The notes under the pieces are model-generated. The model ran no database searches and was not told the origin of the DNA. It worked only from the letters and a program-made list of their open reading frames with translations. Made by a program: the position numbers and the translations under genes. A stretch of DNA of 36,347 nucleotides from an uncultured Rhodospirillales bacterium (lineage in GTDB: Bacteria > Pseudomonadota > Alphaproteobacteria > Acetobacterales > Acetobacteraceae), in assembly GCA_903835235.1 (NCBI GenBank), contig CAILMF010000031.1, positions 1-36,347 on the forward strand. Reading direction: 5' to 3'. The stretch's first letter is position 1, and every line of letters starts with the position of its first letter. This document shows, one piece after another, positions 1 through 36,347 of the stretch.

Positions 1-137
1 AATTCGATTTTCGGCACCGGACGCCGCAACATTGATTCGCGGCGCCGACGCGGAGCGACAGGAAGTTTCAGGCAAAGGCCCGGACGGATTCCATTGCGAC
101 CTTTGTTGCCCTTCCGTGGTAGAATTTCCGCAGCCTG

Positions 138-1010
138 CTAAACGCCGTAGCGCTTGAACCAGGCCAGCATGCGCTGCCAGCCATCCTCGGCCGCTTCGCG
201 CCGGTAGGTCGGCCGGTAGTCGGCGTGGAAGCCGTGCGGAGCCTCCGGGTAGACATGGATTTCCACCGTCTTGCCCGCCGCCTTCGCCTTGGCTTCCGCC
301 GCCCGCACGCTGTCCACGGGAATGCCGGTATCGGCGCCGCCATACAGGCCCAGCAGCGGGCAGTTCAACTGGCCGGCCAGGTCGGTCGCCGTCTGCGGCT
401 GGATCGGGCTGGTCGCGCCGCCGACCGGTCCATACCAGGCCACCGCGGCCTTGATCTGGTTGTTGCTGGCGGCGGTCAGCCAGGTGTTGCGGCCACCGCG
501 GCAGAAGCCGGTGACGGCAACGCGGGCGGTATTGCCGCGCCCGCTGGTCTCGGCCCAGGCCAGCGCCCAGTTGACATCGGATTGCAGCGTGGCGTCCGGC
601 GCCTTGCTGATGACGTCGCGGATGATGGTCGGCACGTCCGTCATCTTCGAGAGGTCGCCGAGGCGGGCGTAGAATTCCGGCGCGATGGCAAGGTAGCCCT
701 GCTTGGCCAGGCGGCGGCAGGTGTCCTTGATGTACTCGTGGACGCCGAAGATTTCCTCGTGCACCAGCACCACCGGGTGCCTGCCGCGGCCAGCGGGGGA
801 GGCGACGTAGGCCGGGATATGGCCATCGGAGACCGGGATCTGCACCTCGCCGGCCAGCAGGCCGGTGCTGTCGGTGTGGATCGGTGCGGCCTGGCCATGG
901 GCGGTGGCCATGGTGAAGCCCGCCATCAGCGTGCCCATGACGAAGCCGCGCCGCGCCGGCGTGCCCAGCGCCGCGGGTTGCAGGCCATTCAGTCCCAGCA
1001 ATCCGTCCAT
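138..1010 (-). CDS. Dienelactone hydrolase family protein, Tat-type exported
   Basis: A 290-residue alpha/beta hydrolase of the dienelactone hydrolase family. The family hydrolyses esters or lactones with a Cys-Asp-His triad. All three residues are visible: C170 in GFCRGG, D227 in GGADTGIP and H259 in PHGFH. The N-terminus carries a twin-arginine-like stretch (ARRGFVM) followed by a hydrophobic segment ending AHGQA. Export to the periplasm is therefore likely, which is less usual for this mostly cytoplasmic family. The start is supported by GAGGAGA about 8 bases upstream. It is divergent from the dioxygenase at 1163, with 152 bases between them. The true substrate cannot be read from the sequence. 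Family assignment is firm; export is inferred. Confidence 0.88.
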   Translation of the reverse strand: MDGLLGLNGLQPAALGTPARRGFVMGTLMAGFTMATAHGQAAPIHTDSTGLLAGEVQIPVSDGHIPAYVASPAGRGRHPVVLVHEEIFGVHEYIKDTCRRLAKQGYLAIAPEFYARLGDLSKMTDVPTIIRDVISKAPDATLQSDVNWALAWAETSGRGNTARVAVTGFCRGGRNTWLTAASNNQIKAAVAWYGPVGGATSPIQPQTATDLAGQLNCPLLGLYGGADTGIPVDSVRAAEAKAKAAGKTVEIHVYPEAPHGFHADYRPTYRREAAEDGWQRMLAWFKRYGV

Positions 1011-1162
1011 CAGTCGTCTCCTCGTTTTCGGGGTGTCCGGGATTCGCCGGCGCGATCGATGTGGTTAGCGTGTGGGAAATTTCAACACGCGCCACCCGGG
1101 CGGCGTGGTTGCCGGCGGTGCCGGCGCATGCTTGCATCCGCGGGCATGTGGAGGGAACGCTG

Positions 1163-2236
1163 ATGCGGCCGATTAGCGCCGGCAGTCGGCCGGAATGGAA
1201 CGCAGCGGAGTTGGCCGCCGACCCCAGCTGGTTGTTCACCCTGACCGAAGCCGGCGCCCGCGACCTGCTGGGCGCCACCCGTGCCGCCTTCCGTGAAGGC
1301 CAGCCGCTGCTGGGCTACCGCCGCGGTGATTTCGACCTGGGCGGCGCCCTGCCGACCCTGCGCGCCGCCTTCGAGGAGCAGCGCAGCGGCCGCGGCCTGG
1401 CGCTGGTGCGCGGCCTGCCGCGGGAGGGCGTTTCCCAAGAAGAATTCGAGCTGATGACCTGGGCCATCGGCCTGCATTTCGGCGTGGCGCGGCCGCAGGG
1501 CAAGCAGACCCACTATGTCAGCCGGGTGGAGAATGCCGGCAACGCCTACCGCACCGGCACTGGGCGCGGCTACAACAGCAATGCCGACCTGGATTTCCAT
1601 ACGGACACGTCAGATGTCGTGCTGCTGGCCTGCTACAACGACGCGCTGGCCGGCGGCATGAGCATGGCGACGTCAACGCTGGCCGCGCACAACACCATGG
1701 CGCGCGAACGGCCCGACCTGGCGGAGCGGCTGCACGACACCTATTGCTTCTCTCGCCAGGGCGAGCAGGCCGCCGATGAAGGCGCCTTCCTGACCTGCCC
1801 GGTGGTGGCGGAACGGGATGGCCGGGTCTTCGGCCGCTGGAACCGCAACCGGCTGAAGCACGCCCAGGGCATGGCGGGCGTGCCGGACCTGACACCGGCC
1901 CAGGCCGAGGCGCTGGCGCTGCTGGATGCGCTGATGCGGCGGGACGACCTAATGTTCAGCACCTGGCTGCGCCCGGGCGACCTGCAACTGATGAACAACC
2001 ACGCCTGCGTCCACAGCCGCACCGAATTCGACGACCATGCCGCCCCCGAACGCCGCCGGCTGCTGTTCCGCCTGTGGCTGGCGCCGCCGGACAGCTACCG
2101 CCTGCCAGACGGCTTTCGGGACGCCTTCAAGCGGGTGGAACCAGGCACCGTGCGCGGCGGCTTCATCGGCCAGAACCACACCGCGGCCTGCTGCGCCTTC
2201 GAGGCCCGGGCGGCGGCCGACCTGGGCATGCAGTAG
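1163..2236 (+). CDS. TauD/TfdA-like Fe(II)/2-oxoglutarate dioxygenase
   Basis: A 357-residue member of the TauD/TfdA (CsbH/gamma-butyrobetaine hydroxylase-like) fold. These enzymes use Fe(II), O2 and 2-oxoglutarate to hydroxylate a small organic substrate. Iron ligands are seen as H146-x-D148 (FHTDTSD) and the distal H284 (NNHACVHSR). R303 in LLFRLWL is the expected 2-oxoglutarate anchor. The frame is open upstream to 1061, but the ATG at 1163 is chosen because GGAGGG lies 8-13 bases before it and homologous proteins of this kind begin near here. The upstream extension has no domain character. The substrate is unknown. A hairpin at 2306-2325 may end the transcript. Confidence 0.85.
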   Translation: MRPISAGSRPEWNAAELAADPSWLFTLTEAGARDLLGATRAAFREGQPLLGYRRGDFDLGGALPTLRAAFEEQRSGRGLALVRGLPREGVSQEEFELMTWAIGLHFGVARPQGKQTHYVSRVENAGNAYRTGTGRGYNSNADLDFHTDTSDVVLLACYNDALAGGMSMATSTLAAHNTMARERPDLAERLHDTYCFSRQGEQAADEGAFLTCPVVAERDGRVFGRWNRNRLKHAQGMAGVPDLTPAQAEALALLDALMRRDDLMFSTWLRPGDLQLMNNHACVHSRTEFDDHAAPERRRLLFRLWLAPPDSYRLPDGFRDAFKRVEPGTVRGGFIGQNHTAACCAFEARAAADLGMQ

Positions 2237-2605
2237 AGCCTGATCGGCTGAGGCGAATTCGCCGCAAGCCGGGAATGAGCCTCTCGAAAGCGGCTTGAGC
2301 ATGATCACCGCTTCAGGAAGCGGTGTGCGGCCCGGGCGCCACCGGCGCTGGGCCATGCATTCACGGCATGGTCACGTTGCCTTGGCTGGCCGCCCAATGC
2401 TTGGGCAATCTGCGCCAAAGCGGGCGTCAGCGCCAAGGCGGCGCTGCCCCAGCCATGCGCCAGCGTCAAGGCATCGGCGGCGATTGGCGTGGACTTGTTG
2501 CGCGCGCTGCCCTACCTGCCCGGCTTGGTCACGGGTGCGCTTCTTGCTTGCCCGGGGCCGACCGCCCGCCCGCTGCCCGCACGACCGAACCGCATCCAGG
2601 CCAAA
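2237..2605. other. Intergenic region of 369 bases with hairpin and palindromic repeat
   Basis: Between the dioxygenase and the large transglutaminase. It holds a 19-base palindromic motif (2249-2267) repeated in inverted orientation at 6048-6066, and a GC-rich hairpin (2306-2325). A minus-strand frame open at 2305-2511 lacks an ATG and is treated as unproven. The transglutaminase frame itself is open back to 2489, but that extension looks non-coding. No convincing promoter was found. Confidence 0.5.
2306..2325 (+). terminator. Hairpin, possible terminator of the dioxygenase
   Basis: A perfect 8-base stem (CACCGCTT / AAGCGGTG) with a 4-base loop lies 70 bases after the dioxygenase stop. There is no T-run, so intrinsic termination is only possible, not shown. 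Confidence 0.35.
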
Positions 2606-5600
2606 ATGTCCCTGCACGTCGCCCTGCACCACCGCACCTCCTACAAGTATGAGCGCGCCGTCACGCTGGGGCCGCAGACCATCCGGCTGCGCCCGGCGCC
2701 GCATGCCCGCACGCCCATCATCAGCTACGCGCTGAAGATCGCGCCCCAACCGCACTTCCTGAACTGGATGCAGGACCCGCAGGGCAACTTCCTCGCCCGC
2801 GTGGTCTTCCCGGAACGGGTCACGCATTTCGACGTCACGGTCGATCTCGTCGCCGACATGGCGACCATCAACCCCTTCGACTTCTTCCTGGAGCCAGAGG
2901 CAGAAACCTTCCCCTTCACCTACGACCCGGTGCTGGAGGAGGAACTGGCGCCGTTCCGCAAATGCGCGCCGGTCGGCCCGCTGCTGAAGGGCTTCCTGGC
3001 CGGCGTTCCGCGGGAGCCGAAGCGCACCATCGACGTGCTGATCGACCTGAACCGGCAGATCCAGGAGCGCACCGAATACGTCGTGCGGCTGGAACCTGGC
3101 GTCTGGACACCCGAGGAAGTGCTGGGCAAGCAGAAGGGCAGCTGCCGCGACAGCGCCTGGCTGCTGGTGCAGGTGCTGCGCAACCTCGGCTTCGCCGCCC
3201 GCTTCGTCAGCGGCTACCTGATCCAGCTGGTGCCGGATGTGAAGCCGGTGCAGGGCGCCGAGGGGCCGAGCAGCGACTTCACCGACCTGCACGCCTGGGC
3301 CGAGGTCTACCTGCCCGGCGCCGGCTGGATCGGGCTGGACGCGACCTCCGGCCTGATGGCGGGCGAGGGGCATATCCCGCTGGCAGCCAGCCCGGAGCCG
3401 GCTTCGGCCGCGGCCATCTCCGGCATGGCGGAACCGGCCGAGACCGAGTTCGACTTCGCGATGTCCGTGACGCGGGTGAAGGAAACGCCCCGCGTCACCA
3501 AGCCGTACACGGAACGGCAATGGCAGGACATCCTGGCCGCCGGCCAGCGCGTGGACGTGGCGCTGAAGGCTGGCGACGTGCGCCTGACCATGGGCGGCGA
3601 GCCGACCTTCATCGCCGCCGACGACATGGACGCGGCGGAATGGAACACGGATGCGCTGGGGCCGACCAAGCGCGCCTATGCCGGCCGGCTGCTGCGCCGC
3701 CTGGTGCCGAAGTGGTCGCCGGGCGCCGCGCTGCAATACGCCATGGGCAAGCACTACCCCGGTGAGCAATTGCCGCGCTGGGCGCTGTATTCCCATTGGC
3801 GGACGGATGGCGAGCCGGTGTGGCGCAATCCCGAGCTGCTGGCCTCCGACGACGACCGCGACGACGCCTCGGCCACCGAGGCCGCCCGCTTCGCCGGCCT
3901 GCTGGCCGAGCGGCTGCAGGTGGACCCGTCATTGGTCAACCCGGCCTATGAGGACATCCACTACTACCTGTGGAAGGAGCATCGCCTCCCGGCCAATGTG
4001 GTGGTGGAAGACGCCCGCCTGCGCGATCCCCTCGAGCGGGAGCGGATGGCAAAAGTGTTTGCCCAGGGGCTGGCCAGCCCGGTCGGCAGCGTGCTGCCGC
4101 TGCGCCGGGTCTGGCAGGACGGCAATCGCCGCTGGCAGTCGGGCCGTTGGTTCTTCCGCGGCGACCACATGTTCCTGATACCCGGCGACAGCCCGGTCGG
4201 CCTGCGCCTTCCGCTGGAAAGCCTGCCCTGGGCCGACCCGGCCAGCATTCAGGCCGAGTATGAGCGCGACCCCTTCGAGACCCTGCCGCCGCTGCCGCCG
4301 CACCAGGCCTTCCGCCGCGTGCCGGTGCCGGGCGGCGAGGGCGTGAACCCCTACCAGCGCGCCCATGCGCAGCGTGGGCCGCAAGGCCAGGGCGGCGCCG
4401 GCATGGGTGATGGCCTGGACGCGTTCCGCCCGCGCGCGCAGGAACTGCCGGTGGTCGGCCGGGGCGACCCTGAACTGGTCCGCACCGCGCTGGCGGTGGA
4501 AGCCCGTGGCGGGCTGCTGCACGTCTTCTACCCGCCGCTGATGCAGGCCGAGGACTGGCTGGACCTGACCGCCGCGGTGGAGGACATCGCCGAGGAGATG
4601 GGCCGCAAGGTGATCCTGGAAGGCTACCTGCCGCCGCGCGACCCGCGCCTGACCCATTTCTCCGTCACGCCCGACCCCGGCGTCATCGAGGTCAACATCC
4701 ACCCCTCGGCCAGCTGGGCCGAGCATGTGGACCGCACCGAGACGCTGTACGAGGAAGCCCGCCAGGTCGGCCTGGCGGCCGAGAAGTTCATGCTGGACGG
4801 CAGGCACGTGGGCACCGGCGGCGGCAACCACATCGTCATGGGCGCGGCCCAGGCCAGCGACAGCCCCTTCCTGCGCCGGCCGGACCTGCTGAAGAGCCTG
4901 CTGGGCTTCTGGCACAACCACCCGAGCATGAGCTACCTGTTCAGCGGCCTGTTCATCGGGCCGTCCAGCCAGCACCCGCGCATCGACGAGGCGCGGATGG
5001 ACAGCGTGGGCGAGCTGGAATTCGCCTTCACGCAGATCAGGCGTGACCAGCCCAGCCCGCCCTGGCTGGTCGACCGCGTGTTCCGCAACATCCTGGCGGA
5101 TGTCACCGGCAATACCCACCGCACCGAGTTCTGCATCGACAAGATGTACTCGCCGGACAGCAGCAGCGGGCGCCTCGGCCTGGTGGAATACCGCGCCGCC
5201 GAAATGCCGCCGCATGCCCGCATGTCCGCGGCGCAGACGCTGTTGATGCGCGCCGCCATCGCCGCCTTCTGGCAGCGCCCGTATGAGCGCAAGCTGGTGC
5301 GCTGGGGCACCCGCATCCATGACGACTTCCTGATGCCGCACTGGAACAACCAGGACTTCCAGGACGTGCTGGCGGAACTCGGGGACCACGGCTTTGCGAT
5401 GGACCCCGCCTGGTTCGTGCCGCACCAGGAATTCCGCTTCCCCAAGATCGGTGAGACCATGGTGCGCGGCACCGGGCTGGAACTGCGCCACGCGCTGGAG
5501 CCCTGGCACGTGCTGGGCGAGGAAGCCGCGGCCGGCGGGACCGCGCGCTACGTGGACTCCTCCTGCGAGCGGGTACAAGCAAAAGTGAGCGGCTGGGTGG

Positions 5601-5980
5601 AGGAACGCTACATCCTCGCCTGCAATGGCCAGGCGGTGCCGATGACGCGGACCGAGCGCGAGGGCGAGTTCGTCGGCGGGGTGCGCTTCAAGGCCTGGGC
5701 GCCGCCCTCGGCCCTGCACCCGACCGTGCCGGCGCAGACGCCACTCACCTTTGATATCTACGACCGCTGGACCGGTCGCAGCCTGGGCGGGCTGACGCAC
5801 CACGTCGCCCACCCCGGCGGGTTGAGCTACGAGTCCCTGCCGGTGAACGCGAACGAGGCCGAGGCCCGGCGGCGGACCCGATTCCAGGCCTTCGGTCATA
5901 CGCCGGGGCCGATGGAGCCGCCGGAGCCGGTGGTCTCGCTGGAGACGCCGCGCACGCTGGACCTGCGGCGCGGGGCCTGA
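2606..5980 (+). CDS. Large transglutaminase-like/DUF2126 protein
   Basis: A protein of 1124 residues. The N-terminal ~290 residues are a bacterial transglutaminase-like cysteine protease domain with its beta-rich leader (SLHVALHHRTSYKYER) and a full triad: C180 in GSCRDSAW, H229 in DLHAWAEVY and D245 in GLDATSG. The remaining ~800 residues match the DUF2126 family (VRLTMGGEPTF, GRLLRRLVPKWSPG, GTGGGNHIVMG, YLFSGLFIGPSSQHPR). That region has the look of a glutamine-synthetase/ATP-grasp-like ligase fold, as proposed for this family. The frame extends to 2489, but the ATG at 2606 matches the family N-terminus; the ribosome site there is weak (CCAGG). It is the first gene of the peptide-modification cluster. 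Its likely role, making or breaking amide bonds on an unknown peptide, is inference. Confidence 0.9.
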   Translation: MSLHVALHHRTSYKYERAVTLGPQTIRLRPAPHARTPIISYALKIAPQPHFLNWMQDPQGNFLARVVFPERVTHFDVTVDLVADMATINPFDFFLEPEAETFPFTYDPVLEEELAPFRKCAPVGPLLKGFLAGVPREPKRTIDVLIDLNRQIQERTEYVVRLEPGVWTPEEVLGKQKGSCRDSAWLLVQVLRNLGFAARFVSGYLIQLVPDVKPVQGAEGPSSDFTDLHAWAEVYLPGAGWIGLDATSGLMAGEGHIPLAASPEPASAAAISGMAEPAETEFDFAMSVTRVKETPRVTKPYTERQWQDILAAGQRVDVALKAGDVRLTMGGEPTFIAADDMDAAEWNTDALGPTKRAYAGRLLRRLVPKWSPGAALQYAMGKHYPGEQLPRWALYSHWRTDGEPVWRNPELLASDDDRDDASATEAARFAGLLAERLQVDPSLVNPAYEDIHYYLWKEHRLPANVVVEDARLRDPLERERMAKVFAQGLASPVGSVLPLRRVWQDGNRRWQSGRWFFRGDHMFLIPGDSPVGLRLPLESLPWADPASIQAEYERDPFETLPPLPPHQAFRRVPVPGGEGVNPYQRAHAQRGPQGQGGAGMGDGLDAFRPRAQELPVVGRGDPELVRTALAVEARGGLLHVFYPPLMQAEDWLDLTAAVEDIAEEMGRKVILEGYLPPRDPRLTHFSVTPDPGVIEVNIHPSASWAEHVDRTETLYEEARQVGLAAEKFMLDGRHVGTGGGNHIVMGAAQASDSPFLRRPDLLKSLLGFWHNHPSMSYLFSGLFIGPSSQHPRIDEARMDSVGELEFAFTQIRRDQPSPPWLVDRVFRNILADVTGNTHRTEFCIDKMYSPDSSSGRLGLVEYRAAEMPPHARMSAAQTLLMRAAIAAFWQRPYERKLVRWGTRIHDDFLMPHWNNQDFQDVLAELGDHGFAMDPAWFVPHQEFRFPKIGETMVRGTGLELRHALEPWHVLGEEAAAGGTARYVDSSCERVQAKVSGWVEERYILACNGQAVPMTRTEREGEFVGGVRFKAWAPPSALHPTVPAQTPLTFDIYDRWTGRSLGGLTHHVAHPGGLSYESLPVNANEAEARRRTRFQAFGHTPGPMEPPEPVVSLETPRTLDLRRGA

Positions 5981-6020
5981 AGCGTGCTGCCTTCGCTTGC
6001 GCTCCAGCGGCACGCTTCAG
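5977..6020 (+). terminator. Strong hairpin overlapping the transglutaminase stop codon
   Basis: An inverted repeat of about 13 bases (CTGAAGCGTGC / GCACGCTTCAG plus flanking pairs, one mismatch) encloses the stretch after the TGA stop, which lies in the left arm. There is no following T-run. It may be a terminator or a transcript-stabilising hairpin between the first and second cluster genes. Confidence 0.45.
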
Positions 6021-6178
6021 CGTCTTGAAGGTCGCGGGCTTCAACGTTTTCGGCGATTTCGCCTCAACGCATCCGGCTCAAGCGCGGGGCCGGCTTGCTG
6101 CCGCCGCTGCAACAAGGACAGGCAAATGCCCGCGGATGATTCCATCGGCGGGGATATTGCTTTAAGCATCCGGCCCGA

Positions 6179-8689
6179 ATGATCGAACCCCGGGATGAAA
6201 TGGTGGACGGCAGCGGCGGGCTGCGGCCGCCCTGGCGCCTGCTGCACGCGACGCTGACCGGATTGGGTCGCGACGTGCTGGCGGAACGTGGCCAGCAATT
6301 GGACCGCATCTTCCAGGATGAGGGGCTGACCAGCCTGCTGCCCGGCGCCGCGCCAGTCGGCTGGCGGTGCGACCCGATTCCGCTGCCGCTGAGCGCCGGC
6401 GAATTCGCCATGCTCGCCGAAGGCCTGGCCCAGCGTGCCCGGCTGCTGGACGCCGTGCTGGCCGATGTCTACGGCCAGCAGTCGCTGCTGGCGGACGGGC
6501 TGCTGCCGCCGGCCCTGGTCTACGCCAACCCGGCCTTCCTGCGGCCCTGCCGCGCCACCGAGGGGCCGGCCAAGCCACCGCGGCTGCACTTGTATTCCGC
6601 CGAGGTGATGCGCGACGTCGATGGCCAATGGCTGGTGCTGGCCGACCGCACCGCGGATGCCGCCGGCGTGGCCTATGCGCTGGAGAACCGGCGCGCCCTG
6701 GCCCGGGTGGTGCCGGAGCTGTTCCGCTCCACCCAGCTGCGCCGGCTGCGGCCCTTCTTCGAGACCTGGCAGGACGCCATGCAGCGCCTGGCGCCGCATA
6801 CCGGTGGCAACCCCGGCCTGGCGCTGCTGACCGCCGGCCCCGGCGACAAGCTGTGGTTCGAGCATGTGGTGCTGGCGCGGGAGCTGAGTTGCAGCCTGGT
6901 TGAAGGCGGTGACCTGACGGTGCGCGACGGCCTGCTGTTCCTGAAGACGCTGAAGGGGTTGCAGCGGGTGGACGTGCTGCTGCGCCGGCAGGATGGCCGC
7001 ACCCTGGACCCGCTGGAGCTGGAATCCGGTGCGGCCGACGGCATCCCGGGCCTGCTGGACGCCATGCGCGAAGGCAATGTGCGCGTGGTCAACGACCCCG
7101 GTGCCGGCTTTGCCGAAGCGCCGGCGCTGGCCGCCTTCATGCCCGCCCTGGCCCGCCACCTGCTGGGCGAGGAATTGCTGCTGCCCAGCCTGCCCGTGCG
7201 CTGGCTGGGCGACGCCGCGGCGCGCGAGGCGGTGCTGGCGGAGCTGCCGGAATGGCGCATCCGCTCGGCCTTTGATGGCACCGAGAACCCGGTGGCGGTG
7301 CATCAGCTCGATCTCGCGGCGCGGGCCGAACTGGCCACCCGCATCGCCGCCGCCGGCGAGGAGCATGTGGCGCTGCCGCCGTTGCGTCCTTCCGTGGCGC
7401 CCTGCGTCGGCCCGGAGGGCATGGTGCCGCGCCCGGTGGTGGTGCGGCTGTTCCTGGTGTTCGACGGTACGCAATGGCAGGCGATGCCCGGCGGCCTGGC
7501 ACGGGTGCTGAGCGAGCAGGACGTGATCACCGGCCGCCTGCCGCTGCATGCCCTTTCAAAGGATGTGTGGGTGGCGGCGGAGGAGGAGACCGAGCTGCTC
7601 GGCCCGGCGCATCTTGGCGTGGCGGCGTTGCCGATCCGCCGCACCACCGGCGACCTGCCGAGTCGGGTCGGCGACAACTTCTTCTGGCTGGGGCGCTACC
7701 TGGAGCGGCTGGAAGGCAATGCCCGGCTGCTGCGCCTGGCCATTGCCTGGATCGAGCGGCCGACACCGACGCCGCGCGAAGTGGCGGAATTGCAGAGCCT
7801 GACCGCCTGCCTGGTGGTGGCCAGGCTGGTGAAGGCGGAGGCCGTGCAGGGCCTGGGCCCGGCCGCGCTGGGCGCCGAGTTGCGCCAGGTGGCCGCCGTC
7901 AACGGCCCGCTGGCGGGCCTGTTGGAGGAGGTGCATCGGCTGGCCGAGCTGCTGCGCGACCGGCTGACCGGCGAAGTGCACGGCACGCTGAACCAGTCGC
8001 TGCGGACGCTCTCGGCTTCGCTGCACCGGGTGCGCGAGACCCGCGCCACTGCGAAGGGGCTGGAGACGCTGTCCCAGGCGATGACCGGGGTGTTGCAGTT
8101 CAGCGCCACCGTCGCCGGACTGGCGGCGGAGAACATGGTGCGCGGCGGTGGCCGACTGTTCCTGGACCTGGGCCGCCGGGTGGAGCGCGCCCGCGCCATC
8201 GCCAATGAACTCGCCTGCGTGCTGGACCAGCCGGGCGGGGTGAGCCGGCCGAGCCGGTTGGAGCCGGGGCTGCGGCTGGCGCTGGAGCTGCGCGACTCGG
8301 TGATCACCTATCGCACCCGCTACCTGTCCGTGCTGCAGGCCGGGCCGGTGCTGGACCTGGTGATGGCGGATGAGGGCAATCCGCGCGGCCTGGCCTTCCA
8401 ACTGGCCGCGACCCGCGACCTGCTGGCCGAACTCGGCGGCCGCACCGACAGCCCGCTGGCCGGGATGGCCGCGGCCATGCTGGATTCGGTGCAGGCGATG
8501 ACGCGCGACGTGCTGGCGGCGCCGCAGCAGGCCGGCGCGGCGGTGGCGCTGGCGCCGCGGCTGAAGACGCTGGCGGAGGCGGTGGCCGACCTGTCGGACC
8601 GGATCACCCGGCGTTACTTCGCGCTGCTGCCGGCGGTGCGCAGCCTGGGCGTGGAGGCCGAGGGCCGGCGCCTCAGGGGCATGGCGTAG
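6179..8689 (+). CDS. Circularly permuted ATP-grasp fused to alpha-E domain
   Basis: A protein of 836 residues. Residues ~10-470 are the circularly permuted ATP-grasp (COG2308/DUF404-DUF407) domain. Diagnostic stretches are DPIPLPLSAGEF, QRARLLDAVLADVYG, LLPPALVYANPAFLRPC, VVNDPGAGFAEAPALAAF and ARHLLGEELLLPS. From about residue 490 (LPSRVGDNFFWLGRYLER) to the end it is an alpha-E domain (COG2307/DUF403), all helical. In many genomes these are two genes; here they are one polypeptide. Family ATP-grasp proteins are predicted amide-bond-forming ligases (amidoligases) and alpha-E is their constant partner. The start matches the family N-terminus, although no good ribosome site is seen. The next gene begins 12 bases downstream, so one transcript is likely. 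Confidence 0.92.
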   Translation: MIEPRDEMVDGSGGLRPPWRLLHATLTGLGRDVLAERGQQLDRIFQDEGLTSLLPGAAPVGWRCDPIPLPLSAGEFAMLAEGLAQRARLLDAVLADVYGQQSLLADGLLPPALVYANPAFLRPCRATEGPAKPPRLHLYSAEVMRDVDGQWLVLADRTADAAGVAYALENRRALARVVPELFRSTQLRRLRPFFETWQDAMQRLAPHTGGNPGLALLTAGPGDKLWFEHVVLARELSCSLVEGGDLTVRDGLLFLKTLKGLQRVDVLLRRQDGRTLDPLELESGAADGIPGLLDAMREGNVRVVNDPGAGFAEAPALAAFMPALARHLLGEELLLPSLPVRWLGDAAAREAVLAELPEWRIRSAFDGTENPVAVHQLDLAARAELATRIAAAGEEHVALPPLRPSVAPCVGPEGMVPRPVVVRLFLVFDGTQWQAMPGGLARVLSEQDVITGRLPLHALSKDVWVAAEEETELLGPAHLGVAALPIRRTTGDLPSRVGDNFFWLGRYLERLEGNARLLRLAIAWIERPTPTPREVAELQSLTACLVVARLVKAEAVQGLGPAALGAELRQVAAVNGPLAGLLEEVHRLAELLRDRLTGEVHGTLNQSLRTLSASLHRVRETRATAKGLETLSQAMTGVLQFSATVAGLAAENMVRGGGRLFLDLGRRVERARAIANELACVLDQPGGVSRPSRLEPGLRLALELRDSVITYRTRYLSVLQAGPVLDLVMADEGNPRGLAFQLAATRDLLAELGGRTDSPLAGMAAAMLDSVQAMTRDVLAAPQQAGAAVALAPRLKTLAEAVADLSDRITRRYFALLPAVRSLGVEAEGRRLRGMA

Positions 8690-8701
8690 GGGCATGGCCT
8701 G

Positions 8702-9583
8702 ATGATCTACAAGGTGCGCCACACCACGCGGTACCGCTACGCCACGCCGGTGGACCTGGCCGCGCACATGGTACATCTGCGGCCGCGGGCGCTGCCCTGG
8801 CAACGGGTGCTGGCGGCGGGGCTGAGCGTGACGCCGAAGGCGGCGCGGCGGCGGGACGGCGTGGACCATTTCGGCAACCTGGTGACCTGGTTGTTCCTGG
8901 ACCTGCCGCACCCGGAATTCGAGGTGACGACCGAGGCGGTGGTGGAAGTCCGCTTCCCCGAGGCGCCCGCGGCCGCGGCGACGCCGGCCTGGGAGCAGGT
9001 GGCGGCGCAGGCCCGGCTTGGTGGGCCGGGCGCCTGGCAGGCGGCGGAATACTGCTTCGGCAGCCGCATGGCGCCGGCGCATGCGGGGGCCGGCGCCTAT
9101 GCCGCCAAGAGCTTTCCGCCGGGCCGGCCGGTACTGGCCGGGCTGCTGGAGCTGAACCAGCGCATCCGCAGCGAATTCCGCTTCCGCGCCGGCGTGACCA
9201 CGCTGAGCACGCCGATCTCCGAGGTGCTGGAGCGGCGCGAGGGCGTCTGCCAGGATTTCACCCATCTGATGATTGGCGCGCTGCGGCATCTGGGGCTGCC
9301 AGCGCGGTATACCAGCGGCTATATCCGCACCCGGCCGCCGCCGGGGCAGGAGCGCCGCCGCGGCGCGGACCAGTCCCATGCCTGGGTCGGTTGCTGGCTG
9401 GGCGCCGAGCATGGCTGGGTGGACCTGGACCCGACCAATGGGATTGTGGTGAAGGACGAGCATGTCGTGCTCGGCTGGGGGCGCGACTATGCCGATGTCA
9501 GCCCGGTGCTGGGGGTGATCCTCGGCGGCGGGGCGCATCGGCTGGAAGTGGGCGTGGACCTTGAGCCGCAAGGCGAAGGGTAG
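8702..9583 (+). CDS. Transglutaminase-like cysteine protease
   Basis: A protein of 293 residues (COG1305 type). The N-terminal ~150 residues form the bacterial transglutaminase leader domain (YKVRHTTRYRYATPV, HMVHLRPR). The catalytic half follows, with C183 in EGVCQDFTH, H226 in QSHAWVGCW and D243 in DLDPTNG. It is probably a peptidase or amide-bond-handling enzyme acting with the ATP-grasp/alpha-E protein just upstream. Such triplets were described as a conserved amidoligase gene neighbourhood. The last six codons and the stop lie inside the first unit of a 25-bp tandem repeat (9565-9664). The C-terminal residues EPQGEG are therefore repeat-encoded and may vary between strains. Confidence 0.92.
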   Translation: MIYKVRHTTRYRYATPVDLAAHMVHLRPRALPWQRVLAAGLSVTPKAARRRDGVDHFGNLVTWLFLDLPHPEFEVTTEAVVEVRFPEAPAAAATPAWEQVAAQARLGGPGAWQAAEYCFGSRMAPAHAGAGAYAAKSFPPGRPVLAGLLELNQRIRSEFRFRAGVTTLSTPISEVLERREGVCQDFTHLMIGALRHLGLPARYTSGYIRTRPPPGQERRRGADQSHAWVGCWLGAEHGWVDLDPTNGIVVKDEHVVLGWGRDYADVSPVLGVILGGGAHRLEVGVDLEPQGEG

Positions 9584-9664
9584 CGCGTTGCCGCACGGCG
9601 AAGGGTAGGCGCGCGCCGCAAGGCGAAGGGTAGCGCGTTGCCGCAAGGCGAAGGTTAGGCGCGC
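9565..9664. repeat. 25-bp tandem repeat, four copies (A-B-A-B order)
   Basis: Four 25-base units begin with GCCGCAAGGCGAAGG or a one-base variant, at 9565, 9590, 9615 and 9640. Units 1 and 3 are identical. Units 2 and 4 share a different tail and differ from each other at two positions, so a 50-base dimer was probably duplicated. The array covers the transglutaminase stop codon and most of the gap before the metallopeptidase. Confidence 0.93.
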
Positions 9665-9717
9665 GCCCTGACGCGTTTGTGTCTCAGCCCCGCGCCTGGC
9701 GCGGCGTTGCCCCGGGC

Positions 9718-10836
9718 ATGAAGCTCTTCCGTTGCCAGGCCTGCGGCCAGCTCCTCTACTTCGAGAACACCGTCTGCGAGCGGTGCCGCCACCAGCTCGG
9801 CTATCGCGCCGATATCGGCCTGCTCTGCGCGCTGGAGCCGGAGGGCGAGGCGTTCCGCACGCTTGGCCAGCCGGGCCAGCGGCGGTTCTGCGACAATGCC
9901 AGCCATGAGGCCTGCAACTGGCTGGTGCCGGCCGAGAGCGACAGCCGGTTCTGCCAGGCGTGCAGTCACAACCACCTGGTGCCGGACCTGACCGTACCGG
10001 CCAACCTGCCGCCCTGGCGGCTGATCGAGGCGGCCAAGCGCCGGCTGATGTATTCGCTGCTGCAACTGGGCCTGCCGGTGCCGACCCGGGCCGAGCAGCC
10101 GGAGATCGGCCTGGCCTTCGATATCCTGGCCGACCCTGGGGTGACCGGCGGCCCCAAGGTGATGACCGGGCACGACAATGGGCTGATCACCATCGCCCTG
10201 GCCGAGGCCGATGATGCCGAGCGCGAGCAGCGCCGCGCCGCGATGGGCGAGCCGTACCGCACCCTGCTGGGCCATTTCCGGCATGAAAGCGGGCACTACT
10301 ACTGGGACCGCCTGGTGCGTGATGGCGGCCAGCTGGAGGGCTGCCGCGCCGTCTTCGGCGATGAGAGCCTGGACTACAACGCCGCCCTCCAGGCGCACTA
10401 CGCCAATGGCGCGCCGGCGGATTGGCAGGCGCACTACGTCTCCAGCTATGCCACCTCCCACCCGTGGGAGGATTTCGCCGAGACCTGGGCGCATTACCTG
10501 CACATCGTCGACACGCTGGAGATGGCCGCGGCCTTCGGGATCAGCCTGCAACCGCAACTGGACCGGCGCGACGAGATGTCGGCTGAGATCGACCTGGACA
10601 GCTATGCCGCGCCGGATATCGCGACGCTGATGGCGGCCTGGATGCCGCTGACCTCGGCGATGAATGCGCTGAGCCGGAGCATGGGGGCGCGGGACCTCTA
10701 CCCGTTCATCCTCAGCCCCGGGGTGATCGGGAAGCTGGGCTTCATCCATGGCCTGGTGCGCGGCGGTGCCGGTTTCGGACAAATAGCCGGCGCGGCCGCG
10801 GTTGATGATGGAAATATAGATAAATCAGTCGGTTAA
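9718..10836 (+). CDS. Zinc-ribbon putative metallopeptidase (Peptidase_Mx type)
   Basis: A protein of 372 residues. The N-terminus is a zinc ribbon (C6-x2-C9 and C20-x2-C23), followed by a second Cys/His-rich patch (RRFCDNASHEAC, RFCQACSHNH). The catalytic core has H189-E-S-G-H193, a gluzincin-like HExxH motif, with E255 in DFAETWAHYLH as probable third ligand. This matches the zinc-binding metallopeptidase family found beside ATP-grasp/alpha-E/transglutaminase genes. The ATG at 9718 is preferred over a GTG at 9679 because it starts directly at the zinc ribbon; the ribosome site is poor for both. The last ~25 residues come from unusually AT-rich DNA (10800-10836) and look like a non-conserved tail. 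The peptide substrate is unknown. Confidence 0.88.
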   Translation: MKLFRCQACGQLLYFENTVCERCRHQLGYRADIGLLCALEPEGEAFRTLGQPGQRRFCDNASHEACNWLVPAESDSRFCQACSHNHLVPDLTVPANLPPWRLIEAAKRRLMYSLLQLGLPVPTRAEQPEIGLAFDILADPGVTGGPKVMTGHDNGLITIALAEADDAEREQRRAAMGEPYRTLLGHFRHESGHYYWDRLVRDGGQLEGCRAVFGDESLDYNAALQAHYANGAPADWQAHYVSSYATSHPWEDFAETWAHYLHIVDTLEMAAAFGISLQPQLDRRDEMSAEIDLDSYAAPDIATLMAAWMPLTSAMNALSRSMGARDLYPFILSPGVIGKLGFIHGLVRGGAGFGQIAGAAAVDDGNIDKSVG

Positions 10837-10846
10837 GTCAAGGTTG

Positions 10847-10865
10847 GCGCGGTTTGGCGCCGCGC
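10847..10865. terminator. Short GC hairpin between convergent genes
   Basis: A 6-base stem (GCGCGG / CCGCGC) lies in the 38 bases between the convergent metallopeptidase and enolase-superfamily genes. It could serve both directions. There is no T-run, so confidence is low. Confidence 0.25.
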
Positions 10866-10874
10866 TGCCGGCGC

Positions 10875-12035
10875 CTACCCGGCGCGGCGGTCCAGGTGCA
10901 GGCCCTGGTACTGGGCGATGCGGCTGAAGTCGGGCGTGAAGCCCAGGCCGGGTCCGGTCGGCAGCGCCACTTTGCCTTCGTGCAGCGCCAGCACGTCGTC
11001 CAGCAGGGCCTCGCGCAGCGGGTTGGGGTTGGCGTCCCATTCCAGCAGGCCCTGCTTCCCCTGGGGGCCGCGCACCGCCGCCAGCAGGTGCAGGCTGTGC
11101 ATCAGGCCCACCGCGCCGCCGAGGAAATGCGGGCAGTAGACCTTGCCGGCGCCGACGATGGCGCGCGCCACCGGCAGGGTGGCGGTATGGCCGCCCCACT
11201 TGGCGCAATCCGGCTGCATCACGCCGAAACGCCCATCCGCAATGGCCTGGGCGAAGTCCAGGGAGCCGCGGATATTCTCGCCGCCGGCCAGCGGGCTGCG
11301 CGCGGCGGCACGCACCGCGGCCCATTCCCAGGCCGGGCGGTCGCAGGTCAGCGGCTCCTCGATCCAGGCCAGCGGGAATTGCCGCAGCACCTCCACCATG
11401 CGGACGGCGCTGTCAAAATCCCAGCCCTGGTTGATGTCGACCATGCAGCGCTCGTCGGGCTGCAAGCCCGCGAAGACCGGGGCCAGGGTGGCGACGTCGC
11501 GCTTTTCGCCGAAGCCGATTTTTATCTTGAAGGCGCGGTAGCCCTTGGCGCGAGCGGCCGTCACCTGGGCCAGGGCCTGTTCGTCCGGGTTCAGGCCGCT
11601 GGCGTAGCAGGGCAGGGCGGAGGCATCGGTGCCGCCAAGATACTGCCACAGCGGCAGACCGGCCTTGCGGGCGGCCAGGTCGTGCAGCGCCAGGTCGGCG
11701 CCGGCCAGGGCGGCGGCATAGGCGCCGGGCTCCCCGGCCTGCAGGCCCCAGACGTGCAGGCGGCGGTCCATCTCATGCCAGAAGGCGTTGATATCGCTGA
11801 TCGGCCCGGCCAGCAGGCGCGGGGCGATGAAGGCGTCGAACAGCCGGGCGCGGTGGTCGGCGGTCAGCGTGGGGAAGTTGCCCCAGACCTCGGCAAAGCC
11901 CTCGGTGCCATCGGCGTCGGTCAGCTTCAGGTACAGCGCCACGCGCTCGGTCATGGCGCCGAAGGCGTTGACCACCGGCACGGCGATGGGGGCGCGGAAG
12001 ACGAAGGCCTCGGCCCGGGTGATGTTCAGCGTCAT
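10875..12035 (-). CDS. Enolase-superfamily enzyme (mandelate racemase/muconate lactonizing type)
   Basis: A protein of 386 residues. Visible motifs are the catalytic FKIKIGFG (K-x-K), metal ligands in MVDINQGW and WIEEPL, GGENIRG, and PDCAKWGG, whose lysine is typical of the muconate-lactonizing subgroup. A C-terminal PHFLGGAVGLMHSLHLLAA stretch recalls the mandelate racemase subgroup, so the exact reaction (racemase, dehydratase or cycloisomerase on a carboxylate) stays open. The start is the ATG at 12035. An open frame extends upstream, but that part overlaps the TTT gene and is a shadow. GGAAGGA precedes the start, inside the end of the upstream gene, and only 4 bases separate the two. The pair is translationally coupled, and the TTT protein may bind the substrate of this enzyme. 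Confidence 0.87.
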   Translation of the reverse strand: MTLNITRAEAFVFRAPIAVPVVNAFGAMTERVALYLKLTDADGTEGFAEVWGNFPTLTADHRARLFDAFIAPRLLAGPISDINAFWHEMDRRLHVWGLQAGEPGAYAAALAGADLALHDLAARKAGLPLWQYLGGTDASALPCYASGLNPDEQALAQVTAARAKGYRAFKIKIGFGEKRDVATLAPVFAGLQPDERCMVDINQGWDFDSAVRMVEVLRQFPLAWIEEPLTCDRPAWEWAAVRAAARSPLAGGENIRGSLDFAQAIADGRFGVMQPDCAKWGGHTATLPVARAIVGAGKVYCPHFLGGAVGLMHSLHLLAAVRGPQGKQGLLEWDANPNPLREALLDDVLALHEGKVALPTGPGLGFTPDFSRIAQYQGLHLDRRAG

Positions 12036-12039
12036 GCGC

Positions 12040-12996
12040 CTATTCCTTCCAGGGGTGCTGCGCCCAGAGGCGGCTATAGTTGGCGCGCAGGGCCTGCAAT
12101 TCCGCAGTGTATTCCGCCGGGCCGAGGAAGCGCAGCGGCAGGAGTTGCTGCTGGGCGCCGGCCAGGAATTCCGGCGTGGCGACGGCGCGGTGCACCGCCT
12201 CGGCCAGCCGGGCCAGCACTTCCGGCGGCAGGCCGGCCGGGGCGGCGACGCCACGCATGCTGCCCTCCACCACGTCATGGCCCAGTTCGCGCAGCGTTGG
12301 CACCTCGGCGGCCACCTCCCACCGGCGGGTGGCCAGCTGGCCGAGCGGGCGGACCACGCCCTGGCGCATGTCGGTGATCCCCTCGCCCATGTTCACCACG
12401 GCCAGGTCGATGGTGCGGCCCATCAGCGCGGTGCGCACCTGGGAGGAGCCGCCGAAGGGGATATGCAGGAAGCTGGTGCCGGTCGCGCGTTCCAGCGCCA
12501 GCATGGCCAGGTGGTCGTCGCTGCCGATGCCTGTCGTGCCGTAGCTGACCTGGCCAGGGCGGCGGCGGGCCTCGGCCAGCAGGTCGTCCAGCGACTTCAC
12601 CGGGCTGGCCGTCAGCACCCACAGCCCGCCGGGGTCGTCCACGATATTGGCAATGAAGCTGAAGCTTTCCAGGGTGAAGCGGGCCTGGCGCTCGATGGGT
12701 ACCGTCACGATGGTGGGGGTGTTGGTGAAGCCGATGGTGTAGCCATCCGGCCTGGCACGGGCCAGTTCGGTGAAGCCGATCTCGCCGCCGGCGCCGGCGC
12801 GGTTGACGACGACGACCGGCTGGCCGAGCTGCTTTTCCAGCACGCGGGCCAGCAGCCGGGCGGCGGTGTCGGTGCCGCCACCGGCGGCATAGGCCACGAT
12901 CATGCTGAGCGGGCGGTCGGGTTCCCAGGCGCGGGCCGGGCCGGCAACGAGCGGTGAGAGGGCGGCGGCGGCCAGCAGGTGGCGGCGCGTGGTCAT
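12040..12996 (-). CDS. TTT (Bug) family extracytoplasmic substrate-binding protein
   Basis: A protein of 318 residues of the tripartite tricarboxylate transporter receptor family (TctC/Bug). The N-terminus MTTRRHLLAAAALSPL...ARA is a signal peptide with two arginines. The mature part starts with the family pattern RPLSMIVAYAAGGGTDTAARLLA and contains the usual RPDGYTIGF and VSYGTTGIGSDDHLA segments. Family members bind carboxylates (for example citrate, glutarate or aspartate) in the periplasm. GGGGGAAA precedes the ATG at 12996. It is the first gene of a two-gene operon with the enolase-superfamily enzyme. No TctA/TctB membrane genes are present in the window. Confidence 0.92.
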   Translation of the reverse strand: MTTRRHLLAAAALSPLVAGPARAWEPDRPLSMIVAYAAGGGTDTAARLLARVLEKQLGQPVVVVNRAGAGGEIGFTELARARPDGYTIGFTNTPTIVTVPIERQARFTLESFSFIANIVDDPGGLWVLTASPVKSLDDLLAEARRRPGQVSYGTTGIGSDDHLAMLALERATGTSFLHIPFGGSSQVRTALMGRTIDLAVVNMGEGITDMRQGVVRPLGQLATRRWEVAAEVPTLRELGHDVVEGSMRGVAAPAGLPPEVLARLAEAVHRAVATPEFLAGAQQQLLPLRFLGPAEYTAELQALRANYSRLWAQHPWKE

Positions 12997-13068
12997 GGTG
13001 GTTTCCCCCGATGTTGGCGCGGAGACCAGCACGCCGGGGGGCGGCGGACAAGCCGGCCGCGCGCCGGG

Positions 13069-15480
13069 TCAGGCGGCCGGCCGGGCCAGCGCCTCGGGTT
13101 GTTGCTCCCGCGCGAACTGTGCCGCCAGCTCCTTGGCCGGGCAGGGGCGGCTGAGCAGGAAGCCCTGCGCCTCGGTGCAGCCCAGCCGACGCAGCGCCTG
13201 CCATTGCGCCTCGGTCTCCACGCCTTCCGCAATGGTCGCCATGCCGAGCGCGCCGCACAGCTCGGTCACGGCGCGGACGATGGCAATGCTGACCTGCGAG
13301 CCCTCGAGGTTGCGGATGAAGCTGCCATCGATCTTCACGGTATCGAAGGGGAAGCGTTGCAGGTAGCTGAGCGAGGAATAGCCGGTGCCGAAATCATCCA
13401 GCGCGATGGTGACGCCGAGCGCCTTGAGCTGATGCAGGGTGGCCAGCGTCGCCTCGGTGTTCTGCAGCATCACCGTTTCGGTGATTTCCAGCTCCAGCCG
13501 GGCCGGGTCCAGGCCGGATTGCGCCAGCGCGGTGGCGACGGCGCCGACCAGGCGGCTGGAGGCGAATTGCACCGGAGAGAGGTTGACCGCGACCTTCCAA
13601 CGGCCGGGCCAGCCGGCGGCGGTGCGGCAGGCGTCCAGCAGCACCCATTCGCCCAGCGGGACGATCAGGCCCATCTCCTCCGCCTGGGGGATGAAGCGGT
13701 CGGGCGGGACCAGGCCGCGTTCCCGGTGGCGCCAGCGCAGCAGGGCCTCGAAGCCGGTGCGCTGGCGGGTCGCGACGCTGACCTGGGACTGATAGAAGAC
13801 CTCGAATTCGCCTTCGGCCAGGGCGCGTTGCAGGTCCAGTTGCAGGCTGCGGCGCAGCAGCGCGCGGGCATTCATCTCGGTCTCGAAGAAGCGGACGCAG
13901 CCGCGACCATCGGCCTTGGCGCGATACAGCGCCAGGTCGGCGTTGCGCAGCAGCTGGTCGGCGTCCAGCCCGTCTTCGGGGGCCAGCGAAATGCCGATGC
14001 TGGCGCCGATGCTGATGTTGTGGCCCTCCAGCTCATAGGCGGCGCCGAGGGCCTCGACCAGGCGCTGCGCCATCGCGTTGGCGTCCGCCGGCCGGGTGAC
14101 ATGGGCCTGTACGATGGCGAACTCGTCACCGCCCAGCCGGGCGATGGTATCGACGTCCCGCGCCGTCCGCCGCAGCCGCTCCGTCACCGCCTGGAGCAGC
14201 AGGTCGCCGACCGGGTGGCCCAGGCTGTCGTTGACGTCCTTGAAGTGGTCGAGGTCGATGCACAGCACGGCGAAGCCCTCGCCACGGCGGGCGCGGGCGA
14301 CGGCCTCGTCCAGCCGGGTGCGGAACAGGGTGCGGTTGGCCAGGCCGGTCAGCGCGTCGTGGTGCGCCAGATGGGCAATCTGCGCGGCGGCGCGGTGCTG
14401 TTCGGCCAGGATCCGCATTTCGGTCTGCGACCGGTCGAGCGCGGCGCGGTGCTGCATCTGGCGGATGCCCAGCAGGATCACACCTATCATGATGAGCGCC
14501 AGCACCGCGACACCGGCAGCGGCATAGCCGGCCTGTTGGCGCCACAGGCGCATGATGTCGTCGGTCTGCCGGGTGACGACGATGGCGGCGGGAAAGTTCA
14601 TCAGGGCGCGGACGGCAAAGCTGCGATGCGCGCCGTCCACCACGTTGATGCCCTGGCCGGTGCCGGCCTCGCCATGCAGCAGCACGCGCTGGAATGGCAG
14701 CAGGACGCCCGGGTTGCGGCGGCCGATCGTCTCCGGCGCCGGCGGGTGGCGCGCCATCAGGATGCCGTCGCGCCGCCAGAGCGCGATGGAACTGCCGCCG
14801 CCCAGCGAGATGCGGGAGAGGAAATCCTCGAAATAGGTCAGGCTGAGGCCGACGCCCACGATGCCCATGAAGCGGCCCTCGGCATCGACCAGGCGCCGGC
14901 TCAGGTAGATGTTCCAGGTGCCGGTCTGCACGTTGCGCGCCGGCGGCGCCAGGTAGGTGTCCAGCGCCGGGTTGTCGCGGATTTCCGCGAAGTGCGGTCG
15001 GTCGGCGATGGAGAAGGCGCGGGTCGGATGGGCGCGGGTGGAGGTGATGGTGATGCCATCGGCATTGGTCAGGAAGACCGCCTCCACCTGCGGCAGTGCG
15101 GCGATGCGGCCGACCAGGTCGCGATACACCCCGGCGGTGGACAGCCGGGCGTTGAACTCCTCGGTGGAGGTCAGGTGCATCGCGTCGACCAGCTCGATGA
15201 TGCCGGCCTGCAGCAGCTCCACCGCGTGGAAGCTGCTCTGCACGTCGCTGGACAGTACCAGGGCCAGGTTGGACAATTCGCGCTCGGCGTTGCGCAGCGT
15301 CTGGCGATGCAGCTGCGTCATCAGCAGCACCACGACCGCCACGGCCAGCAGGATGAAGCCGCTGCCCGCCAGGATCAGCGCGCGTTCCTGGCGGCCGAGG
15401 CCGGCCCAGCGGCGGCGGGAAGGCGGCGAGCCAGGGGTGGCGCCGGTGGGGACCGGGGCGGGCGCCATCGGTATGGCCAT
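13069..15480 (-). CDS. Membrane GGDEF-EAL protein with CACHE-like sensor domain
   Basis: A protein of 803 residues for cyclic-di-GMP turnover. One membrane helix (~33-55) and a second (~322-345) flank a periplasmic region of ~265 residues. Segments such as FLTNADGITITSTR, IADRPHF and LSRRLVDAEGRFMGIVGVGLS mark a double-CACHE sensor. The GGDEF domain has an intact signature at 450-454 and an RxxD inhibitory site (RDVD) five residues before it. The EAL domain is intact too: EAL 578-580, EITETVML, DDFGTGYSSL and KIDGSFI. Both synthase and phosphodiesterase activity are thus possible. AAGGAAGA lies ~14 bases before the start. No dedicated target gene is adjacent. The signal sensed is unknown; small carboxylates or amino acids are common for CACHE domains. 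Confidence 0.93.
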   Translation of the reverse strand: MAIPMAPAPVPTGATPGSPPSRRRWAGLGRQERALILAGSGFILLAVAVVVLLMTQLHRQTLRNAERELSNLALVLSSDVQSSFHAVELLQAGIIELVDAMHLTSTEEFNARLSTAGVYRDLVGRIAALPQVEAVFLTNADGITITSTRAHPTRAFSIADRPHFAEIRDNPALDTYLAPPARNVQTGTWNIYLSRRLVDAEGRFMGIVGVGLSLTYFEDFLSRISLGGGSSIALWRRDGILMARHPPAPETIGRRNPGVLLPFQRVLLHGEAGTGQGINVVDGAHRSFAVRALMNFPAAIVVTRQTDDIMRLWRQQAGYAAAGVAVLALIMIGVILLGIRQMQHRAALDRSQTEMRILAEQHRAAAQIAHLAHHDALTGLANRTLFRTRLDEAVARARRGEGFAVLCIDLDHFKDVNDSLGHPVGDLLLQAVTERLRRTARDVDTIARLGGDEFAIVQAHVTRPADANAMAQRLVEALGAAYELEGHNISIGASIGISLAPEDGLDADQLLRNADLALYRAKADGRGCVRFFETEMNARALLRRSLQLDLQRALAEGEFEVFYQSQVSVATRQRTGFEALLRWRHRERGLVPPDRFIPQAEEMGLIVPLGEWVLLDACRTAAGWPGRWKVAVNLSPVQFASSRLVGAVATALAQSGLDPARLELEITETVMLQNTEATLATLHQLKALGVTIALDDFGTGYSSLSYLQRFPFDTVKIDGSFIRNLEGSQVSIAIVRAVTELCGALGMATIAEGVETEAQWQALRRLGCTEAQGFLLSRPCPAKELAAQFAREQQPEALARPAA

Positions 15481-15598
15481 GGATACGGTCGTCTTCCTTG
15501 CCGGCGGCAGATGAGGTCTGCCGCCCCTTAGAGCGCAAAGAAGCTAACCATCTCCTGCCGGGAAGGCTGCGGCCGCCTTGCCGGAGGCCGGATGCCGG

Positions 15599-15636
15599 AA
15601 AAAAGCAAGGGCGGCGAGGTTGCCCCCGCCGCCCTG
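15599..15636 (-). terminator. Intrinsic terminator of the alpha/beta hydrolase gene
   Basis: Read on the minus strand, a 9-base perfect stem (AGGGCGGCG / CGCCGCCCT, 15609-15636) is followed by TTGC and seven T residues (15605-15599). It lies about 24 bases after the hydrolase stop. It is the only hairpin in the window with a proper T-run. Confidence 0.85.
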
Positions 15637-15659
15637 GTAGGTCCTGAACAGGGGATGCC

Positions 15660-16328
15660 TCAGTCGGCGGCCAGGGCCATCCGGCTGCCGTTCAGCTTGG
15701 TCATGACATGGTCCTCGGCGGCGTCGACCACGCGCTCGGTCTGCTCGGGCGTGAAGACATGGCCGGCACCCGGCATCACCCGGTAGTCGATGGTGATGCC
15801 CTTCTGGGTGTTCAGCTTGTCCACCAGCTTGCGGACGCTGCCTTCGGGCACCAGCTCGTCCTCGGCGCCATGCAGGATCAGCCCGTTGCACGGGCAGGGG
15901 GCGAGGAAGCCGAAGTCGTAGTGGCTGGCGGGCGCGCTGATGCTGACGAAGCCGCCCATTTCGGGGCGACGCATCAGCACCTGCATGCCGACATAGCTGC
16001 CGAAGGAATAGCCGGCAGCCCACAGGCTGTGGGCGTTGGGGTTCACCGCCTGAAGAAAGTCCAGCGCCGAACAGGCGTCGGAGATCTCACCGATGCCGCC
16101 GTCGTAGCGGCCCTGGCTGCGGCCCACGCCGCGAAAGTTGAACCGGAGAATGGAAAAACCCAACGACTGAAATCGCTGATAGAGCGAATATACCACCCGG
16201 TTGTTCATGGTGCCGCCATGCAGCGGATGGGGATGCAGCAGCAGCATCACCGGCGCATTGGCCTTTTTGGAATGGTGGTAGCGACCCTCTAGCCGGCCAT
16301 CGGGGCCGGCAAACATGACCTCAGGCAT
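15660..16328 (-). CDS. Alpha/beta hydrolase
   Basis: A protein of 222 residues, cytoplasmic, of the small alpha/beta hydrolase group (COG2945-like) common in Rhodospirillales. The triad is visible: S108 in GYSFGSYVG, D157 in GAEDELVP and H190 in GAGHVF. The oxyanion region is LLLHPHPLHGGTMNN, typical of the group. The start at 16328 (MPEVMFAGPDGRLEG) matches the usual N-terminus. An ATG at 16349 (MNWTHGK) is an alternative, and neither has a clearly better ribosome site. It is a single-gene unit ended by the terminator at 15599-15636. The substrate is unknown. Confidence 0.85.
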   Translation of the reverse strand: MPEVMFAGPDGRLEGRYHHSKKANAPVMLLLHPHPLHGGTMNNRVVYSLYQRFQSLGFSILRFNFRGVGRSQGRYDGGIGEISDACSALDFLQAVNPNAHSLWAAGYSFGSYVGMQVLMRRPEMGGFVSISAPASHYDFGFLAPCPCNGLILHGAEDELVPEGSVRKLVDKLNTQKGITIDYRVMPGAGHVFTPEQTERVVDAAEDHVMTKLNGSRMALAAD

Positions 16329-16778
16329 CTTCCCGTGGGTCCAATTCATGCTGTGCCGTGCACGCCAGGCTTGCCGGGGACCCACCTTGCGGGGGGCCTG
16401 CCGACACGCCAAGCGCGCACTGTCGCTTGGTGGGGGTGTCCTGCGGGCGGTCCCTGGTACCTCCAGGGATCGCCTTTGCTCTGAGCAAGATCGTATACAC
16501 TACTTCCCAAAGGTTGACTGGGAAAGTCGGGTAAAATAGCCTCGTTCCGTCGACGCCCGCTGCCGGGGCTGCCTGTCATCGGTTCTCAGCCTTGATCCTG
16601 CCTAGGGCGCCCCCGGACGGGCTCCCGGTTCCGGGGGTCTGCGAATATAGGCACTTGGCTATGGGTTTTCATAACGGATTCACGGTTCGCGCCCCATGTC
16701 CTCAGGTATGATCCGCCATGCTGGCCCCGCGGGGCATTCCGAGCCGAAATGCTTGCGATTGCCGATAGGGCACGGCGC
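16329..16778. other. 450-base divergent regulatory region upstream of iscR
   Basis: No real gene is seen. The region separates the minus-strand hydrolase from iscR. It holds three hairpins: 9 bases including a G-T pair at 16407-16432, 7 bases (TCCCTGG / CCAGGGA) at 16451-16469, and 8 bases (CCCCCGGA / TCCGGGGG) at 16610-16637. It also holds the IscR-box-like palindrome at 16510-16534 and a TATGAT hexamer at 16707-16712 without a good partner. A 28-codon frame (16696-16782) overlaps the iscR start by ATGA but has no ribosome site. Confidence 0.5.
16510..16534 (+). promoter_or_regulatory. Candidate IscR-binding palindrome
   Basis: The core GACT-N5-AGTC (16516-16528) has GGTT on the left and GGGTA on the right. 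This fits the type 1 IscR box known from enterobacteria in its core and most flanking positions. The TTGACT at 16514-16519 could double as a -35 element, with TAGCCT 17 bases later as a weak -10. Binding there would block transcription of the iscR operon, as in the classic feedback loop. The distance to the iscR ATG (~245 bases) is long, which lowers confidence. Confidence 0.5.
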
Positions 16779-17261
16779 ATGAGGCTTTCAACCCGCGGTC
16801 GCTATGCCGTCATGGCCATGGTGGAGATGGCGGTGCGGCAGCGGGGCGGCGACCTGCCCTGCCAGCAGGAGCGGCCGGTCAGCCTGGCCGACATCGCCAG
16901 CGCCCAGCAGCTTTCCCTGGCCTACCTGGAACAGCTGTTCGGTCGCCTGCGGCGGGCCGGGCTGGTCGGCTCGGCGCGCGGGCCCGGCGGCGGCTATCGG
17001 CTGGCGCGGTCGCCCGAGCTGATCGCGGTGGCGGAGATCGTCGATGCGGTGGATGAGCCGATCCGGGCGACCAGGTGCGAGGAAGGCTCGCCCGGCTGCC
17101 TGGGCGCGGGCGGCAAGTGCGTGACGCATGACCTGTGGTCCGAGCTGGGCGAGCAGATCCGGCTGTTCCTGGCGCATGTGACCCTGGCCGATATCGTCGG
17201 CGGCAGGGTGCTGGGGCGGGCCGCCCGGCCCTTGCCCGAGGTTTCCCAGGCAGCCGAATGA
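16779..17261 (+). CDS. iscR: Rrf2-family Fe-S cluster regulator IscR
   Basis: A protein of 160 residues. It begins with the hallmark MRLSTRGRYAVMAMVEMA and has the winged helix with QLSLAYLEQLFGRLRRAGLV and RGPGGGYRLAR. The [2Fe-2S] ligands are present: C100, C107 and C114, with H117 in CVTHDLW. Each spacer has six residues, one more than in E. coli IscR. The ATG at 16779 is chosen over an upstream in-frame start at 16749 because it matches the family. It heads the sulfur operon, and its TGA overlaps the next ATG (ATGA). It probably represses this operon when cluster-loaded. Confidence 0.93.
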   Translation: MRLSTRGRYAVMAMVEMAVRQRGGDLPCQQERPVSLADIASAQQLSLAYLEQLFGRLRRAGLVGSARGPGGGYRLARSPELIAVAEIVDAVDEPIRATRCEEGSPGCLGAGGKCVTHDLWSELGEQIRLFLAHVTLADIVGGRVLGRAARPLPEVSQAAE

Positions 17262-18340
17262 GCACGCCGCTGTACCTGGACGCCAACGCCACCGAGCCGC
17301 TGCGCCCGGCGGCGCGGGCGGCGGTGCTGGCGGCGATGGAACTGGGCGGCAACCCTTCCAGCGTGCATGCCGCCGGCCGCGCGGCGCGGCGGCTGCTGGA
17401 GGAAGCGCGCGAGGCGGTGGCGGCGCGATTCGGCGCCCGGCCGCAGGACGTGGTCTTCACCGGCGGCGGCACCGAGGCGAATGCGCTGGCGCTGCGTGGC
17501 CTGGCCGCGGGGCGGCGGGTGCTGGTGGGCGCCACCGAGCACCCCGCGGTACTGGCGGCGGCACCGGATGCCGCGGTGCTGCCGGTGCTGGCCGACGGCA
17601 CGCTGGACCTGGACGCGCTGGAAGCCGCGCTGGCCGAGGGTGGCCCGGCGCTGGTGGCGCTGATGGCGGCCAACAACGAGACCGGGGTGCTGCACCCGCT
17701 GGCGGCCGCGGCCGAACTGTGCCGCCGGCACGGTGCGCTGCTGCATGTGGATGCGGTGCAGGCGGCCGGGCGGGTGGCGGTGCCGGCCGTTTGGGATTCG
17801 CTGGCGTTGTCCGGCCACAAGCTGGGCGGGCCGCCCGGCGCCGGGGCGCTGCTGCTGCGGGCTGGCGTGGAGGTGGCGCCGCTGATCGCCGGCGGCGGGC
17901 AGGAACGCGGCCGGCGCGGCGGCACTGAGCCGCTGCCGGCCATCGCCGGCATGGCGGCGGCGCTGGCCGAGGCGACGCCGGAAGCCGCGAGCCGGCTGGC
18001 GGCGCTGCGGCATGCGATCGAGGCCGGTGCAGCGGGTGCCGTGGTGGCCGGGGCCGCGGCGGCGCGGCTGCCGAACACCACCTGCCTGGTGCTGCCGGGC
18101 GTGGCGGCCGAGACCCAGGTGATCGCGTTGGATATCGCGGGTTTCAGGGTTTCCGCAGGCGCCGCCTGTTCCTCCGGCAAGGTGGCGCGCAGCCCGGTGC
18201 TGCAGGCCATGGGGTTCGGCGAGGATGCCGGCTGCGGCATCCGGGTTTCATTGCCCTGGAATGCACCTGCCGATGCGGCGGAGCGTTTCCTGGCGGCCTG
18301 GGCTGCCATGCGGGATCGGCTCTCGCGCCGGGCGGCCTGA
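17258..18340 (+). CDS. Class I cysteine desulfurase (NifS/IscS-like, first copy)
   Basis: A protein of 360 residues that is PLP-dependent and removes sulfur from cysteine to form a protein persulfide. Active features are the PLP lysine K188 in SGHKLGGPPGAG, the cofactor-stacking histidine in ATEHPAV, and the catalytic C304 in SAGAACSSGK. It starts at the ATG overlapping the iscR stop (17258); the longer open frame to 17135 is a shadow inside iscR. It is shorter and more alanine-rich than the second desulfurase and shares only the family core with it, so the two are not a recent duplication. Nothing essential appears to be missing. The role relative to IscS is unclear. Confidence 0.9.
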   Translation: MSTPLYLDANATEPLRPAARAAVLAAMELGGNPSSVHAAGRAARRLLEEAREAVAARFGARPQDVVFTGGGTEANALALRGLAAGRRVLVGATEHPAVLAAAPDAAVLPVLADGTLDLDALEAALAEGGPALVALMAANNETGVLHPLAAAAELCRRHGALLHVDAVQAAGRVAVPAVWDSLALSGHKLGGPPGAGALLLRAGVEVAPLIAGGGQERGRRGGTEPLPAIAGMAAALAEATPEAASRLAALRHAIEAGAAGAVVAGAAAARLPNTTCLVLPGVAAETQVIALDIAGFRVSAGAACSSGKVARSPVLQAMGFGEDAGCGIRVSLPWNAPADAAERFLAAWAAMRDRLSRRAA

Positions 18341-18358
18341 GGCCCCATCTTCGCGGGA

Positions 18359-19522
18359 ATGCGACCGAACCGACCGATCTATCTGGACAACCATGCGACC
18401 ACGCCGGTGGACCCGCGCGTGCTGGCGGCCATGCGGCCCTGGTGGGAGGAGAACTTCGCCAACCCGCACAGCGTCGAGCACGCCATGGGGCGCGAGGCCG
18501 AGGCCGCGGTGGAGACGGCGCGCGGCCATGTGGCCGAGCTGATCGGGGCGAGCGCCTCCGAGATCATCCTGACCTCCGGCGCCACCGAGGCGAACAACAT
18601 CGCCATCAAGGGCGCCGCGCGGTTCCTGGGCGCGGGGGAGCGGCGGCGGGTCATTACCCTGGCCACCGAGCATAAATGCGTGCTGGAAAGCGTCCGCGAC
18701 CTGGCGGCCGAGGGGTTCGAGCCGGTGGTGCTGCCGGTGCGGCCGGACGGGCTGCTGGACCTGGAGGTGCTGCGCCAGGCGCTGGCCACGCCGACGCTGC
18801 TGGTTTCCGTGATGGCGGTGAACAACGAGATCGGCGTCGTGCAGGACCTGGCCGGGATCGGCGCGCTGGTGAAGGCGGCGGGCGCGCTGTTCCATACGGA
18901 TGCGGCGCAGGGCTGCGGGCGCGTGCCGCTGGATGTCGAGGAACTGCGGGTCGATCTGCTCAGCATCAGCGGCCACAAGATCTACGGGCCGAAGGGGATT
19001 GGCGCGCTTTACGTGCGGCGGCGTCCCAGGGTGCGGTTGCAGCCGCTGTTCTCGGGCGGCGGGCAGGAGCGGGGGCTGCGCAGCGGCACGCTGGCCACGC
19101 CGCTGATCGTGGGCTTCGGCGAGGCGGCGCGGATCGCGGCGATTGAGGGAATGTTGGACGCCGGGCGGATCGCCGGGCAGCGGGAGGTTTTTCTCACGCG
19201 CCTCAGGGCCGAGGTACCGGGTATCAGGGTGAATGCCAGCCAGGAGCACCGCGTGGCCGGCAATACCAACCTGACGTTCCCTGGCGGGGTGGATGCCCAG
19301 GCGCTGATGGCGGCGGCGCCGGAGGTCTGCGTCTCCACCGGCTCGGCCTGTTCTTCCGCGGCGGTAGAGCCTTCCTATGTGCTGGCGGCGATTGGGCTGC
19401 CGGAGGCGGAGGCGCGATCCACCTTGCGTGTGGGGATTGGGCGCTTTACCTCCCCGGCCGAAGCCGAACAGGGGGCCGCCTTGCTGGCGGCCGCCTGGCG
19501 TGGACTTGTGGAACAGGATTGA
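18359..19522 (+). CDS. iscS: Cysteine desulfurase IscS
   Basis: A protein of 387 residues. It has IYLDNHATTPVDPRVL at the N-terminus, ATEHKCVL, K207 in SISGHKIYGPKG, RSGTLATPLIVGFGEA, and the flexible catalytic loop with C331 in VSTGSACSSAAVEPSYVL. This is the IscS-like form that hands sulfur to scaffold proteins and thiolation enzymes. It starts 18 bases after the first desulfurase, and the ferredoxin starts 3 bases after its stop. With mnmA downstream, it is the likely sulfur donor for tRNA thiolation, as well as for Fe-S assembly. No IscU or SufBCD gene is in this operon. Confidence 0.93.
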   Translation: MRPNRPIYLDNHATTPVDPRVLAAMRPWWEENFANPHSVEHAMGREAEAAVETARGHVAELIGASASEIILTSGATEANNIAIKGAARFLGAGERRRVITLATEHKCVLESVRDLAAEGFEPVVLPVRPDGLLDLEVLRQALATPTLLVSVMAVNNEIGVVQDLAGIGALVKAAGALFHTDAAQGCGRVPLDVEELRVDLLSISGHKIYGPKGIGALYVRRRPRVRLQPLFSGGGQERGLRSGTLATPLIVGFGEAARIAAIEGMLDAGRIAGQREVFLTRLRAEVPGIRVNASQEHRVAGNTNLTFPGGVDAQALMAAAPEVCVSTGSACSSAAVEPSYVLAAIGLPEAEARSTLRVGIGRFTSPAEAEQGAALLAAAWRGLVEQD

Positions 19523-19525
19523 GCG

Positions 19526-19855
19526 ATGCCCAGCATGACCTTCATCGAGCGTGACGGTAACCGGAAGACGGTGGACGCGCCGCTCGGCCTTTCGGTGCTG
19601 GAGATTGCGCACAAGCACGGCGTTGATATCGAGGGCGCCTGCGAGGGCTCGCTGGCGTGCTCCACCTGCCATGTGATCGTGGATGGCAGCTGGTTTGAGC
19701 AGCTGGCGGCGCCGACCGAGGATGAGGAGGACATGCTGGACCTGGCCTTCGACCTGCAGGAGACGTCGCGCCTGGGCTGCCAGCTGATCATGACCGCGGC
19801 GCTGGATGGGCTGGTGGTGAAGCTGCCGGCCGGCAGCCGGAATGCCGGGTCGTGA
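19526..19855 (+). CDS. fdx: [2Fe-2S] ferredoxin, ISC type
   Basis: A protein of 109 residues, cytoplasmic electron carrier of the adrenodoxin/Fdx type. The cluster ligands are C39, C45 and C48 ([10 protein letters not shown]) with C85 (LGCQLIM). Acidic residues around [10 protein letters not shown] are typical of the partner-binding face. ISC ferredoxins supply electrons for cluster assembly on the scaffold. It is coupled to its neighbours: 3 bases after iscS, and its TGA overlaps the GTG of the next gene (GTGA). Confidence 0.94.
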
Positions 19856-20550
19856 GCGAACGCTGGGAGACCGATTTCGGCGCCGAGGGCGGGCTGTTCC
19901 GCACGCTGCGGGCGGCCTGCGCGCAGGATTGGGCCGACTATACCTGGCATGAGTTTTGCCGCCGGCTCAGCGATGGCTCGCTGCCGCAGGAGGCGTTCCG
20001 GCGCTACCTGATCCAGGACTACCTGTTCCTGATCCACTTCGCCCGGGCCAAGGCCCTGGCGGTGTTCAAGGCCGAGAGCATCCAGGCGATGGTGGACAAG
20101 ACCAACGCGATTTCCGCGATCCTGGCCGAGACCAGCATGCACCTGAAGTATTGCGAGGGCTGGGGGCTGAGCCAGGCCAAGGTGCTGGGCACGCCGGAGA
20201 GCGCGGAGACGGTCAGCTATACGCGCTACGTGATCGACCGCGGCTTGGCCGGCGACATCCTGGACCTGGAGGTGGCGCTGGTGCCGTGCAGCGTGGGCTA
20301 TGCCGAGGTGGCGCTGCGCGTGCTGGCGGACCCGAACCGCATGGTGGAGGGCAACCCCTACCAGAGCTGGATCGATACCTACGGCGCCGAGGGCTACCAA
20401 AAGCTGGCGCGGGCGGCGGCGCAGCGGATCGACGCGCTGGGCGTCAGCCATGGCGGCGAGGCGCGGTTTGCCATGCTGAGCGCCACCTTCAGCGAGGCGG
20501 CGCGGCTGGAGCAGCGCTTCTGGCAGCAGGGGCTGGACGCGGCGCGATGA
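19852..20550 (+). CDS. tenA: TenA/PqqC-like family protein (thiaminase II type)
   Basis: A protein of 232 residues, all-helical, TenA family. It has [15 protein letters not shown], the probable catalytic C146 in [10 protein letters not shown] and E220 in LEQRFWQQ. TenA hydrolyses aminopyrimidine breakdown products of thiamin for salvage. The GTG start overlaps the ferredoxin stop, so co-translation is likely. No other thiamin gene is near. Placement between a ferredoxin and mnmA suggests either thiamin salvage tied to sulfur supply (thiazole synthesis also needs a desulfurase) or a different role. That link is inference. Confidence 0.85.
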
Positions 20551-20598
20551 GCCGCAACCTCGCCTGTGGTCGCGCAGCCCCGCAGGCCGCCCGGCCGC

Positions 20599-20621
20599 GC
20601 GTTGCGGCAATGCCGCGACGC
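20599..20621 (+). terminator. Hairpin between tenA and mnmA
   Basis: A 10-base stem (GCGTTGCGGC / GCCGCGACGC, one G-T pair) with a 3-base loop lies in the 118-base gap. There is no T-run. It may attenuate read-through from the iscR operon into mnmA. Confidence 0.35.
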
Positions 20622-20668
20622 CAGGCGGGCAGCGTGGGTCGGCCAGCGGTGCGGGAGAGGCTCGGAGC

Positions 20669-21775
20669 GTGAATCGCATGCGCATCCTGGTTGCCATGTC
20701 CGGCGGCGTGGACAGTTCCGTGGTGGCGGGGCTGCTGGCCGAGCAGGGCCATGAGGTGATCGGCGCCACGCTGCAACTGTATGACCACGGCGCCGCCATT
20801 CAGAAGAAGGGCGCCTGCTGCGCCGGGCAGGACATCATGGATGCGCGCCGCGTGGCCGATAGGCTGGGCATTGCGCACTACGTGCTGGACCGCGAGCAGC
20901 GGTTTCGGGATGCGGTGATCAACGACTTCGCCAGCCAATACGCCGCCGGCGAGACGCCGGTGCCCTGCGTGCGCTGCAACCAGACCGTGAAGTTCCACGA
21001 CCTGGTGGAACTGGCGCGCGACCTGGGCTGCGAGGCCATGGCCACCGGGCACTACGTGCAGCGGGTGGAGGGCGCAGAGGGGCCGGAGCTGCATCGGGCG
21101 GCGGACCCTCAGCGGGACCAGAGCTGGTTCCTGTTTGCCACCACGCGGGCGCAGCTGGCGTTCAGCCGGTTCCCGCTGGGCGGCTACCCGGACAAGGCGG
21201 CGGTGCGCGCCCAGGCTCAGCGGCTGGGCCTGGCGGTGGCGGAAAAGCCGGACAGCCAGGACATCTGCTTCGTGCCCGAGGGGCAGTACCACCAGGTGGT
21301 GGCCAAGCTGCGGCCGGAAGCGGCGGAGCCGGGCGACATCGTCGACGCCGAGGGCCGCGTGCTGGGGCAGCACCAGGGCATCGGGCGCTACACCATCGGC
21401 CAGGGGCGCGGGCTGGGGCTGGCGCTGCGGGAAGGCGAGGCGCCGCTGTACGTGGCCGCGCTGGACGCGCCGCGCCGCCGGGTTGTGGTGGCGCATAAGC
21501 AGTCGCTGCCGCAGGCCGAGGTTGTCGCCGGCGAGGTGAACTGGCTGTGGACGCCGCCCACCGGGCCGTTCGCCTGCGAGGTGAAGCTGCGGGCGCGCGA
21601 GCAGCCGCAGCCCTGCCAGGCCGAATGGGACGCCGTGGCCGGGCTGCTGCGGGTGCGGCCGGCGGTGCCGGCGATTGCCGCGCCGGGCCAGGGCTGCGTG
21701 CTCTATGCCGGTAATCGCGTGTTGGGCGGCGGCTTTATCCGGCGGGCGGTTGACTTGGGCGTCGCCGCGGCTTAA
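20669..21775 (+). CDS. mnmA: tRNA 2-thiouridine(34) synthase MnmA
   Basis: A protein of 368 residues. It adenylates and thiolates U34 of tRNA-Lys, tRNA-Glu and tRNA-Gln. It has the PP-loop MSGGVDSSVVAG, the nucleophile C103 in CVRCNQTVKFHD, C200 in DSQDICFVPEG (disulfide/persulfide partner) and the C-terminal beta-barrel region. The GTG at 20669 has GAGAGG 9 bases upstream. An ATG three codons later (20678), with GGAG 10 bases before it, is equally possible. It follows tenA by 118 bases with a hairpin between. Sulfur probably comes from IscS of the same cluster. Confidence 0.95.
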   Translation: MNRMRILVAMSGGVDSSVVAGLLAEQGHEVIGATLQLYDHGAAIQKKGACCAGQDIMDARRVADRLGIAHYVLDREQRFRDAVINDFASQYAAGETPVPCVRCNQTVKFHDLVELARDLGCEAMATGHYVQRVEGAEGPELHRAADPQRDQSWFLFATTRAQLAFSRFPLGGYPDKAAVRAQAQRLGLAVAEKPDSQDICFVPEGQYHQVVAKLRPEAAEPGDIVDAEGRVLGQHQGIGRYTIGQGRGLGLALREGEAPLYVAALDAPRRRVVVAHKQSLPQAEVVAGEVNWLWTPPTGPFACEVKLRAREQPQPCQAEWDAVAGLLRVRPAVPAIAAPGQGCVLYAGNRVLGGGFIRRAVDLGVAAA

Positions 21776-21807
21776 TCCCGCGCCCTCTCGGGTACGCCCA
21801 ATGGTAT

Positions 21808-21884
21808 GGCGGTGTAGCTCAGCTGGTTAGAGCACGGCACTCATAATGCCGGGGTCGGCGGTTCAAGTCCGCCCGCCGCTACCA
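21808..21884 (+). tRNA. tRNA-Met (CAU), elongator type
   Basis: A 77-base cloverleaf with encoded CCA. It has a D-arm (GTAGCTCAGCTGGTTAGAGC), an anticodon stem GGCA/TGCC around CTCATAA (anticodon CAT), a T-arm GGCGG-TTCAAGT-CCGCC and a seven-pair acceptor with G-U at the first pair. The variable loop and anticodon-stem style fit elongator Met rather than the initiator (which has C1-A72 and GGG/CCC). A tRNA-Ile2 with lysidine is less likely but cannot be excluded by eye. It starts 33 bases after mnmA. Confidence 0.95.
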
Positions 21885-21891
21885 TACCCCC

Positions 21892-22635
21892 TCACACCGC
21901 CATCAGCCCGCCATCCACCGGCAGGATATGCCCGGTCACCGCCGCGGCCTCCGGCCCGGCCAGGTAACGGATCGCCGCGGCAATGTCCTCGGCGGTGGGG
22001 AAGCGGCCCTGCGGCAGGCGGTTCAGCATCATCTCCAGCCGCGCCGGCTCGGCCGAAAGCGAGGCGTGGCGCGACGGGGTCAGCACCGTGGCCGGCGCCA
22101 CCGCGTTCACCCGAATGCCCTGGCGCGCCCATTCCACCGCCAGCATGCGGGTCATCTGGATGATCCCGCCCTTGGCGATGCCGTAGACGCTCTGCATCGG
22201 CAGGCCGGTCAGGCCATGGGTGGAGGCGGTGCTGACGATGCTGCCGGGCTTGCCGTTGGCGATGCACCAGCGGCCATAGGCGGTGGACATGAAGTAGTGG
22301 CCCTTCAGGTTCACGCTCATCAGCCCGTCCCACTCGGCCCAGGTCACTTCCGTGGCCAGGCGGCGCAGCGTGGTGGCGGCGTTGTTCACCAGCACATCCA
22401 TGGCGCCGAAGGCCGCGGCAACGCTGGCGACGCAGGCGGCGATGCTGGCCTCCTCGCGCAGGTCCAGCTCCACCGCCAGCATGCGGCGGCCGGCGGCGTC
22501 CGGGTGGCTGGCAACCTCCGCCACCGAGACGCCGGGCAGGTCGCACAGCGCCACATCGTAGCCATGGCGGGCCAGGTCCAGCGCGGTGGCGCGGCCAATG
22601 CCGGTGGAAGCGCCGGTGACGATGGCGACGGGCAT
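21892..22635 (-). CDS. SDR family NAD(P)-dependent oxidoreductase
   Basis: A protein of 247 residues, classical short-chain dehydrogenase/reductase. It has the cofactor motif TGASTGIG (7-14), NNAA in the middle, catalytic Y151-x3-K155 (YGIAK) with the serine in STASTHG, and a C-terminal GHILPVDGG. An aspartate at the end of the second strand (D32) favours NAD over NADP. The substrate is unknown. GAGGA precedes the start. Its 3' end lies only 7 bases from the tRNA-Met 3' end, and the two are convergent. Confidence 0.92.
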   Translation of the reverse strand: MPVAIVTGASTGIGRATALDLARHGYDVALCDLPGVSVAEVASHPDAAGRRMLAVELDLREEASIAACVASVAAAFGAMDVLVNNAATTLRRLATEVTWAEWDGLMSVNLKGHYFMSTAYGRWCIANGKPGSIVSTASTHGLTGLPMQSVYGIAKGGIIQMTRMLAVEWARQGIRVNAVAPATVLTPSRHASLSAEPARLEMMLNRLPQGRFPTAEDIAAAIRYLAGPEAAAVTGHILPVDGGLMAV

Positions 22636-22664
22636 GCGGAATCCTCGGGGCTGGGTGGGGCGCG

Positions 22665-22693
22665 ACTGTTTTCCCCAGCACAGGGGGTGTCAA
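22665..22693 (-). promoter_or_regulatory. Candidate promoter of the SDR gene
   Basis: On the minus strand a perfect TTGACA (22693-22688) is followed after 17 bases by AACAGT (22670-22665), a weak -10. Transcription would start ~25 bases before the ATG. Confidence 0.4.
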
Positions 22694-22756
22694 GCGGCGC
22701 TGGCGGGCGTGGCGCCGCAACGGCTATCGTTGCGGGCGGCCAAAGGGGGCGGGACC

Positions 22757-24931
22757 ATGCGCGGATGTCTGATGCTGCTGGGGTGGCTGCTGCTGGCGCT
22801 GCCGGCCTGGGCGGAGAAGCGGGTGGCCTTGGTCATCGGCGCCTCGGCCTACCAGCATGCGCCGCCGCTGCCCAACCCGGTGAACGACGCGGTGGATGTC
22901 GCCAGCGCCTTGGCGACAACCGGCTTCACCGTGGTGGAGGCCTACGACCCCGACTTCGCGGGCATGCAGCGCGCGGTGCGGGATTTCGGCCGGGCGCTGG
23001 AAGGCGCCGACGTGGCCGTGGTGTTCTATGCCGGGCATGGCGTGCAGGTGGATGGCCGCAACTACCTGCTGCCGGTGGATGTCGCCCTGGCCGATGACGG
23101 CGCGGTGCAGCGGGAGGCGCTGGACGTGGCGCAGCTGCTCCAGCTGCTGGGCAACGTACCGCGGGTTTCCCTGGTGTTCCTGGATGCCTGCCGCGACAAC
23201 CCGCTGGCCGCGAACCTGGCCCGGCGGGCCGGCGCGGCGCGGTCCCTGGCGGTGTCGCAGGGCCTGGCGCAGCTTGGCGCCACGGCGGCGAATACGCTGA
23301 TCGCCTATTCGACCCAGCCTGGGAATACCGCCAGCGATGGGCGCGGCCGCAACAGCCCGTTCAGCGCGGCGCTGCTGCACAATATCGGCACGCCGGGGCT
23401 GGACGTGCAGGAGATGATGCGCCGGGTGCGCGCGGCGGTGGTGAAGAACACCAATGGCGTGCAGGTGCCCTGGGACAATTCCTCGCTGACCCAGGGTTTT
23501 TCCTTTGTTGCCGCGCCGCCGGGCCGCCAGGTGCCCAGCGCCGAGGCCTGGGTGCCGCCGGCGCGGGAGCCGACGCCGCGCCAGCTGGACCTGGCACTGT
23601 GGGAGAGCGTGCGCAACGGCCAGGTGGAGGAGCTGCAGAACTACCTACGGCAATACCCGCAGGGCATCTTCGCCGAGGCGGCGCGGGCGCGGGTGGCGGC
23701 GCTGACCCGGCAGGCCGGCGCGCAGCGGGAACAGGCGCGCGACATGGCGCAGGTCATCGCGCAGGAGTTCGCCCGGCTGTCCGGCAGCGGCGCCTTGATC
23801 GCGGACCCCAAGGAGCCGCACGAGTTCTACGCCAATGCGCGGCTGTATGAGCAGCGCGGCGACTTCGGCAATGCCAGGCGTGCCTATCTGCGCTTCTTCC
23901 AGTTCGGCACCGCCTATGTGGACCCGCACTACCGCTTCCAGGCCTTCCTGCGCGTGCAGGAAGGCCGGGCCGGTGCGCGGGAGATCTATGCCGACATGCT
24001 CTCGGCCCGGCGCGGCGACGAGACGCTGCAATATGCCGCGGCGCTGCTGCAGGAGGCCGAGCCGCGCAAGGCGCAGCTGGAGGGCATCATCGGCAATCGG
24101 CCGGAATTCGCGCCGGCCTATTACGAGCTGGCGCGCAACTTCTCGGAGACCGTGCTGGGCAGCCAGACCAATGCCGACAAGGAGCGCGAGCGGACGCTGC
24201 TGGCGCGCTTTGTCGAGCTGGCGGAGCGTGGGCGCTACCTCGGCTGGTTCATCGACCAGCAGGTGGCGGCCGAGCAGCTGGAGGATGCGCGTCGGCGCCT
24301 GGCCAGCCTGAACGCGCGGGCGCCCAGCACCAACGTGGCGCTGCGCACCATGAACACCAATGCCGGCTGGGTGCTGGTGTTCATCGTCACAGAGCCGACG
24401 CAGGAGCTCTTTGTGGCGCAGCAGGGCCAGGCGCCGGTGGGCTTGGGGATCAGCGCCAACATCAACATCCAGACCGGGCGGCCGATGGCCAATACCGTGC
24501 TGAACCTGCCGCAGAACACGCCGAAGCAGGTGCTGCAGGTCAGTTACCGCGACGCCAGCGGCGCCATGCGCGGCCCCTACCCGATCAGCTTCGACCCCGA
24601 GGTGGCGCTGTACGCCGCGATGAAGGAGGCGCTGGAGGCGACCACGACGAGCTGGCTGCTGTTCCAGGACAATGATGGCCGCCGGCTGATGTACTGGTCG
24701 CAGCTGGCCAGCTACCGCTGCGGCGTGGCCGAGGTGCGCCTTGGCCTGAATGCGGCGGCGCCGGGCCAGGTGCTGGCCATGCCGCCCTGCAACCGGGCCG
24801 ACCCGGCCTCGCTGGCGGGGATCATTCCGTACCGCGAGGTACCGCGCGACACCCGCTTCGCCACCGTGCAACTGCGCTACCTGGATGGCACGCAGAGCCG
24901 GGTGGTCAGGTTCGAGGCGCCTGGACCCTGA
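22757..24931 (+). CDS. Secreted caspase-like (peptidase C14) protein
   Basis: A protein of 724 residues. The signal peptide (MRGCLMLLGWLLLALPAWA) is followed by a caspase-like domain (~20-270). It has KRVALVIGASAYQHAPPLPNPVNDA, catalytic H94 in FYAGHGVQVDGRNYLLPVD and C145 in FLDACRDNP. Metacaspase-type proteases cleave after basic residues. Residues ~285-560 are helical with repeat-like stretches (LYEQRGDFGNARRAYLRFFQFG resembles a TPR). The last ~150 residues are beta-rich and unassigned. The frame is open to 22586, but the ATG at 22757 has GGGGGCGGGA upstream and starts the signal peptide. It stands alone between divergent and convergent genes. The function is unknown; periplasmic or envelope location is inferred. 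Confidence 0.88.
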   Translation: MRGCLMLLGWLLLALPAWAEKRVALVIGASAYQHAPPLPNPVNDAVDVASALATTGFTVVEAYDPDFAGMQRAVRDFGRALEGADVAVVFYAGHGVQVDGRNYLLPVDVALADDGAVQREALDVAQLLQLLGNVPRVSLVFLDACRDNPLAANLARRAGAARSLAVSQGLAQLGATAANTLIAYSTQPGNTASDGRGRNSPFSAALLHNIGTPGLDVQEMMRRVRAAVVKNTNGVQVPWDNSSLTQGFSFVAAPPGRQVPSAEAWVPPAREPTPRQLDLALWESVRNGQVEELQNYLRQYPQGIFAEAARARVAALTRQAGAQREQARDMAQVIAQEFARLSGSGALIADPKEPHEFYANARLYEQRGDFGNARRAYLRFFQFGTAYVDPHYRFQAFLRVQEGRAGAREIYADMLSARRGDETLQYAAALLQEAEPRKAQLEGIIGNRPEFAPAYYELARNFSETVLGSQTNADKERERTLLARFVELAERGRYLGWFIDQQVAAEQLEDARRRLASLNARAPSTNVALRTMNTNAGWVLVFIVTEPTQELFVAQQGQAPVGLGISANINIQTGRPMANTVLNLPQNTPKQVLQVSYRDASGAMRGPYPISFDPEVALYAAMKEALEATTTSWLLFQDNDGRRLMYWSQLASYRCGVAEVRLGLNAAAPGQVLAMPPCNRADPASLAGIIPYREVPRDTRFATVQLRYLDGTQSRVVRFEAPGP

Positions 24932-24983
24932 CGCCCGGTATCAGGCCCGCAGTGTTGGAATGGCGGCTGCGCGCGAAAGCAGA

Positions 24984-25019
24984 CTCATGCGGGTCATCAC
25001 TCATGATGACCCGCATGAG
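24984..25019. terminator. Bidirectional terminator-type hairpin
   Basis: A perfect 15-base stem (CTCATGCGGGTCATC and its complement) with a 6-base loop lies between the stops of the convergent caspase-like (24931) and flavin reductase (25026) genes. There is no T-run, but it is the longest perfect stem in the window and well placed to end both transcripts. Confidence 0.7.
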
Positions 25020-25025
25020 GCTGGG

Positions 25026-25682
25026 CTATTTCCGCTCGCTGGTCGGGCGGCCTTCCAGCCCGAGACTCAGGCTGCCGGCGCCGCTGCCATGCGGCGGCAT
25101 GGTGAAGACCTCGGTCACGCTGGTGTAGTCCATGTAGCCCATGCGGGCCAAAGGCCGCATCTTCACCACGTCCAGCTTGCCGTCGGCGGTGATGAACTCG
25201 TCCTTGATGTGGATGCCCACGACCTCCCCGACCACGACGCAGTTGGTGTCGCCGGGTTCGCGCCCGGGCAGCACCAGGGTGCAGTGGTAGCGGCATTCCA
25301 TGTTCACCGGAGACGCGGCGACGCGGGGCGGCGCGACCATGCTGCTGGGCAGCATCTCCAGCCCGGCCAGCTCGGCCTCGTTGACGCCGGGCGGCACCTT
25401 CTGCGCGGTGATGTTGACCGCCTCGCGCAGGTCGTAGGTGGCCATGTTGACGACGAAGGCGCCGGTGTCCTGCGCGTTGCGCGGGCTGTCGGTGCCGCCG
25501 GCGGCGGCGAACATCACATAGGGCGGGTCGAAGCCGAGGTTCTGGAACTGGCTGAAGGGGGCCAGGTTCAGCCGGCCCTGCGTGTCCAGCGTGGAGATCC
25601 AGCCGATGGGCCGCGGCACGGTGATGGACTTGAACGGGTTGAACTTCAGGCCGTGGTTGCCCTTGCGGGGTTCGTAGAACAT
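25026..25682 (-). CDS. Flavin reductase-like domain protein
   Basis: A protein of 218 residues with the FMN-binding split-barrel (flavin reductase-like, COG1853) fold. It has the start FYEPRKGNHGLKFNPFKSITVPRPIGWIST, LNLAPFSQFQNLGFDPPYVMF, and NAQDTGAFVVNMA. Such proteins reduce flavin with NAD(P)H or bind FMN as oxidoreductases. The subgroup with IVPRPIGWIST is often annotated only by domain. It starts 9 bases after the stop of the TTT binding protein, so it is the second gene of a minus-strand operon. Confidence 0.88.
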   Translation of the reverse strand: MFYEPRKGNHGLKFNPFKSITVPRPIGWISTLDTQGRLNLAPFSQFQNLGFDPPYVMFAAAGGTDSPRNAQDTGAFVVNMATYDLREAVNITAQKVPPGVNEAELAGLEMLPSSMVAPPRVAASPVNMECRYHCTLVLPGREPGDTNCVVVGEVVGIHIKDEFITADGKLDVVKMRPLARMGYMDYTSVTEVFTMPPHGSGAGSLSLGLEGRPTSERK

Positions 25683-25691
25683 GCGGGGTCC

Positions 25692-26660
25692 TTAACCGGC
25701 CGTGGCGCCGGATTGGTTGACAATGGGGCGCCAGCGCGCGGTTTCGGCCGCGACATAGCCGGCGGGGATTTGGCGGAAGGGCAGGGCGGCCGGCAGGAAG
25801 GAAAGCTGCTCGATCCGAGCGCGGCCTTCCGGCGTATCCGCCACCGCCATGGCTTCGGCCGAAAGCCGCTCCGCAATCGGCAGGGGCAGGCGGGCCGGGG
25901 CCATCAGGCCGATCCAGCTGGGGGTGGCGAAACCCTGGTGGCCCAGCTCGGCCAGCATCGGCGTGGCCGGCAACGTGGCGATGCGCCGGCTGGAGGCGAC
26001 GGCGAGCGCGCGCAGCCGGCCATCCTGCAGCAGCCCCACCGCCGGGCCGAGCGTGCTGAACACGCTGGTGACCCGGCCGCCGGCCAAATCCGCCAGCGCC
26101 GGGCCGGCACCGCGATAGGGCACGTGCACCGCCTCCACCCCGGCCTGCTGCGCCAGCAGCGCGCCGCAGAGATGGTGCGGCGAGCCCATGCCGGCGGAGC
26201 CGAAGCTCCATTGCCCGCCGCGCCTGGCCAGGGCGAAGAGCTCCGCCAGGTTGGCCGGCCCCTGCGCGTTGACCAGCAGCACCAGCGGGCTTTCCACCAG
26301 GCGGCAGAGCAGGGTGAAGTCCTGTTCGCCATCATACCCCACCGCCGGGTTCAGCAGCGTGGCGATGCACAGCGTGGAGGCGCCGCCGAGCATGATGGTG
26401 TAGCCATCCGCGGGCGCGCGTTTCAGCGCCAGCGCGGCAACGCTGGTGCCGCCACCGGGCAGGTTCTCCACCACCACGGGTTGGCCCAGCCGCGGGCGCA
26501 GGGCTTCGGCCAGGCTGCGGCCCAGCACGTCCGGGCCATCGCCGGCGGGGTAGGGCACCACCAGCTTCAGCGGGCGGGCGGGGAAGCTGTCGGCGCGGGC
26601 GGCGTGGGTCAGCAGGCTGGCCGCTGCCAGCAGGGTCGCGCGTCTGCCTGGCTGGCGCAT
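25692..26660 (-). CDS. TTT (Bug) family substrate-binding protein
   Basis: A protein of 322 residues. The signal peptide MRQPGRRATLLAAASLLTHA has a two-arginine pattern. The mature part has the family signature RPLKLVVPYPAGDGPDVLGRSLAE, APADGYTIMLGG, WSFGSAGMGSPHHLCG and VHVPYRGAGPALADL. It is a periplasmic carboxylate-type receptor. GGGAGG precedes the ATG at 26660. The frame continues far upstream only as a shadow of neighbouring genes. It is paired with the flavin reductase-like gene; the ligand is unknown. Confidence 0.92.
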   Translation of the reverse strand: MRQPGRRATLLAAASLLTHAARADSFPARPLKLVVPYPAGDGPDVLGRSLAEALRPRLGQPVVVENLPGGGTSVAALALKRAPADGYTIMLGGASTLCIATLLNPAVGYDGEQDFTLLCRLVESPLVLLVNAQGPANLAELFALARRGGQWSFGSAGMGSPHHLCGALLAQQAGVEAVHVPYRGAGPALADLAGGRVTSVFSTLGPAVGLLQDGRLRALAVASSRRIATLPATPMLAELGHQGFATPSWIGLMAPARLPLPIAERLSAEAMAVADTPEGRARIEQLSFLPAALPFRQIPAGYVAAETARWRPIVNQSGATAG

Positions 26661-26750
26661 GCCGGTTGCCTCCCTTGGTTGCGGCGATGGTCGCGCATCG
26701 GCGTGGCGGCGGCAATGGTCGGGCGGGCGGCGGCGTGCCATGTAGCCGCG

Positions 26751-27926
26751 ATGGAACAGCCTGATGTGATCATCCTGGGCGCCGGCGCCGCTGGCCTGAT
26801 GTGCGCGATCAGCGCCGGGCGGCGCGGCAAGCGCGTGCTGCTGCTGGACCATATGGAACAGCCGGGCGGGAAGATTCTCATCAGCGGCGGCGGGCGCTGC
26901 AACTTCACCAACCGGGATTGCCGGGCGGACCGGTTCCTTTCCGGCAATCCGCACTTCGCCAAGTCGGCGCTGGCGGCGTATCGGCCGGCGGATTTCGTGG
27001 CGTTGGTGGAAGGCCACGGCATTGCCTTCCACGAGAAGACGCTGGGGCAGTTGTTCTGCGACGGCTCGGCGCGGCAGATCCTGGCCATGCTGCTGGCGGA
27101 ATGCGAGGCGGTGGGGGTGGAGCTGCGGCTGGGCTGCCGGGTGGCGGAGGTGGCGCACGACACGGGCTTTCGGGTGGAGACCAGCCAGGGCAGCTTTTCC
27201 GCGCCGGCGCTGGTGCTGGCCACCGGCGGGCTTTCCATTCCCAAGCTGGGCGCGACCGGCATGTCCTACGACATCGCCCGGCATTTCGGCCTGGCGGTGG
27301 TGCCGCCGCGGCCCGGCCTGGTGCCGCTGACCTTCGGCGGGGATGACCTGGCGCTGATGCAGCCGCTGGCCGGGGTGGCGCTGGAGGTGCAGGCGCGCGC
27401 CGGCAAGCGCGGCTTCCAGGAGGGCATGCTGTTCACGCATCGCGGGCTGTCCGGGCCGGCGGTGCTGCAGGCGTCCTCCTACTGGCAACCCGGGGAGGCG
27501 TTGGTGGTGAACCTGCTGCCCGGCCAGGATGCGCGGGCGGCGCTGCTGGAACGCAAGCGGGCGCGGCCCAAGGCGGAAGGCAAGACCGTGCTGGCGGAGC
27601 TGCTGCCGAGCCGGCTGGCGGCGGCGCTGGCGGAACGGCATTTGCCGCCGCGGATCATGGCGGAGGTGCCGGACAAGGCGCTGAACACGCTGGGTGCCCT
27701 GCTGAACCACTGGCAGTTGCTGCCGGATGGCACCGAGGGGTTCTTCAAGGCCGAGGTGACCTTGGGCGGCGTGGATACCGAGGCGTTGCAGCAGAAGGAC
27801 ATGCAGGCCAAGGCGGTGCCGGGGCTGTTCGTCATCGGCGAGGCGGTGGACGTGACGGGTTGGCTGGGCGGGTATAATTTCCAGTGGGCCTGGTCTTCCG
27901 GTTGGGTGGCCGGCCAGGCGGTTTAG
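26751..27926 (+). CDS. HI0933/BaiN-type NAD(P)/FAD-dependent oxidoreductase
   Basis: A protein of 391 residues, flavoprotein of the HI0933 (BaiN/RdsA) family. It has the FAD motif ILGAGAAGLMCA (8-19), the family hallmark GGKILISGGGRCNFTN, LATGGLSIPKLGATGMSYDIA, and the C-terminal FVIGEAVDVTGWLGGYNFQWAWSSG. The family includes enoyl reductases and many members of unknown reaction. The start at 26751 is directly followed by the FAD motif; no strong ribosome site is seen. Its stop overlaps the stop of the convergent MFS gene (shared bases 27923-27926). Confidence 0.93.
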   Translation: MEQPDVIILGAGAAGLMCAISAGRRGKRVLLLDHMEQPGGKILISGGGRCNFTNRDCRADRFLSGNPHFAKSALAAYRPADFVALVEGHGIAFHEKTLGQLFCDGSARQILAMLLAECEAVGVELRLGCRVAEVAHDTGFRVETSQGSFSAPALVLATGGLSIPKLGATGMSYDIARHFGLAVVPPRPGLVPLTFGGDDLALMQPLAGVALEVQARAGKRGFQEGMLFTHRGLSGPAVLQASSYWQPGEALVVNLLPGQDARAALLERKRARPKAEGKTVLAELLPSRLAAALAERHLPPRIMAEVPDKALNTLGALLNHWQLLPDGTEGFFKAEVTLGGVDTEALQQKDMQAKAVPGLFVIGEAVDVTGWLGGYNFQWAWSSGWVAGQAV

Positions 27927-29149
27927 GCCGGCTTGAGGCGGCGCAGCGACCAGAAGGCCGCCGACCCCGCGGCATAGGCGATGATCGAGAGCCAGAACGC
28001 GGTCTTGTAGCTGCCGGAGAAATCGAAGATCCAGCCGGCCGCCCAGGAACCGATGGCCGCGCCGAGACCGGAGCCGATGGTGATGACGCCGAGGATGGTG
28101 CCGAGCCGCGGGCCCGGGAACAGGTCCGCCGTCTTCGCGGTAATGGCGGGGCCGCGGGCGCCCCAGGTGAGGCCGAAGAACAGCGCATGCGCCCATAGCA
28201 GCAGGTGCTGGTCGGCGCTGGTGATCAGCAGCGCGAAGACCACGCCGATGATCGAGACGACATAGGTCAGGATGGCCGCGCGTTCCCGGCCGATATGGTC
28301 CGACAGCGTGCCCGTGAGGATCACGCCCGGCAGCGCCAGGAAGGCGCCCATGCCCAGCACGCCGGCGGCGTAGAGCGGGTCGAAGCCGACATCCACGGCG
28401 AAGGCGATCTGGTGCAGCGAGACCAGGAAGCTGCCGATGCTGGTGAGCATGTAGACCAGCCCGAGCAGCCAGAACTGCCGGGTGCGGATGGCATCGTGCA
28501 GGGTCCATTGCCGTGGCGGCAGGCTGCCGGCGGCGGGCGTTGTGGCCTCGTCCTTGGGTTTGCGGCGGAACAGCGCCGCCAGCGGCAGCACCACCACGGC
28601 CATGGCGGCGGCCTCCACCAGATAGGCGCTGCGCCAGCCGACGCCGCTGATCAGCAGCTGGCTGATCGGCGCCGAAAGGGCGCGGCCGAAGGCGTTGCCG
28701 GATTGCAGCACGGCGATGGCGGTGCCGCGTTGCCGGGTGAACAGGCCGGAGAGCAACGGCACGAAGACCAGCAGGCCGATGCAGTTGGCCCCCAGCGTGA
28801 TGACCACGCCGTAGAGCAGGATGACCTGCCAAAGCTGCGTGGCGTAGGCGCTGCCGACCAGGCCGAGGACCAGCAAGGCGCCGCCCAGCAGCACCATGCG
28901 CCGTGGCCCCAGCCGGTCCACCATGGCGCCGACCAGCGGCGAACTGAGGCCGCCGACCAGTTGCCCGACGGAATAGGCGAGGGAGGCCTGCGCCCGGGTC
29001 CAGGCGAATTCGGCGATGAAGGCCAGCAGGAACACGGTGTAGCCGTGCATCAGGCTGGCGCCGAGGGTGAAGGTCAGGAAGGCGCCGCCCAGCATGATCC
29101 AGGCCTGGCGGGACACGGTGGGACTCGGCCCGGCAGGGGATGACGGCAT
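27923..29149 (-). CDS. MFS transporter
   Basis: A protein of 408 residues with about 12 hydrophobic helices of the major facilitator superfamily, of the monocarboxylate/oxalate-formate antiporter-like group. The loop motif between helices 2 and 3 is seen in GAMVDRLGPRRMVLLG, and the equivalent second-half loop in GTLSDHIGRERAAIL. The substrate is likely an organic anion, but this cannot be read. No good ribosome site is visible before the ATG at 29149. The gene is convergent with and overlaps the flavoprotein by 4 bases. Confidence 0.92.
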   Translation of the reverse strand: MPSSPAGPSPTVSRQAWIMLGGAFLTFTLGASLMHGYTVFLLAFIAEFAWTRAQASLAYSVGQLVGGLSSPLVGAMVDRLGPRRMVLLGGALLVLGLVGSAYATQLWQVILLYGVVITLGANCIGLLVFVPLLSGLFTRQRGTAIAVLQSGNAFGRALSAPISQLLISGVGWRSAYLVEAAAMAVVVLPLAALFRRKPKDEATTPAAGSLPPRQWTLHDAIRTRQFWLLGLVYMLTSIGSFLVSLHQIAFAVDVGFDPLYAAGVLGMGAFLALPGVILTGTLSDHIGRERAAILTYVVSIIGVVFALLITSADQHLLLWAHALFFGLTWGARGPAITAKTADLFPGPRLGTILGVITIGSGLGAAIGSWAAGWIFDFSGSYKTAFWLSIIAYAAGSAAFWSLRRLKPA

Positions 29150-29239
29150 GGCGTGATGCTACCGGGGCGGCAGCGGTTCCGGCAAATCGGCTGGGCGCCG
29201 CCGCGGGCTGAGCAATACGTGGAAGCTACGGCAGGTGGT

Positions 29240-29269
29240 CCGCCGACACCGTTTCAGGGGCGTCGGTGG
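29240..29269 (-). terminator. Hairpin downstream of the histidine kinase gene
   Basis: An 8-base stem with one G-T pair (CCGCCGAC / GTCGGTGG) lies just after the kinase stop on the minus strand. There is no T-run. Confidence 0.3.
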
Positions 29270-29273
29270 TGCC

Positions 29274-30794
29274 TCAGATCGGCAGCTCCGCCGGCGCCGG
29301 GTTGGTGCGCAGCGGCACCAGGATGGTGCAGACCAGGCCCGCCGGAGGCCAGTCCAGCGTGACGCTGCCGCCGAGCTGCACGCGGATGGTGGCGTCCAGC
29401 ACGCGGGGGCCGAAGCCGCGACGCCGGGGCGGTCCCTCCAGCGGCGTGGCGCCCTGTTCGGTCCAGACCAGGTGCAGCAGGGGCGCCACGGCATCGCCCT
29501 GCAGCCGCCAGGTGGCGCCGACGCTGCCGCTGGGCGTGGCCAGGCCGCCATGCTTCACCGCATTGGTGGCCAGTTCATGCACCGCCATGGCCAGCGGCTG
29601 GGCGGCGCCGGCGGGCAGCGCCAGCGGCGGGCCCTGCAGGTGCACCCGCGGCCCGCTGCCATCGCTGAGGAAGGGCTCCAACTCGCCGCGCAGCAGGGCG
29701 CGCAGGTCGGCGCCGGTCCAGCGGTCCTCGGCCAGCAGGGTCTGCGCCCGGGCGAGCGCGGCGACGCGGCCTTCCACCGCGCGCATGTAGCTGGGCACGT
29801 CCGGCGCCTTGGTCAGCCGCAGCGCCGCCTGCACCACGGCCAGCGCGTTCTTGGCGCGATGGTCGACCTCCCGGGCCAGCAGGGTCTGGCGCTCGGCGGC
29901 CAGGCGGCGGTCGGTGACGTTGAGGAACAGCGCGGCGAAGCGGTCCGGCCCGGTGCGATAGGCGGAAACCTGGAACCAGCGCGCCAGCGCGGCGACCTCG
30001 TACTCGAAATGCGCCGGCTCCCCGGTGGCGGCGACCCGGGCGAAGGTCTCGATCCAGAACGGCTCCAGGCCGGGAATCGCCACGGTGGCCAGCTCGCCGA
30101 GCATGGCTTCCGGCGGCAGGCCGCTGAGCCGCTGGACGGCGGCGTTGACAGCCAGGAAGCGGTAGTCGATGGCCGTGCCGTCGGCGCCGTACACCATCTC
30201 GCACAGCACCAGGCCTTCCTGCAGGTTCTCGAACAGGCTGCGCCAATGGGCCTCGCTGACGCGCAGGGCTTCGCGCGTGACGTGTTCCTGCGTGACGTCC
30301 TTGCACACCACCAGCACGCCACCGACCTGGGCACCGTCATCGATCGGGCTGTAGCTGTAGGTCCACCACACGTCCTCGCGCCGGCCATGGCGGGTGACCG
30401 GAAGCAGCTGGTCCTCGTGCCAGGTGGCACCCTGGCCGGCCATGACCAGCTCGATCTGCGGGCCGATGATGTCCCAGATCTCGGCCCAGCAGTCGCGTCC
30501 GCGCTGGCCGAGCGCGCTGGGGTGGCGTTCCGGCCCCATCGTCTGGCGATAGGCGTCGTTATAGAACTGCAGCAATTCCGGACCCCAGAAGATCAGCATG
30601 GGGTGCCGGGTGTTCAGCATCAGGCGAACGGCAGTGCGCAGGCTCTGCGGCCATTGCTCAGGCGGGCCGAGGGAAGTAGATGCCCAGTCATGCACCCGGG
30701 TCAGGGCGCCCATTTCCCCGCCGCCACCAAGAAAGTCGCGCGGGCTGGACTGCAATGGACCGCGCGCGCCTTGTGCACCACCAACGCTTTTCAT
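29274..30794 (-). CDS. PAS-domain sensor histidine kinase, HWE family
   Basis: A protein of 506 residues, with no membrane segment, so a soluble sensor. The first ~150 residues are a PAS-like domain of the type starting MGALTRVHDWASTSLGPPEQWPQSLRTAV. A second PAS (~160-290) follows (HWRSLFENLQEGLVLCEMVYG). The kinase core has the phospho-acceptor H312 in EVDHRAKNALAVVQ, the N-box HELATNAVKHG, and the W-x-E pair (HLVWTEQG) that defines HWE kinases. These phosphorylate often stand-alone or unlinked regulators; none is adjacent. Light or redox sensing by PAS is possible but not shown. The ATG at 30794 is chosen; a GTG at 30809 is an in-frame alternative. Confidence 0.88.
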   Translation of the reverse strand: MKSVGGAQGARGPLQSSPRDFLGGGGEMGALTRVHDWASTSLGPPEQWPQSLRTAVRLMLNTRHPMLIFWGPELLQFYNDAYRQTMGPERHPSALGQRGRDCWAEIWDIIGPQIELVMAGQGATWHEDQLLPVTRHGRREDVWWTYSYSPIDDGAQVGGVLVVCKDVTQEHVTREALRVSEAHWRSLFENLQEGLVLCEMVYGADGTAIDYRFLAVNAAVQRLSGLPPEAMLGELATVAIPGLEPFWIETFARVAATGEPAHFEYEVAALARWFQVSAYRTGPDRFAALFLNVTDRRLAAERQTLLAREVDHRAKNALAVVQAALRLTKAPDVPSYMRAVEGRVAALARAQTLLAEDRWTGADLRALLRGELEPFLSDGSGPRVHLQGPPLALPAGAAQPLAMAVHELATNAVKHGGLATPSGSVGATWRLQGDAVAPLLHLVWTEQGATPLEGPPRRRGFGPRVLDATIRVQLGGSVTLDWPPAGLVCTILVPLRTNPAPAELPI

Positions 30795-30848
30795 GCGGCC
30801 ATTGAGCACGAAAGCGGACGCGGCGCGAAGCGAAACTCCGCCCCCGGA

Positions 30849-31811
30849 TCAGTCGATCCGTTGCAACTTACCGCGTGCCACCAGGTCGGCCCACTGGGCG
30901 GCATTGGCGCGGAAATAGGTGGCGAAGCCGGCGGCGTCCTCGGGGATTGGCTGGGCCGCGGCCTGGCGCAGGCGGTCCTGTACCTGCGGCGTATGCAGGG
31001 CATGGCGATGCGCGGCTTCCAGCCTGGCCAGGATATCCGGCGGCGTGCCGGCGCGGACGAAGAAGCCGAGCCAGAGCGAGAACTCGAAGCCGGGGACGCC
31101 CTGTTCGGCGATGGTGGGCACCTCCGGCAGGATCTCGCTGCGGGTGGTGGAGGAGATGCCGATGGCACGGACGGCGCCGGACTGCACCTGGCCGATGGCG
31201 CTGCCCATGCCATCCAACAGCAGGCTGATGCGCTGCGCCATCAGGTCCGGATAAACCGCGCCCGAGCCGCGATAGGGCACGTGCAGCAGCTCAACCCCGG
31301 CGGTGGCGGCCAGCAATTCGCCCGCCAGGTGGCTGCCGGTGCCGAGCCCCGAGGAGCCATAGCTGATCGAACCGGGCCGGGCCCGCGCCGCCGCCAGCAC
31401 ATCCGCGATGGAGCGCAGCGGCGATTGCGGCGCAACCACCGCCAGGTTGGGCACGGCGCCGATGCCGCCCATCGGCACCAGGTCGTGGAGCGGGTCGAAG
31501 GTGAGGGTGGAGAGGGCCGGGCCGGTGGCGAGCGAGACCGAGCCGAGCAGGAAGGTATAGCCATCTGCGCGCGTCGCGGCGGCCACATGCGCGGCGCCGA
31601 TGTTGCCGCCGGCGCCGGGGCGCAGTTCCACCACCACGGCCTGGCCGAGCTGGCTTGCCATTTCCGGCGCCATGACGCGGGCCAGCACGTCGGCCGAGCC
31701 GCCGGGCGCATAGGGCACCACCATGGTGATGGGGCGGTCCGGCCAGGCGGCCTGCGCCAGCTGCGCGAAGCACGCGCAGGCGAGGGCGAGGGCGATACGA
31801 AAACGCGTCAT
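30849..31811 (-). CDS. TTT (Bug) family substrate-binding protein
   Basis: A protein of 320 residues. A Sec-type signal peptide (MTRFRIALALACACFAQLAQA) precedes the family pattern WPDRPITMVVPYAPGGSADVLAR, TRADGYTFLLGS, ISYGSSGLGTGSHLAGE and LHVPYRGSGAVYPDL. GGGAAG lies 8 bases before the ATG at 31811. It is a single gene between the histidine kinase and the dienelactone hydrolase, all on the minus strand. No transporter membrane subunits are nearby. The ligand is unknown, probably a carboxylate. Confidence 0.92.
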   Translation of the reverse strand: MTRFRIALALACACFAQLAQAAWPDRPITMVVPYAPGGSADVLARVMAPEMASQLGQAVVVELRPGAGGNIGAAHVAAATRADGYTFLLGSVSLATGPALSTLTFDPLHDLVPMGGIGAVPNLAVVAPQSPLRSIADVLAAARARPGSISYGSSGLGTGSHLAGELLAATAGVELLHVPYRGSGAVYPDLMAQRISLLLDGMGSAIGQVQSGAVRAIGISSTTRSEILPEVPTIAEQGVPGFEFSLWLGFFVRAGTPPDILARLEAAHRHALHTPQVQDRLRQAAAQPIPEDAAGFATYFRANAAQWADLVARGKLQRID

Positions 31812-31897
31812 GCAAAATCTTCCCGGGCAGCGTCCCGCGCCAGCACATGCGGGGCGGTGGTGCTGGCTGCAAGGGGCTAGCAAGCGCCGGGCCGCGG

Positions 31898-31919
31898 GCG
31901 GCCGGACAACGCCGGCCGC
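31898..31919 (-). terminator. Hairpin downstream of the dienelactone hydrolase
   Basis: A perfect 8-base GC stem (GCGGCCGG / CCGGCCGC) with a 6-base loop lies 12 bases after the stop at 31932 on the minus strand. It could end transcription of that gene before the TTT gene. There is no T-run. Confidence 0.45.
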
Positions 31920-31931
31920 TGGGCTGCGGGA

Positions 31932-32675
31932 TCAGCCCCCCAGGTTGCGGCGATACAGCGCGATCAGGCGTTCCCAATGGCGTTCCGCCGCCGGCTGGTC
32001 GTAGCACCAGCGCTGCGGAAAGGCGAAGCCATGGTGGACGTGGGGGCTGATCTCCAACTCGCCGCGATTGCCGGAGGCATCGAACAGCGCCTTCAGCTCC
32101 GCCACCATCGGCAATGGCGCGAGCTCATCATGCTCCGCGCAGCTGATGTAGAGCTCGCCCTTCGCCTTCGCGAGGTTGAGGTGCGGGCTTTCCACCGCGT
32201 CCGAGACCAACCAGGTGCCGTAGAAGGAGGCAGCGGCGGCGATGCGGCGCGGGAAACGGGCGGCGGCGGCAAGCGAATACGGACCACTCATGCAATAACC
32301 ATGGGTGCCGACCGGGCCGGGCTTCACCTCGGGTTGCGTATCCAGGAAGGACAGCATGTCCGCGACATCCTGCATGACCGGCGGGATGGTCATCCTGGTG
32401 CGGATGGCGCGCATGCGGTCGCGCTCGGGGTCGTCCTTCACCAGCGCGCCGGGGCCGAACATGCTGTCGCGGCCTGCGCGGTAATACAGGTTCGGCAGCA
32501 TGACGTAGTAGCCCACGCTGGCCAGGCGGCGGGCCATGTCGCGCAGTTCCTCGCGAATGCCGGGTGCGTCCATCAGCATCAGCACGGCCGGGTGCGGGCC
32601 GTGGCGTTCCGGGCGGACGATGAAGGTCTCCATCGCCCCGTCGCGGGTGATGATGTCCTGGGTGGACTCGAGCAT
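31932..32675 (-). CDS. Dienelactone hydrolase family protein, cytoplasmic
   Basis: A protein of 247 residues, alpha/beta hydrolase. The triad is C128 in HGYCMSGPY, D183 in AEHDELAP and H215 in HHGFAFP. It has no signal peptide, unlike the homologue at 138-1010. The family opens dienelactones and other lactones or esters in aromatic breakdown. GGGAGA precedes the start at 32675. It is divergent from the cyclase operon with 234 bases between. The physiological substrate is unknown. Confidence 0.9.
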   Translation of the reverse strand: MLESTQDIITRDGAMETFIVRPERHGPHPAVLMLMDAPGIREELRDMARRLASVGYYVMLPNLYYRAGRDSMFGPGALVKDDPERDRMRAIRTRMTIPPVMQDVADMLSFLDTQPEVKPGPVGTHGYCMSGPYSLAAAARFPRRIAAAASFYGTWLVSDAVESPHLNLAKAKGELYISCAEHDELAPLPMVAELKALFDASGNRGELEISPHVHHGFAFPQRWCYDQPAAERHWERLIALYRRNLGG

Positions 32676-32909
32676 GGCGTTTCTCCCTTGGCGGCGAGGC
32701 TAGCAGCGGTTGCGGCGCGGCGCCAAACCGCGCGGCGAAATGCGGCGGCGCCTGGCTGTTCGGCCGGAGTGATACGACGCGTGTCAATCGCGCACACAGC
32801 GGCACCGGCACCACGCGCAAGGTGGCGGTGCCGGCCAACCCAACCCTGGATTGCCGGGGCGATGCCACCCCGGTAGAGGTTGCTGCCGCAGCCCTGGGGG
32901 ATGAGCAGC

Positions 32910-35006
32910 ATGGACGGCAGTGGCGGCCGGGCAGTGGTGGGCTCCGGGCGCGGGAGGGGCGGCGGTGGCGCCTGGGCCTGGCTTTCGGCCTTGCTGCGGC
33001 GACGCCTGGTCAAGGCGCTGCTGGTCGCCAACCTGGTGGCGCTGGCCCTGGTGCCGGCGCGGGAGGCTGGCTGGCTCCAGGGCCTGGAACTCTCCGCCTA
33101 TGACACGCTGCTGACGTGGCAGGAGGGCAGCGGGCAGAGCGACCGCGTCGTGCTGGTCACCACGACGGAAGCGGACATCAACCGCTTCGGCTACCCCATC
33201 AAGGACCAGGACCTGGCCGCGGTGCTGGCGCGGGTGTTTTCCGGCGGGCCGAAAGCGGTGGGCGTCGACCTCTACCGCGACCTGCCGATGCCGCCGGGCA
33301 ATGACGCGCTGGAGGCGGTGCAGCGGGCGCATGACAACCTCTACTGGGTGTTCAAGCTGCCGGATGCCGGGAATATCGGCGTGCCGCCGCCGCCGGCGCT
33401 GCGCGAGACCGGGCGCGAGGTGCTGGCCGACAACGTGACCGATGCCGGCGGCGTGGTTCGCCGCGCCCTGCTGCTGGCGGCCGATGAGCAGACCGGGCGC
33501 AACTGGCGCACCATGGGGGTGACGCTGGCGGAACGCTACACCGGCCAGCGGCTGCGGCCCGAGGGCGACGACCTGGCGATGGGTGCCGGGCGCATTCCGC
33601 TGATCGACCAGCCCTATGGCCCTTACGCCCGGGTCGATGCCGCCGGCTACCAGATGCTGTTCGATTATCGCGGCGGGCATCGGCGCTTCCGCGAGATCAG
33701 CTTTGCCGAGATCCTCGACAACCCGGCGCTGGCGGAGGGGCTGCGCGACCGGGTGGTGCTGGTCGGCACCGCGGCGCTGTCGATCAAGGACCACTTTCCC
33801 ACGCCCTTCAGTACCGGCTGGGGCGGCGAGGGGCCGCTGATCGGGATTGCGCTGCACGCGCATGTCGCCGACCAGCTGGCGCGCCTGGCCAATGGCGAAA
33901 GCCGCAACCCGGTGCCGCTGCCGCGCTGGATGGACCATGCGGCGATCTGGGTCGGGGCGATGGCCGGGGCGGTGCTGGCCTTCCTGGTGGCGCGGGTCAT
34001 GCTGGTGCTGGCCGGGCTGGTGCTGGGGCTGGGCGTGGTCGGCGGGGCGACCCTGCTGGGGTTTTCCGCCGGGGCCATGCTGCTGCCGGGGCTGCCGGTT
34101 GCGCTGGCCTGGGTGCTGAGCGCCGCCGGCTGCAACTTCGTGATGAACGCGGCCGGCGCGAAGGAGCGGACGCAACTGCGCCGCAGCTTCGAGAGCTATC
34201 TGGACCCGCGGATCATCAGCCAGATGATGCAGGGCGATACGCTGCCGAGCTTCGGCGGCGAGCATCGCGAGATCACCGCGATCTTCACCGATATCGCCGG
34301 CTTCACCACCACGGCGGAGACCATGGACGCGGCCACGGTGGCGGGGCTGCTGGGCGAGTATTTCGGCGTGCTGACCGATGCCGTGGTTGCCCATGGCGGG
34401 CTGGTCAACGACTTCATCGGGGATGGGCTGCTGGTGCTGTTCGGCGCGCCGATGCACCAGCCCGACCACGCCGACCGGGCGGTGGCGGCGGCGCTGGCGA
34501 TGGATGACGCGGCACAGGCCTTCAACGCGGAACTGGCGCTGCGCGGCATCAAGTGGGGTCATACCCGGATCGGCGTGCATACCGGCATGGCGCTGGTCGG
34601 CAATATCGGCACGCGCGGCAAGCTGAAATATGGCGCGCTGGGGGATACGCTGAACACCTCCTCCCGCGTGGAGGGGCTGAACAAGTACCTGGGCACCCGG
34701 GTGGCAGTGACCGGCGAGACCGCGGCGCAGTGCCGGCGCCAGGCGTTTCGGCCGGTTGGTGACATAGTTGTGAAGGGGCGCAAGAATGCCATGCCGATCC
34801 TGGCGCCGGTCGCGGCCAGCGATCCGCCGGGGCTGATCCAGGGCTATGCCGCCGCCTATGCGGCGCTGGCCGAGGATAAACCTGGGGTTGCCGACATGTT
34901 CGCGGCCCTGCAGCGCGATTTTCACGGCGACCCGCTGGTGGCGTTCCACGTGGCGCGGCTGGCGGCGGGGGAAAGCGGCACGCTGGTGGTCATGCAGGAG
35001 AAATGA
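32910..35006 (+). CDS. CHASE2-domain class III adenylate/guanylate cyclase
   Basis: A protein of 698 residues. One N-terminal membrane helix (~33-50) leads into an extracytoplasmic CHASE2 sensor (~55-330, with GPKAVGVDLYRD and DRVVLVGTAALSIKDHFPTP). A group of three helices (~345-425) and a cytoplasmic class III cyclase domain (~455-620) follow. Metal-binding D461 (TDIAGFT) and D505 (IGDGLL) are present. So is the base-selecting D579 (GALGDTLN) with the transition-state N and R (NTSSR). The usual lysine five residues before... D505 region is D501 here (VNDFIGDG), so ATP preference is likely but not certain. The ATG at 32910 has GGGGGATGA upstream. The stop is followed by two overlapping small genes that probably form an operon. 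Confidence 0.9.
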   Translation: MDGSGGRAVVGSGRGRGGGGAWAWLSALLRRRLVKALLVANLVALALVPAREAGWLQGLELSAYDTLLTWQEGSGQSDRVVLVTTTEADINRFGYPIKDQDLAAVLARVFSGGPKAVGVDLYRDLPMPPGNDALEAVQRAHDNLYWVFKLPDAGNIGVPPPPALRETGREVLADNVTDAGGVVRRALLLAADEQTGRNWRTMGVTLAERYTGQRLRPEGDDLAMGAGRIPLIDQPYGPYARVDAAGYQMLFDYRGGHRRFREISFAEILDNPALAEGLRDRVVLVGTAALSIKDHFPTPFSTGWGGEGPLIGIALHAHVADQLARLANGESRNPVPLPRWMDHAAIWVGAMAGAVLAFLVARVMLVLAGLVLGLGVVGGATLLGFSAGAMLLPGLPVALAWVLSAAGCNFVMNAAGAKERTQLRRSFESYLDPRIISQMMQGDTLPSFGGEHREITAIFTDIAGFTTTAETMDAATVAGLLGEYFGVLTDAVVAHGGLVNDFIGDGLLVLFGAPMHQPDHADRAVAAALAMDDAAQAFNAELALRGIKWGHTRIGVHTGMALVGNIGTRGKLKYGALGDTLNTSSRVEGLNKYLGTRVAVTGETAAQCRRQAFRPVGDIVVKGRKNAMPILAPVAASDPPGLIQGYAAAYAALAEDKPGVADMFAALQRDFHGDPLVAFHVARLAAGESGTLVVMQEK

Positions 35007-35047
35007 TAGCGTTGATTTGTCTCAACCGCGGGCAGGGAGTTCGCGTC

Positions 35048-35311
35048 ATGCAATCAACCCGTCGTTTTCTGGCGTTTGCGGCACTGGGCGCAGCTACCTT
35101 GGCGCCTGGCCTGGCCGTGGCGCAGTCCGATCCCGGCGCTGATGACCTGATGAAGCGACTGCGCGGCGCCCCTGGCAGCCGGGTGGGCGGGGCAACCCGC
35201 GGCATCAAGCGCGACCAGCCAACCGGTGCGGACGCAACGGCACCGGCCGCCAGGCCGGTCGCGCCCGCGGGGAACGCTCCGGCCCGCGTGGCCGGCACCA
35301 GCGGCGGCTAA
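35048..35311 (+). CDS. Small exported protein of unknown function
   Basis: A protein of 87 residues. A clear signal peptide (STRRFLAFAALGAATLAPGLAVAQ) is followed by a short mature part: DDLMKRLRG, a TRGIKR patch, then an Ala/Pro-rich tail. The ATG at 35048 has AGGGAG ~9 bases before it; an ATG at 35003 overlapping the cyclase stop is a less likely start. The mature start resembles the linker found before OmpA-like domains in related bacteria, but no OmpA domain follows. This could be a shortened relative; that is inference. Its TAA overlaps the ATG of the next gene by one base (TAATG). I do not recognise a family. Confidence 0.7.
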   Translation: MQSTRRFLAFAALGAATLAPGLAVAQSDPGADDLMKRLRGAPGSRVGGATRGIKRDQPTGADATAPAARPVAPAGNAPARVAGTSGG

Positions 35312-36150
35312 TGTCGGACGGCACCTCGGGGGGCTTGAGCCTGCGTTTTTGGGGTGTGCGCGGCAGCTTGCCGTCACCCGGTGCCGGAACCCAGCTCTAC
35401 GGAGGCAATACCTGCTGCGTTGAACTGCGCTGCGGCCCGCATCTGCTGCTGCTGGATGCCGGGACCGGTGCACGGGGGCTGGGTGATGCGCTGGTCGCTG
35501 CCGGCCGCCCGGTGAGCGCGGATATGTTCTTCAGCCATACCCATATGGACCATATCGGCGGGCTGCCCTTCTTCGCGCCGATCTATCAGAACGGGACGAA
35601 GCTGCGCTTCTGGGGCGGGCATCTCGGCCGCGGCGCATTTGAAGCGGCGCTGGACCGCAGCTGGAGCGCGCCGCTGATGCCGGACCTGCGGCGGATGTTC
35701 CGCGCCGATCTCCGCTTCGAGGAGTTCCGCCAGGGCAGCACGCTGCAACCGCAGCCGGGGCTTCGCGTGGAGACAGCGGCGCTGCGGCACCCCGGCGGCT
35801 GCACCGGCTATCGGGTGGAGTGGCAGGGTCGGGTGGTGGCCTATGCCACGGATACCGAACACAAGCCCGGCGACCTGGACCCGCATGTGCTGCACCTGGC
35901 GCGGGGGGCCGATGTGCTGGTGTATGACGCGAGCTACGAGGAAGCCGAGTTCGCCGCGCACCTCGGCTGGGGCCATTCCACCTGGCAGCATGCCGTGCGC
36001 CTGGCCGAGGTGGCGGGCGCACGGCGCCTGGTGCTGTTCCACCATGAGCCGGGCCGCGACGACCAGGCCCTGGCGCAGATCGAGCAGCAGGCGGCGGCGC
36101 GGCGCCCCGGCACGGTGGCGGCGCGCGAGGGCATGCTGATCGAGCTGTAG
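35311..36150 (+). CDS. MBL-fold metallohydrolase (COG1235/PhnP-like)
   Basis: A protein of 279 residues, cytoplasmic. The metal-binding signature is H76-T-H78-M-D80-H81 (SHTHMDHIGG). Further ligands lie in LRHPGG, YATDTEH and LFHHEPGRDD. The opening LRFWGVRGSLPSPGAGTQLYGGNT is typical of the RNase Z/PhnP-like branch, members of which hydrolyse phosphodiesters, including cyclic ones. It is translationally coupled to the small exported protein (TAATG) and lies in the cyclase operon. A cyclic-nucleotide or related phosphodiesterase role is therefore a reasonable hypothesis, not shown. A 26-bp tandem repeat begins 11 bases after its stop. Confidence 0.88.
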   Translation: MSDGTSGGLSLRFWGVRGSLPSPGAGTQLYGGNTCCVELRCGPHLLLLDAGTGARGLGDALVAAGRPVSADMFFSHTHMDHIGGLPFFAPIYQNGTKLRFWGGHLGRGAFEAALDRSWSAPLMPDLRRMFRADLRFEEFRQGSTLQPQPGLRVETAALRHPGGCTGYRVEWQGRVVAYATDTEHKPGDLDPHVLHLARGADVLVYDASYEEAEFAAHLGWGHSTWQHAVRLAEVAGARRLVLFHHEPGRDDQALAQIEQQAAARRPGTVAAREGMLIEL

Positions 36151-36161
36151 CGGCGTCGCGG

Positions 36162-36347
36162 CGTCAGCCGCGCGGTCATGCGCCAGGCGTCAGCCGCGCG
36201 GTCATGCGCCAGGCGTCAGCCGCGCGGTCATGCACCAGGCGTCAGCCGCGCGGTCATGCACCAGGCGTCAGCCGCGCGGTCATGCACCAGGCGTCAGCCG
36301 CGCGGTCATGCACCAGGCGTCAGCCGCGCGGTCATGCACCAGGCGTC
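36162..36347. repeat. 26-bp tandem repeat array, at least seven copies, open at the window end
   Basis: Units begin CGTCAGCCGCGCGGTCATGC at 36162, 36188, 36214, 36240, 36266, 36292 and 36318, and a partial eighth unit runs off the window. The only variation is one base: the first two units read GCGCC and the rest GCACC near the end. Each unit holds the palindrome CCGCGCGG. There are no spacers, so it is not CRISPR. The plus strand has no stop codon in any frame of the array. Confidence 0.95.

What the first reader, a model, noticed from the sequence alone, without database searches (positions are those of the whole stretch)
2606..10836. Four-gene amidoligase-type cluster with no known product and no Anbu proteasome gene
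The sequence shows a transglutaminase/DUF2126 giant, a fused circularly permuted ATP-grasp plus alpha-E protein, a second transglutaminase-like protease and a zinc-ribbon HExxH metallopeptidase, all in one direction. Published comparative work on amidoligases describes neighbourhoods of circularly permuted ATP-grasp, alpha-E, transglutaminase and often the Anbu proteasome-like subunit, with predicted peptide tagging or peptide synthesis. Here Anbu is absent from the window and both transglutaminase types are kept, with catalytic residues intact throughout. The product, the substrate and the order of action are unknown. This is the best candidate for an undescribed biological system in the window.
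Basis: partly seen in the sequence, partly recalled or inferred. Interest (0 to 1): 0.7.

Follow-up and report, generated by a model that had tools for sequence, protein, structure and literature searches.

The report
Predicted peptide-ligase gene cluster without Anbu
Four neighbouring bacterial genes encode enzymes that most likely make and break a small peptide-like compound; the gene family was predicted years ago but its product is still unknown, and a link to nitrogen shortage in related bacteria and to a sister gene set gives a practical way to look for it.

Summary
Window 2606-10836 holds, on one strand: A, transglutaminase (TG) + DUF2126; B, circularly permuted ATP-grasp fused to Alpha-E; C, a second TG; D, zinc ribbon + Peptidase_Mx. 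Active-site residues are intact. Anbu was not found in the window or the whole genome; the one proteasome-family gene there is HslV.

The reading needs correction. A-type proteins were described in 2008 as TG fused to a carboxylate-amine ligase. Anbu tracks mainly a sister module, ATP-grasp + stand-alone Alpha-E, which this genome has on another contig. In 110 phylum genomes DUF2126 occurs with fused B (32 of 37, adjacent in all 32) and always with stand-alone Alpha-E (37 of 37); Anbu is in 21 of these 37. Strong sigma-54 sites precede DUF2126 in six beta/gammaproteobacterial loci, in line with a published NtrC regulon; the window has none that strong.

Best reading: a cytosolic ligase/amidase pathway for a glutathione-like peptide metabolite, this cluster acting after the sister module. 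New member of a known predicted kind.

The parts
2606..5980 (+). ORF A, 1124 aa: Bact_transglu_N + Transglut_core (res. 6-246) fused to DUF2126 predicted amidoligase (res. 277-1121)
   Evidence: C180/H229/D245 and E695, N741, H742, R839, E841, E861, R863 identical in 61 of 61; model pLDDT 78, pTM 0.75
6179..8689 (+). ORF B, 836 aa: circularly permuted ATP-grasp type 2 (res. 68-443) fused to Alpha-E (res. 493-814)
   Evidence: PDB 3n6x E 4e-54; model pLDDT 85, pTM 0.81; Foldseek 3n6x TM 0.87 by target, then glutathione synthetases
8702..9583 (+). ORF C, 293 aa: second transglutaminase-like (papain-fold) enzyme
9718..10836 (+). ORF D, about 372 aa: N-terminal zinc ribbon (PF10005) + Peptidase_Mx HExxH metallopeptidase (PF15887)
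2533..2548 (+). weak GG-N10-GC sequence (GGGTGCGCTTCTTGCT, 9.4 bits), 73 nt upstream of A; not a convincing sigma-54 promoter
6145..6160 (+). weak GG-N10-GC sequence (CGGCGGGGATATTGCT, 7.9 bits) 34 nt upstream of B; the GG is kept in L004 but not in L005

Best explanation
A cytosolic ligase/amidase pathway that builds and takes apart a small glutathione-like peptide or peptide-amine conjugate, probably when nitrogen is short. Proposed working: B's glutathione-synthetase-type ATP-grasp domain activates a carboxylate as acyl phosphate and joins it to an amine, with Alpha-E as its dedicated helical partner; DUF2126 in A makes a second amide by glutamine-synthetase-like chemistry; the papain-fold TG domains of A and C reopen or exchange those bonds (the ligase-plus-amidase logic of bifunctional glutathionylspermidine synthetase/amidase); D hydrolyses the released peptide. 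The cluster is the second tier of a two-tier system: the sister ATP-grasp/stand-alone Alpha-E pair, on contig C26 in this genome, acts first and makes the substrate. Anbu is an optional partner, mainly of the first tier, absent here. Shown: gene content, residue conservation, B's fold, co-occurrence, sigma-54-type sites in other lineages. Inferred: the reactions, their order, the product, and nitrogen control in this organism.
For: Domains and residues. B's model matches 3n6x (TM 0.87 by target), eukaryotic glutathione and homoglutathione synthetases, the E-64 amide ligase Cp1B, YgiC and trypanothione synthetase, enzymes of small peptide-type amides (Cp1B paper passages; the others recalled). 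A's TG part matches 3isr, E 4e-13; glutamine synthetase and GmaS chains appear at Foldseek probability 0.69-0.94. 2008 assignment of the A-type to the carboxylate-amine ligase superfamily with a glutathione-like peptide prediction (passages). Coupling: DUF2126 x fused B 32/37 vs 1/73, adjacent in 32 of 32; DUF2126 x stand-alone Alpha-E 37/37 vs 26/73, adjacent in 24; DUF2126 x intact Mx 18/28 vs 2/32 in the 60-genome sample. Nitrogen: sigma-54-type sites of 14 bits or more within 150 nt upstream of A in 7 of 74 loci, 0.16 expected; five of these loci also carry one for the divergent ATP-grasp gene; B. cenocepacia DUF404/407, DUF403, TG and large-TG genes have table values of -8.2, -9.4, -9.4 and -6.0 in an ntrC mutant; P. 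putida Anbu-operon genes rise on nitrate versus ammonium and under nitrogen limitation; a predicted RpoN site precedes a CP_ATPgrasp_1 gene in Bradyrhizobium.
Against: No product, substrate or activity was tested. Homology of DUF2126 to glutamine synthetase was not reproduced by profile comparison (hhalign probability 0.2%; only 3 GS sequences) and the structural matches are weak (E 0.075-0.14). No strong sigma-54 site in the window, so nitrogen control here is extrapolated; only 7 of 74 loci have one. In the 60-genome sample 3 of 28 DUF2126 genomes show no stand-alone Alpha-E (G002, 85% complete; G017, 86%, with Alpha-E only in pieces; G035, listed as 100% complete), against strict dependence. 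D is local in only 25 of 80 loci and in variable positions. Work on the Y. bercovieri Anbu operon reported phosphate release from ATP by its ATP-grasp protein but detected no complex among the operon's proteins (passages).
Confidence: 0.5

Rival explanations
1. Protein tagging: the ligases attach a peptide or amino acid to proteins, and the TG, Mx (and Anbu where present) enzymes remove or degrade the tagged proteins, a Pup- or ubiquitin-like cycle.
For: Published hypothesis for the Anbu operon (passages); peptidase-type domains stand beside two ligase types; some genomes keep Anbu in the same locus (11 of 40 Anbu genes within 12 kb of DUF2126) and Anbu is modestly associated with DUF2126, 21/37 vs 19/73.
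Against: No recurrent extra gene identified beside the cluster (only ORFs of 100 aa or more in 31 of 80 loci, so a Pup-sized gene could be missed); Anbu missing from 16 of 37 DUF2126 genomes; the 2008 authors argued against protein conjugation for this class.
Confidence: 0.17
2. Nitrogen scavenging: the set mainly degrades peptides or proteins to release amino acids and ammonia, and the ligase folds serve a salvage or amide-exchange role.
For: NtrC/sigma-54 control in other bacteria, induction on poor nitrogen, metagenome association of TG_N/DUF403/404/407 with urea-metabolism domains, two TG-type enzymes plus a metallopeptidase.
Against: Two ligase-type domains retained with invariant residues make pure degradation unlikely; none of the four starts with an obvious signal peptide (by eye).
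Confidence: 0.2
3. The four genes are separate functions that merely lie together in this genus.
For: 15 of 59 loci lack fused B near A, and D moves around; A-B and C-D gaps are 198 and 134 nt.
Against: Phyletic coupling 32/37 vs 1/73 and adjacency in 32 of 32 across the phylum sample; the flanking TauD, DLH and MLE genes are kept beside the cluster only in the near-identical loci L004-L007, unlike the core.
Confidence: 0.07

Closest known systems
TG-DUF2126 proteins (Rv2566 class; PF09899; described 2008, PMC2588565)
   Same: Same architecture, TG-like papain fold fused to a predicted carboxylate-amine ligase domain; full-length Pfam match (paper passages).
   Different: No difference found in A itself; product unknown in both. 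That Rv2566-Rv2569c form the same four-gene set is recalled, not tested.
Anbu operon (CP ATP-grasp, Alpha-E, TG, Anbu)
   Same: Same ATP-grasp, Alpha-E and TG families.
   Different: Here ATP-grasp and Alpha-E are fused (Alpha-E 172 bits, against 313 bits for the stand-alone copy in this genome), DUF2126 and Mx are added, Anbu is missing.
Glutathionylspermidine synthetase/amidase, glutathione and trypanothione synthetases
   Same: B's ATP-grasp fold; a ligase paired with a papain-fold amidase is the proposed working analogy.
   Different: B matches the CP_ATPgrasp families and no GSP synthase family of Pfam; A's ligase domain is of another kind.
Rim and Rlo operons (ATP-grasp ligase + retropepsin, with inactive TG in Rlo; PMC12239564, passages)
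   Same: ATP-grasp plus peptidase plus TG-type domain.
   Different: No retropepsin or membrane TG among the proteins scanned; the TG triad here is intact.

Membership tests
TG-DUF2126 (PF09899) family | Full-length DUF2126 match with N-terminal TG domain | tested here: met
   1258 bits, profile positions 2-826 of 826
TG-DUF2126 (PF09899) family | TG Cys-His-Asp triad | tested here: met
   C180, H229, D245 in 61 of 61; the triad assignment itself is recalled
TG-DUF2126 (PF09899) family | Glutamine-synthetase-like ligase fold in DUF2126 | tested here: inconclusive
   Foldseek GS/GmaS probability 0.69-0.94 at E 0.075-0.14; hhalign not significant
TG-DUF2126 (PF09899) family | ATP-dependent ligase activity | not testable with these tools
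   needs an enzyme assay
Anbu operon system | CP ATP-grasp + Alpha-E + TG | tested here: met
Anbu operon system | Anbu in the operon or genome | tested here: not met
   no Anbu match in the 98.97% complete genome; the query finds Anbu in 11 of 60 genomes
Glutathionylspermidine synthetase/amidase | GSP synthase Pfam domain with CHAP amidase | tested here: not met
   only CP_ATPgrasp_1/2 and Alpha-E in B; the make-up of the known enzyme is recalled
Rim/Rlo operon | retropepsin-like peptidase, membrane TG | tested here: not met
   none among the seven proteins scanned around the cluster
NtrC/sigma-54 regulon | -24/-12 promoter upstream | tested here: not met
   no site of 14 bits or more in the window; weak 9.4 and 7.9 bit sequences only; RpoN is present in the genome

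The most novel reading that the evidence does not exclude
The DUF2126 cluster is the obligate second tier of a two-tier, nitrogen-regulated amide-ligase system: tier 1 (ATP-grasp + stand-alone Alpha-E) makes a peptide-like intermediate, and tier 2 (fused ATP-grasp-Alpha-E plus DUF2126 ligase with opposed TG amidases) extends it to an undescribed nitrogen-storage or redox metabolite, so three ATP-dependent ligases act in series on one unknown compound shared by several bacterial phyla.
Probability: 0.25. Interest if true: 0.75.

Novelty: new member of a known kind. Interest (0 to 1): 0.42.

Why it matters
The family is widespread (by record title, relatives in Alpha-, Beta- and Gammaproteobacteria, Nitrospirota and Chloroflexota; also Synechococcus elongatus among the control genomes), conserved, and without a product in the papers I could see. 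The nesting (stand-alone Alpha-E in 37 of 37 DUF2126 genomes of the phylum sample) suggests an order of action, and the sigma-54/NtrC link names a growth condition for looking for the metabolite. I did not meet either point in the papers listed by my nine library searches, of which I saw listings and passages only; the key 2009 paper is not held, so priority cannot be claimed.

Tried and rejected
Rejected: the proteasome-family hit in the own genome as Anbu (it is HslV beside HslU and HisB). Not found: a recurring fifth gene. An all-against-all comparison of 450 ORFs from 31 of 80 loci showed, in the 22 largest groups printed, no non-core family in more than 5 loci; those I identified were 2-hydroxyacid dehydrogenase, TctC receptor, class II aldolase, amidase, ABC transporter ATPases, GlgB, DEAD helicase and RF3, mostly in neighbouring lineages; a group of 108-152 aa ORFs in 5 loci and some smaller groups were not identified. 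Rejected: the TauD dioxygenase as a pathway partner in the style of E-64 biosynthesis; it is beside the cluster only in L004, L005 and L007. Changed my mind: in the 60-genome sample no Anbu lay next to DUF2126 (my reading by eye), and there was no association (6 of 28 vs 5 of 32, p 0.74); in the 110-genome phylum sample 11 of 40 Anbu genes lie within 12 kb of DUF2126 and there is a modest association (21 of 37 vs 19 of 73, p 0.003). Led nowhere: profile comparison of DUF2126 with glutamine synthetase; PDB search by sequence for A and D; NtrC-type dyads (the one in the cluster and those in L063, L064 and L075 fall inside coding sequence). Foldseek rows for diphtheria toxin (probability 0.10 or lower) were ignored as noise. 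Structures of C and D were not predicted; only two jobs were allowed. Rows dropped before counts: in the 60-genome sample the Alpha-E fragments of G001 and G017 were not counted as fused, and the degraded Mx copies of G025 and G026 (both without DUF2126) not as Mx; with them Mx would be 18 of 28 vs 4 of 32. Association p-values ignore phylogeny.
Full report
What is there. Window 2606-10836 holds four genes on the + strand. Pfam assigns them clearly: A (2606-5980) is Bact_transglu_N + Transglut_core + DUF2126; B (6179-8689) is CP_ATPgrasp_2 + Alpha-E; C (8702-9583) is a second transglutaminase-like protein; D (about 9718-10836) is a zinc ribbon + Peptidase_Mx. None has an NCBIfam model. Domain scores run from 57.6 to 1258 bits, which excludes chance. 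The gaps are 198, 12 and 134 nt.

Residues. In 61 aligned A proteins, the others 54-96% identical to the window copy, the TG residues C180, H229, D245 and the DUF2126 residues E695, N697, N741, H742, R839, E841, E861, R863 are all invariant. In 26 D proteins the two histidines of HExxH are invariant and the glutamate is kept in 25; six of eight conserved N-terminal cysteines are kept in 26 and two in 25. B's alignment of 39 also keeps a set of invariant acidic, Asn and Arg positions, which I did not map to ATP or metal ligands.

Folds. B's model is good (pLDDT 85.3, pTM 0.81). It matches 3n6x best (TM 0.87 by target), then glutathione and homoglutathione synthetases, Cp1B of E-64 biosynthesis, YgiC and trypanothione synthetase; none of the other rows among the 50 shown (of 660) has E below 0.02, so I see no meaningful match for Alpha-E. 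A's model (pLDDT 78.4, pTM 0.75) matches a putative cysteine protease, 3isr; glutamine synthetase and gamma-glutamylmethylamide synthetase chains appear with Foldseek probability 0.69-0.94 but E of 0.075-0.14. A profile comparison with three glutamine synthetases of this genome fails to reach significance, although the short stretch it aligns includes the E-x-R motif. So the ligase fold of DUF2126 is plausible, supported by the 2008 profile searches, and not independently proven here.

Anbu. The proteasome model finds one clear gene in the 5.97 Mb genome (98.97% complete), HslV next to HslU and HisB. A true Anbu from a relative (matches PDB Anbu chains 5nyj, 5nyf and others) finds no match at E 0.01 in this genome or in five congeners, and matches in 11 of 60 genomes, own included. 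So Anbu is absent beyond the window. This is common: 22 of 28 DUF2126 genomes in that sample lack it, and 16 of 37 in the phylum sample.

The sister module. This genome carries a second Alpha-E, stand-alone, at C26:14487-15413 (313 bits), next to a separate CP ATP-grasp gene; no ORF in the 14 kb read matched A or C at E 1e-4, a search that did find TG genes in five of the other nine loci beside it plus a further A-type TG in L090 counted among those five or more (L085, L086, L087, L088, L089, L090), and no Anbu is there. Across 110 phylum genomes, DUF2126 is found in 37 (22 genera), fused ATP-grasp-Alpha-E in 33, stand-alone Alpha-E in 63 and Anbu in 40. DUF2126 with fused B: 32 of 37, against 1 of 73 without; within 12 kb in all 32. 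DUF2126 with stand-alone Alpha-E: 37 of 37 (vs 26 of 73), within 12 kb in 24. Anbu with stand-alone Alpha-E: 39 of 40, within 12 kb in 33; Anbu within 12 kb of DUF2126 in 11 of 40. In the 60-genome sample the corresponding figures are 22 of 28 (vs 1 of 32) for fused B, 25 of 28 (vs 11 of 32) for stand-alone Alpha-E, 18 of 28 (vs 2 of 32) for intact Peptidase_Mx. The classes fused and stand-alone were set by me from open-frame length and score; fragments (G001, G017) were left out of the fused class and degraded Mx copies (G025, G026) out of the Mx class. The two samples share at least G000, G047 and G057.

Gene order. In 80 loci from titled genome records (best 80 of 136), 59 have at least 4.5 kb downstream of A; 44 of these have fused B within 5 kb on the same strand and 43 also another TG gene; 15 lack B there (in one of them, L030, it lies about 6 kb away). 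Mx is in 25 of 80 loci, downstream, between, or divergent upstream. A divergent separate ATP-grasp gene lies upstream in 18 of 66 loci with enough upstream sequence. All four in one direction: 15 loci, 14 with Acetobacteraceae-type titles (family of the genera recalled) and L007 titled Rhodospirillales. Of the genes flanking the cluster, TauD and DLH are kept in L004, L005 and L007 and MLE in L004-L007, and in none of the other loci; TctC-type receptors occur in L004-L007 and, at lower scores, in six further loci (L047, L062, L063, L064, L074, L078).

Regulation. A weight-matrix scan for sigma-54 promoters gives 45 sites of 14 bits or more over 3.14 million positions in the loci held; 7 lie within 150 nt upstream of A in 74 loci (window included), 0.16 expected. 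Six begin 26-29 nt from the aligned start of A, in loci titled Burkholderiaceae, Alcaligenaceae, beta- or gammaproteobacterium (L060, L062, L063, L064, L073, L075), and five of these have a second one directed at the divergent ATP-grasp gene; the seventh (L050) is 77 nt away. This agrees with B. cenocepacia, where I35_5080-5083 (DUF404/407, DUF403, TG, large TG protein) have table values of -8.2, -9.4, -9.4 and -6.0 in an ntrC mutant (PMC5491218, passages; that the large TG protein is DUF2126-type is likely but was not checked). P. putida Anbu-operon genes rise on nitrate versus ammonium (PMC8050072, passages) and show 11.1, 6.6 and 7.1 in what I take to be the nitrogen- versus carbon-limitation column of PMC3325844 (one passage). 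A Bradyrhizobium paper lists a predicted RpoN site before a CP_ATPgrasp_1 gene (PMC13207237, one passage). The window itself has only weak sequences, though the genome has RpoN, so nitrogen control here is an extrapolation.

How it probably works. Two ligase types stand beside two papain-fold enzymes and a metallopeptidase. The nearest understood logic is glutathionylspermidine synthetase/amidase (recalled): an ATP-dependent ligase and an opposed cysteine amidase. I propose that tier 1 makes a peptide-like intermediate, tier 2 (this cluster) adds further amide bonds, and TG and Mx enzymes remodel or recycle it. The order rests only on nesting of occurrence. Protein tagging and nitrogen scavenging remain rivals.

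What is known. The A-type protein was described in 2008 with a glutathione-like peptide prediction (PMC2588565, passages). Anbu operon work reports phosphate release from ATP by the operon's ATP-grasp protein, no Anbu peptidase activity on the substrates tried, and no detected complex (PMC6376114, passages). Mycobacterial Rv2569c has been reported as a cell-surface protease (PMC11081392, passages); that it corresponds to the C-type gene of this cluster is recalled, and its surface location would not fit a cytosolic pathway. My nine paper searches listed no paper that I saw name the product, within an open-licence library that lacks the 2009 paper.

Verdict. A real, conserved, functionally linked set; a new member of a known predicted kind; absence of Anbu is ordinary. 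The extra value lies in the nesting with the sister module and the nitrogen link.

Noticed in passing
L084:6488-9150 (own genome contig C26): Second CP ATP-grasp + stand-alone Alpha-E pair in the same genome, with neither TG nor Anbu found beside it; the next gene looks by eye like a Bug/TctC-type receptor.
   Followed up: partly
L060, L062, L063, L064, L073, short intergenic region between the two divergent modules: Back-to-back sigma-54-type sites facing outwards, one for TG-DUF2126 and one for the divergent ATP-grasp gene.
   Followed up: partly
L090:4935-8773 (unnamed relative G034): A genome without DUF2126 keeps an A-type TG as a separate protein next to Mx, divergent from an ATP-grasp gene, as if the ligase half had been lost.
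   Followed up: partly
G047:C1:2106072-2106953: Apart from a small Alpha-E fragment in G001, the only genome in either sample (60 and 110 genomes) with a fused-length Alpha-E frame but no DUF2126.
   Followed up: no
L008:8819, L009:8757, L010:8798: Strong sigma-54-like site (16.6 bits) conserved about 360-410 nt upstream of A in Siccirubricoccus and Paeniroseomonas; target unclear.
   Followed up: no
G025:C62 and G026:C4: Peptidase_Mx copies that look partial or broken; the G026 remnant lies about 2 kb from a stand-alone Alpha-E.
   Followed up: no
window 1061-2236 (+) and 138-1010 (-): TauD-family dioxygenase and dienelactone hydrolase upstream, beside the cluster only in L004, L005 and L007.
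   Followed up: yes
window 12040-13032 (-); L047, L062, L063, L064, L074, L078: TctC-type receptor genes lie within 10 kb of the cluster in the window and in six more distant loci; such genes are very common in these bacteria (recalled), so this may be chance.
   Followed up: no
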